A DNA stretch of 36,251 nucleotides, taken from positions 1 to 36,251 of IMG/VR virus record IMGVR_UViG_3300010396_001254; one strand, 5' to 3'. Positions 1 through 36,251 of the stretch are shown in pieces. The notes under the pieces are model-generated. The model did not search any database. It saw nothing but the letters and a program-made list of their open reading frames with translations, and was not told the DNA's origin. Source of the stretch: a virus. The position numbers and the translations under genes were made by a program. The stretch's first letter is position 1; each line of letters starts with the position of its first letter.

Positions 1-972
1 ATGGCGAGCATCTACAGGCAGGGACGGCGCTGGCGGGCGCAGGTGTACGTGCGTGGCCAGCGGGCCTCGGACGTGTTCGACACCAAGGCGCAGGCCGCCG
101 CCTGGGCGCTGGAGCGCGAGGCAGAGTTGGCGGGCGACACGCTGCCGGACAAGACGCTGGCGGAAGCGCTGGAGCGGTACGCGCGCGAAGTGGCACCGGG
201 CCACAAGGGGTATGTGTGGGAGTCTCGGCGGCTCAAGGCGCTCGGTACGCATGCGGTGGCGCGCAAGCGGCTGCAGGCATTGGCGGGTGCGGACATCGCC
301 GGCTGGCGTGACGACCGGTTGAGGAGGGTGCAGCCGGCGTCGGTATTGCGCGAGATGAAGCTGCTGCACTCGGTGCTGGAAAGCTGCCGGCGCGATTTCG
401 GCTGGCTGCGCGACAACCCGATGAAGGATGTGACGCGACCCACGGCGCCGCCCAGTCGTAAGCGGCGCGTCACCGCGGACGAGATCGAGCGGCTGTGCCT
501 GGGCTTCGGCCTGGGCGAGCAGCTGGCCGCGGAAACGGCCACGCAGCGCGTGGGGCTGGCGTTTCTGTTCGCGCTGGAAACCGCGATGCGGGCCGGCGAG
601 GTGCTGGGGCTGCACTGGCCGGATATCGAACTGACCGGCCGCTATGTGCGGCTGCCAAAGACCAAGAACGGCGACGCGCGCGAAGTACCGCTGACCTTGC
701 GCGCCGTGGCGATTCTGGAAGTGCTGCCGGTGACCGATGGTCCGGCGTTCGGAGTGGCCGAGCCGACGCGTGATGCGCTGTTCCGCAAGATCCGGGCGCG
801 CGCCGCGCTGGATGACCTGCATTTCCACGACAGTCGCGCCGAGGCAATCTGGCGATTGTCGAAGAAGCTGGATGTGTTGCAGCTGGCCCGGGTTATCGGG
901 CACCGCGACCTGAAGTCGCTGATGATCTATTACAACGAGAGCGCGAGCGAGCTGGCTAGGCAGCTCGATTGA
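1..972 (+). CDS. int: Prophage tyrosine recombinase (integrase)
   Basis: Site-specific recombinase of 323 residues that should integrate and, with an excisionase, excise this prophage. The N-terminal ~60 residues look like a small arm-type DNA-binding domain, residues ~50-140 a core-binding SAM-like domain, and the C-terminal half the catalytic domain. Visible active-site residues are R196 (AMRAGE), a lysine in KTKNGD near 220, H276-x-x-R279 (HDSR), H301 (GHRD) and the nucleophile at Y310 or Y311 (YYNES). The ATG is base 1, so its ribosome-binding site and attL lie outside. It converges on the excisionase-like gene with a 17-bp overlap. Family assignment is firm; target site is inferred from the right end of the prophage. 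Confidence 0.95.
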   Translation: MASIYRQGRRWRAQVYVRGQRASDVFDTKAQAAAWALEREAELAGDTLPDKTLAEALERYAREVAPGHKGYVWESRRLKALGTHAVARKRLQALAGADIAGWRDDRLRRVQPASVLREMKLLHSVLESCRRDFGWLRDNPMKDVTRPTAPPSRKRRVTADEIERLCLGFGLGEQLAAETATQRVGLAFLFALETAMRAGEVLGLHWPDIELTGRYVRLPKTKNGDAREVPLTLRAVAILEVLPVTDGPAFGVAEPTRDALFRKIRARAALDDLHFHDSRAEAIWRLSKKLDVLQLARVIGHRDLKSLMIYYNESASELARQLD

Positions 973-1198
973 CGCTGCGGCGGTAGTTTTCCGCCCATTC
1001 CTCCACCTCGGATTTTTTCCACGTCTTGACCTTGCCCAGCGGCAGCGGCTTGGGGAAGTTCGGCTTGCAGGCGATCGTTTCGAGGAAGGTTCGGCGCGTG
1101 ATGCCGCCGAGGTAGGCCGCGCAGGCATCGGCGGAAAGCCAACGATCGCCAGTAACCAGGGCGGCGATCATGGCAACGGGGTCGTGGTGTTCGTTCAT
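956..1198 (-). CDS. AlpA/excisionase-like small DNA-binding protein
   Basis: An 80-residue protein starting MNEHHDPVAM. The middle reads as a winged-helix MerR/AlpA-type excisionase: WLSADACAAYLGGITRRTF resembles the first helices, then FPKPLPLGKVKTWKKSEVEEW, the usual pattern of a substrate-contacting wing and a W-containing helix. The start ATG overlaps the stop of the upstream gene (ATGA), so the two are probably translationally coupled. It is the last gene of the leftward operon and converges on the integrase, the usual place for an excisionase. The function as recombination directionality factor is inferred from fold pattern and position; a transcriptional regulator is the alternative. 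Confidence 0.75.
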   Translation of the reverse strand: MNEHHDPVAMIAALVTGDRWLSADACAAYLGGITRRTFLETIACKPNFPKPLPLGKVKTWKKSEVEEWAENYRRSVNRAA

Positions 1199-1548
1199 GC
1201 GGCGATCCGCTCCGGCAATTCTGTCTGTTCTGGATTGACGCTGGCGGTGTCCTGGTGTCGCGGGCTGAGCAAGCGCGGAAGCGCGCGCCGGAGGCCGTCG
1301 AGCACACGCGACCAACCGATGCGCGGATGCCACGGCCGTCCGTCGACGACTGCGCGGTAGCTGTCGATGCGCTGCGTGCGGAAAAGCTCGATGGTATGCG
1401 TTACAGGCGTGACGCCATCGAAGTCTTCAATGGTGATACGACGGCGAAGCAACGGCGGCTGCCAAATGGGCTCGCGCTGTTCTTCGGGCTCGACATCGGG
1501 TCGGTGCCGTTCGCGTCGTGCTTGGTATTTTCGCGTTCGCCGATACAT
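1195..1548 (-). CDS. Hypothetical protein next to the cassette array
   Basis: A 117-residue, arginine-rich (basic) protein of unknown function, starting MYRRTRKYQARRERH. A proline-rich stretch (EEQREPIWQPPLLRRR) precedes a likely folded part (ITIEDFDGVTPVTHTIELFRTQRIDSYRAVVDG). The start has an AAGG six bases upstream, and the stop overlaps the start of the excisionase-like gene (ATGA). It lies directly downstream of the damaged last attC of the integron cassettes, so it is either the original phage gene at the insertion point or the remains of a further cassette. I do not recognise the family. Confidence 0.6.
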   Translation of the reverse strand: MYRRTRKYQARRERHRPDVEPEEQREPIWQPPLLRRRITIEDFDGVTPVTHTIELFRTQRIDSYRAVVDGRPWHPRIGWSRVLDGLRRALPRLLSPRHQDTASVNPEQTELPERIAA

Positions 1549-1586
1549 TGCAGACCTTCAACGGTTCGGATAATGAGGGTTAGGCG
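1549..1586 (-). other. Truncated attC site (3' end of cassette array)
   Basis: On the minus strand the stop of the 1587-1940 gene is followed by GCCTAAC (1585-1579), an exact match to the attC inverse core RYYYAAC. It is complementary to the GTTAGGC core that opens the same cassette, as expected for one cassette's two ends. No matching GTTRRRY core or paired arm follows before the next gene starts at 1548, so this attC looks deleted on one side. Confidence 0.5.
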
Positions 1587-1940
1587 TCACTTGAACTTTT
1601 CGCGGTACGGGCGGCAGCCGTTGCTCATGAAGTGCGCGCTAAGCCCCTGCACGCGCGCTTTGGGGCACTCCGGCACATCGTCCGTGCTGTCGCCGCCATA
1701 CCACACGTTTTCAACATCCGGCCGTGCGTGCAGGAGCATCAACACCGCGCACAGTTCGGGCCACGGTCCGCGCTCGTATCCTTCGCCGTAGTAGCGCGCC
1801 AGCGTGTCAATCTCGTGCGTGGCACCCTCTGGTGCGCGTTCCTGGTCTGCGGGTTGCAGCGTGTAGCCTTTCGGCAGTGGAAACTCAAATTCGTCGGTGG
1901 CGTCGCGCAACCGTGCGTAAATGCGTGCATCAATTCCCAT
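1587..1940 (-). CDS. Integron-cassette hypothetical protein (MGIDARIY family)
   Basis: A 117-residue acidic protein of unknown function starting MGIDARIYARLRD. The start is chosen because a CAGGAGA ribosome-binding site lies 7-8 bases upstream; a longer in-frame start at 1991 would lie inside the attC site. The gene sits exactly as a cassette gene does: 22 bases after a GTTAGGC core (1968-1962) and ending two bases before an inverse core GCCTAAC. No membrane segment or signal peptide is visible; the C-terminal part has conserved-looking tryptophans and cysteine (WYGGDSTDDVPECPKA). I infer that it is mobile cargo; its role is unknown. Confidence 0.75.
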   Translation of the reverse strand: MGIDARIYARLRDATDEFEFPLPKGYTLQPADQERAPEGATHEIDTLARYYGEGYERGPWPELCAVLMLLHARPDVENVWYGGDSTDDVPECPKARVQGLSAHFMSNGCRPYREKFK

Positions 1941-1961
1941 TGTTGTCTCCTGTTTGGTGGC

Positions 1962-2031
1962 GCCTAACTCTGCGGTCAACCGGAAGCTCACCCGCTACGC
2001 GGGTTCGCTCCGGTTACCTTGGCCGTTAGCC
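1962..2031 (-). repeat. Integron attC site A
   Basis: A 70-bp imperfect palindrome bounded by GCCTAAC (1962-1968) and GTTAGCC (2025-2031) on the plus strand. The arms GTCAACCGGA and TCCGGTTAC pair with one unpaired base, the extrahelical base typical of attC, and the centre is a CCCGC-TAC-GCGGG hairpin. On the minus strand it closes the zinc-ribbon cassette and opens the 1587-1940 cassette. Confidence 0.8.
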
Positions 2032-2225
2032 GGCAGGCTCGGATCGCGTGTGATGTGCTTGCCGGCTGCGTCGTAGTACATCGTTTCGGCAAAGTCGCCG
2101 TCATCGCATTTGTCGCATCGCACTTCCAAGCGCACCGCTTCCGGGTAGTCTGTATCAGTGCGCTCCGCTGCCATCTCGCGCTTGCAGTACGGGCAGCGCA
2201 GCAGGATGTGTGTTTCAAGGTTCAC
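1995..2225 (-). CDS. Integron-cassette zinc-ribbon protein
   Basis: A 76-residue protein with two cysteine pairs, CPYCK near residue 11 and CDKC near 37, spaced as in a zinc ribbon. It probably binds zinc and may contact nucleic acid or a protein partner. The start is GTG (MNLETHILL) with GGGAGG seven bases upstream. The last ~11 codons lie inside attC site A, which is common for integron cassette genes. The gene opens 14 bases after the GTTAGCC core at 2245-2239. Its start overlaps the 3' end of the Lar-like gene by 11 bases. The zinc ribbon is visible; the function is not known. Confidence 0.75.
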   Translation of the reverse strand: MNLETHILLRCPYCKREMAAERTDTDYPEAVRLEVRCDKCDDGDFAETMYYDAAGKHITRDPSLPANGQGNRSEPA

Positions 2226-2472
2226 TGGTTGGCCTCCCGGCTAACTCTGCGTCCGAGCGGACCGGGTTCCCCGGCCGCTCAACTTGGTCGTTAGGCGGCA
2301 ATCGCTTGTTCCACACTTTGATTGCAACATCCTCGGTCTGGCATGGAGGGTCAATGGGTCCAAAATGGCATTCCATGTCTTCCGCGCAAGCAGCAAACCA
2401 AAGCTGTCCTGCTTTGTAGGTCTTCGCTTTGCCACCGCAAAACGGGCAAGGCATGCAGTTTTCATTGCTCAT
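2215..2472 (-). CDS. Lar-like restriction alleviation protein (integron cassette)
   Basis: An 85-residue protein whose first ~60 residues follow the Lar pattern: CPFCGGKAKTYKAG, then a second cysteine pair region (CAEDMEC), and the closing motif AIKVWNKR. Lar of the Rac prophage relieves type I restriction of foreign DNA by stimulating modification. The start has GGAG seven bases upstream and overlaps the stop of the HNH gene (ATGA). The C-terminal ~25 residues are encoded by attC site B and the first bases of the next cassette, so they are unlikely to be functional. An anti-restriction role is inferred from family resemblance; many Lar-like zinc ribbons have no tested function. Confidence 0.7.
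   Translation of the reverse strand: MSNENCMPCPFCGGKAKTYKAGQLWFAACAEDMECHFGPIDPPCQTEDVAIKVWNKRLPPNDQVERPGNPVRSDAELAGRPTSEP
2239..2296 (-). repeat. Integron attC site B
   Basis: A 58-bp imperfect palindrome bounded by GGCTAAC (2239-2245) and GTTAGGC (2290-2296). Inner arms GAGCGG and CCGCTC pair around a small GC-rich hairpin. On the minus strand it closes the Lar-like cassette and opens the zinc-ribbon cassette; the GTTAGCC core is exactly complementary to the GGCTAAC of site A, as the two ends of one cassette must be. Confidence 0.8.
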
Positions 2473-2978
2473 GTGAGTGCTCCGGGGTTGCCCCCTAACA
2501 ATTCATTCAAGGCGGACGGCTGCGCCGCCGCTTGATTCAGGGGGTTACAATTCCCCCGCCGCCACGTCTGCCCTTTCCAGATGGCATGGATCGCACTTGG
2601 GTTGACGCCGTGGCGTTCGGCCAGCAGGCGGGCCGTGTGCAGGGTGCGGCTTTTGTGGGCGCGGCGGATGTCGATCACGTCGGCGGGGGTGAGCGTGGCG
2701 CCGACGCCGGCGCGCTGGGCTTCGGCCAGGGGGATGGCGCGCAGGTGCGCCGGGTTGCAGCAGGTGCGGCTGTGGCAACTGGCCACCACCACCAGCGCTT
2801 CCGGCAACGCACCCCATAGCGTTTCCCACATCCAGCGCGCAGCGGTCATGCGGCGGCGGCGGTGTTGCTTGCGCGCGTAGCCCTTGGCATCCACGGTGCC
2901 CAGCCATTCCCAGCAGGCCGTCGGGTCGCGTGGCAGCCGCACCATCGGCTTGATGGTGGTGCCCTCAACGTGCGGCAT
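2469..2978 (-). CDS. HNH-like phage endonuclease, C-terminus altered by attC
   Basis: A 169-residue protein starting MPHVEGTTIK with GGAGGG five bases upstream. Residues ~17-80 match the phage HNH endonuclease pattern: CWEWLG...GYAR, AARWMWETLWG, and SCHSRTCCNPAHL, the cysteine-containing zinc-like half with the closing N-P-x-H-L. The first histidine of the usual LxHxC motif is replaced (VVVASC), so nuclease activity is doubtful. A helix-turn-helix-like tail (PADVIDIRRAHKSRT...HGVNPSAIHAIWKGQTW) follows, as in many homing-type relatives. The last ~24 residues read straight through attC site C and stop at the start of the Lar-like gene (ATGA). I infer that the cassettes inserted at the 3' end of this phage gene. 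Confidence 0.65.
   Translation of the reverse strand: MPHVEGTTIKPMVRLPRDPTACWEWLGTVDAKGYARKQHRRRRMTAARWMWETLWGALPEALVVVASCHSRTCCNPAHLRAIPLAEAQRAGVGATLTPADVIDIRRAHKSRTLHTARLLAERHGVNPSAIHAIWKGQTWRRGNCNPLNQAAAQPSALNELLGGNPGALT
2493..2550 (-). repeat. Integron attC site C
   Basis: A 58-bp site bounded by CCCTAAC (2493-2499) and GTTACAA (2544-2550). The arms around TTCAAGGCGG and CCGCTTGAttc pair with an unpaired base and a GGACGGCTGCGCCG centre. The TAACAATTCATTCAAG start is very like well-known proteobacterial cassette attC sites. It opens the Lar-like cassette on the minus strand (core GTTAGGG). Its outer core (TTGTAAC on the minus strand) is a poor RYYYAAC match and lies inside the HNH gene. 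Confidence 0.8.
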
Positions 2979-3258
2979 GCGCGCCCTCCGGCATCGTGTC
3001 GTGGGCGCCCTGGCGCTGCCGGCGATCGGCCTTGCGCAGCATGCGCAGGCGGCACTGTTCGGCGTGGCGCACGGCGCGGTCGATGGCGCGGATGCAGTCG
3101 CGCAGGTCGTTGAGCGCGGCGAGGTCCAGCCGGCCGTGTTCGGCGTGCAGAAGCGCCTGCTCGATGTGGGCCTTGGCCGCAACAGCGCATGCGGCGGCGC
3201 GCGCGGCGAACCTGGCGCGGCGGTGGAGCTGTTCGGGGGTGTTGCGAGGGATGTTCAT
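2965..3258 (-). CDS. Hypothetical helical phage protein
   Basis: A 97-residue basic, alanine- and arginine-rich protein starting MNIPRNTPEQ, predicted by eye to be mainly helical (ARFAARAAACAVAAKAHIEQALLHAEHG...LNDLRDCIRAIDRAVRHAEQ). It overlaps the start of the HNH gene by 14 bases and belongs to the leftward early operon. No recognised domain. The N-terminal start is preferred over a site 12 codons upstream because the upstream codons (MRRDIRKPRGRR) look like out-of-frame filler; this is a judgement rather than proof. Confidence 0.6.
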   Translation of the reverse strand: MNIPRNTPEQLHRRARFAARAAACAVAAKAHIEQALLHAEHGRLDLAALNDLRDCIRAIDRAVRHAEQCRLRMLRKADRRQRQGAHDTMPEGAHAAR

Positions 3259-3295
3259 GCGGCGGCCTCGGGGTTTTCGGATGTCACGGCGCACG

Positions 3296-3556
3296 TCAAT
3301 GGATGGGGCTGCCGCTGGGCAGGATGACGCCGGCCTGCTGCCATGCCAGCTCGCTCAACAGATCGTCGAGGCGGCGCTGGTCGCGCTGGCGCATGGCCAG
3401 TTGCACGTCATGCCATGGCGTCAAGGACGTGGCGCCGACCGGTCTATCCGTATCGACCTGCCGGGTGCGCATGAGTCCGTACTTGGCCAGGTCTGCATCG
3501 GACAGGTCCTCCAGAACATCTTCAACATCAACTTCAGTGGAAACGGTGACGTACAT
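3296..3556 (-). CDS. Hypothetical small acidic phage protein
   Basis: An 86-residue protein starting MYVTVSTEVDVEDVLEDLSDADLAKYGL, with a strongly acidic N-terminus and a helical C-terminal half (WHDVQLAMRQRDQRRLDDLLSELAWQQAG). GAGG lies eight bases before the ATG. It is the first clear gene after a ~320-base stretch whose sequence resembles the leader of phage Icd/ash-type genes, so its translation may be controlled by that leader. The acidic helical pattern resembles small phage proteins sometimes seen next to such leaders. Function unknown. Confidence 0.65.
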   Translation of the reverse strand: MYVTVSTEVDVEDVLEDLSDADLAKYGLMRTRQVDTDRPVGATSLTPWHDVQLAMRQRDQRRLDDLLSELAWQQAGVILPSGSPIH

Positions 3557-3878
3557 GGCATCGCCTCGATGGTAGTGGTGGCGCGGAAAGCCGGTGGACT
3601 CAGCAGCGCCCTGCGCGGGGCGGCTCGCGCCGGGCCTGCACGTCCAGGGGAGGAAACGCGTGCAAGGCGCTGGTGAGTGCCGCGTGTGGAGCTCCGACGC
3701 GGCGGCGGGCAGGGGCGTAACCGGCGAAGAAGGGCGCGCGCTGCGTGCGCCTGCACGACGTGCAACCGGTGTTCCCTGCGGCCGGGGTTTTCGAGGATGA
3801 AGGCCTCGGGCACTGGCCGGCTGATCCCACCGGTGGGCGACCGGCGGCGCGGTGTGGCATGGGCACGACGGGCATGCA
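3557..3878 (-). ncRNA. Possible C4-type antisense RNA / Icd-like leader region
   Basis: About 320 bases without a convincing gene. Read leftward it ends in CCACCACTACCATCGAGG just before the 3556 start, and it has several short stems, for example CGAGG-CCTTCAT-CCTCG (about 3792-3808). From memory, the layout and shadow reading frames resemble the conserved leader before Icd-like and ash genes in P1/P4-like prophages, where the C4 antisense RNA acts. An open frame does start at 3879 (TGATG overlap with the previous gene) and runs to 3421, but it has no ribosome-binding site and overlaps the 3296-3556 gene out of frame. The RNA call rests on resemblance only. Confidence 0.3.
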
Positions 3879-4229
3879 TCAGGTGGGGAAATGAGGCTTG
3901 CTGTGCAGCGGCATCGCCGTGGCGGCCACGTGGGGCGCATCCAGGCGCCCGGCGACGCATTCGCCGGCCAGCGCGGCATAGGCGGCCTGGTCGACGTAAT
4001 CGTCGACGTGCAGGCGGCCGCCCGCGCCGCGCGCCATTTTCAGCAGCGCCATGAACTGCCAGCCGTGCTGTTCGGTGAGGTGGTGGCCGTACATGGCGTT
4101 GAAGGCGCGCACGGCGCGGGCCATGCTGCGCTCGCCGCTGGGCTGGTCGCGCAGCTGGGCGCGCTGGTCGATGGCGTCGGCAGCCTGGGTGAGCAGATCG
4201 ATGGCGGTGACGGCGTTGAGATCAGACAT
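3879..4229 (-). CDS. DUF6378 family phage protein
   Basis: A 116-residue protein starting MSDLNAVTAIDLLTQAADAIDQRA. The series LLTQAADAIDQRAQLRD...GERSMARAVRAFNAMYGHHLTEQHGWQFMALLKMAR, then DDYVDQAAYAALAGE, is the signature of the DUF6378 family of phage early proteins; the ED/YVD-type acidic residues resemble those of MazG-like nucleotide pyrophosphohydrolases, though activity is unproven here. AGGA lies eight bases before the ATG. The preceding gene overlaps it by eight bases. The last ~25 residues after AGECVAGRL look unlike the family and may be a variable tail. Confidence 0.75.
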   Translation of the reverse strand: MSDLNAVTAIDLLTQAADAIDQRAQLRDQPSGERSMARAVRAFNAMYGHHLTEQHGWQFMALLKMARGAGGRLHVDDYVDQAAYAALAGECVAGRLDAPHVAATAMPLHSKPHFPT

Positions 4230-4413
4230 CGGTGGCTTCCTGGTGGGCTTGGTGCTGGTGGTCGGCAAGATCGCGCAAGGCATGGCGATGACGCTCGATG
4301 CAGCGCGGTGGCGGCACATCGGTGTCGCAGTAGCGCGGATCGCCATGCAACCAGATGCGCCATTCGGCGAGCAGGGCGGCGGAACCGTCGAGGTCGGGTA
4401 CCAGGCTGGTCAT
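4222..4413 (-). CDS. Hypothetical small phage protein
   Basis: A 63-residue protein starting MTSLVPDLDGSAALLAEWRIWLHGDPRYCD, rich in histidine towards the C-terminus (RHRHALRDLADHQHQAHQEA). GGGAG lies eight bases upstream of the ATG. The start overlaps the stop of the upstream gene (ATGA) and the 3' end overlaps the DUF6378 gene by eight bases, so it is embedded in a coupled string of early genes. No recognised domain and no membrane segment. Confidence 0.6.
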   Translation of the reverse strand: MTSLVPDLDGSAALLAEWRIWLHGDPRYCDTDVPPPRCIERHRHALRDLADHQHQAHQEATDV

Positions 4414-4646
4414 GCGCCCGGCTCCCCGCGCAGGTGGGCGATGGCGGCCTGCGCCTCGCGCCGCGCGCTGCGCTGGGCCAGTTCGTTGCCGGCTTCGCGC
4501 TCGGCGTGGATGGCGCGTACCAGCGTGGCCACGTTGTGGCGGATGCAGGCGACTTTCTCGGCCAGCTGTTTCTCGCCGGCCAGCACCAGCTCGAACTCGG
4601 CGCGGCGCAAGGTGTCGCTGGCGTGCGGCACGGTTTGGCAGGTCAT
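4410..4646 (-). CDS. Hypothetical helical phage protein
   Basis: A 78-residue protein starting MTCQTVPHASDTLRRAEFELVLAGEKQLAEKVACIRHNVATLVRAIHAERE. Heptad-like leucine and alanine spacing suggests a helical hairpin or coiled coil. GGGAG precedes the ATG by nine bases. Start and stop both overlap neighbouring genes by ATGA junctions, which supports it as real coding sequence. Function unknown. Confidence 0.6.
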   Translation of the reverse strand: MTCQTVPHASDTLRRAEFELVLAGEKQLAEKVACIRHNVATLVRAIHAEREAGNELAQRSARREAQAAIAHLRGEPGA

Positions 4647-4918
4647 GGCGCGGCACTCCCTTGCAGGAAGCTGGCGACGAACAGGCCGAAACTGGCGGTA
4701 CTAACCGCGGCGTAGGCCAGCAGCCAAAGCAGCCAGTAGCGGCCGAGCACCCGGGGGATTTCGGCGAAGCGATCGACGGCGGGTGGCATGGCGCGCGGCG
4801 CGGTGGTGCGCGCGGCTACCGGCAGCGCGGTGATGGTGGCGGCGCGGTGGTGGGCGTGGCGCTCCACGGCGTGCATCGCGGCGCGGCGCGTATGCAGGTA
4901 ATGGATGGAAGCGGTCAT
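4643..4918 (-). CDS. Hypothetical single-span membrane protein
   Basis: A 91-residue protein. The first ~60 residues are basic and soluble-looking with many histidines (AMHAVERHAHHRAATI). Residues ~61-86 (YWLLWLLAYAAVSTASFGLFVASFL) form one strong transmembrane helix near the C-terminus, giving a tail-anchored appearance. GGAGGG lies upstream of the ATG, and both ends overlap neighbours (ATGA). With the next gene it makes a pair of small membrane proteins in the PL operon. Such early phage membrane proteins sometimes act in exclusion or host takeover, but nothing here shows which. Confidence 0.6.
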   Translation of the reverse strand: MTASIHYLHTRRAAMHAVERHAHHRAATITALPVAARTTAPRAMPPAVDRFAEIPRVLGRYWLLWLLAYAAVSTASFGLFVASFLQGSAAP

Positions 4919-5097
4919 GATTCACCCTCCATGAGAGCCCCCGCGGCGAACAGGATGGCGAGCAACAGCCCGGTGATGGACTGCGCGATGCAAGGTGCTG
5001 CCCACCGGTCTGGCAGTGCGCATAACAGCCAGATCGAGCCTAGGAAGAGCGCGCCCGAGGCGATGGCGGCAAAGGTATAGCCAGCGGCGCGGGTCAT
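4915..5097 (-). CDS. Hypothetical two-span membrane protein
   Basis: A 60-residue protein with two hydrophobic segments: residues ~5-27 (AGYTFAAIASGALFLGSIWLLCA) and ~36-55 (CIAQSITGLLLAILFAAGAL), joined by a short LPDRWAAP turn. It is almost entirely membrane-embedded. Its start overlaps the stop of the 22-residue micro-gene (ATGA) and its stop overlaps the next start. The size would suit a holin-like or exclusion protein, but it lies in the early operon, far from the lysis genes, so I give no function. Confidence 0.6.
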   Translation of the reverse strand: MTRAAGYTFAAIASGALFLGSIWLLCALPDRWAAPCIAQSITGLLLAILFAAGALMEGES

Positions 5098-5162
5098 GCG
5101 GCACCGCCGACGCGGGCGACGGCTGCGCGAAGCGTTGCCAACACATCCACCGGCGCGCTCAT
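5094..5162 (-). CDS. 22-residue micro-gene
   Basis: Encodes MSAPVDVLATLRAAVARVGG followed by AA. It is too short for usual gene calling, but its ATG overlaps the stop of the upstream gene and its TGA overlaps the next ATG, the same coupling as the rest of the operon. It fills exactly the gap that would otherwise break the chain of overlaps. It forms one amphipathic helix. It may be a real micropeptide, or it may act mainly as a translational relay between its neighbours. Confidence 0.45.
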   Translation of the reverse strand: MSAPVDVLATLRAAVARVGGAA

Positions 5163-5296
5163 GCCAGCGCCTCCACGTCGGTGAGCTCGCGTCCGGTGGT
5201 GGCCTCGATGTGTTCGCGCACCTTGTCGGCCACGCCCTGCCAGCTGCCCAGCTCGAACGGGATGGCGTCGTTTTCGCCGTGGTCGTGGATGTTCAT
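5159..5296 (-). CDS. Hypothetical 45-residue phage protein
   Basis: A short acidic protein starting MNIHDHGENDAIPFELGSWQ, with helical ending VADKVREHIEATTGRELTDVEALA. GAGGG is seven bases upstream of the ATG. Start and stop overlap neighbours (ATGA). The composition (balanced charges, no low-complexity run) looks like a real small protein. Function unknown. Confidence 0.6.
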   Translation of the reverse strand: MNIHDHGENDAIPFELGSWQGVADKVREHIEATTGRELTDVEALA

Positions 5297-5649
5297 GCCG
5301 CGGCCCTCAGTTGGGCGGCGCGGCGCGTCATCACGATGCGGGCGAGGCCGCGCAGCGCGCGCTCCAGCGTGGCAGTGACGGCGCGGGCGCCGTCGTGGCC
5401 CAGGTAGATGTTTGCGCGGGAGTTGGCGGTGTCGGCGATGATGAAATCGTGCATGCGCAGCTGCACGATGAGCTGTGCCGCCTGTTCGGGGCTGAAATGG
5501 AGGCTGATGCCATGGCCCGGCTCGGGCCGCAACGTCAACAGGATGCAGGCGTACGCGTCGTCGGGGTCGTGCGACGCCATGACGGAATAGTCGACGCCGT
5601 TGCGGATCGGCGTGCCGTGGAAGTGGAGGCGGCGGATGGCGTGGCTCAT
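5293..5649 (-). CDS. Hypothetical phage protein
   Basis: A 118-residue protein starting MSHAIRRLHFHGTPIRNGVDYSVMASHDPDDAYACILLTLRP. Residues ~45-90 (GISLHFSPEQAAQLIVQLRMHDFIIADTANSRA) suggest an alternating strand-helix fold; the C-terminus is basic (RGLARIVMTRRAAQLRAAA). The start is chosen because it overlaps the stop of the previous gene (TAATG) and has GGAG nine bases upstream; upstream in-frame codons are arginine- and alanine-rich filler. I do not recognise the family. Confidence 0.65.
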   Translation of the reverse strand: MSHAIRRLHFHGTPIRNGVDYSVMASHDPDDAYACILLTLRPEPGHGISLHFSPEQAAQLIVQLRMHDFIIADTANSRANIYLGHDGARAVTATLERALRGLARIVMTRRAAQLRAAA

Positions 5650-5918
5650 TACGCAGCACTCCGTGCCCGGCGCGCGCGCAGCGGCAGCGCGAGCTGGGCG
5701 TAATCGGTGCCCCACTCGGCCTCGGCGGCGGCGAGATGGTCGTGGCGCGCGGTGCGGGCACCGCAGCGGCATTCCAGGCTGTGACGGGCCTCGGCGGCGA
5801 TGAACTGCACGGGCTCGCGGCTGCTGCGGCCGGTGATGCGCACGTGGCGCGGCTCGGCACCACACGCGCGGCAGCGGCTGAAACGGCCGGCGGGGTGGGT
5901 AACGATGCGTTCAAGCAT
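5649..5918 (-). CDS. Zinc-ribbon phage protein, first gene of the leftward operon
   Basis: An 89-residue protein with cysteine pairs CRAC (near 16) and CRCG (near 50), consistent with a zinc ribbon. GGGAG lies seven bases before the ATG. It is the first gene after candidate promoter PL and the two left operators, so it should be expressed early and silenced by the repressor in a lysogen. First-position genes of phage left operons often act on host functions or transcription, but no specific role can be read here. Confidence 0.65.
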   Translation of the reverse strand: MLERIVTHPAGRFSRCRACGAEPRHVRITGRSSREPVQFIAAEARHSLECRCGARTARHDHLAAAEAEWGTDYAQLALPLRARRARSAA

Positions 5919-5954
5919 GGCGGTTCTCCCTGGCCGTGGTGGCGGCGTCGGGAG

Positions 5955-5984
5955 AACCTACAACCAATAGTTGTGGCATGTCAA
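5955..5984 (-). promoter_or_regulatory. Candidate early leftward promoter PL
   Basis: On the minus strand a perfect -35 TTGACA (5984-5979) is followed by 18 bases and a weak -10 TAGGTT (5960-5955). It points into the 5918-956 operon. The spacer contains one 13-bp operator and another lies just upstream of the -35. Confidence 0.6.
5961..5973. promoter_or_regulatory. Left operator 1
   Basis: CAACCAATAGTTG, whose complement CAACTATTGGTTG fits the shared 13-bp dyad CAACYATNGGTTG exactly. It lies within the PL spacer, so a bound repressor would block RNA polymerase. Confidence 0.65.
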
Positions 5985-5997
5985 CAACTATCGGTTA
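5985..5997. promoter_or_regulatory. Left operator 2
   Basis: CAACTATCGGTTA matches the operator dyad at 12 of 13 positions. Its centre is 24 bp from left operator 1, the two-turn spacing that allows cooperative repressor binding, and it abuts the PL -35. Confidence 0.6.
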
Positions 5998-6074
5998 TAT
6001 CTCTTGCATGCGGCTATGTATGAATTTAGGTTGATCCGGCCGGCGCGTGCTGGTTGGGTCAATGGAGAAGGCCG

Positions 6075-6659
6075 ATGCGTAGGGGGAGTCCGTTGTTGTT
6101 GACGGTCGCGCTGCTGGGCGGCTGTGCATCCGTGCAAGTACCGCCGAATGTGCAATTGTTCCAGCGAGGCGATGGGGCTGGGATGATCGAGGCGATCGAC
6201 TTTTCCTACATCCCGGAAAAGTTGCCTGAGTTTGGAAAATTGAAGCTATGCGTGGCGCAGTCAGTGCAAAATGACAGCACTGTTTTGCACGGCGGCAAGA
6301 CGATTTACACGCCCTTCGGAACCGTCACCGGCAGGGAATCGGATGTTGTCGGCGGCGGATCGGTGTTCAAGTACATCGACGACGAGCACCAGCAGCTGGT
6401 GGCAAGTGGCACAGCCAGCGGCGGGACAGATCCGCTCGGAATCGTGTCGTACAAAATTCGCTATCAGCTGCAGGCGGGTCTGCAAGGTGGAAGCGTGCAG
6501 CTTCGATTCTCGGATATCAAACAGGCGGCCACCGACAGCGGAACCATGGAAAACAGCGGATTCACCCCTGTTGGTACATGGGCAGGTGGGCGCGCGATGA
6601 AGGTATATTCGGCCGTCCAAATGGAAGCCGAAAACGTCAAGGCCTGCGTGGCTCGCTGA
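6075..6659 (+). CDS. Prophage-encoded lipoprotein
   Basis: A 194-residue protein starting MRRGSPLLLTVALLGGCASV: a short lipoprotein signal with lipobox LGGC and lipidated C17, so it should be anchored to the outer or inner membrane. GGAG lies seven bases before the ATG. The mature part is beta-rich in appearance (GSVFKYIDDEHQQLVASGTASGG, YKIRYQLQAGLQGGSVQLRFSD). It lies in the immunity region, divergent from PL and convergent with the repressor gene (23-bp overlap). This is the usual place for genes expressed in the lysogen, such as superinfection exclusion or lysogenic conversion lipoproteins. The lipoprotein nature is visible; the role is inferred. Confidence 0.8.
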   Translation: MRRGSPLLLTVALLGGCASVQVPPNVQLFQRGDGAGMIEAIDFSYIPEKLPEFGKLKLCVAQSVQNDSTVLHGGKTIYTPFGTVTGRESDVVGGGSVFKYIDDEHQQLVASGTASGGTDPLGIVSYKIRYQLQAGLQGGSVQLRFSDIKQAATDSGTMENSGFTPVGTWAGGRAMKVYSAVQMEAENVKACVAR

Positions 6660-7074
6660 TAGCGTCAAGCATCGCGGCGATGCCCTGCGCAAGCTGCGGT
6701 GTCAATGAACCCATGCGATAGGCTCTGTCGATTGCGCGCTCCAAAGGCGCATTCGCAGTATCGGTGTGCCAGGCGAGCACATACCTAGGCGCCCCGGATT
6801 CGGCGATCTTTGGTCCATCTGGTTCATCCTGGCCAGACAACAACCAGTTGGCTGCCACGCCTAGCTCTTGCGCGATGCCCTGGATGCGCGCGGTATCCGG
6901 CATCGATTCACCGACGAGCCATTTACGCGCTGCCTCAACGGAAACGCCGAAAGTCCTCGCGATCCAGCCGCGACGGTTCTGATCGTCTGGAATACCCGCA
7001 AGCGCCAGCGCCCGCGTCAGGCGGCTCGCGAATTCCAGCTTGGCGGCCCGCTTATCTACAACCATAGGTTGCAT
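6637..7074 (-). CDS. CI-like phage repressor (short, XRE helix-turn-helix)
   Basis: A 145-residue protein. Residues ~10-75 form an XRE-type helix-turn-helix (FASRLTRALALAGIP...IARTFGVSVEAARKWLVGESMPDTARIQGIAQELGVAANWLLSG). The C-terminal ~65 residues lack the serine/lysine protease motifs of LexA-like CI, so induction may need an antirepressor or another route. Start MQPM is chosen because GGAGGAG lies eight bases upstream. A perfect 13-bp operator (7059-7071) covers codons 2-6, which suggests autoregulation. It is divergent from the Cro-like gene. The family call is strong; its being the immunity repressor is inferred from the operators and position. Confidence 0.85.
   Translation of the reverse strand: MQPMVVDKRAAKLEFASRLTRALALAGIPDDQNRRGWIARTFGVSVEAARKWLVGESMPDTARIQGIAQELGVAANWLLSGQDEPDGPKIAESGAPRYVLAWHTDTANAPLERAIDRAYRMGSLTPQLAQGIAAMLDAISEPRRP
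7059..7071. promoter_or_regulatory. Right operator, inside the repressor start
   Basis: CAACCATAGGTTG, a perfect 13-bp palindrome lying over the second to sixth codons of the repressor gene. Binding here would repress the repressor's own transcription, like lambda OR3. Confidence 0.65.
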
Positions 7075-7091
7075 GGTAAGGCTCCTCCATG

Positions 7092-7104
7092 CACGCATCG
7101 GTTA
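7092..7104. promoter_or_regulatory. Right operator, degenerate
   Basis: CACGCATCGGTTA matches 10 of 13 operator positions. Its centre is 23 bp from the PR operator and it abuts the PR -35, the same geometry as the left pair. Confidence 0.4.
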
Positions 7105-7133
7105 TTGACGCGCGCAACTATCGGTTGTAAGTT
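7105..7133 (+). promoter_or_regulatory. Candidate early rightward promoter PR
   Basis: A -35 TTGACG (7105-7110), a 17-base spacer and a -10 TAAGTT (7128-7133), pointing at the Cro-like gene 33 bases downstream. The spacer holds an operator, so the repressor should occlude it. Confidence 0.65.
7115..7127. promoter_or_regulatory. Right operator in PR spacer
   Basis: CAACTATCGGTTG fits the 13-bp dyad CAACYATNGGTTG exactly and fills the end of the PR spacer next to the -10. Confidence 0.65.
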
Positions 7134-7165
7134 GGCCACCAGTCACAACTGGGCGGGCAGCAAAG

Positions 7166-7423
7166 ATGCAGGCAAACAAGCTCAAACCGAACATCAGTGG
7201 GCTCGTTGCTTGGGTTGAGGTCAACGGCCTTGGACAGCTGGCAACCGACTGCGACGTGACCTATCAGGCCGTTCAGAAATGGATTCGCAAAAAGCGCGTC
7301 CCGGCCGAACGCGCCCGCGACATCGAGCGCGCCACGCAGGGCAGGGTGACCCGCTACCAGCTGCGCCCCGATGTGTTCGGCAGTACCGCGCCCACCGTCA
7401 CTGATGCGCGGGAGGCCGGCTGA
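7166..7423 (+). CDS. Cro/YdaS-like regulator
   Basis: An 85-residue protein. Residues ~22-67 (LGQLATDCDVTYQAVQKWIRKKRVPAERARDIERATQGRVTRYQLRPDVF) are the YdaS/Cro-like helix-turn-helix of phage regulators, with the usual ending 'ERATxGxVTRxxLRPDVF'. It should bind the shared operators and favour lytic growth by turning off the repressor. It is the first gene downstream of PR and is divergent from the repressor. The ribosome-binding site is weak (GGGCGG about ten bases upstream). Assignment is strong by domain and position. Confidence 0.88.
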   Translation: MQANKLKPNISGLVAWVEVNGLGQLATDCDVTYQAVQKWIRKKRVPAERARDIERATQGRVTRYQLRPDVFGSTAPTVTDAREAG

Positions 7424-7424
7424 C

Positions 7425-7859
7425 ATGCGCATCGATGATCGCGCCCGCGCCGAACTGGGCGCATTGCACCTGGATGCCACCGTGCAGTTTGTCCGTGCGT
7501 TGCGGCTCAGTGAGGCGGCGTCTGAAAGTCCGCATCCGGTTCCTGCATCAGCGCGCACAGGCGATGTGGTTGTGCGTTTCATCAGGCCATGGTTTGCCGC
7601 TGAGTTCATTCCGTGCAGCTGCGAGCATGGCGGCGATGACAATTGCCGCCATGTGTTGGCCTGGGCCGAGCGCAATGGCATTGCCGTGCGCATGCGTGAG
7701 TTCGCGCACGGCGTGCTGCGCCTGACGACGGCAGGGCTCGATGTCAGTGCTGCCCGAGCAGTTGCCGAAACGCGGACAGTTGTTGCAAATACGCTTCCTG
7801 CATGGTTTGCCCAAGGCCGGGATGCCGCTGTTCCGTCTTGCGGAGCAGATCCATGCTGA
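7425..7859 (+). CDS. Hypothetical early phage protein
   Basis: A 144-residue protein starting MRIDDRARAELGALHLDATVQFV one base after the stop of the Cro-like gene, with GGAGG upstream. Cysteines in FIPCSCEHGGDDNCRHVL could form a metal site. The last ~38 codons overlap, in opposite orientation, the 7744-7995 gene. Residues after ~TTAGLDVS look less constrained, so the true conserved protein may end near 7740 with a run-on tail. Family not recognised. Confidence 0.6.
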   Translation: MRIDDRARAELGALHLDATVQFVRALRLSEAASESPHPVPASARTGDVVVRFIRPWFAAEFIPCSCEHGGDDNCRHVLAWAERNGIAVRMREFAHGVLRLTTAGLDVSAARAVAETRTVVANTLPAWFAQGRDAAVPSCGADPC

Positions 7860-7995
7860 GGCTGTCGAAGGTACGCAATTCGGCAAGCAGCGCCAGCTTG
7901 TTCTGGTGCGTCGCGCAGAGCGCGGCAATGGCTGCGTTCGCGGCCAGTATCTGGCCGAACGCTTCCTGCAGGCGTGCATCGATATTCGTTTCCAT
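7744..7995 (-). CDS. Hypothetical protein on the opposite strand of the early operon
   Basis: An 83-residue helical protein starting METNIDARLQEAFGQILAANAAIAALCATHQNKLALLAEL, with GGAG seven bases upstream of the ATG. Leucine-rich helices suggest a coiled-coil or helical bundle. It is the only leftward gene in the rightward early operon and overlaps the previous gene tail-to-tail by 116 bases. Balanced composition and a good start favour a real gene. It may be expressed separately, perhaps in the lysogen, or act by antisense transcription on the early operon. Function unknown. Confidence 0.6.
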   Translation of the reverse strand: METNIDARLQEAFGQILAANAAIAALCATHQNKLALLAELRTFDSLSMDLLRKTEQRHPGLGQTMQEAYLQQLSAFRQLLGQH

Positions 7996-8091
7996 GCGGC
8001 TCTCCGGTGGGTTGGTCGGTTGGCGCTTGCCAGCTTACCGGCAGGGCCGCGCTTTGTTCGTTCCCCATGTGCTCTCCCCAAGGTGATTGTC

Positions 8092-8280
8092 ATGTACGAC
8101 GACCCCGCCCATATCCGCGATCACGAAATCAAGGTGCGGCTCAACGACGCCGAGCTGGCCGTGGTGGATGCGCTGGCCCGCTACAACCAGCGACAGCGCG
8201 CGGCGTTCGTGCGCGAGCTGGTGATGGCCAGCGTGGCGCGATTCGAACAGCAGGCTAGCGGGCAGCACGCCGCCGCCTGA
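8092..8280 (+). CDS. Ribbon-helix-helix (Arc/CopG-like) DNA-binding protein
   Basis: A 62-residue protein: DHEIKVRLNDAELAVVDALARYNQRQRAAFVRELVMASVARFEQQ. The beta strand (IKVRLND), then helix A, a turn at RYNQRQ and helix B (AAFVRELVMASVARF), is the ribbon-helix-helix layout of dimeric phage and plasmid regulators. AAGGTGA lies nearby upstream of the ATG. It is followed by a short GC-rich stem-loop. It probably regulates early genes or another promoter; the target is unknown. Confidence 0.75.
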   Translation: MYDDPAHIRDHEIKVRLNDAELAVVDALARYNQRQRAAFVRELVMASVARFEQQASGQHAAA

Positions 8281-8300
8281 AGGCCCATTTACGGGCCTTT
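8280..8300 (+). terminator. Weak stem-loop after the RHH gene
   Basis: AAGGCCC and GGGCCTT form a perfect 7-bp stem around a 7-base AT-rich loop, ending in TTT. It overlaps the stop of the RHH gene. The T run is short, so it may attenuate rather than end transcription. Confidence 0.4.
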
Positions 8301-8311
8301 AAGGGGGGCTT

Positions 8312-8497
8312 GTGCCGGACATCGCTATCCATTTGACCGCCGAGGAAAGCCGCCGCCTGCAACAGGCGGCGGCCAGCCTTGGCACCACGCCGGAGCAACT
8401 GGTGGCGGATGAAATCCGCCGGCGCTATGCGCTGGCAAGCCGCATTGGCCAGGTGATTCCGTTGCACAAACCGACGCCGCGCGGGGAAAGTCGATGA
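8312..8497 (+). CDS. Small ribbon-helix-helix-like protein
   Basis: A 61-residue protein starting at GTG with AGGGGGG just upstream: MPDIAIHLTAEESRRLQQAAASLGTTPEQLVADEIRRRYALAS. A strand (AIHLT), helix (AEESRRLQQAAASLG), turn, and helix (TPEQLVADEIRRRY) suggest a CopG-like ribbon-helix-helix. Its stop overlaps the next start (ATGA). It follows another RHH gene, so the two may work as separate dimers or a pair. Function inferred only from the fold. Confidence 0.65.
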   Translation: MPDIAIHLTAEESRRLQQAAASLGTTPEQLVADEIRRRYALASRIGQVIPLHKPTPRGESR

Positions 8498-8715
8498 CCG
8501 ACGTGATCGACCTGGCGCAGCAGCGCCAGCAGGAAGATATCGAGCTCGCCCTGGCGGCGCGGGCTGCGCCGAAGCCCGGCCGCACGTGCTGCGCAAACCT
8601 GTCTTGCCGCGAGCCTATTGCGCCCGCGCGCCAGGCGCTCGGCGCGCAATTGTGCCTGGAGTGCCAATTGATCCACGAGCGGAGTGCGCAGCAATGCGCG
8701 CGCGGGGTAGGCTGA
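8494..8715 (+). CDS. TraR/DksA-type C4 zinc finger protein
   Basis: A 73-residue protein. The region CCANLSCREPIAPARQALGAQLCLECQ gives the two C-x2-C-type pairs separated by ~17 residues that define the TraR/DksA C4 zinc finger, here with the usual PI..AR spacing. Phage TraR-like proteins bind the RNA polymerase secondary channel and shift host promoter activity as DksA and ppGpp do. The N-terminal helix (DVIDLAQQRQQEDIELALAAR) fits the family. The start overlaps the upstream stop (ATGA). Binding RNA polymerase is inferred from the family. Confidence 0.85.
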   Translation: MTDVIDLAQQRQQEDIELALAARAAPKPGRTCCANLSCREPIAPARQALGAQLCLECQLIHERSAQQCARGVG

Positions 8716-8891
8716 GGTGGCGGCCACGAAACCCGCCGCCGCTGTCGCCGGCGGCGCGCGAAGCCATCGGCTGCATCCGGCGCTATTTGGAGCACGGCTG
8801 CACGGCGCAGGAACTGGCAGCCGCGCAGGCCGCACTGGCCGAACCGCCGCAACCGCGCCAGCGCAGCCTGCCGCTGGGGCCGCGCCGGTGA
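8694..8891 (+). CDS. Hypothetical small protein
   Basis: A 65-residue basic protein starting MRARGRLRWRPRNPPPLSPAAREAIGCIRRYLEHGCTAQELAAAQAALA. The basic N-terminus followed by helices is common in small phage early proteins. It overlaps the TraR-like gene by 22 bases and its stop overlaps the next GTG start (GTGA). GGAG lies ten bases before the ATG. Function unknown. Confidence 0.6.
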   Translation: MRARGRLRWRPRNPPPLSPAAREAIGCIRRYLEHGCTAQELAAAQAALAEPPQPRQRSLPLGPRR

Positions 8892-9205
8892 CATGGCGCA
8901 ACCCGGTGCCAATGGGTGCGCGCAGTGGCGTGCGGGTATTCCGCCCCGGCGATCCGCTGCAGCGCGTGGTCGAGGCCGTCTGCATCGGCGGCTGTCGCGG
9001 CTTGGGCGTGCGCGTGTATGCGTGGCCGTGCGGCACGCTGGCCGTGGTGCCGCGGGATACGGACAGCGATGCCCGGCTGTTCCAGCTGTGCGGCGATCGC
9101 CTGCATGGCACCTATGCGCGCCGCATGACGCCGGACGGCCTGCAGGGCGGCCCGCAGTGGCGGCACGTCGCCATCGAGCTGCAATGGTCGAGGGCGCACG
9201 CATGA
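8888..9205 (+). CDS. Hypothetical early phage protein
   Basis: A 105-residue protein read from GTG (TWRNPVPMGARSGVRVFRPGDPLQRVV). The start is chosen because it overlaps the previous stop (GTGA) and the frame before it is filler. Cysteines CIGGC and a beta-looking middle (GLGVRVYAWPCGTLAVVPRDTDSDARLFQLCGDRLHGTYARR) are visible; no family recognised. Its stop overlaps the next start (ATGA). Confidence 0.55.
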   Translation: MTWRNPVPMGARSGVRVFRPGDPLQRVVEAVCIGGCRGLGVRVYAWPCGTLAVVPRDTDSDARLFQLCGDRLHGTYARRMTPDGLQGGPQWRHVAIELQWSRAHA

Positions 9206-9393
9206 GCGCGCCCGCTTCCATCGCCCCAGCTCCCCGTGGATCAAGCATCGCGCAATGCCGCGCGATTCGCGCATGCCGCTGCGCGCAGGCGCCCTCAAGA
9301 CCTGCACCGGCATCGCGGGTCCTTCATGGCCTGCCCGCATGCGGGTTGCACGGCCGCAATTCCTGTGTAGTTAGCGAAGTGGGAAGTTACTGA
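9202..9393 (+). CDS. Short hypothetical protein before the primase
   Basis: A 63-residue arginine-, alanine- and cysteine-rich reading frame starting MSAPASIAPAPRGSSIAQ, linked to its neighbours by an ATGA overlap at the start and a stop placed directly before the primase ATG. The composition is less convincing than its neighbours; it may be a real small protein or a translated leader that brings ribosomes to the primase start. Confidence 0.4.
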   Translation: MSAPASIAPAPRGSSIAQCRAIRACRCAQAPSRPAPASRVLHGLPACGLHGRNSCVVSEVGSY

Positions 9394-11790
9394 ATGGCCG
9401 CGAGCAACTACGGCGACGTGCTCGACCAGCTGCGATCCTGCGGTTTGCAGGTGGAAGCGCTGGACATCGGGCGCATGGTGCGCTGTCGCATCGAGGGCGA
9501 CCGCGAACGCCGCGGCTGGTACATGCTGCACGAGCTGCAAGCCCAGGATGGCGGGCTGCTGATCGTCGGCAGCTACGGCATCTGGCGCGGCAACGACAAC
9601 GGCGCGCAGAAGGTCACGCTGGGCAAGTCGACCGCGCTCACCACCGAGCAGCGCGACGCCATCCGCAAGCGGCTTGCCGAGGATCGCAAGCGCGCCGATC
9701 GCGACCGCGCCGCCGAGGCCGAACGCGCCGCCGAACGCGCCGCGCGCACCTGGGCGAAGTGCTCGCCCACCGGCGACTCCGACTACCTCGCGCGCAAGGG
9801 CGTGCAGGCGCATGGCCTGCGGTTCTCGCCGTCGGGCGCCTGCGTGGTGCCCATGCTCGACACCGCGGGCAAGATCCACGGCTTGCAGGTCATCCGCCCG
9901 AAGAAACAACACGGACGCGACAAGGATTTCTGGCCTACCGGCCTGGTGAAGAAAGGCCACTTCCACCTCATCGGCACTCCCACGTGGGTGGTGCTGATCG
10001 CCGAAGGCTATGCCACCGCGGCCAGCCTGCACGAGGCCACCGGCCTGCCGGTGGCGGTCGCCTTCGATGCCGGTAACCTCGGCCCCGTCGCCGCCGCGTT
10101 GCGCAAACGCTACAAGCAGGCCAAGATCCTGATCGCGGCGGACGACGACATCTTCGCCAGCTGCCCGCACTGTTCGAACAAGATCAATATCGCGCCCTAC
10201 GCCGCGCCCAGCCTGTGCAACGTTTGCGGCGAGTACCACGGTCGCAGCAACACCGGCGTCATCGCCGCCAGTGCCGCCGCGCTCGAAGTCAGCGGCGCAT
10301 GGATGGTGCCGCTGTTCGCCGATGTTGGCGCGCGCGCCGATGCCTGGCTGCGCCGCGGTGCCAAGCCCAGCGACTACAACGACCTGCACGCCGCCGAAGG
10401 CCTGCACGTGGTGCGCACGCAGGTGGAGGCCCGCCTCACGGAACTCGGGTGGTCGCCGGCTGGCCGCAAGCCGCGGTCACCGGCCAACGGGGGGGCGGGG
10501 AACAGCGAACTGCGTCCCATCGAAACCCTCGACGAGTTGCTGGAACGCTTCGCGCTGGTGTACGGGCAGGGCGGCACCGTGTTTGATCGGCAGGAACATT
10601 GCCTGCTCGCCCTCAGCGACATGCGCGACGCCTGCATGTCGCGCGAGATCCACCGCGCCTGGGCCGAACACCCCGACCGCGCCATCGTGCGCGTACGTGA
10701 GGTCGGCTTCGACCCGGCCGGCGACGACCCCGCCATCAAGTGCAACCTGTGGTCGGGCTGGCCCACCACACCGCAGGCCGGCAGCTGCGACAAGCTGCTG
10801 GAGCTGCTGCGCTACATGTGCAGCGGCGACGGTGCCGCGCGCACCCTGTACGACTGGGTGCTCAACTGGCTCGCGTACCCCATCCAACACCCCGGCGCCA
10901 AGCTCAAGACCACCCTGGTGCTGCACGGCCCGCAAGGCACCGGCAAGAACCTGTTCTTCGAGGCCATCATGGCCATCTACGGCCATTACGGCCGCGTCAT
11001 CGACCAGACCGCCATCGAAGACCGCTTCAACGACTGGGCCAGCCGCCGCCTGTTCCTCATCGCCGACGAAGTGGTCGCGCGCTCCGACCTCTACCACGTC
11101 AAGAACAAGCTCAAGGCCTTCATCACCGGCGAGTGGATCCGCATCAACCCCAAGAACATGGCCGCCTACGACGAGCGCAACCATGTGAATGTGGTGTTTC
11201 TGTCCAACGAAGCCATGCCCGTGGTGCTGGAAGAGGACGACCGCCGCCACGCCGTCATCTGGACGCCCGAGAAACTGCCGCCCGACTTCTACGCCGCCGT
11301 GCTCGCCGAGATCGCCGGTGGCGGCATCCCCGCGCTGCACGACTACCTGCTGCACCACGACACCGGCAACTTCAGCCCCGGCATGCTGCCGCCCTACACC
11401 GACGCCAAGGACGAGCTGATCCACCTCAGTCTCGACAGCACCGTGCGCTTCGTGCGCGAGATACGTCAGGGCGAACTCACCGGCATCAAGGCACGCCCCG
11501 CGCTCGCCACCGACGCCTACGACCTCTACCGCGTCTGGTGCGCCCGCACCGGCCACCGCGCCGGCCCCATGCCGCGGCTCGTCAACGCGCTCGCGCGCCG
11601 GGCCGACGTGCGCAGCGCACGCAAACGCTACAAGGACCCCATGGGCACCGACAAAGGCCCGCACGGCGTGCTCTACCTCGGCCAGCACGACGAATGCCCG
11701 CCCGGCGAAGCCGAGGCCGCGTGGCTGGGCCAGCACATCGAGGCCTTCCGCAAGTCCGTCGGCGTCTACAAGGGCGACAGCTATGACTGA
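9394..11790 (+). CDS. Phage replicative primase-helicase (Toprim plus DUF5906/SF3-like)
   Basis: A 798-residue protein that should prime and unwind phage DNA. A coiled, charged region (~95-115) is followed by a Toprim-like domain: IAEGYATAASLHEATG near 203, the FDAGNLG turn, and IAADDD near 246. A four-cysteine zinc ribbon (CPHCSNKIN...CNVCGEYHG) is inserted at ~254-285. The C-terminal half is a DUF5906 superfamily 3-type ATPase: Walker A HGPQGTGKN near 511, Walker B-like FLIADEV, and the sensor region VFLSNEAMP near 607. GGGAAG precedes the ATG. It closes the early operon and is followed by the repeat cluster, a likely site of action. Confidence 0.9.
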   Translation: MAASNYGDVLDQLRSCGLQVEALDIGRMVRCRIEGDRERRGWYMLHELQAQDGGLLIVGSYGIWRGNDNGAQKVTLGKSTALTTEQRDAIRKRLAEDRKRADRDRAAEAERAAERAARTWAKCSPTGDSDYLARKGVQAHGLRFSPSGACVVPMLDTAGKIHGLQVIRPKKQHGRDKDFWPTGLVKKGHFHLIGTPTWVVLIAEGYATAASLHEATGLPVAVAFDAGNLGPVAAALRKRYKQAKILIAADDDIFASCPHCSNKINIAPYAAPSLCNVCGEYHGRSNTGVIAASAAALEVSGAWMVPLFADVGARADAWLRRGAKPSDYNDLHAAEGLHVVRTQVEARLTELGWSPAGRKPRSPANGGAGNSELRPIETLDELLERFALVYGQGGTVFDRQEHCLLALSDMRDACMSREIHRAWAEHPDRAIVRVREVGFDPAGDDPAIKCNLWSGWPTTPQAGSCDKLLELLRYMCSGDGAARTLYDWVLNWLAYPIQHPGAKLKTTLVLHGPQGTGKNLFFEAIMAIYGHYGRVIDQTAIEDRFNDWASRRLFLIADEVVARSDLYHVKNKLKAFITGEWIRINPKNMAAYDERNHVNVVFLSNEAMPVVLEEDDRRHAVIWTPEKLPPDFYAAVLAEIAGGGIPALHDYLLHHDTGNFSPGMLPPYTDAKDELIHLSLDSTVRFVREIRQGELTGIKARPALATDAYDLYRVWCARTGHRAGPMPRLVNALARRADVRSARKRYKDPMGTDKGPHGVLYLGQHDECPPGEAEAAWLGQHIEAFRKSVGVYKGDSYD

Positions 11791-12118
11791 GGCACGCTCG
11801 CTGCAACCCATCCTGTGCGGCATGTGCGGCAACACGTGCGGCATCCCGTGCGGCATCAAACCCTTGCGGCGCCTCGCTGTGCGGCATGTGCGGCATGCCC
11901 TTACGCAGGCGCGTGCCCGCGCCCGCACCTGCGCGCACCCGCGCACACACGCACGCCCATGCATGCCGCACATGCCGCACATGCCGCACAAGCGCCACAC
12001 TGCGCCATTTCATGCCGCACGCATCACCGCACACCATGCCGCACAGTCGCGCGCGCGCGTCCAATCCCCCACTTTCGCTACGCGAAAAGAGGGAATGGTG
12101 GTGGAGGGCAGGACATGA
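11783..12118 (+). CDS. Possible repeat-encoded Cys/His-rich protein
   Basis: A 111-residue reading frame that starts inside the primase end, with AAGGGCG seven bases upstream, and stops in the ATGA of the small terminase. The GTGCGGCA repeats read as CGMCGNTCGIPCGI, and the inverted set as PHMPHMPH. Good coupling at both ends supports translation, but the protein is so dominated by the repeats that the DNA may be what is selected. It is annotated with low confidence alongside the repeat feature. Confidence 0.4.
   Translation: MTEARSLQPILCGMCGNTCGIPCGIKPLRRLAVRHVRHALTQARARARTCAHPRTHARPCMPHMPHMPHKRHTAPFHAARITAHHAAQSRARVQSPTFATRKEGMVVEGRT
11815..12044. repeat. Iteron-like clusters of GTGCGGCA in opposite orientations
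   Basis: Six GTGCGGCA copies (11815, 11824, 11836, 11848, 11879, 11888) are followed by five copies of its complement TGCCGCAC (11964, 11973, 11982, 12013, 12037). Several are spaced 9 or 12 bases apart. The clusters lie between the primase and the small terminase, so they may be a replication origin bound by the primase-helicase or a cosB-like site bound by the Nu1-like terminase. A TTTCGC-TAC-GCGAAA hairpin (12073-12087) follows. Confidence 0.75.
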
Positions 12119-12708
12119 CCGCGCCCGATACCGCCAGCTTCGCCGGCTTCGCCCGCCTGCTCGGCGTCAAGCCGCAAGCCGTCACCGCCCTGCGCCATGC
12201 CGGCCGCCTGGTGCTCACCGCCGACGGCAAGCGCGTCGACGTCGCCGCCAGCCAGCAGCGCCTGCACGACACCGCCGACCCCAGCAAGGCCGGCGTGGTC
12301 GCCCGCCACGCCGCCGCGCGCGCCGCGCGCATGGGGGAGGCAGGGCCGGGCGAAGCCGCGGCCGCCAGCGGCGGCGAGGAAGGCGAGGATGGCGACGGCA
12401 ATACCCCCGCCGGCCACGACTACCAGGGCAGCCGCGCGCGCCGCGAGCACTACCAGGCGCTGGAAGCCCAGCGCGTCTACGAAGTCGCCATGGGCAAGCT
12501 CATGGACGCCGGCGAAGTCGCCGCCGCCGTGGCCAGCGCCGCCACCACGCTGCGCACCCGGCTGGAAAGCCTGCCCGACGTGCTCGGCCCACAGCTCGCA
12601 TCCATCAGCGACGAAGCGCAGGTGCGCGCCACGCTGGCCGAGGCGATCGAGCACGCGCTGGAGGAATGCTCGCGACAGTTCGGCGCGCTGGCGCGGGAGG
12701 TGGCGTGA
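12115..12708 (+). CDS. Terminase small subunit, Nu1-like
   Basis: A 197-residue protein. The N-terminal ~45 residues (FAGFARLLGVKPQAVTALRHAGRLVLTADGKRVDVAASQQRL) form a winged-helix DNA-binding domain of the Nu1 kind, followed by an acidic glycine-rich linker (GGEEGEDGDG) and a helical assembly domain (EHYQALEAQRVYEVAMGKLMDAGEVAAAVASAATTLRTRL). It should recognise the packaging site and recruit TerL. GGAGG lies upstream of the ATG. The recognition site is probably the repeat cluster just before the gene, as Nu1 binds repeats next to its own gene in lambda. The match to Nu1 is by fold pattern. Confidence 0.82.
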   Translation: MTAPDTASFAGFARLLGVKPQAVTALRHAGRLVLTADGKRVDVAASQQRLHDTADPSKAGVVARHAAARAARMGEAGPGEAAAASGGEEGEDGDGNTPAGHDYQGSRARREHYQALEAQRVYEVAMGKLMDAGEVAAAVASAATTLRTRLESLPDVLGPQLASISDEAQVRATLAEAIEHALEECSRQFGALAREVA

Positions 12709-13217
12709 TGCGCAAGCATTCCCATCCCTACAAATCTCGCCCCGTTGCAGCCTCACACACGTGGTTAACTCCTCCGAACATCATCCGTGCGCTAGGGCCT
12801 TTCGATCTGGACCCGTGCGCTGCGCCTTCGCCGCGTCCATGGTCCACTGCAATACACCACATCGAGCTTCCGCACGACGGTCTGGCTGCAGACTGGCACG
12901 GTCGTGTCTGGTGCAATCCTCCGTTCGGTGCCCATACGAACAAGTGGCTTGATCGCATGGCCGTGCACGGCAATGGCATAGCTCTGGCCTTCGCACGCAC
13001 TGACACCGCAATGTTTCATCGCAGCGTGTTCGATTCAGCGCATGCCGTGCTGTTCCTATCGGGCCGTCCCCACTTCCATCACTCCGATGGAACCAGGGCC
13101 AGCGGCAATAGCGGTGGCCCCATTTGCCTGATCGCCTATGGCGAAAGCAACGTCAACTCGTTGCGCGCTTCAGGATTGCCAGGCGTGATCATGCGTTGCC
13201 CGAGGAAATGCGCATGA
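12708..13217 (+). CDS. DNA N6-adenine methyltransferase (phage Dam-like)
   Basis: A 169-residue enzyme that should methylate adenine in phage DNA. The pattern TWLTPPNIIRALGPFDLDPCAAP, then DGLAADWHGRVWCNPPFG, is that of the phage N6-adenine methyltransferase family; NPPF is the catalytic motif, and the FDLDPCA segment the cofactor side. The start overlaps the small terminase stop (TGATG) with GGGAGG upstream. Its base composition is less GC-rich than its neighbours, and it is inserted between TerS and TerL, which suggests later acquisition. It may protect the genome from restriction or mark DNA for packaging; the target sequence is unknown. Confidence 0.85.
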   Translation: MRKHSHPYKSRPVAASHTWLTPPNIIRALGPFDLDPCAAPSPRPWSTAIHHIELPHDGLAADWHGRVWCNPPFGAHTNKWLDRMAVHGNGIALAFARTDTAMFHRSVFDSAHAVLFLSGRPHFHHSDGTRASGNSGGPICLIAYGESNVNSLRASGLPGVIMRCPRKCA

Positions 13218-15121
13218 CCACCCCCGCCGCCCCGCGCATCCACGCCGCCATTGCCCGCGCACTCGCGCCGCGCAAGCCGCTCACCGTGTCGCAGTGGGCG
13301 GATGCGGAGCGCGTGCTGTCGAGCAAGGGCAGCGCGGAGCCGGGGCGCTGGCGCACGCATCGCAACCCGCCGCTGCGCGAGCCGATGGATTGCCTCAGCG
13401 CGCGCAGCACCGTGCAGGACGTGGTGCTGATGTTCCCCATCCAGTTCGGCAAAACCGAAGTCGCCGTCAACGCGCTCGGCTACACCATGGACCACCACCC
13501 GGGCCCGGTCATGGTGTGCCTGCCGGGCGAAGTGAGCATGAACAAGTGGGTGGCGCAAAAGCTTAACCCCATGCTGGAGGAAACCCCGGCCGCGCAACGC
13601 GCGCTCACCAGTGTGGCCAGCCGGGACAGCAGCAACACGCGCACCTTCAAGGACTTCGCCGGCGGCCAGTTGTACCTGGAACACGCCGGCAGCCCGTCGC
13701 GCCTCAAGTCCACCACCGTGCGCACCCTCATCGTGGACGAGCTGGACGAGTTCGCCGGCAACCTGCACAGCGGCGACGACCCGGTGGAGATGCTCAACGG
13801 CCGCACCAGCGCGTTTCCCGCCACGCACAAGCGGCTCTACATCAGCACCCCGCAGATGCAGGGCACCAGCCGCATCGAATACCTGTGGGAGCGCAGCGAC
13901 CAGCGCCGCTACCACGTGCCGTGCCCCGACTGCGGCCACGAGCAGCCGCTGGAGTGGTCGGGCCTGCACTGGACGCCGGACGGCAGCGCCTGCTGGTACG
14001 TCTGCCGCGAGTGCGGCGTGTGCATCGACGAACACCGCAAGACCGCCATGATCGCCGCCGGCCGCTGGGTGGCCGAGCACCCGGAGCGCAAGCTGCGCGG
14101 CTACACCATCAACGCCCTGTACTACCCGCTCGGCCTCGGCCCGCGCTGGCTCGACCTGGTGCGCATGTGGCGCGACGCGCAAAGCGACCCCGCGCGCCTC
14201 AAGACCTTCATCAACGACCGCCTCGCGCAGCCGTTGGAAGACCCCGCCATGCGCGCGGTCAAGCACAACGTCATCGCCGACCGCGCCGAACCCTACCGCC
14301 TGCGCACCGCGCCGCTTGGCGTGCTCGCCGTCACCGCCGGCGTGGACACCCAGGACAACCGCCTCGCCGTGCACATCGTCGGCTGGGGCCGCGGCCTGGC
14401 CTGCTGGATCCTCGACTACGTGGAGCTGCCCGGCGACCCCGCCGACGACCAGGTCTGGGCCGACCTCACCGACCTGCTCAACCGCGGCATCGAACACGCG
14501 CGCGGCGGCCTGGTGCGGGTGGAGGCCGTCGCCATCGACGCCGGCGGCCACCGCACCGAGGCGGTCAAGGCCTACGTGCGCAGCCGCCGCGTGCGTCGCC
14601 CGCTGTGCATCTTCGGCGCCGTGCCCAACAACGCCCCGGTGCTCAGCAAGGGGCGCCTGCAAGACCTCAACTGGCGCAACCAGGTCGACAAGCGCGGCGT
14701 GATGATCCACCACGTCGGCACCGTCGGCATCAAGCACTGGCTCTATGCGCGCCTGTCCACCGACGCGGACAAGACCCCCGACACGCGCCTGGTGCACTTC
14801 AGCGACGAACTCAGCGCCGACTACATCGGTGGCCTGGTCAGCGAAACCTACAACCCCACCCGCAACCGCTTCGAAAAGCGCAAAGGCGGCCCGCGCAACG
14901 AGCCGCTGGACACCTGGGTCTACGCCTACGCCGCCGCCCACCACCCCGAGCTGCGCCTGCACCGCCTCAGCAAATCCGACTGGGATGCGCGCGAGTCGAT
15001 GCTCGCCGCGGCGGTGGAAAAAAACGGCCCTGAAAAGTCCCCCGAACCGCCGTCGTCCGCGGCGGCCCTTGTTTCACGTGGAGCCAGCCGCAAGCGCGGC
15101 GGCTTCGCCACCAACTGGTAA
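13214..15121 (+). CDS. Terminase large subunit, lambda gpA family
   Basis: A 635-residue packaging motor and nuclease. The ATPase half has the gpA-type Walker A MFPIQFGKTE near residue 78 and Walker B TLIVDELDEF near 175. Zinc-ribbon cysteines follow (CPDCGHEQ...CRECGVC, near 237-270). The nuclease half opens with AGVDTQDNRLAV near 375 and contains an acidic site (IDAGGHRTEAV). The start overlaps the methyltransferase stop (ATGA), with GAGGAA upstream. Length and domain order match lambda gpA, which cuts cos sites, so this phage probably has cohesive ends. Confidence in the family is high. Confidence 0.93.
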   Translation: MTTPAAPRIHAAIARALAPRKPLTVSQWADAERVLSSKGSAEPGRWRTHRNPPLREPMDCLSARSTVQDVVLMFPIQFGKTEVAVNALGYTMDHHPGPVMVCLPGEVSMNKWVAQKLNPMLEETPAAQRALTSVASRDSSNTRTFKDFAGGQLYLEHAGSPSRLKSTTVRTLIVDELDEFAGNLHSGDDPVEMLNGRTSAFPATHKRLYISTPQMQGTSRIEYLWERSDQRRYHVPCPDCGHEQPLEWSGLHWTPDGSACWYVCRECGVCIDEHRKTAMIAAGRWVAEHPERKLRGYTINALYYPLGLGPRWLDLVRMWRDAQSDPARLKTFINDRLAQPLEDPAMRAVKHNVIADRAEPYRLRTAPLGVLAVTAGVDTQDNRLAVHIVGWGRGLACWILDYVELPGDPADDQVWADLTDLLNRGIEHARGGLVRVEAVAIDAGGHRTEAVKAYVRSRRVRRPLCIFGAVPNNAPVLSKGRLQDLNWRNQVDKRGVMIHHVGTVGIKHWLYARLSTDADKTPDTRLVHFSDELSADYIGGLVSETYNPTRNRFEKRKGGPRNEPLDTWVYAYAAAHHPELRLHRLSKSDWDARESMLAAAVEKNGPEKSPEPPSSAAALVSRGASRKRGGFATNW

Positions 15122-15126
15122 TCGCC

Positions 15127-15432
15127 ATGGCCGCCAACGACCTGATCGCCGACATCCTGCAGCGCCTTCGCGACCGCTGCAAAAAGCTGCCCGCCGGACT
15201 CATCGAGGACATGGAGCAGGAACTGCGCGCCGACTGGGGCGGCGAACGCCATTACATCGCCAAGGGCGGCGAAAGCGGCCGCGCGCAACTGGAGGCGCGC
15301 GACCGCCAGATCCACGCCGAACACCAGCGCGGCGACCACGACGAGCTCATCGCCCGGCGCCACGGCATCAGCATCAAGCGCGTGCGGCAGATCCTCTCCG
15401 CCGGCGCGCTGGCGGGAAACGCTTTGCCTTAA
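15127..15432 (+). CDS. Mor/C-family transcription activator
   Basis: A 101-residue protein matching the Mu Mor/C layout: a helical dimerisation half (DLIADILQRLRDRCKKLPAGLIEDMEQELRADW), a glycine-strand motif GGERHYIAK (compare GGGQVYIPR in Mor), then a helix-turn-helix (RDRQIHAEHQRGDHDELIARRHGISIKRVRQILS). Mor and C bind inverted repeats and activate middle and late promoters. The stop lies inside a 30-base dyad that recurs before the capsid and lysis genes. Placing a Mor-type gene after TerL is unusual. Its control of the three dyads is inference. Confidence 0.75.
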   Translation: MAANDLIADILQRLRDRCKKLPAGLIEDMEQELRADWGGERHYIAKGGESGRAQLEARDRQIHAEHQRGDHDELIARRHGISIKRVRQILSAGALAGNALP

Positions 15433-15442
15433 TCGTTTCCCG
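15413..15442 (+). repeat. Dyad element copy 1
   Basis: CGGGAAACG and CGTTTCCCG pair perfectly (9 bp) around the 12-base loop CTTTGCCTTAAT. The stop of the Mor-like gene lies in the loop. The ATG at 15466 of the gpW-like gene is 25 bases beyond the CGTTTCC arm. Two further copies are at 17547 and 32524. Confidence 0.75.
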
Positions 15443-15456
15443 CCGAGGCTGGCACG

Positions 15457-16011
15457 GTGCGCGCCATGCCGCCGAATCCTGCCTGCCGTATCCCCACCCA
15501 ATTCACCGCCGGCGACAGCCTCAGCTGGCTGCGCCAGGCGCCCAGCGACCTGCAGCCCGCCGACGGCTGGCTGCTGCATTACGTGCTGGTGGGGCAGGGC
15601 GGCGTCTACAGCTTCGACGGCACCGCGCAAGGCACCGCCTGGCAGGTGTCCGTCGACGCCGCCACCACCGCGGCGTGGGTGCCCGGCCGCTACACCGCGC
15701 AGGAATACGTGAGCAACGGCAGCCAGCGCCTCACGCTCACCAACTACGTCGTGGTCATCGCGCCCGACCTGGCCGCCGCCACCGGCCCGGTGGACACGCG
15801 CAGCCACGCGCAGAAAGTGCTGGACGCCATCGACGCGTGGCTGGAAAGCAAGGCGCCGGTGGCCGGCAGTTTCGAGATCAGCGGCCGCAAGATCAGCTAC
15901 TACCCGCTGGCCGACCTGCTCAAGCTGCAGTCGCGCTACCAGCAGATCGTGGCCGATGAGCTGGCGGCCAACGGCGGCACTGCCGGCGTACGCATCCTGG
16001 CGCAGCTGTGA
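15457..16011 (+). CDS. Head-tail connector, gpW-like position
   Basis: A 184-residue protein lying between TerL and the portal, the place of lambda gpW. The C-terminal segment (APVAGSFEISGRKISYYPLADLLKLQSRYQQIV) has the gpW-like strand-turn-helix 'G-R-K/R ... DL' pattern; the N-terminal ~110 residues form an additional beta-rich domain. GTG at 15457 has GAGG nine bases upstream; ATG at 15466 is an equally plausible start and keeps the spacing from the dyad seen before the capsid gene. Its stop overlaps the portal start (TGATG). Confidence 0.7.
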   Translation: MRAMPPNPACRIPTQFTAGDSLSWLRQAPSDLQPADGWLLHYVLVGQGGVYSFDGTAQGTAWQVSVDAATTAAWVPGRYTAQEYVSNGSQRLTLTNYVVVIAPDLAAATGPVDTRSHAQKVLDAIDAWLESKAPVAGSFEISGRKISYYPLADLLKLQSRYQQIVADELAANGGTAGVRILAQL

Positions 16012-17546
16012 TGTTCGGCTTCCTGCGCAAGCGCACCGCCGCACCTTCCGCCCCGCACGATGGTCGCCGCGCCTTCGACGCCGCCCAGGTCAACCGCCTC
16101 ACCGCCAGTTGGCTCACCACCAACTGGGCGATCGACGCCGAGCTGCGCACCGACCTCGACCGCCTGCGCGCGCGCAGCCGCGACCTGTTCAAGAACAACG
16201 AGTACGGCGCCCGCTTCGGCGCGCTGGTCAAAAGCAACGTGGTCGGCCCCGAAGGCTTCCAGCTGCAGGTGCGCGCGCAAGACCCCGGCGGCAAGATGGA
16301 CGACTACGCCAACCGCGCGCTGGAGTCCGCGTTCTGGCAATGGTCGCGGCCGGACCAGTGCGATGTGGTCGGCAAGCGCAGCTTTGCCGACATCTGCAAC
16401 GGCGCCGCGCTGGCCCTGGCACGCGACGGCGAGTTCCTCATCCGCAAGCGCCGCGGCGCCGGCGCCGGCGCGTTCGGCTACCAGCTGCAGCCGCTGGACG
16501 TCGACCGCCTCGACACGCTCTACAACATCTTCCCCGCCAACGGCCGCAACGCCATCATCATGGGCGTGGAGGTCGACGAATGGGGCAAGCCGGTCGCCTA
16601 CCACCTGTGGGATCGCCACCCCACCGAATCGCCCAACGTCAGCCGCGTGCGCCAGCGCGTGCCGGCCGACGAGATCATCCACGGCTTCATCCCGATCGCC
16701 GACGAGCAGCGCCGCGGCATCCCGTGGATGCACGCCGCCATGCGCCGGGTCAACGACCTGGGCGCCTACCGCGAGGCCGCGGTCATCGCCGCGCGCATCG
16801 GCGCCAGCCAGATGGGTTTCTTCACCAGCGCGGACGGCCCCGCCGGCCAGCCCGGCATGTCCACCGACGGCAAGGACGACGCCGGCAACTTCGTGCATGA
16901 GGCCGCCCCCGGCACGTTCGAAACGCTGCCGGCCGGCTACGACTTCAAGCACTTCAACCCCGACTACCCGCACGCGCAGTTCGACGCGTTCTGCAAGGGC
17001 ACCTTGCGCGGCATCGCCAGCGCCATCGGCTGCAGCTACCACAGCCTCGCCAACGACCTCGAAGGCGTCAACTACTCCAGCATCCGCGCCGGCACGCTGG
17101 AAGAGCGCGACATGTGGATGGCCGTGCAGCGCTGGTTCATCACCGCGCTGCTGGTGCCCGTGTACGAGAACTGGCTCGACATGGCCCTGCTCGGCGGCTC
17201 CGTGCTGCTGCCCAACGGCAGCGCGCTGCCGCTCGCCAAGAAAGCCAAGTTCCTCGACCACCAGTGGCAGGGCCGGCGCTGGCAGTGGGTGGACCCGCTC
17301 AAGGACATGGCCGCCAACGTGCTCGCCATCGAGAACGGCCTCACCAGCCCGCAGCAGGTCGCCACCCAAACCGGCCGCGACATCGAGGAAGTCGTCGACG
17401 ACCTCAAGCGCTTCCAGGACCTGCTCAAGGCCAAGGGCGTCACCCTCACCGGCACCACCGTGCCCACCGGCACCGTGGCCAGCGCGGTTGCCGCCAGCGG
17501 CAGCGATGCCGGCCAGCAAGACCAGGTGAAACCGGGCAAGGCGTGA
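16011..17546 (+). CDS. Portal protein, lambda gpB family
   Basis: A 511-residue protein that forms the DNA channel at one capsid vertex. SWLTTNWAIDAELRTDLDRLRARSRDLFKNNEYGARFGALVKSNVVGPEGF is the typical gpB/lambda-family portal opening, and FKHFNPDYPHAQFDAFCKGTLRGIASAIGCSYHSLANDLEGVNYSSIRAG is the strongly conserved middle (near 325-370). The C-terminus is charged and flexible. It starts directly at the overlapped stop of the gpW-like gene. The length matches the family. Dyad copy 2 begins right after its stop. Confidence 0.93.
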   Translation: MFGFLRKRTAAPSAPHDGRRAFDAAQVNRLTASWLTTNWAIDAELRTDLDRLRARSRDLFKNNEYGARFGALVKSNVVGPEGFQLQVRAQDPGGKMDDYANRALESAFWQWSRPDQCDVVGKRSFADICNGAALALARDGEFLIRKRRGAGAGAFGYQLQPLDVDRLDTLYNIFPANGRNAIIMGVEVDEWGKPVAYHLWDRHPTESPNVSRVRQRVPADEIIHGFIPIADEQRRGIPWMHAAMRRVNDLGAYREAAVIAARIGASQMGFFTSADGPAGQPGMSTDGKDDAGNFVHEAAPGTFETLPAGYDFKHFNPDYPHAQFDAFCKGTLRGIASAIGCSYHSLANDLEGVNYSSIRAGTLEERDMWMAVQRWFITALLVPVYENWLDMALLGGSVLLPNGSALPLAKKAKFLDHQWQGRRWQWVDPLKDMAANVLAIENGLTSPQQVATQTGRDIEEVVDDLKRFQDLLKAKGVTLTGTTVPTGTVASAVAASGSDAGQQDQVKPGKA

Positions 17547-17574
17547 TGGAAACGCTTTGCCTTAGTCGTTTCCA
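17547..17574 (+). repeat. Dyad element copy 2
   Basis: TGGAAACG and CGTTTCCA pair around CTTTGCCTTAGT. It begins at the base after the portal stop and ends 24 bases before the capsid ATG at 17599, which has no Shine-Dalgarno sequence. A short 18-codon frame (17546-17602) also spans it, starting TGATG and ending in ATGA. Confidence 0.75.
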
Positions 17575-17598
17575 CGCCACCCCGCAAAGTCCACGCCC

Positions 17599-19506
17599 AT
17601 GAACGCCAAGCTCCCCGAATCGCTCAAATCCGGCGCCACCGGCGAACGCTTCCTGCGGCTGGACGACGCCAACCGCGTCATCGACGCCGAGGCGCGCACC
17701 GTCACCCTGGCCTTTGCCAGCGAGACCCCGGTGCCGCGCTACTGGGGCAACGAGGTGCTCGACCTCAGCTCCAGCGCCATGCGCCAGGGGCGCCTGGCCA
17801 GCGGCGGCGCGTTGCTCATGGACCACGACGCCCGCGACCAGGTCGGCGTCATCCAATCGGTGCAGATCGGTGCGGACCGGGTGGCCCGCGCCGTGGTGCG
17901 CTTCGGCAAAAGCGCGCGCGCCAACGAGGTATTCCAGGACGTGGTGGATGGCATCCGCCAGAACGTGTCCGTGGGCTACCGCATCCATGAGGCCCGCCTC
18001 GATTCCACCAGCGACGACGCCGGCGACACCTACCGCGTCACCGACTGGGAGCCCTACGAAATTTCCATGGTCAGCGTGCCCGCCGACGCCAGTGTAGGCG
18101 TGGGCCGCAGCGCCGACCAACCCATTGCGCAAGCCCCGGAGACCCGCACCATGTCCATCGAAGCCACCCCGGCCGCCCCGGCCATCGACACCGCCGCCCT
18201 CACCGCCGAAGCCCAGCGCAGCGGCGCCGAGGGCGAGCGCAAGCGCATCGCCGACATTACCGCCGGCGCCGACCAGCTGGCCAAGTACCCGGCCGTGCGC
18301 GACATCGCCGCCGAGGCGATCCGCAGCGGCTGGAGCATGGACCAGTTCCGCGCCAAGGCGTTCGAGCACGTCGCCACCAAGCCGCTGCCCGGCGCCGACA
18401 TCGGCATGAGCAACACCGACGTGCGCAGCTACAGCTTCCTGCGCGCGCTCAACGCGCTGGCCAACCCCACCGACATGCGCGCCCGCGAGGCGGCCAGCTT
18501 CGAGTTCGAGGCCAGCCGCGCCGCCGGCGACAAGCAGAACCGCGAGGTCAAGGGCTTGCTGGTGCCGGCCGACGTCCTGCGCAGCAGCCTCATGCAGGGG
18601 CTGGCCACGCGCGCCTCCGACGACCTGGTCGGCACCGCCGGCAAGGGCGGCAACCTGGTCGCCACCAACCTGCTCAGCAGCAGCTTCATCGACCTGCTGC
18701 GCAACGCCATGGTGATCAACCGCATCGGCGCGCAGTTCCTCAGCGGCCTGGTGGGCAACATCGCCATCCCGCGGCAGGACGGCGGCGGCACGTTCTACTG
18801 GGTGGCCGAGGACGGCGCGCCCGCCAGCAGCGGCCAGGGCTTCGACCAGGTGCCCATGTCGCCGCATTCCGGCGCAGCCAAGACGCAGATCAGCCGCAAG
18901 CTGCTGCTGCAGTCGTCCATCGACGTGGAAAGCTTTGTGCGCAACGACCTCGCCAAGGTCGTCGGCCTGGGCATCCAGCAGGCCGCCATCAACGGCTCGG
19001 GCTCCAGCAACCAGCCCACCGGCATCCTCACCACCTCCGGCATCGGCAGCCAGGTCGGCGGCGCCAACGGCGCGGCGCCCACCTGGGCCAACATCGTCGG
19101 GCTGGAAACCGCGGTCGCGGTGGCCAACGCCGACGTGGGCACGCTGGGCTACCTCACCAACGCAGCGGTGCGCGGCAAGCTCAAGAGCGTGCAGAAGTTC
19201 ACCACCAACCCGGGCGGCGACGCCATCTGGACCGCGGGCGACACGCCGCTCAACGGCTACCAGGCCGGCGTCACCAACGCGGTGCCGGGCAACGGCACCA
19301 AGGGCACCGGCACCAACCTGTCGAGCATCATCTTCGGCAACTTCGCCGACCTGATCATCGGCCTGTGGGGTGGCCTGGAGCTGCAGGTGGATCCGTACAG
19401 CGCGGGCGATTCCGGTGCGGTCATCGTGCGCGCCTTCCAGGACGTGGACGTGGCCGTGCGCCACCCGGAAAGCTTCGCCGCCATGGTCGACGCGATCACC
19501 GCGTAA
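17599..19506 (+). CDS. Fused prohead protease and HK97-fold major capsid protein
   Basis: A 635-residue fusion. Residues ~25-175 are an HK97/U35-type prohead protease: histidine in LLMDHDARDQVGV (near 76), serine in NVSVGYRIHEA (near 120) and WEPYEISMVSVPADA. A helical scaffold-like part (~190-260) follows, and then the HK97 capsid fold, with GLLVPADVL, GTFYWVAEDGAPASSGQGF, QISRKLLLQSS and GILTTSGI. It should be cleaved during head maturation. No Shine-Dalgarno is visible before the ATG; dyad copy 2 lies upstream. Fusions of this kind are known, but here it sits with lambda gpA/gpB-type partners. Confidence 0.92.
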   Translation: MNAKLPESLKSGATGERFLRLDDANRVIDAEARTVTLAFASETPVPRYWGNEVLDLSSSAMRQGRLASGGALLMDHDARDQVGVIQSVQIGADRVARAVVRFGKSARANEVFQDVVDGIRQNVSVGYRIHEARLDSTSDDAGDTYRVTDWEPYEISMVSVPADASVGVGRSADQPIAQAPETRTMSIEATPAAPAIDTAALTAEAQRSGAEGERKRIADITAGADQLAKYPAVRDIAAEAIRSGWSMDQFRAKAFEHVATKPLPGADIGMSNTDVRSYSFLRALNALANPTDMRAREAASFEFEASRAAGDKQNREVKGLLVPADVLRSSLMQGLATRASDDLVGTAGKGGNLVATNLLSSSFIDLLRNAMVINRIGAQFLSGLVGNIAIPRQDGGGTFYWVAEDGAPASSGQGFDQVPMSPHSGAAKTQISRKLLLQSSIDVESFVRNDLAKVVGLGIQQAAINGSGSSNQPTGILTTSGIGSQVGGANGAAPTWANIVGLETAVAVANADVGTLGYLTNAAVRGKLKSVQKFTTNPGGDAIWTAGDTPLNGYQAGVTNAVPGNGTKGTGTNLSSIIFGNFADLIIGLWGGLELQVDPYSAGDSGAVIVRAFQDVDVAVRHPESFAAMVDAITA

Positions 19507-19509
19507 GCC

Positions 19510-19803
19510 ATGGGCCTCGACGACTTCCAGCAGCCCACCCGTGACCTGCTCGCCGTCCTCGGCGAGCAGGTCACGGCCGTGCGTGGCGCGACGTCGTCCA
19601 GTTTCCTCGCCTTCGTCGACGACGCCGTGCAAACGGTGGGCCAGCGCGGCCAGGTGTACGGCAACAAGCGCGTGCTGGCCATGATGCTGGCCGACTGGCA
19701 GCCGCAACGCGGCGACCTGTTCACCGTGCGCGGCAAAGCCAGCAAGCTCGAAGAGATCATGCAGGACGACGGCATCGTGGTGTCGGTGGTGCTGCATGGT
19801 TGA
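19510..19803 (+). CDS. Head-tail joining protein
   Basis: A 97-residue protein after the capsid gene. Small beta-rich proteins here (ADWQPQRGDLFTVRGKASKLEEIMQDDGIVVSVVLHG) belong to the lambda gpFII-like head-tail connector group. The 3' end overlaps the next gene by eight bases. The identity is inferred from size, position and this beta pattern. Confidence 0.65.
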   Translation: MGLDDFQQPTRDLLAVLGEQVTAVRGATSSSFLAFVDDAVQTVGQRGQVYGNKRVLAMMLADWQPQRGDLFTVRGKASKLEEIMQDDGIVVSVVLHG

Positions 19804-20248
19804 GTCGCGCACCTGGGCCATCATCACCGCGCTGGCCGCGCAGCTCGCCACCATCACGGTGGCCAACGGCTACCTCACCGACGTGGGCGGCAACGTGTGG
19901 ACCACCGACGCCCAGCGCCCGGACACCGACGCGCTGGGCCTGATGATCTACAGCGAGAGCATCACCGGCGCCGGCATCGACCGCGAGCGCCCCGGCAAGC
20001 CCACCCGCGACTTCACCCTGCTGGTGGAGGCCGCCATCGGCACCGACCTCGACGATGCGCAGCAGCAGATCCACGCGCTGATTGAGGACATCGACACCTG
20101 CGTGGCCGCCTACGCCCGCGCGCAGGCCGGCAAGCCCGCGGAGCAGGTCACGCCCATGCGCGTGGCCGACATCGCCATCCTCGACCGCCCCGAAGGCGCG
20201 GCCGTCATCGCCATGCAGGCGCGCATCGTTGCGAGGTTCTTCCGATGA
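19796..20248 (+). CDS. Tail terminator / tail completion protein (gpU-like position)
   Basis: A 150-residue protein: SRTWAIITALAAQLATITVANGYLTDVGGNVWTTDAQRPD...LLVEAAIGTDLDDAQQQIHALIEDIDTCV. An N-terminal helix, beta strands and a C-terminal helix match phage tail terminators that cap the tail tube and join it to the head. It overlaps its upstream neighbour by eight bases and the following gpZ-like gene by four. Function is inferred from pattern and order. Confidence 0.65.
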   Translation: MVESRTWAIITALAAQLATITVANGYLTDVGGNVWTTDAQRPDTDALGLMIYSESITGAGIDRERPGKPTRDFTLLVEAAIGTDLDDAQQQIHALIEDIDTCVAAYARAQAGKPAEQVTPMRVADIAILDRPEGAAVIAMQARIVARFFR

Positions 20249-20859
20249 GCCGCGCCGACGTGGTGGAACTGGGCGGCATCGTCGACGCCATGCAGGCGCT
20301 CGACGCCATCCCTGCGCGCATCCTGCTCGCCCAGCAGCGCGCGCTCGGCACGTTGCGGCGCCGGCTCGGCACCGAGGCCAAGCGCGACATCGGCGCGGAG
20401 TACAACCTGCGCGCGCAGCGCATCGCCGAAGGCCTGCAGGTCAAGGACTCGCCCGACGGCATCAAGCTGGTGGGCAAGTCGCGCGGCATCAACGCCATCG
20501 AGTTCGGCGCCACCTGGTCGCGCGTCACCGGCAGCGGCCTCACCGCCACGCTCAGCCGGCGCCGGTTCACCGCCATCCGTTTCGCCGCGCGGGCCTTGCG
20601 CGGTGACGCCGCGCTGGGCGCGCGCTTCGCCATCAAGCGCGGCAGCGGCGCCAGCGTGCATGCCGGAAGCTTCATCGCGCGCGGCAAGAACGGCGCGCAG
20701 CTGGTGTTCGAGCGCAGCGGCAAGCCGCGCCTGCCCATCCAGGGCGTCTACGGCCCCAGCGTGGGCCAGATGCTCAAGCACGGGCGCCGCCCCGAGCGCC
20801 TGGTCGACTTCGCCATCCGCACGCTGCAGGCGGAGCAACGCCGCCTGCTGGGAGCCTGA
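20245..20859 (+). CDS. Minor tail protein, gpZ-like
   Basis: A 204-residue protein whose sequence follows the GPZ family: an N-terminal helix (IPARILLAQQRALGTLRRRLGTEAKRDIGAEYNLRAQRI), then KLVGKSRGINAIEFGATW, RRRFTAIRFAARALRG, and the closing KPRLPIQGVYGPSVGQMLKHG. In lambda gpZ acts at the tail end that joins the head. It overlaps its neighbour by ATGA. The match is good. Confidence 0.82.
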   Translation: MSRADVVELGGIVDAMQALDAIPARILLAQQRALGTLRRRLGTEAKRDIGAEYNLRAQRIAEGLQVKDSPDGIKLVGKSRGINAIEFGATWSRVTGSGLTATLSRRRFTAIRFAARALRGDAALGARFAIKRGSGASVHAGSFIARGKNGAQLVFERSGKPRLPIQGVYGPSVGQMLKHGRRPERLVDFAIRTLQAEQRRLLGA

Positions 20860-20860
20860 C

Positions 20861-21100
20861 ATGCGCACCATCACCCTGCTCAAGCCGCACACGCATGCCG
20901 GCCACGCCTACGCCGCCGGCGACACGCTCGACGTGTCCACCGTCGACGCCTTGTGGCTCGAAGCCGTCGGCATCGCCCGTCCCGGCGGTCGCGGCCGGCC
21001 CACCGTCACCACGCCCGCCGCCGCGTCGCCCGCGCCGGGCACCCCCGATTCGGCCGAGCTGCCCAGCGCCGACGCCACCGACACCCCCACCGGAGTCTGA
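20861..21100 (+). CDS. Small structural-region protein
   Basis: A 79-residue protein one base after the gpZ-like stop. Residues 1-47 (MRTITLLKPHTHAGHAYAAGDTLDVSTVDALWLEAVGIARP) form a compact beta-helix unit common in small phage proteins next to tail tube genes; the rest is a proline- and threonine-rich flexible tail. A stop-to-start gap of three bases precedes the tail tube gene. Function unknown. Confidence 0.65.
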   Translation: MRTITLLKPHTHAGHAYAAGDTLDVSTVDALWLEAVGIARPGGRGRPTVTTPAAASPAPGTPDSAELPSADATDTPTGV

Positions 21101-21103
21101 TCC

Positions 21104-21880
21104 ATGAACACCGAAAACTACTACTACGGCCAGGGCCGCATCTCCGTCGCCAATCGCGACCCGTCCACCGGCGCGCTCGGCGCGTGGCGCTGGGTGGGCG
21201 ACGTGAGCGCCCTCAGCTTCAAGATGGCGGTGCAGAAAGTGCAGCACAACGAGTCGTACAGCGGCGCGGTGGCCGAAACGGTGAACTTCCCCACCAAGAA
21301 AACCGCCACGCTGGACATGACCCTCAACCAGATCGACGCGGACAACCTCTCGCTGGCGCTGTTCGGCACCAAGCAGACCATCCCCACCGGCACCGTTACC
21401 GCGGAAGACCTGGGCACGCTGGCGGCCGGCGACGTGTTCTACCTCGCCAACCCGGGCGTGTCCGCGCTGGTGATCACCGACAGCACCGGCACGCCCAAGA
21501 CGCTGGTGGCAGGCACCGACTACACGCTGGACGACGCCAACTTCGGCCGCTGCACCCTGGTCGACGTCGGCACCTTCACCATGCCGCTCAAGGCCGCCTA
21601 CAGCTACGCCGCGCGCACCGCGGTGGGCATGTTCACCGCGCGCCAGCCCAGCGTGGCGCTGCGCTACGAGGGCATCAACCTGGCCGAGGGCAACGCGCCG
21701 GTGCTGGTGGACCTGTACAAGGTCAACACCGACCCGCTGGCCGACCTCGCGCTGATCACCACCGGCAACGACGTCGCCGGCATGCAGGTGAGCGGCGGCG
21801 TGCTGCTGGATACCACCAAGGCGGCCAGCGGCCCGCTGGGCCAGTTCGGCAGCATCCAGATGATCGGCGCCACGGCGTAA
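21104..21880 (+). CDS. Major tail tube protein
   Basis: A 258-residue protein starting MNTENYYYGQGRISVANRD. It combines a tail-tube-like beta sandwich (WRWVGDVSALSFKMAVQKVQHNESYSG...KKTATLDMTLNQIDADNLSLALFGT) with an internal beta domain (~130-190). It should polymerise to the tail tube of a siphophage. The stop overlaps the start of the chaperone gene (TAATG). The position just before the G/GT chaperones is diagnostic. Confidence 0.88.
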   Translation: MNTENYYYGQGRISVANRDPSTGALGAWRWVGDVSALSFKMAVQKVQHNESYSGAVAETVNFPTKKTATLDMTLNQIDADNLSLALFGTKQTIPTGTVTAEDLGTLAAGDVFYLANPGVSALVITDSTGTPKTLVAGTDYTLDDANFGRCTLVDVGTFTMPLKAAYSYAARTAVGMFTARQPSVALRYEGINLAEGNAPVLVDLYKVNTDPLADLALITTGNDVAGMQVSGGVLLDTTKAASGPLGQFGSIQMIGATA

Positions 21881-22362
21881 TGGGCACGGAAGCCGACGAC
21901 AAGGGTGGCGCGCCCGAGCTCGCCATCCTCTACCCCGAGCGGCACGCCAGCATCGCTGGCGTCGCCGTCACCATGCGCGAATACGGCTTCGCCGAGTCGC
22001 TGCGCCACGCCGCGCCCATCCAGGCCTTCACCGACGCCATCACCGACACCGCGCTGGCAGGCAACTTCCACGACCTGGACAGCCTGCGGCTGGTGTTTGG
22101 CGCCCAGGGCGAGCACGTCATGCAGCTCATCGCCGCCGCCTGCGACCAGCCGCTGGACTGGGTGCAAGGCTTGGGTGCCGAGGACGGCGAGCTGCTGATG
22201 ATGCTGTGGTGGGGGTGCAACGCCGATTTTTTTCTCAGGCGCGTACTGCTCAGCGTGCAGCTGCGAAAGGTACGCGAGCTCGGTGGTCCGACATTCACGC
22301 CACCCTCATCGGCGCCGGCCACCAACCCGGCGACATCGCCCGCTACACCTACCGCCAGCTGA
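21880..22362 (+). CDS. Tail assembly chaperone (gpG-like)
   Basis: A 160-residue unshifted product. Residues ~25-115 are helical (AESLRHAAPIQAFTDAITDTALAGNFHDLDSLRLVFGAQGEHVMQLIAAACDQPLDWVQGLG). It should bind the tape measure during tail assembly, like lambda gpG. At codon ~118 ribosomes meet T TTT TTT; those that slip by -1 make a longer gpGT-like protein with the 22233-22487 frame. Continuing in frame gives a proline/threonine-rich tail (TPPSSAPATNPATSPATPTAS). Confidence 0.85.
   Translation: MGTEADDKGGAPELAILYPERHASIAGVAVTMREYGFAESLRHAAPIQAFTDAITDTALAGNFHDLDSLRLVFGAQGEHVMQLIAAACDQPLDWVQGLGAEDGELLMMLWWGCNADFFLRRVLLSVQLRKVRELGGPTFTPPSSAPATNPATSPATPTAS
22227..22276 (+). promoter_or_regulatory. 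-1 ribosomal frameshift site
   Basis: The heptamer T TTT TTT (22227-22233) is in the chaperone frame and fits X XXY YYZ. After a six-base spacer, CGCGTAC (22240-22246) can pair perfectly with GTACGCG (22270-22276) to form a stimulatory stem. Slippage joins the 118-codon start to an 84-codon extension. Confidence 0.8.
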
Positions 22363-22487
22363 TGCTGTATTACCGCGCGGCGCTGCGCAACGAACGGCGC
22401 CGCGCCCGCATGCAACTCATCGTCGCCACCAGTGCCGGTGCCGGCGGCAACGCCGCCAGCGACCTGTACCGCAAGCTTGAGGATTGA
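22233..22487 (+). CDS. gpT-like extension of the tail chaperone, made by -1 frameshift
   Basis: This frame has no credible start of its own and continues the gpG-like protein after the slippery site: SQARTAQRAAAKGTRARWSD, then a basic helical segment (YTYRQLMLYYRAALRNERRRARMQL). The shifted product would be about 202 residues (118 + 84). In lambda the T domain binds the tail tube protein and links it to the tape measure. The frame ends five bases before the tape measure GTG. Confidence 0.82.
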   Translation, partial: SQARTAQRAAAKGTRARWSDIHATLIGAGHQPGDIARYTYRQLMLYYRAALRNERRRARMQLIVATSAGAGGNAASDLYRKLED

Positions 22488-22489
22488 CC

Positions 22490-25400
22490 GTGGCCGTCCA
22501 GGACTACGAACTGCTGCTGCGCGTACGCGCAGACCTGATCGAAGCCTTGAATGGCCTGAAAGGCCTCAACACCGCGCTGGGTGACGCCGGCGCGGCCGCG
22601 GGCAAGCTGGGCGAAAGCGAGGCGCAGGCCACCGACCGCATCAAGGCCATGGTGCAGGCCAGCCGCGACCAGCAGCAGGCGCTGCAGGGCGCGGCCAGCG
22701 CCACCCGCGACGCCGCCGACCAGTCCGCCCGCACCGTCGCCGCCTACGACCAGCAAGCCGCCGCGGCGCAGCGCGCGGCCGCCGCCAACGTCGACTACAA
22801 CCGCAGCTTCAGCCAGGCCGGCGGCAACACCACCAGCACCGCGTCCGCCACCGCCCAGCTCGCCGCCCAGCGCGCCGAAATGGCCAAGCTGGCCCAGCAG
22901 ATCGACCCCACCGTCAACGCGCTGGCCAAGCTCGACGCGCAGGAACGCTCGCTCAACGCCATGCGCAAGGCCGGCGTGGTCGGCATCGAGGACTACCAGC
23001 GCTTCAAGGCCGTCATCGACGCCAACCGGCTGTCCATCACCGGCGCCGGCAACGCCATGCACAGCTTCAGCCTCAACACCGCGCAAACGCGGCTGGAAAT
23101 GGGCCGGCTGATCAAGGACATCGGCACCGGCCAGTGGGGGCGCCTGGCCAGCACCGGCACCACGCTGGCCAACCAGGCTGGGTTCATCAGCGCGCTGTTC
23201 TCGCCGATCGGCCTCGCCATCGGCGGCATTGTCGGCTCGCTGGGCCTGTTCGCCGTGGCCGCCATCCAAGCGCAGGACGATGCCGCCAAGTTCAACCAGG
23301 CCATCATCCAGACGGGCAACTATGCCGGCGTGACCTCCGGCCAGTTGACGCTCATGGCGACTCAGATGCGAGCGCCGTTCAACCAGGCGGAGAGCACGCT
23401 GCAGCTGCTGGTGCAATCCGGCAAGGTTACCCACGACCGACTGCAGGAAGCGGGGCAGGCTGCCATCGACCTGGCGACCGTTACCGGCGAGAACATCAAA
23501 AAGACCGTCGCGGAGTTCGTGAAGCTGCAGGACGACCCAGTGCGCGCTGCAAAGGCGCTCGACGACAGCCTGCATGTGCTTACGCTCTCGCAGTACGAGA
23601 ACATCAAGGCCCTCGCCGAACAAGGGGATGCCGATTCGGCGGCAGCCATCGCGCAGACGGCATTTGCCGATGCACTCCGCGCCCGTGCAGTGGACGTGCA
23701 GAAGAGCACGGGCCTGATGGCAAAAGCGTGGGACAACCTGAAATCGCATGTCACGGCGACATGGAACGCCATGATGAAGGTGGGTGCGCCCACCACCAAC
23801 AGCGAGGATGTGGCCAACATCGATCAGCAGCTCGATGCCTACCGCAAGCGCGTCGCGGAAATCCGTGCACGCAGCGGCAACACGGCGCCGATCAGCGATG
23901 CGGAGCTGGCCAACGCGCCGGAGATCGCGCTTTCGCAGGACAAGATCAAGGCGTTGCTCGCGCAAAAGCAAACGGCGGAATCCGGCGCGCTGTTCGAAAA
24001 GTGGGTGTCCGACACGGAATCTCAAAACACCCGGATCAACACCGAGGCGAAGAAAGCCAGCGATACGATGGACAAGTATCTGCGGGCCGCCAAGAGCGAC
24101 AAGGTGAAGGCCGCCGAAATTGCCGAGGTAAAAAAGGCCACTGCCAAGCTCATCGCCGACAACCCGGCGTTCAAGGATCAATATCTGGCGGACGAAAAGA
24201 CCGCCATCGCCGGCATCGAAAAGAAGTTCAAGGCGCCGCGCGCCCCGCGCGAAAAAAGCGACGCCGGCGCCGTCGCCGCGCAGCAGCAACTGATCAAGCT
24301 GCTGGGCGACGAGCAGGGCGCGCTGGACCCCACCGTCAAGGTGTGGGCCGACTACAACGACAAGGTGGCCAAGGCCAACGAGCTGGCCGCCAAGGCCAAG
24401 ACCGCGCGCGGCGCCGACATCGCGGCCATCAACGCCCAGCGCGACGCGGTGATCGCCAACGCCGGCGCCGTGCGCGACGCCGCGCTCGACAAAGAGGCGA
24501 ATAAAGATCGTGAAGCCTTCGAAAAGCTGCAACAGAGCCTGCAGAACGCCAACGGCATCAAGTTCGAGCAACTCGTCAGCCAGCTGAACGCGCTTCAGAA
24601 ATGGCTGGACAAAGGCGTCATCACGGCCAGCGAATACCACGACGCCGTGCAGGGAGTGCTCAATACGGGCCTCAAGCCATTGCCGAAATACAAGGGGCTC
24701 GATGGTGCGGTCGGCGGCGCCTTCGGCGAGTTGGACAAGGTCAATGCGGCTGGCAATGACCTCGACAGCCAATACACCGATCAGCTGAAGGCGCTCAACA
24801 AATTCCACGAACAGAAACTCCTGTCCGATCAGGATTTCGTGACCAAGGAAAACGCACTCTACACACAGTATTACGCCGAAAAGCAGAGCCTGCAGCGGGC
24901 CAGCGACCTGGCCATTTACGTGGGCATGTCCACTTCGCTGGAGCAGTCTGCACAGTTGGTGATGAAAAGCGTGGGCAAGAACAGCGAGGCCTATCGCATC
25001 GCCTTTGCCGCCAGCAAGGCGGCAGCGATCGCGCAGGCCACCATGAACATGTTCAAGGCCATCAGCAACGCAGGTGCCGACGTGCCGTTCCCGGCCAACA
25101 TACCGGCCATGGCCATGATGGGCGCGAGCATGGTTTCGCTGCTCGCACAGATTGCATCGTTGAAGGTGGGCTACGCCGCTGGCGGCTACACCGGCCCCGG
25201 CGGCAAGCACCAGCCGGCCGGCATCGTGCACGCCGGCGAAGTGGTATTCAGCCAGCGCGACGTGGCGCGCCACGGCGGCGTGGCCGCGGTGGAAAGCCTG
25301 CGCCTGGGCGGCGCGCCCAGCTTCGCCGACGGCGGTTACGTGCCCGCGCTGCCCAGCCTGGGGGCGCCGCTGGGCCTGGCCGCCGGCGTGGCCGATGCCG

Positions 25401-25579
25401 CCGCGGCGCGCCGCGCCGGGCCGGACGGCGCGCCATCCGATGCCGGCCAAACGCACATCCACGTGTGGAGCATGGAAGAGGCCGCGCAAAAGCTCGCCGA
25501 GGTGCCCAGCTTCCAGTCCGCGGTGGTGCATATCGTGGGCGACAACCCGCGCACCATCCAGGGCAAGTGGGGGCGATGA
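22490..25579 (+). CDS. Tail tape measure protein
   Basis: A 1029-residue protein that sets tail length and helps DNA entry. An N-terminal helical part (ALNGLKGLNTALGDAGAAAGKLGESEAQ) is followed by a hydrophobic segment (FISALFSPIGLAIGGIVGSLGLFAVAAI, near 231-258). A long helical region follows, and the glycine-rich end GYAAGGYTGPGGKHQPAGIVHAGEVVFSQRDVARHGG, typical of phage tape measures. GTG 22490 is chosen because GAGG lies seven bases upstream. Its length predicts a tail of roughly 150 nm by the usual rule of about 1.5 angstrom per residue. Confidence 0.9.
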   Translation: MAVQDYELLLRVRADLIEALNGLKGLNTALGDAGAAAGKLGESEAQATDRIKAMVQASRDQQQALQGAASATRDAADQSARTVAAYDQQAAAAQRAAAANVDYNRSFSQAGGNTTSTASATAQLAAQRAEMAKLAQQIDPTVNALAKLDAQERSLNAMRKAGVVGIEDYQRFKAVIDANRLSITGAGNAMHSFSLNTAQTRLEMGRLIKDIGTGQWGRLASTGTTLANQAGFISALFSPIGLAIGGIVGSLGLFAVAAIQAQDDAAKFNQAIIQTGNYAGVTSGQLTLMATQMRAPFNQAESTLQLLVQSGKVTHDRLQEAGQAAIDLATVTGENIKKTVAEFVKLQDDPVRAAKALDDSLHVLTLSQYENIKALAEQGDADSAAAIAQTAFADALRARAVDVQKSTGLMAKAWDNLKSHVTATWNAMMKVGAPTTNSEDVANIDQQLDAYRKRVAEIRARSGNTAPISDAELANAPEIALSQDKIKALLAQKQTAESGALFEKWVSDTESQNTRINTEAKKASDTMDKYLRAAKSDKVKAAEIAEVKKATAKLIADNPAFKDQYLADEKTAIAGIEKKFKAPRAPREKSDAGAVAAQQQLIKLLGDEQGALDPTVKVWADYNDKVAKANELAAKAKTARGADIAAINAQRDAVIANAGAVRDAALDKEANKDREAFEKLQQSLQNANGIKFEQLVSQLNALQKWLDKGVITASEYHDAVQGVLNTGLKPLPKYKGLDGAVGGAFGELDKVNAAGNDLDSQYTDQLKALNKFHEQKLLSDQDFVTKENALYTQYYAEKQSLQRASDLAIYVGMSTSLEQSAQLVMKSVGKNSEAYRIAFAASKAAAIAQATMNMFKAISNAGADVPFPANIPAMAMMGASMVSLLAQIASLKVGYAAGGYTGPGGKHQPAGIVHAGEVVFSQRDVARHGGVAAVESLRLGGAPSFADGGYVPALPSLGAPLGLAAGVADAAAARRAGPDGAPSDAGQTHIHVWSMEEAAQKLAEVPSFQSAVVHIVGDNPRTIQGKWGR

Positions 25580-26781
25580 TGGGCTACGCCATCGGCCAGC
25601 CCGTGCTGTGGCCCGCGCCGCCCGACTGGGACAACGGCGTGGACGAAACGCTGACATGGCTCACCGACGTGATGCAGTCCAGCGGCAGCGCGCTGCAACA
25701 GGCGCGCGCCTTGCGCGGCACGCCGCGCCGCACGCTGGCATTCCAGACCACCGACATCACCGACGCCCGCCGCATCGTCGACGCCATCGCGTTCGGGCTG
25801 GGCACCGGCCAGTGCCTGGTGCCGATCTACCCCGACGTGCAGTGGCTGGGCGCTGCGCTCGCGCTCGGTGCCATCAGCATCCCTTGCGACACCGCCGGTT
25901 ACGACTTCGTCATCGGTGGTCAAGTGGCGCTGTGGCAGAGCGAACAGGCATGGGAGCTGGCCACGGTGGACGCCATCGCGGCCGACCACCTCACCCTGGC
26001 CGCCGGCACCGCCAACGCGTGGCCACTCGGCACGCGCCTGTACCCGGTGCGCAAGGCACGCCTGCAGAGCATGCCCACGGCCACCCAGGCCAGCTCCGAC
26101 GCGTCCAGCCTCAAGGTGAGCCTGCTGCTGGACGAGCCCTGCGACTGGCCGGCGGCGTGGCCCGGCACGGCCACCTACCGCGGCGTTCCCGTGCTGGAGT
26201 GGCGCGGCGACGAAGGAGACAACCCCACCGTGCAATACACGCGGCAGGGCAGCAGCGTGGACGAGTCCACCGGCCCCATCTGGTATTTCGACCTGCCCGG
26301 GCTGCCGTTTCGGGTGCAGTCGCAAAGCTTCGTGCTGGGCGATCGTCCCGCGCATACCGCGTTCCGCTCGCTGCTGTACGCACTGGCCGGGCAGGCCGGC
26401 CAGATGTGGGTGCCCAGCTGGCAGGACGACCTGAGCCTGCTCGCCGCCATCGCCGGCACCGACACCACGATCAGCGTGGCGCCGTGCTACTACAGCCTGT
26501 TCGGCGCGCAGCAGGTCAACCGCCGCGACATCCGCATCGAGCTGGTCGACGGCACCGTGCTGTACCGGCGCATCACCGGCAGTGCGCAGCTGGCCAACAG
26601 CGAAACCCTGCAAATCGACAGCGCGCTGGGGCAAGCGGTCGCGCCCGCGCAGGTGCGCCAGATCAACTGGCTCACGCTCAGCCAGCTCGCCGGCGACTCG
26701 GTGAAGCTCAGCCACCTCACCGACGCCAACGGCGTCGCCACGTGTCGACTGTCCTGGCAGGGAGTGCAGAACAGTGTTTGA
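25576..26781 (+). CDS. Distal tail protein (tape-measure-following minor tail protein)
   Basis: A 401-residue beta-rich protein starting MMGYAIGQPVLWPAPPDWDNGVDETLTWLTDVMQSSGSALQQ, whose opening resembles the phage distal tail family with an RTPRRTLAF-type arm. Later repeated sections (YPDVQWLGAALALGAISIPCDTAGYDF, VALWQSEQAWELATVDAI) are beta-sandwich-like. It overlaps the tape measure by ATGA and lies where lambda gpM/gpL genes lie. The family is recognised only from position and overall pattern. Confidence 0.7.
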   Translation: MMGYAIGQPVLWPAPPDWDNGVDETLTWLTDVMQSSGSALQQARALRGTPRRTLAFQTTDITDARRIVDAIAFGLGTGQCLVPIYPDVQWLGAALALGAISIPCDTAGYDFVIGGQVALWQSEQAWELATVDAIAADHLTLAAGTANAWPLGTRLYPVRKARLQSMPTATQASSDASSLKVSLLLDEPCDWPAAWPGTATYRGVPVLEWRGDEGDNPTVQYTRQGSSVDESTGPIWYFDLPGLPFRVQSQSFVLGDRPAHTAFRSLLYALAGQAGQMWVPSWQDDLSLLAAIAGTDTTISVAPCYYSLFGAQQVNRRDIRIELVDGTVLYRRITGSAQLANSETLQIDSALGQAVAPAQVRQINWLTLSQLAGDSVKLSHLTDANGVATCRLSWQGVQNSV

Positions 26782-27628
26782 CGATTTCGAACTATCGCGC
26801 CGTGGCGGCAAGCCCACCCACCTGTTCCGCTTCACGCGGCAGGGCGTGGTGTGGCGCTACGCGGCGTGCGAGCGCGACGTGGTGATCGGCGGCTTCACCT
26901 GGCTGGCGGCGCCCATGGCGCGCAGCGAGATCAAGCAGACCATCGAGAAGGCGCAGGACAACGTCACCATCACCTTGCCGTACAACCGCAACCCGGCCAA
27001 CACCGACCCGGTGACGCAGCCGCTGGGCGACAACTGGCACCCGTACACGCCGGGCGACACCGTGGGCGTGGTGTGTCTGGCCACCCACCTCAACGACCCG
27101 GACCAGCAGATCATCGTGGAGTGGATGGGGCAGGTGGGCCAGCCCAAGTTCACCGACGGCAAGCTCGAACTCACCTGCGTGCCCATGAACAGCTTGGGCA
27201 AGGCGCAGCGGCAGGGTGCGAAATGGCAGATCGCCTGCTGGAAAACGGTGTATTCCACCGGCCTGCGCGGCTGCAACCTGGACCGCACGGCGCAGACCAT
27301 CGCCGCCACGCTCACCGCGGTGAGCGGCCTCACGTTGACGGCCGACGCCTTCGGCACCGCGCCCTTGCCGCTCTCCGGTGGCGCGCTGGACTTCACCGAC
27401 GGCGCGGGCCTGGTGCAACGGCTCAGCATCATGGAGCACACGGGCACCAGCATCACCTTGCTGTCCGGCGCGGCCGGGCTGGTCGTTGGCGCCGCGGTGA
27501 GCGTGGCACCGGGTTGCCCGCGCACCTGGGCAGCCTGCACCGCGCGCGCCAACACCGACAACTACGGCGGCGCCATCTACAAGCCCGTCAAGAATCCTTA
27601 CCAAGGGCAGAGCATGTCATGGGGCTGA
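26774..27628 (+). CDS. DUF2163/BR0599-type tail protein
   Basis: A 284-residue protein read from GTG, starting MFDDFELSRRGGKPTHLFRFTRQGVVWRYAACERDVVIGGFTW. APMARSEIKQTIEKAQDNVTITLPYNRNPA and later AKWQIACWKTVYSTGLRGCNLDR match the BR0599/DUF2163 tail-hub-associated protein group, which carries conserved cysteines. These proteins connect the distal tail to the baseplate. The 5' end overlaps its neighbour by eight bases. Confidence 0.8.
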   Translation: MFDDFELSRRGGKPTHLFRFTRQGVVWRYAACERDVVIGGFTWLAAPMARSEIKQTIEKAQDNVTITLPYNRNPANTDPVTQPLGDNWHPYTPGDTVGVVCLATHLNDPDQQIIVEWMGQVGQPKFTDGKLELTCVPMNSLGKAQRQGAKWQIACWKTVYSTGLRGCNLDRTAQTIAATLTAVSGLTLTADAFGTAPLPLSGGALDFTDGAGLVQRLSIMEHTGTSITLLSGAAGLVVGAAVSVAPGCPRTWAACTARANTDNYGGAIYKPVKNPYQGQSMSWG

Positions 27629-28050
27629 TCGCACGCATCCGGCGCTGGCGCTACGTCTACGGCTGGCGGCTGCGCTACTGGTGGCTGGACACGCCGGCCG
27701 GCCTGCACACGCGCCTCGGCCTGGCGGTGGTGTGCTCGCTGCTGGTGATCGGCAACGCGATCGCGCTGGCGGTGAAGGTGGCCACGCCGGCGCCCAAGAA
27801 CCAGCCGCAGCACGCCGTGGTATGGTTCGTGGTGTGGGCGGTGATCATCCTGGTGTCCGCCATCATCGGCTACATGCTGGCCGCCGGCGCCGGCAAGCCG
27901 CAGGCGGCGCCCACCCAGGGCGACACGCCCACCACCGACGACGGCCAGAGCGTGCGCCACCACTTCGGCACCTGCTGGGTGGACGACAGTTTCCTGCTGG
28001 CGTGGAAGCTGATGGGCCGCTCGCCGATCAAGAGCGGGGGCGGCAAATGA
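27619..28050 (+). CDS. Two-span membrane protein within tail genes
   Basis: A 143-residue protein starting MGLIARIRRWRYVYGWRLRYWW. A basic N-terminus is followed by two transmembrane helices, ~32-53 (LGLAVVCSLLVIGNAIALAVKV) and ~67-88 (AVVWFVVWAVIILVSAIIGYML), and a soluble C-terminus (VRHHFGTCWVDDSFLLAWKLMGRSP). A membrane protein here is unusual for a tail operon. It may help injection, immunity against re-infection, or assembly. It overlaps both neighbours by four and ten bases. Confidence 0.65.
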   Translation: MGLIARIRRWRYVYGWRLRYWWLDTPAGLHTRLGLAVVCSLLVIGNAIALAVKVATPAPKNQPQHAVVWFVVWAVIILVSAIIGYMLAAGAGKPQAAPTQGDTPTTDDGQSVRHHFGTCWVDDSFLLAWKLMGRSPIKSGGGK

Positions 28051-28274
28051 TCGTCACCACCCGCCACGTGTTCACCATCCCGTACTTCCGCGCGCGGCAG
28101 GGGTTCTGCCGCGACGGCATGCGCCGCTGGTTCGCCGCGCACGGGCTGGACTGGGCCGACTTCAAGGCCAACGGCATCGAGGCCGAGCGGCTGGAAGCGA
28201 TCGGCGACGCGTTCGCGCTCGCCACCGTCAAGTGGGCGCGCGAGTGCGCGGCAGCGGAGGCGCACCATGGGTAA
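28047..28274 (+). CDS. Hypothetical small tail-operon protein
   Basis: A 75-residue protein starting MIVTTRHVFTIPYFRARQGFCRDGMRRWFAAHGLDWADFKANGIEAERLEAIGD. The second half resembles short phage proteins in which a helix pair follows 'HGLDW..F..NGI', often found just before a central tail protein. It overlaps both neighbours (ATGA and eight bases). It may be a chaperone or hub accessory; not known. Confidence 0.6.
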   Translation: MIVTTRHVFTIPYFRARQGFCRDGMRRWFAAHGLDWADFKANGIEAERLEAIGDAFALATVKWARECAAAEAHHG

Positions 28275-30846
28275 GAGCAGCAGCCAAACCATCGGCTACT
28301 GGTACAACGTGGCCTACCATGCCGGCCTCGGCATCGGCCCGATCGATGCGTTCCTGGAGTTCCGCGGCGGCGACAAGACCGCCTGGGCCGGCAATCTCAC
28401 CGCCAGCGGCACCCTCAGCATCAACGCACCCAACCTGTGGGGCGGCGAGAAAGACCAGGGCGGCATCCAGGGCGACGTCGACGTGTTGTTCGGCGAGGCT
28501 ACGCAGGTGCCCAACGCCTACCTGCAGCAGGCCTTCGGCGCCCAGGTGCCGGCCTGGCGCGGGCTGGCCACGCTGGTGTTCAAGGGTGGCCGTTACGGCG
28601 CGATGAACCCCTACCCGCAAAAGCCGGCGTACAAGATCCAGCGTATCGTCAAAGGCTGGGACGGCGATGCGTGCTGGTACCCGGAAAAAGCATCGATTAC
28701 GATGGGTACGGGGCACGCATCGACCACGGACGGTTATTTCCTGGTGCAGGCCGGCGAAGATATCCTCAATGTGGCCGGCGGCGTGACTACCGTCTACGGC
28801 ACTGTGCCCAATACGTTCGTCGGCACAGCGCATCAGATCGCCCAGCTATGCCTGGATACGCGCAATGCCACGGATGGTTCGACGTTCCACCTCAAGGAAG
28901 CGTTTGTCAGCGCGCAAGGCGATAAATTCATCATCGGCAGCACCAGCATCGAGAATGGCAACAACTTCGGCATCGCCGGCGTGCGCGTGCAGCCGACATG
29001 CCCATTGGGCTATGCGACATCCTTCGAGGAACACGGCAGCGGCAGCACGCTCGGCGTGACGGAACCCACTGTGGTGTGCACCATCAATTACGGGTTCTTC
29101 GCGATGAACCCCGCGCACATCCTCTACTACGCACGCACCCAGCAGGACATGGGTCGCGAGCCGACGGCAAACATGAGCGACGCCAGCTTCCGCGCCGCGG
29201 CCGACTGGTACGCCGCGCAAGGCTTCGGCCTGTGCACCGAATACGACCCGGCCAGCGAAAGCCTGGACGACTTCATCACACGCATCGAAAAGGTGGCCGG
29301 CTGCAGCATGAGCCGCAGCCCGGTCGACGGCCTGTGGTATCTCGACGTGGCCAATGGCGTCTACGACCTCGCCACGCTGCCCATCCTCGGCGACGACGAC
29401 ATCCTCGACTTCAGCGTGTCGCCTAACCTGCAGGACAGCGCCACCAACAGCGTGAGCGTGCAGTATTTCGACCCGCAACAGAAAGAGACGATCAGCACCG
29501 CGCCGGTGCAGGCGATGGCGCTGGTCGATGCGTTCGGCACCATCCACGACCAGGTGGCCTACGCCGAAGTGCCCACCAGCGACCTGGCGCTGCGGCTGGC
29601 CACGCGCAACTTGCGCGCCGCCGTCACGCCGGCCCGCGCGTTCACGCTCACCACCACGCGCCTCACCTACGGCTGGCGCGTGGGCACGTATTTCCGGCTG
29701 CAGTCGCCCAAGCGCGGCATCGTCGACATGGTGTGCATCCTGGCCGAAAAGTCCTCGGGCACGCTCAAGTCCGGCGCCATCAAGCTCACTGCCTCGCAGG
29801 ACATCTACAGCCTGCCCACCGCCAGTTTCGTCGATGCCGAGCACGGCGTGGACACGCGCCCCTCGCAGATCCCGATGCCGATCACCCTGCAGCAGGCCTT
29901 CGAGGCGCCCTACGTGGTGGTAGCAACCAGCTTGTCGCGCGCCGACCTGGCGGTGCTGCCGGACGACGTGGGCTACCTGCTGGCTGTGGCGGCCGATCCG
30001 GCGGCAAGCCGCGACTTCACCCTGATGGTTTCCGCCGCCGGCGGCGCCTATGCGCCCACCGCGAACGGCGACTGGTGCGCCACGGCCAGCGTGGTCGAGG
30101 CCAGCGGCTTCGACGATACGGCGTTCACCCTGGCCGGCGGGGTCGGCTTGGCGAACATCGCCACCGGCATGCCGGCGTTGTGGGGCAGCGAGATCGTGCG
30201 GGTGGACGCCATCGACGCCAGCACCGGCGCCGTCACGCTGGGCCGCGGCTGCGCCGACACCGTGCCGGTCAAGCATGCCGCGGGCGAGCGCCTGTGGTTC
30301 TACGCCACCGCGCAGGCGGCCGACCGCACCGAGTACACCGACGGCGAGGTCATCAACGCCAAGCTGCTCACCAACACCGGCAGCCAGCAGTTGGATCCAG
30401 CCGTGGCCACCGCGCTGCCCGTGACCTTCGCCAGCCGCGCCGCGCGACCCTACCCGCCGGGCCAGCTGCGCATCAACGGCATCGTCGATCCCTCCGCCAT
30501 CGTGGGCGCCATCACCGTGAGCGGCGTGCATCGCGATCGCGTGCTGCAGGCCGACCAGCTGGTGGACAGCACGATGGCCACCGTCGGCCCGGAAGCCGGC
30601 ACCACCTACACCGTGCGCTACTACCTCAACGATGCGCTGCTGCATACCGACAGCGGCCTCTCGGCACCCAGCTCGACCTACACGCCGTCGGGTGCCGGCA
30701 TCCTCCGCGTCGAGGTGGAATCCGTCCGCGATGGACTGACCAGCACGCAGATGCACATACGCCAGTTCACCATTGGCCAGCCGCTGCTCGACGAAACCGG
30801 CGCCACGATCACTACCGAAGACAACCAGCTCATCATCATGGGGTAA
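28267..30846 (+). CDS. Central tail / baseplate hub protein (gpJ-like position)
   Basis: An 859-residue protein starting MGKSSSQTIGYWYNVAYHAGLGIGPIDAFLEFRGGDKTAW, the opening of the central tail hub family (SSSQTIGYWY... ALGIGPIDA). A later section (MSDASFRAAADWYAAQGFGLCTEYDPASESLDDFITRIEKVAGCSMSR, near 305) looks like a gp27/gpJ-type hub domain. The C-terminal third has repeated beta domains (VTLGRGCADTVPVKHAAGERLWFY, SGVHRDRVLQADQLVD). It should form the tail tip hub and probably contacts the host. Position and length support this; receptor binding is inferred. Confidence 0.8.
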   Translation: MGKSSSQTIGYWYNVAYHAGLGIGPIDAFLEFRGGDKTAWAGNLTASGTLSINAPNLWGGEKDQGGIQGDVDVLFGEATQVPNAYLQQAFGAQVPAWRGLATLVFKGGRYGAMNPYPQKPAYKIQRIVKGWDGDACWYPEKASITMGTGHASTTDGYFLVQAGEDILNVAGGVTTVYGTVPNTFVGTAHQIAQLCLDTRNATDGSTFHLKEAFVSAQGDKFIIGSTSIENGNNFGIAGVRVQPTCPLGYATSFEEHGSGSTLGVTEPTVVCTINYGFFAMNPAHILYYARTQQDMGREPTANMSDASFRAAADWYAAQGFGLCTEYDPASESLDDFITRIEKVAGCSMSRSPVDGLWYLDVANGVYDLATLPILGDDDILDFSVSPNLQDSATNSVSVQYFDPQQKETISTAPVQAMALVDAFGTIHDQVAYAEVPTSDLALRLATRNLRAAVTPARAFTLTTTRLTYGWRVGTYFRLQSPKRGIVDMVCILAEKSSGTLKSGAIKLTASQDIYSLPTASFVDAEHGVDTRPSQIPMPITLQQAFEAPYVVVATSLSRADLAVLPDDVGYLLAVAADPAASRDFTLMVSAAGGAYAPTANGDWCATASVVEASGFDDTAFTLAGGVGLANIATGMPALWGSEIVRVDAIDASTGAVTLGRGCADTVPVKHAAGERLWFYATAQAADRTEYTDGEVINAKLLTNTGSQQLDPAVATALPVTFASRAARPYPPGQLRINGIVDPSAIVGAITVSGVHRDRVLQADQLVDSTMATVGPEAGTTYTVRYYLNDALLHTDSGLSAPSSTYTPSGAGILRVEVESVRDGLTSTQMHIRQFTIGQPLLDETGATITTEDNQLIIMG

Positions 30847-30850
30847 GGCC

Positions 30851-31669
30851 ATGCCAAAAATTTCCGAAATGGCCGCGCCGGCGGCGCTCTCCGGCCTCGA
30901 ACTCATCCCCGGCCTGCAGGGCGCTGCCAACGCCGGCATGCCGCTGCTGGCGCTTGGCGGCCTGCCGCGCGGCAACGTGTTGCAGCTGCGCCGACCCTAC
31001 GCCGCGGACCTGTCCGCCACCACCGATGCCGACCCAGGCGCCGGCAAGCTGCGCTGGAACAACGCCGCGCCGGCCTCGGCCACCATGTTGTACATCGACA
31101 ACGCCGCCAGCGACGCCACCGACATCTCGGCCAGCTGGGCCACGCTGGCCGTGGGCGGCTATGTCTACGTGCAAGGCAGTGCGGACGGTTCCCACCGCGC
31201 GAACTGGCAGAAGTGGCAGATCACATCGGTGACCACGGCCAGCGGCTACGCCAAACTCGGCGTTAGCCTGCAGGCCAGCGCCGGCGTGTTCGCCGATACC
31301 GACGCGGTCGAGCTTACCCTGCAGCAGCCCACCCCTTCGCCGGGCGTGGATCGCAACAAGGTCAATGCCATCGTCGTGACCAGCGGCAATGCCGCGCTGG
31401 ATTGCTCGCTGGGCGACTACTTCACGCTGGCGCCCACCGCCAACGTCACCGGCTGGACGATCAGCAATGTGCCGCCGGCCTGTTCGCTGATGATCGACAT
31501 CACCCAGGACACCACCGCGCGCACCATCGCGTGGCCAACCTCGTTCAAGTGGGCGAATGGATCGCCTGGCGCAGTGTCCACCGCGGCAAGCGCCAAGGAC
31601 GTGCTGGCCGTCACCACCTTCGACGGCGGCGCCACCTGGCGCGCTACCCTCGCCAAGGCCTTCGCATGA
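30851..31669 (+). CDS. Tail fibre or tip protein
   Basis: A 272-residue protein starting MPKISEMAAPAALSGLELIPGLQGAANAGMPL: the ISEMxxxxxLxGxExxPxxQ opening is typical of short phage tip or fibre proteins attached to the hub. Its middle (ATDADPGAGKLRWNNAAPASATMLYIDN...VQGSADGSHRANWQKWQITSV) and C-terminal beta domain (LGDYFTLAPTANVTGWTISNVP) also occur in tail fibre trimers. It ends in an ATGA overlap with the next gene. Confidence 0.7.
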   Translation: MPKISEMAAPAALSGLELIPGLQGAANAGMPLLALGGLPRGNVLQLRRPYAADLSATTDADPGAGKLRWNNAAPASATMLYIDNAASDATDISASWATLAVGGYVYVQGSADGSHRANWQKWQITSVTTASGYAKLGVSLQASAGVFADTDAVELTLQQPTPSPGVDRNKVNAIVVTSGNAALDCSLGDYFTLAPTANVTGWTISNVPPACSLMIDITQDTTARTIAWPTSFKWANGSPGAVSTAASAKDVLAVTTFDGGATWRATLAKAFA

Positions 31670-32442
31670 GTGCGCGCGGGCATCAGGGGTTGCTCATGGC
31701 ATCGAACAGCGCGCTTGCTATGCTGATCTCCAGCCTTGCCCCCGCCACATGGTTGCGACTCAACGACAACTCGTCGTCGAGCAGTTCCGTGACCGATAGC
31801 GCAGCATCGCCGGCGGCGGGAACGCTTTATAGCGCAGTCAATGGCGTGGCATTGTCCACGGTCAACACGTCGACCCGGAGCAGCCCCGGCCTGGTGGCGG
31901 GCGATTCGGACCGATGCTTCAACTTCGGCGGCAACACCGCCCTGGATTCCCCAAATCGTTTCTTTAGCAATCCAACGGGCTGGACCGTGTTTTGCATCGT
32001 CGAGCCCCCCTCCGCACCGGCGGGAGGCGTCGCTATTTCCTTTCAACTTACCTCAAATCCCCTCGGCAACGGCGAGCCGGAGTTTGGCATCGCCGATGTT
32101 GGCGCTGGAAAGTTCCGGCTGCGCTGTTTGTTATCCGGTATTTCCGAGATCAGCATGCAAAATGCGCACCCGACGTGGGACTATGGCACCCGGCTGGCTG
32201 TGGTGGTCAAAAAAGAGGTCAACGGCGTCGTCAAGGAATTCGTGAACGGCAGTCTTGTGAACACCTCATCGTCGGCACCGGGCTTCAATTATGCGGGCGG
32301 CGCTTTGCGCTGGGGGTATGGGCGTTTCCAGAACGGAGCCGCATCGAACTACTACCAGTTCCCCGGCCTGATGGACGAACTCGCCTTGTTCGTCACGCCG
32401 TTGTCGGATGCGACCTGTTCGCTTTTGACGGCGACCGCATGA
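31666..32442 (+). CDS. LamG-like receptor-binding tail protein
   Basis: A 258-residue protein. A serine-rich region (RLNDNSSSSSSVTDSAAS) precedes a concanavalin/LamG-like jellyroll: WTVFCIVEPPSAP, NAHPTWDYGTRLAVVVKKEVNGVVKEFVNG, YYQFPGLMDELALFVTPLSDATCSLL. LamG-type folds bind cell-surface sugars, so this may be the host-contact protein. Start 31666 overlaps the upstream stop (ATGA), but 31696 with AGGGG seven bases upstream is also good. Base composition is clearly less GC-rich than the tail genes, which suggests exchange between phages. Confidence 0.7.
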   Translation: MSARGHQGLLMASNSALAMLISSLAPATWLRLNDNSSSSSSVTDSAASPAAGTLYSAVNGVALSTVNTSTRSSPGLVAGDSDRCFNFGGNTALDSPNRFFSNPTGWTVFCIVEPPSAPAGGVAISFQLTSNPLGNGEPEFGIADVGAGKFRLRCLLSGISEISMQNAHPTWDYGTRLAVVVKKEVNGVVKEFVNGSLVNTSSSAPGFNYAGGALRWGYGRFQNGAASNYYQFPGLMDELALFVTPLSDATCSLLTATA

Positions 32443-32523
32443 TTGAGGCGACTTTGGTCAGGCAAGCGCCCTGAATTTCGTGGCGCCGGATTGGCCTCAA
32501 CAGCCCGACACCTCTCCGCTCGC

Positions 32524-32549
32524 GGAAACGCTTTGCCTCAGTCGTTTCC
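32524..32549 (+). repeat. Dyad element copy 3
   Basis: GGAAACG (32524-32530) and CGTTTCC (32543-32549) pair around CTTTGCCTCAGT. It lies in the 201-base gap between the LamG gene and the endolysin (32644), apart from which that gap holds only a second hairpin (32594-32620, GTGCCAGC/GCTGGCAC). ATGs occur 1 and 24 bases after the arm, but the endolysin ATG is 94 bases away. Confidence 0.7.
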
Positions 32550-32593
32550 CATGGCGCCGCCACCATCGCACGCATGCCCACCACCGACCGTGG

Positions 32594-32620
32594 GTGCCAG
32601 CCTTCCGGTAAAGCTGGCAC
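32594..32620 (+). other. Hairpin before the endolysin
   Basis: GTGCCAGC and GCTGGCAC form a perfect 8-bp stem with an 11-base loop, 23 bases before the endolysin ATG. There is no T run, so it is unlikely to be a terminator; it could control endolysin translation. Confidence 0.45.
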
Positions 32621-32643
32621 GCCGCGGCGAGCATGCCGTCCCT

Positions 32644-33270
32644 ATGACCCAGCGCAACTTCGACGCCTGCCTGCCCTGGACCCTCGCCTACGAGGGCGGC
32701 TGGAGCGACGACCCGCGCGACCCCGGCGGCGCCACCATGTGCGGCATCACCCAGCGCGTGTACGACGACGATCGCGACGACCGCCGCCTGCCGCGCCAGA
32801 GCGTGCGCCTAAGTACCGAGGTCGAGCGCGCCGGCATCTACCGGCGCCGCTACTGGAACCGGGTGCGCGGCAACGAGTTGCCCGGCGGCGTGGATTACGC
32901 CGCGTTCGACTACGCCGTGAACTCCGGCGTGGGCCGCGCCGTGCGCGCGTTGCAGCACATCGTGGGCGCCGCGGAGGATGGCGACGCCGGCCCGGATACG
33001 CTGGCCCACGTGGGCCACTACGTGGCGCGCTACGGCGCCACCGCGCTCACCGATGCGCTGTGCCAGGCGCGCATGGCGTTCCTGCGCGGCCTGCCCACCT
33101 TCCGCACGTTCGGCCGCGGCTGGACCGCGCGCGTGATGGGCCGCGAGGAGGGTGCGCAGGTGCATGACACCGGCGTGATCGATCGCGCCTTCGTGCTGGC
33201 CGGCGGCGGCACGCCTGCGGCGCCCGCGCTGGCCCTGACCACGGCCAAGACCTGGCGCGCAAGCGCATGA
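32644..33270 (+). CDS. Endolysin, glycoside hydrolase family 108
   Basis: A 208-residue muramidase that should cut peptidoglycan. The GH108 opening is clear: AYEGGWSDDPRDPGGATMCGIT with catalytic E17. The C-terminal peptidoglycan-binding part follows, with YAAFDYAVNSGVGRAVRALQHIVGA and DGDAGPDTLAHV. No signal peptide is visible, so release probably needs the holin. The ATG was chosen because it gives the usual GH108 length; an earlier in-frame ATG at 32551 would add an unlikely proline-rich extension. Its stop overlaps the holin-like gene (ATGA). Confidence 0.9.
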   Translation: MTQRNFDACLPWTLAYEGGWSDDPRDPGGATMCGITQRVYDDDRDDRRLPRQSVRLSTEVERAGIYRRRYWNRVRGNELPGGVDYAAFDYAVNSGVGRAVRALQHIVGAAEDGDAGPDTLAHVGHYVARYGATALTDALCQARMAFLRGLPTFRTFGRGWTARVMGREEGAQVHDTGVIDRAFVLAGGGTPAAPALALTTAKTWRASA

Positions 33271-33611
33271 TCGAGTCGCCGCCGCCCGGCCAGTTCAGCG
33301 CGTGGCAGATGCTGTGTTATGCGCTGTTCTCAGCGTTCGGCGGCTTCCTCGGCTATGTGCTGCGCCAGATGGATGCCGGCGGCAAGGTGAGCCTGTGGCG
33401 TGCCGTGGCCGAGGCGCTGGCCGCGGGCTTCGTCGGCATCCTGGTGATGCTGATGTGCGAGGCCATGCACCTCGGCGTGCAATGGACGGGCGTGATGGTG
33501 GGTGTGTGCGGTTGGCTGGGCGCCACCGCCAGCATCCGCCTGCTGGAGCGCGTCGTGCGCACGAAATTGGGGGTAACCGACAACGGGAGTGCCGCCGATG
33601 AAAAGCCATAA
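33267..33611 (+). CDS. Putative holin
   Basis: A 114-residue membrane protein with hydrophobic segments at ~14-30 (MLCYALFSAFGGFLGYV), ~45-65 (AVAEALAAGFVGILVMLMCEA) and ~72-90 (WTGVMVGVCGWLGATASI), and a charged C-terminus (TKLGVTDNGSAADEKP). This resembles LydA-type phage holins. It follows the endolysin by ATGA overlap and precedes spanin-like genes, the usual lysis cassette. The holin role is inferred from topology and neighbours. Confidence 0.75.
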   Translation: MIESPPPGQFSAWQMLCYALFSAFGGFLGYVLRQMDAGGKVSLWRAVAEALAAGFVGILVMLMCEAMHLGVQWTGVMVGVCGWLGATASIRLLERVVRTKLGVTDNGSAADEKP

Positions 33612-34050
33612 TGCGAAACCGCGCCACCCGCAGCTGTGGCTGGGTTACGGGCTGATCCTCGCCGTGATCCTGCTGGGCGTCACCGCGATCACGGCGCAGT
33701 TCCAACACGCCGACATGCGCCGGGTCGCGGCTCGACAATCGCATGCCATCGCCGACCTGCGCGACGCGCGGCAGGCCGACCGCCGCCGCATCGTCGCGCT
33801 GCAGGACCAGAACCGCGCGCAAGACCAGTCGCTGGCCATCGATCGCGCCGACCTCGGCCGCCAGCAGCAGGCCATTGGCCGCCTCGCGCGCCTGCGCACC
33901 CTCGACTGGCGCGCTATCACCGCGCTCCACAACGAGCTCGCCGTGCGGCGCATCCACGATGCCGCCGTCCGCGACAGGATCAAACAGTTGGAAACCAGCA
34001 ACGCGGCCGCACGCGCCACCATCCACGCCGCCGGCGGGGCCAAGCCGTGA
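33598..34050 (+). CDS. i-spanin-like protein (first pair)
   Basis: A 150-residue protein starting MKSHNAKPRHPQLWLGYGLILAVILLGVTAITAQFQH. An N-terminal membrane anchor (~14-34) is followed by a long coiled coil (~38-140: RQSHAIADLRDARQADRRRIVALQDQNRAQDQSLAIDRADLGRQQQAIGRL). This is the topology of an inner-membrane spanin. GGGAG lies eight bases before the ATG. It overlaps the holin by 14 bases and the small lipoprotein by GTGA. A second, more classical spanin follows, so this may be an additional or regulatory lysis protein. Confidence 0.6.
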   Translation: MKSHNAKPRHPQLWLGYGLILAVILLGVTAITAQFQHADMRRVAARQSHAIADLRDARQADRRRIVALQDQNRAQDQSLAIDRADLGRQQQAIGRLARLRTLDWRAITALHNELAVRRIHDAAVRDRIKQLETSNAAARATIHAAGGAKP

Positions 34051-34142
34051 TCGGCGCGCTGCTGGTGCTGGCGCTGATCGCCACGGTACTGCTGGTCGCC
34101 TGCAGCGGATCCACGAACACCGACCCGGACGACCACCCGTGA
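34047..34142 (+). CDS. 31-residue lipoprotein, o-spanin-like
   Basis: Read from GTG: MIGALLVLALIATVLLVACS, then GSTNTDPDDHP. The lipobox LVAC makes it a lipoprotein of which only ~13 residues would remain after cleavage. Its start overlaps the stop of the i-spanin-like gene (GTGA) and its stop overlaps the next start. Being encoded right after a coiled-coil membrane protein suggests an o-spanin, but it is very short for that role; it might be an unusual lipoprotein partner. Confidence 0.55.
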   Translation: MIGALLVLALIATVLLVACSGSTNTDPDDHP

Positions 34143-34684
34143 ACCTCATGCCGCGCCTCTACCTCTACGCCGCCGTCGCGCTTGCCATAGTGCTGTCCAT
34201 TGTCGGCGCCCGGCTATGGCTGCACCACTACGGCGCCGTCCACTACAGCGCCGGCGCCGCCAGCGTGCAAACCCGGTGGGATACGGCCAACGCGCGGCAG
34301 GCGGCCGCCGTGGCCGCTGCACAGGCCGAACAGGCGGCCCATGCCACCGTCACCGCCGCAAACTTCGACGCCCTCGCGGCGCACTACCAGGCCCAAGCCC
34401 ATGCGCATACTCCGTCCCTTGCTGATGCTCTGCCTGCTGGCCTTGCCGCCGGTGCTTTCCGGCTGCGCAACGACAGCCCCGCCGTGTGCCCCGGCGGTGC
34501 TCCCGCCGGCGCCGCTGCCACCCGTTCCCACGAGCTTGATGCAGCCGCCACCCAAGCCCTTGCAGACCGCACGGCAACTGCAATCGCTGCTGTTCGACTC
34601 GGCGACGTCGCCGACGCCCGCGAGCGCCAGCTCGGCGCGCAGGTGAAGGCGTTGCAGGGGGTGCTGGAAGCGGAGCGGCGGTGA
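34139..34684 (+). CDS. i-spanin Rz-like (second pair)
   Basis: A 181-residue protein read from GTG (MNLMPRLYLYAAVALAIVLSIVGARLWLHHYG); ATG at 34148 is an alternative start. An N-terminal membrane anchor (~8-25) precedes an alanine-rich coiled coil (QTRWDTANARQAAAVAAAQAEQAAHATVTAA) and a helical end (ALADRTATAIAAVRLGDVADARERQLGAQVKALQGVLEAE). This is the DUF2514/Rz pattern. The o-spanin is embedded within it in another frame, as in lambda Rz/Rz1. Confidence 0.82.
   Translation: MNLMPRLYLYAAVALAIVLSIVGARLWLHHYGAVHYSAGAASVQTRWDTANARQAAAVAAAQAEQAAHATVTAANFDALAAHYQAQAHAHTPSLADALPAGLAAGAFRLRNDSPAVCPGGAPAGAAATRSHELDAAATQALADRTATAIAAVRLGDVADARERQLGAQVKALQGVLEAERR
34401..34646 (+). CDS. Embedded o-spanin Rz1-like lipoprotein
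   Basis: An 81-residue lipoprotein encoded entirely inside the Rz-like gene in a different frame. MRILRPLLMLCLLALPPVLSG is a lipoprotein signal with cysteine in SGC; the mature part is proline-rich (PPCAPAVLPPAPLPPVPTS), the hallmark of Rz1. It should be anchored to the outer membrane and bind the Rz-like protein across the periplasm at lysis. The SD is weak, as is common for Rz1, whose translation is often coupled to Rz. Confidence 0.82.
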   Translation: MRILRPLLMLCLLALPPVLSGCATTAPPCAPAVLPPAPLPPVPTSLMQPPPKPLQTARQLQSLLFDSATSPTPASASSARR

Positions 34685-34800
34685 CCGGCTGTTAGAATTG
34701 CCGCCGTCGCGCGGGTTCTGGTCCCGCATGGGGACTCGCAACGGGCCGTCCTGATGACTCCCCAGAAATTCCCCATGGAGTCACGCGAACGGCGTCATGC

Positions 34801-34831
34801 TGCGGATTTCGGGTTCCCCTCTTGGGCACCA
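34801..34831 (+). other. tRNA-Leu 3' fragment, probable attR
   Basis: CTTGGGCACCA (34821-34831) is the 3' acceptor strand and CCA end of tRNA-Leu, whose acceptor starts GCCCAAG. It is preceded by TTCGGGT-TCCCCT, a T-loop and stem with one extra base. No 5' half lies within the preceding 120 bases, so this is a 3' fragment left by integration into a tRNA-Leu gene. The intact copy should lie at attL, before base 1. Confidence 0.6.
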
Positions 34832-34837
34832 TTACAC

Positions 34838-34870
34838 TGTTCTAGGACGTCCAATACGGTCCAAAGAACA
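34838..34870. other. Imperfect inverted repeat near the right junction
   Basis: TGTTCTAGGACG and its partner CGGTCCAAAGAACA form an imperfect dyad with the palindrome GGACGTCC at 34845-34852. The structure is like a recombinase core site, and it lies between the tRNA fragment and the second integrase. It could be the crossover site of that integrase, or part of the tRNA downstream region. Confidence 0.35.
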
Positions 34871-34874
34871 TAGG

Positions 34875-34902
34875 AAAACCCGCAATTTTGGCGGGTTTTT
34901 TT
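34875..34902 (+). terminator. Strong intrinsic terminator
   Basis: AAAACCCGC and GCGGGTTTT form a perfect 9-bp stem around AATTTTG, followed by further T residues. It lies 44 bases after the tRNA CCA, where a host tRNA terminator would be, and also ends any late read-through transcription. Confidence 0.85.
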
Positions 34903-35015
34903 ATGCCTGACCGTCCCTCTCATTCGAAGCGGTCCGATTGAATCCAACGAAAATTGGGGGCATATTTGGGGACACATGAACCAAAGGCATGAACCTCTAC
35001 TTTGGAGATGCCCCC

Positions 35016-36251
35016 ATGGCCCTGACCGATACCGCCATTCGCAAGGCTGCCCCACGCGACAAGCCATACAAGTTGTCGGACGGGGGTGGCATGTACCTGG
35101 AAGTGATGCCGACCGGTGCGAAATACTGGCGGCTCAAGTATCGGATGACCGGCAAAGAGAAGCGATTTGCACTGGGTGTATACCCGATGGTGTCCCTGGC
35201 CAGCGCCAGGCAGGGACGTGAGGAAGCCCGCAAGCTGCTAGTGCAAGGCGTCGATCCCAGCGCAGCACGTCAGGAAGCCAAACAAACGAAGGCCGAGGTA
35301 ATCGCAATTGCGGCCGTCACCTTCGAGACCGTAGGCCGCGAGTGGATGGGCAGGCAAGAGGTGGCCGAGGTGACGGCTAACAAAACCCGATGGATCCTGG
35401 AGACCTTCCTGTTTCCCGAGATCGGCAGCCGACCTATCTCCGAGATCATACCGCGCGAGCTGCTGGCCGCCCTGCGCAAGATCGAGGAAAGCGGCAAGCT
35501 GGAAACGGCCAAACGGGCCAAGATCAAGGCGGGACAGATATTTCGCTACGCGGTGCTGGAAGGCAAGGCCAAAACTGATCCGACCACCAGCTTGCGTGGT
35601 GCGTTGAAGCCGCCGAAGAATCGGCACCATGCCGCCATTACTGATCCCGTTAAGGTCGGTGAGTTGCTGCGCGCTATCGACGGTTTCACTGGGCAGCCTG
35701 TCACGTTAGCCGCTCTGAAGTTGGCGCCTCTGGTGTTTGTGCGTCCCGGCGAGCTGAGGCAAGCAGAGTGGACGGAAATCGACTTAGACGGAGCCATGTG
35801 GAGGATCCCACCCGAGCGCATGAAGATGAATGCCGCTCATTTGGTGCCGCTCTCCAAACAGGTTCTGTTGATTCTGCGGGAACTGCATCCGTTGACTGGT
35901 ACTGGTCGCTACGTGTTCCCAGGTCTGCGCTCCGCCAGCCGGCCTATAAGCGAAAATACGGTGAACGCGGCGCTGCGACGACTTGGCTATTCCAACGACG
36001 AGATGACCGGTCACGGTTTCCGCAGCCTGGCTGCTACTCGTCTCAATGAAATGGGCTGGAATTCGGACGCCATCGAGCGCCAGCTGGCGCATGCCGAATC
36101 GAACAAGGTTCGCGAGGCTTATACCCATGCCGCTCAGTATCTGGACGAGCGTAAGCGCATGATGCAGGTATGGGCGGACTATTTGGGTGCACTGCGTGCG
36201 GGCGGCCAGAAGAGGAACCAAAAAAATATAGATAGTCCATTGAATGCCTAG
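35016..36251 (+). CDS. P4-type integrase (DUF4102 family) of a second element
   Basis: A 411-residue recombinase starting MALTDTAIRKAAPRDKPYKLSDGGGMYLEV, the DUF4102 arm-binding domain (~1-90; YWRLKYRMTGKEKRFALGVYP). A core-binding domain follows (~100-200), then the catalytic part, with R243 (FVRPGEL), H333-G-F-R336, H359 (LAHAES) and Y369 (EAYTHA). Start 35016 is chosen over 34989 because it gives the family's MALTDTAI opening and GGAG lies nine bases upstream. GGGGGCATATTTGGGGACA just upstream resembles att-like sequences of this family. It belongs to an element extending beyond the window. Confidence 0.93.
   Translation: MALTDTAIRKAAPRDKPYKLSDGGGMYLEVMPTGAKYWRLKYRMTGKEKRFALGVYPMVSLASARQGREEARKLLVQGVDPSAARQEAKQTKAEVIAIAAVTFETVGREWMGRQEVAEVTANKTRWILETFLFPEIGSRPISEIIPRELLAALRKIEESGKLETAKRAKIKAGQIFRYAVLEGKAKTDPTTSLRGALKPPKNRHHAAITDPVKVGELLRAIDGFTGQPVTLAALKLAPLVFVRPGELRQAEWTEIDLDGAMWRIPPERMKMNAAHLVPLSKQVLLILRELHPLTGTGRYVFPGLRSASRPISENTVNAALRRLGYSNDEMTGHGFRSLAATRLNEMGWNSDAIERQLAHAESNKVREAYTHAAQYLDERKRMMQVWADYLGALRAGGQKRNQKNIDSPLNA

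What the first reader, a model, noticed from the sequence alone, without database searches (positions are those of the whole stretch)
1549..2550. Integron attC cassettes inside a prophage early operon
Three attC-like sites (1962-2031, 2239-2296, 2493-2550) with GTTRRRY/RYYYAAC cores, pairing arms and unpaired bases are interleaved with small leftward genes, and core pairs match as cassette ends should (GTTAGCC with GGCTAAC; GTTAGGC with GCCTAAC). No integron integrase is present, so this is a CALIN-like cluster carried by a temperate phage. Phages carrying cassettes would be vehicles for moving integron cargo between hosts.
Basis: partly seen in the sequence, partly recalled or inferred. Interest (0 to 1): 0.9.

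Follow-up and report, generated by a model that had tools for sequence, protein, structure and literature searches.

The report
Phage attI site holding integron cassettes
This phage carries three genuine integron gene cassettes at a dedicated docking site that recurs in some 30 other phage contigs with ever-changing cargo and no integron integrase, so phages appear to run swappable gene arrays, probably using the enzyme of the bacteria they infect.

Summary
A covariance model built from 39 chromosomal attC sites finds exactly two sites in the window, 1962-2031 (38.3 bits) and 2239-2296 (35.5 bits). The third (2493-2550) fails that model but is 93% identical over 41 bp to attC sites of a bacterial-type array. 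The interpretation needs extending. (1) The array starts at a conserved attI-like site (1551-1585: an 18-mer, 10-11 bp, G|TTRRRY) beside a small unknown gene (1195-1548, here 'MYRR'). This site precedes 30 of 31 MYRR relatives found in IMG/VR, most with attC arrays of different cargo. (2) Phage cassette genes run against attC polarity (44 against, 2 along); chromosomal arrays show 1 against, 22 along. (3) The cassettes move: near-identical phages diverge at G|TT, and two otherwise unrelated phages share one cassette bounded by the cores. (4) No phage record encodes IntI. MYRR-attI also sits in bacterial chromosomes with normally oriented cassettes; one such genome has a full IntI whose own attI shares the core CTAATAAGCT|GTTAT. 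Best reading: an integrase-less integron platform that borrows host IntI. Recombination and MYRR function are untested. Phage CALINs were known; this platform appears undescribed in the papers searched.

The parts
1551..1585 (+). attI-like site: 18-mer CAGACCTTCAACGGTTCG, spacer GATAATGAGG, core G|TTAGGC (1579-1585)
   Evidence: Conserved at the array end in 30/31 MYRR loci, 18-mer-to-core spacing 10-11 bp; information up to 1.79 bits in the 18-mer against about 0.1 in the flank
1195..1548 (-). 'MYRR' gene, 117 aa, no Pfam/PHROG/NCBIfam match; lies where intI lies in an integron (beside attI, pointing away from the array)
   Evidence: Alignment A2 of 14 relatives, 34-77% identity to this one; no family; AF2 pLDDT 73, four strands and a helix, no convincing fold match
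1580..2025 (+). Cassette 1 (446 bp) in attC polarity, ends TTAGGC...G
   Evidence: Core pair GTTAGGC/GCCTAAC
1587..1940 (-). Gene of cassette 1, 117 aa, no family; distant relatives occur in three other phage contigs and a Steroidobacter MAG
1962..2031 (+). attC1
   Evidence: PWM 40.2 bits; covariance model 38.3 bits, E=1.3e-7
2026..2290 (+). Cassette 2 (265 bp)
   Evidence: Core pair GTTAGCC/GGCTAAC
1995..2225 (-). Gene of cassette 2, 76 aa, zinc-ribbon-like; its C-terminus is encoded by attC1
   Evidence: Weak Lar/zinc-ribbon matches below cut-off
2239..2296 (+). attC2
   Evidence: PWM 42.9 bits; covariance model 35.5 bits, E=6.6e-7
2291..2544 (+). Cassette 3 (254 bp)
   Evidence: Core pair GTTAGGC/CCCTAAC, one mismatch
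2215..2472 (-). Gene of cassette 3, Lar-type restriction alleviation protein, 85 aa, reading through attC2
   Evidence: PF14354 33.1 bits against a cut-off of 28.6; phrog_599
2493..2550 (+). attC3, last attC; its R' GTTACAA would come from the phage backbone
   Evidence: 93% over 41 bp to attC of L074, same polarity; not found by the covariance model
2469..2978 (-). HNH endonuclease gene interrupted near its 3' end; its C-terminus now reads into attC3
   Evidence: PF13392; homology to L001/L002 ends at 2555; joining the flanks gives ...WRRGNCNPHYPNR*
956..1198 (-). AlpA/excisionase-like gene
1..972 (+). Phage tyrosine integrase, not IntI
   Evidence: PF00589, phrog_1; IntI model far below cut-off

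Best explanation
The window carries an integrase-less integron platform: a conserved attI-like site beside the MYRR gene, with three gene cassettes inserted between it and the HNH gene. Cassettes enter and leave at G|TT (shown by comparison). A resident bacterial IntI supplied in trans most likely folds the attC bottom strand and recombines it with the phage attI (inferred). Because attI fixes the insertion polarity and the phage early transcript runs toward MYRR, only cassettes whose gene is reversed relative to attC are read by the phage, so such cassettes are enriched (reversal shown, cause inferred). The cargo is small early-phage functions such as restriction alleviation, DNA methyltransferases and ASCH proteins, probably a quickly exchanged counter-defence set (inferred from families). 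The role of MYRR is unknown; it or the palindromic 18-mer may help to recruit the recombinase (speculative).
For: attC identity. The attI-like site in 30/31 MYRR loci at fixed spacing to the core, even where its distance to the MYRR start varies (L017, L020); a DNA-only search for the motif found four further contigs, three with MYRR next to it. Every covariance-model attC hit in the phage loci has one polarity. Turnover: L099/L105 (95% over 8.1 kb) and L102/L107 (97% over several kb) lose homology at the core. L018 and L020 share no other DNA but one cassette, from GTTAGGG to GCCCTAAC. Gene orientation 44:2 against 1:22 (Fisher p=1e-14). Trans IntI: none in phage records, many array-bearing records without any tyrosine recombinase; G709 has a full IntI, and its own attI and its MYRR attI share CTAATAAGCTGTTAT; G614, a prophage host, has an IntI C-terminal part at a contig end.
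Against: No recombination experiment. Phage records are mostly fragments, so a phage recombinase could be missed. The 18-mer is absent from the chromosomal attI sites examined, which might mean a dedicated recombinase. IntI is common in the class (137 of 369 genomes over cut-off), so finding it in both MYRR hosts tested is weak. The host of this phage is unknown. The source of reversed cassettes is unexplained.
Confidence: 0.72

Rival explanations
1. Ordinary CALIN: a fragment of a chromosomal cassette array carried into the phage by accident, with no dedicated site.
For: Phage CALINs are known (PMC9892861); no IntI; attC3 closely resembles a bacterial-type attC.
Against: Same attI-like boundary and position in about 30 phage contigs, reversed genes, core breakpoints and a shared cassette.
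Confidence: 0.05
2. A phage-encoded recombinase, not host IntI, moves the cassettes at the phage attI.
For: The conserved 18-mer is specific to MYRR loci and absent from chromosomal attI examined; some of these phages carry tyrosine recombinases beside MYRR.
Against: No tyrosine recombinase in several 31-43 kb array-bearing records (G010, G011, G396, G397, G403, G404, G408); none is common to all; attC sites are of standard IntI type; the G709 MYRR attI shares its core with the host attI.
Confidence: 0.17
3. The hairpins act as RNA elements (terminators, stabilisers, translational couplers) in the early operon and no recombination is involved.
For: They lie between genes of one operon and fold well on either strand.
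Against: They match attC by sequence and polarity, not only by structure; breakpoints fall at G|TT; a cassette is shared between otherwise unrelated phages with ends at the cores.
Confidence: 0.03

Closest known systems
Sedentary chromosomal integron (intI-attI-cassette array)
   Same: attI-like site next to a gene pointing away from the array, attC sites of the same sequence and structure type, cassettes inserted at G|TTRRRY
   Different: No intI; a 100-117 aa gene of unknown family in its place; an 18-mer palindrome in the attI; genes reversed relative to attC in phages
CALIN (cluster of attC sites lacking an integron integrase)
   Same: Two or more attC sites, no IntI gene nearby
   Different: Has a conserved attI-like site at a conserved locus and signs of recent turnover; CALINs are defined without attI
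Phage CALINs and integrons of Qi et al. 2023 (PMC9892861), e.g. Tetrasphaera phage TJE1
   Same: attC cassettes in phage genomes, some carrying methyltransferases; their attC were shown there to recombine with attI1 by IntI1
   Different: TJE1 attC and genes run the same way and the MYRR motif is not reported there; the paper describes separate cases, not a recurrent phage attI locus

Membership tests
Integron gene cassettes (attC) | R''/R' cores RYYYAAC...GTTRRRY with pairing L''/L' arms and an extrahelical base | tested here: met
   attC1 and attC2 by PWM and covariance model; attC3 by similarity only, its R' is GTTACAA
Integron gene cassettes (attC) | Cassette bounded by matching cores; homology between cassettes ends at G|TT | tested here: met
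   Core pairs in the window; shared cassette L018/L020 bounded by cores
Integron gene cassettes (attC) | Recombination by an integron integrase through the folded bottom strand | not testable with these tools
   No experiment available
Complete integron | intI gene beside attI | tested here: not met
   No TIGR02249 match over cut-off in G000 or any related phage record
Complete integron | attI site at the start of the array | tested here: met
   Conserved attI-like site in 30/31 loci; core shared with the host attI in G709; function untested
Complete integron | Cassette genes mostly co-oriented with attC, read outward from Pc | tested here: not met
   44 against, 2 along in phages; 22 along, 1 against in chromosomal controls; Pc not tested
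CALIN | At least two attC sites without a nearby intI | tested here: met

The most novel reading that the evidence does not exclude
MYRR plus attI is a dedicated element, an integron without an integrase, that has spread among phages and bacterial chromosomes, hijacks resident IntI through an attI with an extra palindromic recruiting element (bound by MYRR or by IntI), and gives phages an exchangeable, reverse-oriented early-gene array.
Probability: 0.45. Interest if true: 0.93.

Novelty: new variant of a known kind. Interest (0 to 1): 0.88.

Why it matters
Integrons are regarded as bacterial devices; phage cassettes have been reported as scattered acquisitions. A recurrent phage attI with changing cargo would make phages users of the integron system, give a mechanism for the mosaic small-gene arrays of phage early regions, and link counter-defence genes to a known recombination chemistry. 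It yields direct tests: does IntI act on this attI, does MYRR matter, and do cassettes pass between phage and chromosomal arrays?

Tried and rejected
Rfam gave no hit, so models were built here. DNA searches of named phages and plasmids found no relative apart from one 46-bp plasmid hit, nor did MYRR tblastn. MYRR in Gammaproteobacteria with the first alignment: none of 369; the wider alignment found two good matches among 398 genomes of the phylum and five more genomes in the family of one of them. PDB fold search of MYRR gave nothing convincing (best Z 4.1, Foldseek E 0.46), so no function is claimed. L001/L002 share the HNH gene without cassettes but have other genes downstream and no MYRR seen in the stretch read, so they are not clean empty sites. 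L015 looked like an empty site, but its excisionase-like gene lies at the cassette position. Polaribacter phage P12002S has no attC detectable by this model. Reading the phage tyrosine recombinases as IntI was rejected on score. Literature searches found no description of reversed phage arrays or a phage attI; papers not held may differ.

Full report
Checking the observation. The window is an IMG/VR virus record of 36,251 bp with integrase, AlpA-like gene, repressor, primase, terminase, capsid and tape measure genes. I trained a position weight matrix on 39 attC sites taken from chromosomal integrons located by their IntI genes. It scores 1962-2031 at 40.2 and 2239-2296 at 42.9 bits on the + strand; the highest score in 600 kb of Markov sequence was 21.6. 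A covariance model of the same 39 sites, with the R and L helices given, finds these two sites (38.3 and 35.5 bits, E=1.3e-7 and 6.6e-7) and nothing else in the window. The third site is not found by either, but its + strand is 93% identical over 41 bp to attC sites of L074, an ordinary bacterial-type array, in the same polarity. I accept it as an attC whose right core (GTTACAA) derives from the backbone, as is expected of the last attC in an array.

Anatomy. Read on the + strand, the array is: core G|TTAGGC at 1579, cassette 1 (1580-2025), cassette 2 (2026-2290), cassette 3 (2291-2544), then backbone. Removing 1580-2544 joins GATAATGAGGG to TTACAATTCCC and restores an HNH reading frame that stops just before the next gene; this reconstruction is an inference, because no exact empty relative was found. 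HNH relatives L001 and L002 match up to position 2555 and then diverge.

Polarity. The attC sites score 40-43 bits on + and 20-22 on -, while the genes lie on -. A rule-based orientation call (ribosome site plus coverage) over arrays gave 44 cassettes with the gene against attC, 2 along and 19 undecided in phages; chromosomal controls gave 1 against, 22 along and 49 undecided (Fisher p=1e-14). The many undecided cases come from the strict rule. In Tetrasphaera phage TJE1, a published phage CALIN, attC and genes run the same way.

A conserved attI-like site. The gene downstream of the array (1195-1548, MYRR) has relatives in 30-odd IMG/VR contigs. In 30 of 31 loci of the widest search a motif lies between MYRR and the array: an 18-mer, consensus CAGACCTTGCACGGTCCG, then 10-11 bp containing TAAT, then GTTA. 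The 31st starts at a contig end. Information content is about 0.1 bit in the flank on the MYRR side, up to 1.79 in the 18-mer, and 1.79 at GTT. The spacing to the core is kept even when the distance to the MYRR start codon changes (L017, L020), so it is not merely a ribosome site. A DNA-only scan for the motif returned known loci plus four new contigs: L075, L077 and L081 have MYRR beside it, L079 has a NinB-like gene instead. The covariance model finds 70 attC hits at E<=0.1 over 39 loci; every hit in the MYRR-bearing phage loci points away from MYRR, none toward it.

Turnover and mobility. L099 and L105 are 95% identical over 8.1 kb, and L102 and L107 97% over several kb, yet homology stops within the core and the other sides are unrelated; L101 breaks at the same point. 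L018 and L020, whose MYRR proteins are 45% identical and which share no other DNA in the stretches held, share one cassette from GTTAGGG to GCCCTAAC, at different positions in the two arrays. These are the marks of cassette recombination at G|TT.

Which recombinase. No record has an IntI match over the cut-off. Several array-bearing records of 31-43 kb show no tyrosine recombinase at all, though records may be incomplete. Among sampled bacteria, MYRR occurs in a prophage (G614) and in chromosomes of one family (G709, G1241, G1304, G1305, G1223, G1282). In the chromosomal cases examined the same attI motif is present in most, no phage genes were recognised around it, and the first genes run outward, that is along attC. 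G709 has a full IntI (452 bits) elsewhere; its own attI ends CCTAATAAGCT|GTTATAA and the MYRR attI ends ACTAATAAGCT|GTTATGT. Both therefore look like substrates of one IntI. G614 carries the C-terminal part of an IntI at a contig end. IntI is common in the class (137 of 369 genomes), so co-occurrence alone is weak evidence.

Interpretation. I take this as an attI platform without integrase, using resident IntI in trans. Shown: attC identity, site conservation, reversal, turnover, cassette sharing, absence of IntI in the records. Inferred: IntI as the enzyme, selection by the phage transcript as the cause of reversal, counter-defence as the benefit (Lar protein here; a cytosine methyltransferase and an ASCH protein elsewhere). 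Unknown: the role of MYRR (no family, no fold match), the origin of reversed cassettes and the host of this phage.

Relation to the literature. Qi et al. 2023 reported 17 CALINs and 4 integrons or In0 elements in phages and showed that phage attC recombine with attI1. Carriage of cassettes by phages is therefore known. The recurrent phage attI locus, its marker gene and the systematic reversal were not found in the papers searched.

Noticed in passing
window 34989-36251 (+): A second tyrosine recombinase gene (420 aa, phrog_1) ends exactly at the record's right end; the left end starts exactly at the other integrase gene, so the record was probably trimmed at gene borders.
   Followed up: partly
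window 1995-2225 and 2215-2472 (-): Because the genes run against attC, genes 2 and 3 read out of their own cassette into the neighbour's attC, so their C-termini depend on which cassette is next to them.
   Followed up: no
L012 2915-3100 (also L010, L011, L023, L024): A second attI-like site with a truncated MYRR copy lies 2 kb upstream of the intact one with more cassettes beyond, a tandem duplication of the platform.
   Followed up: partly
L134, L136, L137, L139, L123: Chromosomal MYRR loci have a further palindrome (CTACCTTACAAGGTAG) between the attI motif and the MYRR start; one genome (G1241) has three MYRR matches. L136-L138 share the same chromosomal neighbours.
   Followed up: no
L079 77-518: The attI-like motif stands before a NinB-like gene instead of MYRR, so the site is not strictly tied to MYRR.
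   Followed up: partly
L073 (38 kb phage record): Three attC sites with reversed genes; the part held shows neither MYRR nor the motif.
   Followed up: partly
L074: IMG/VR record that looks like a plain bacterial cassette array (8 attC, genes along attC), probably misfiled as viral.
   Followed up: partly
window 4428-4502: ARAGORN reports a tRNA with a four-base anticodon inside a coding region; probably false.
   Followed up: no
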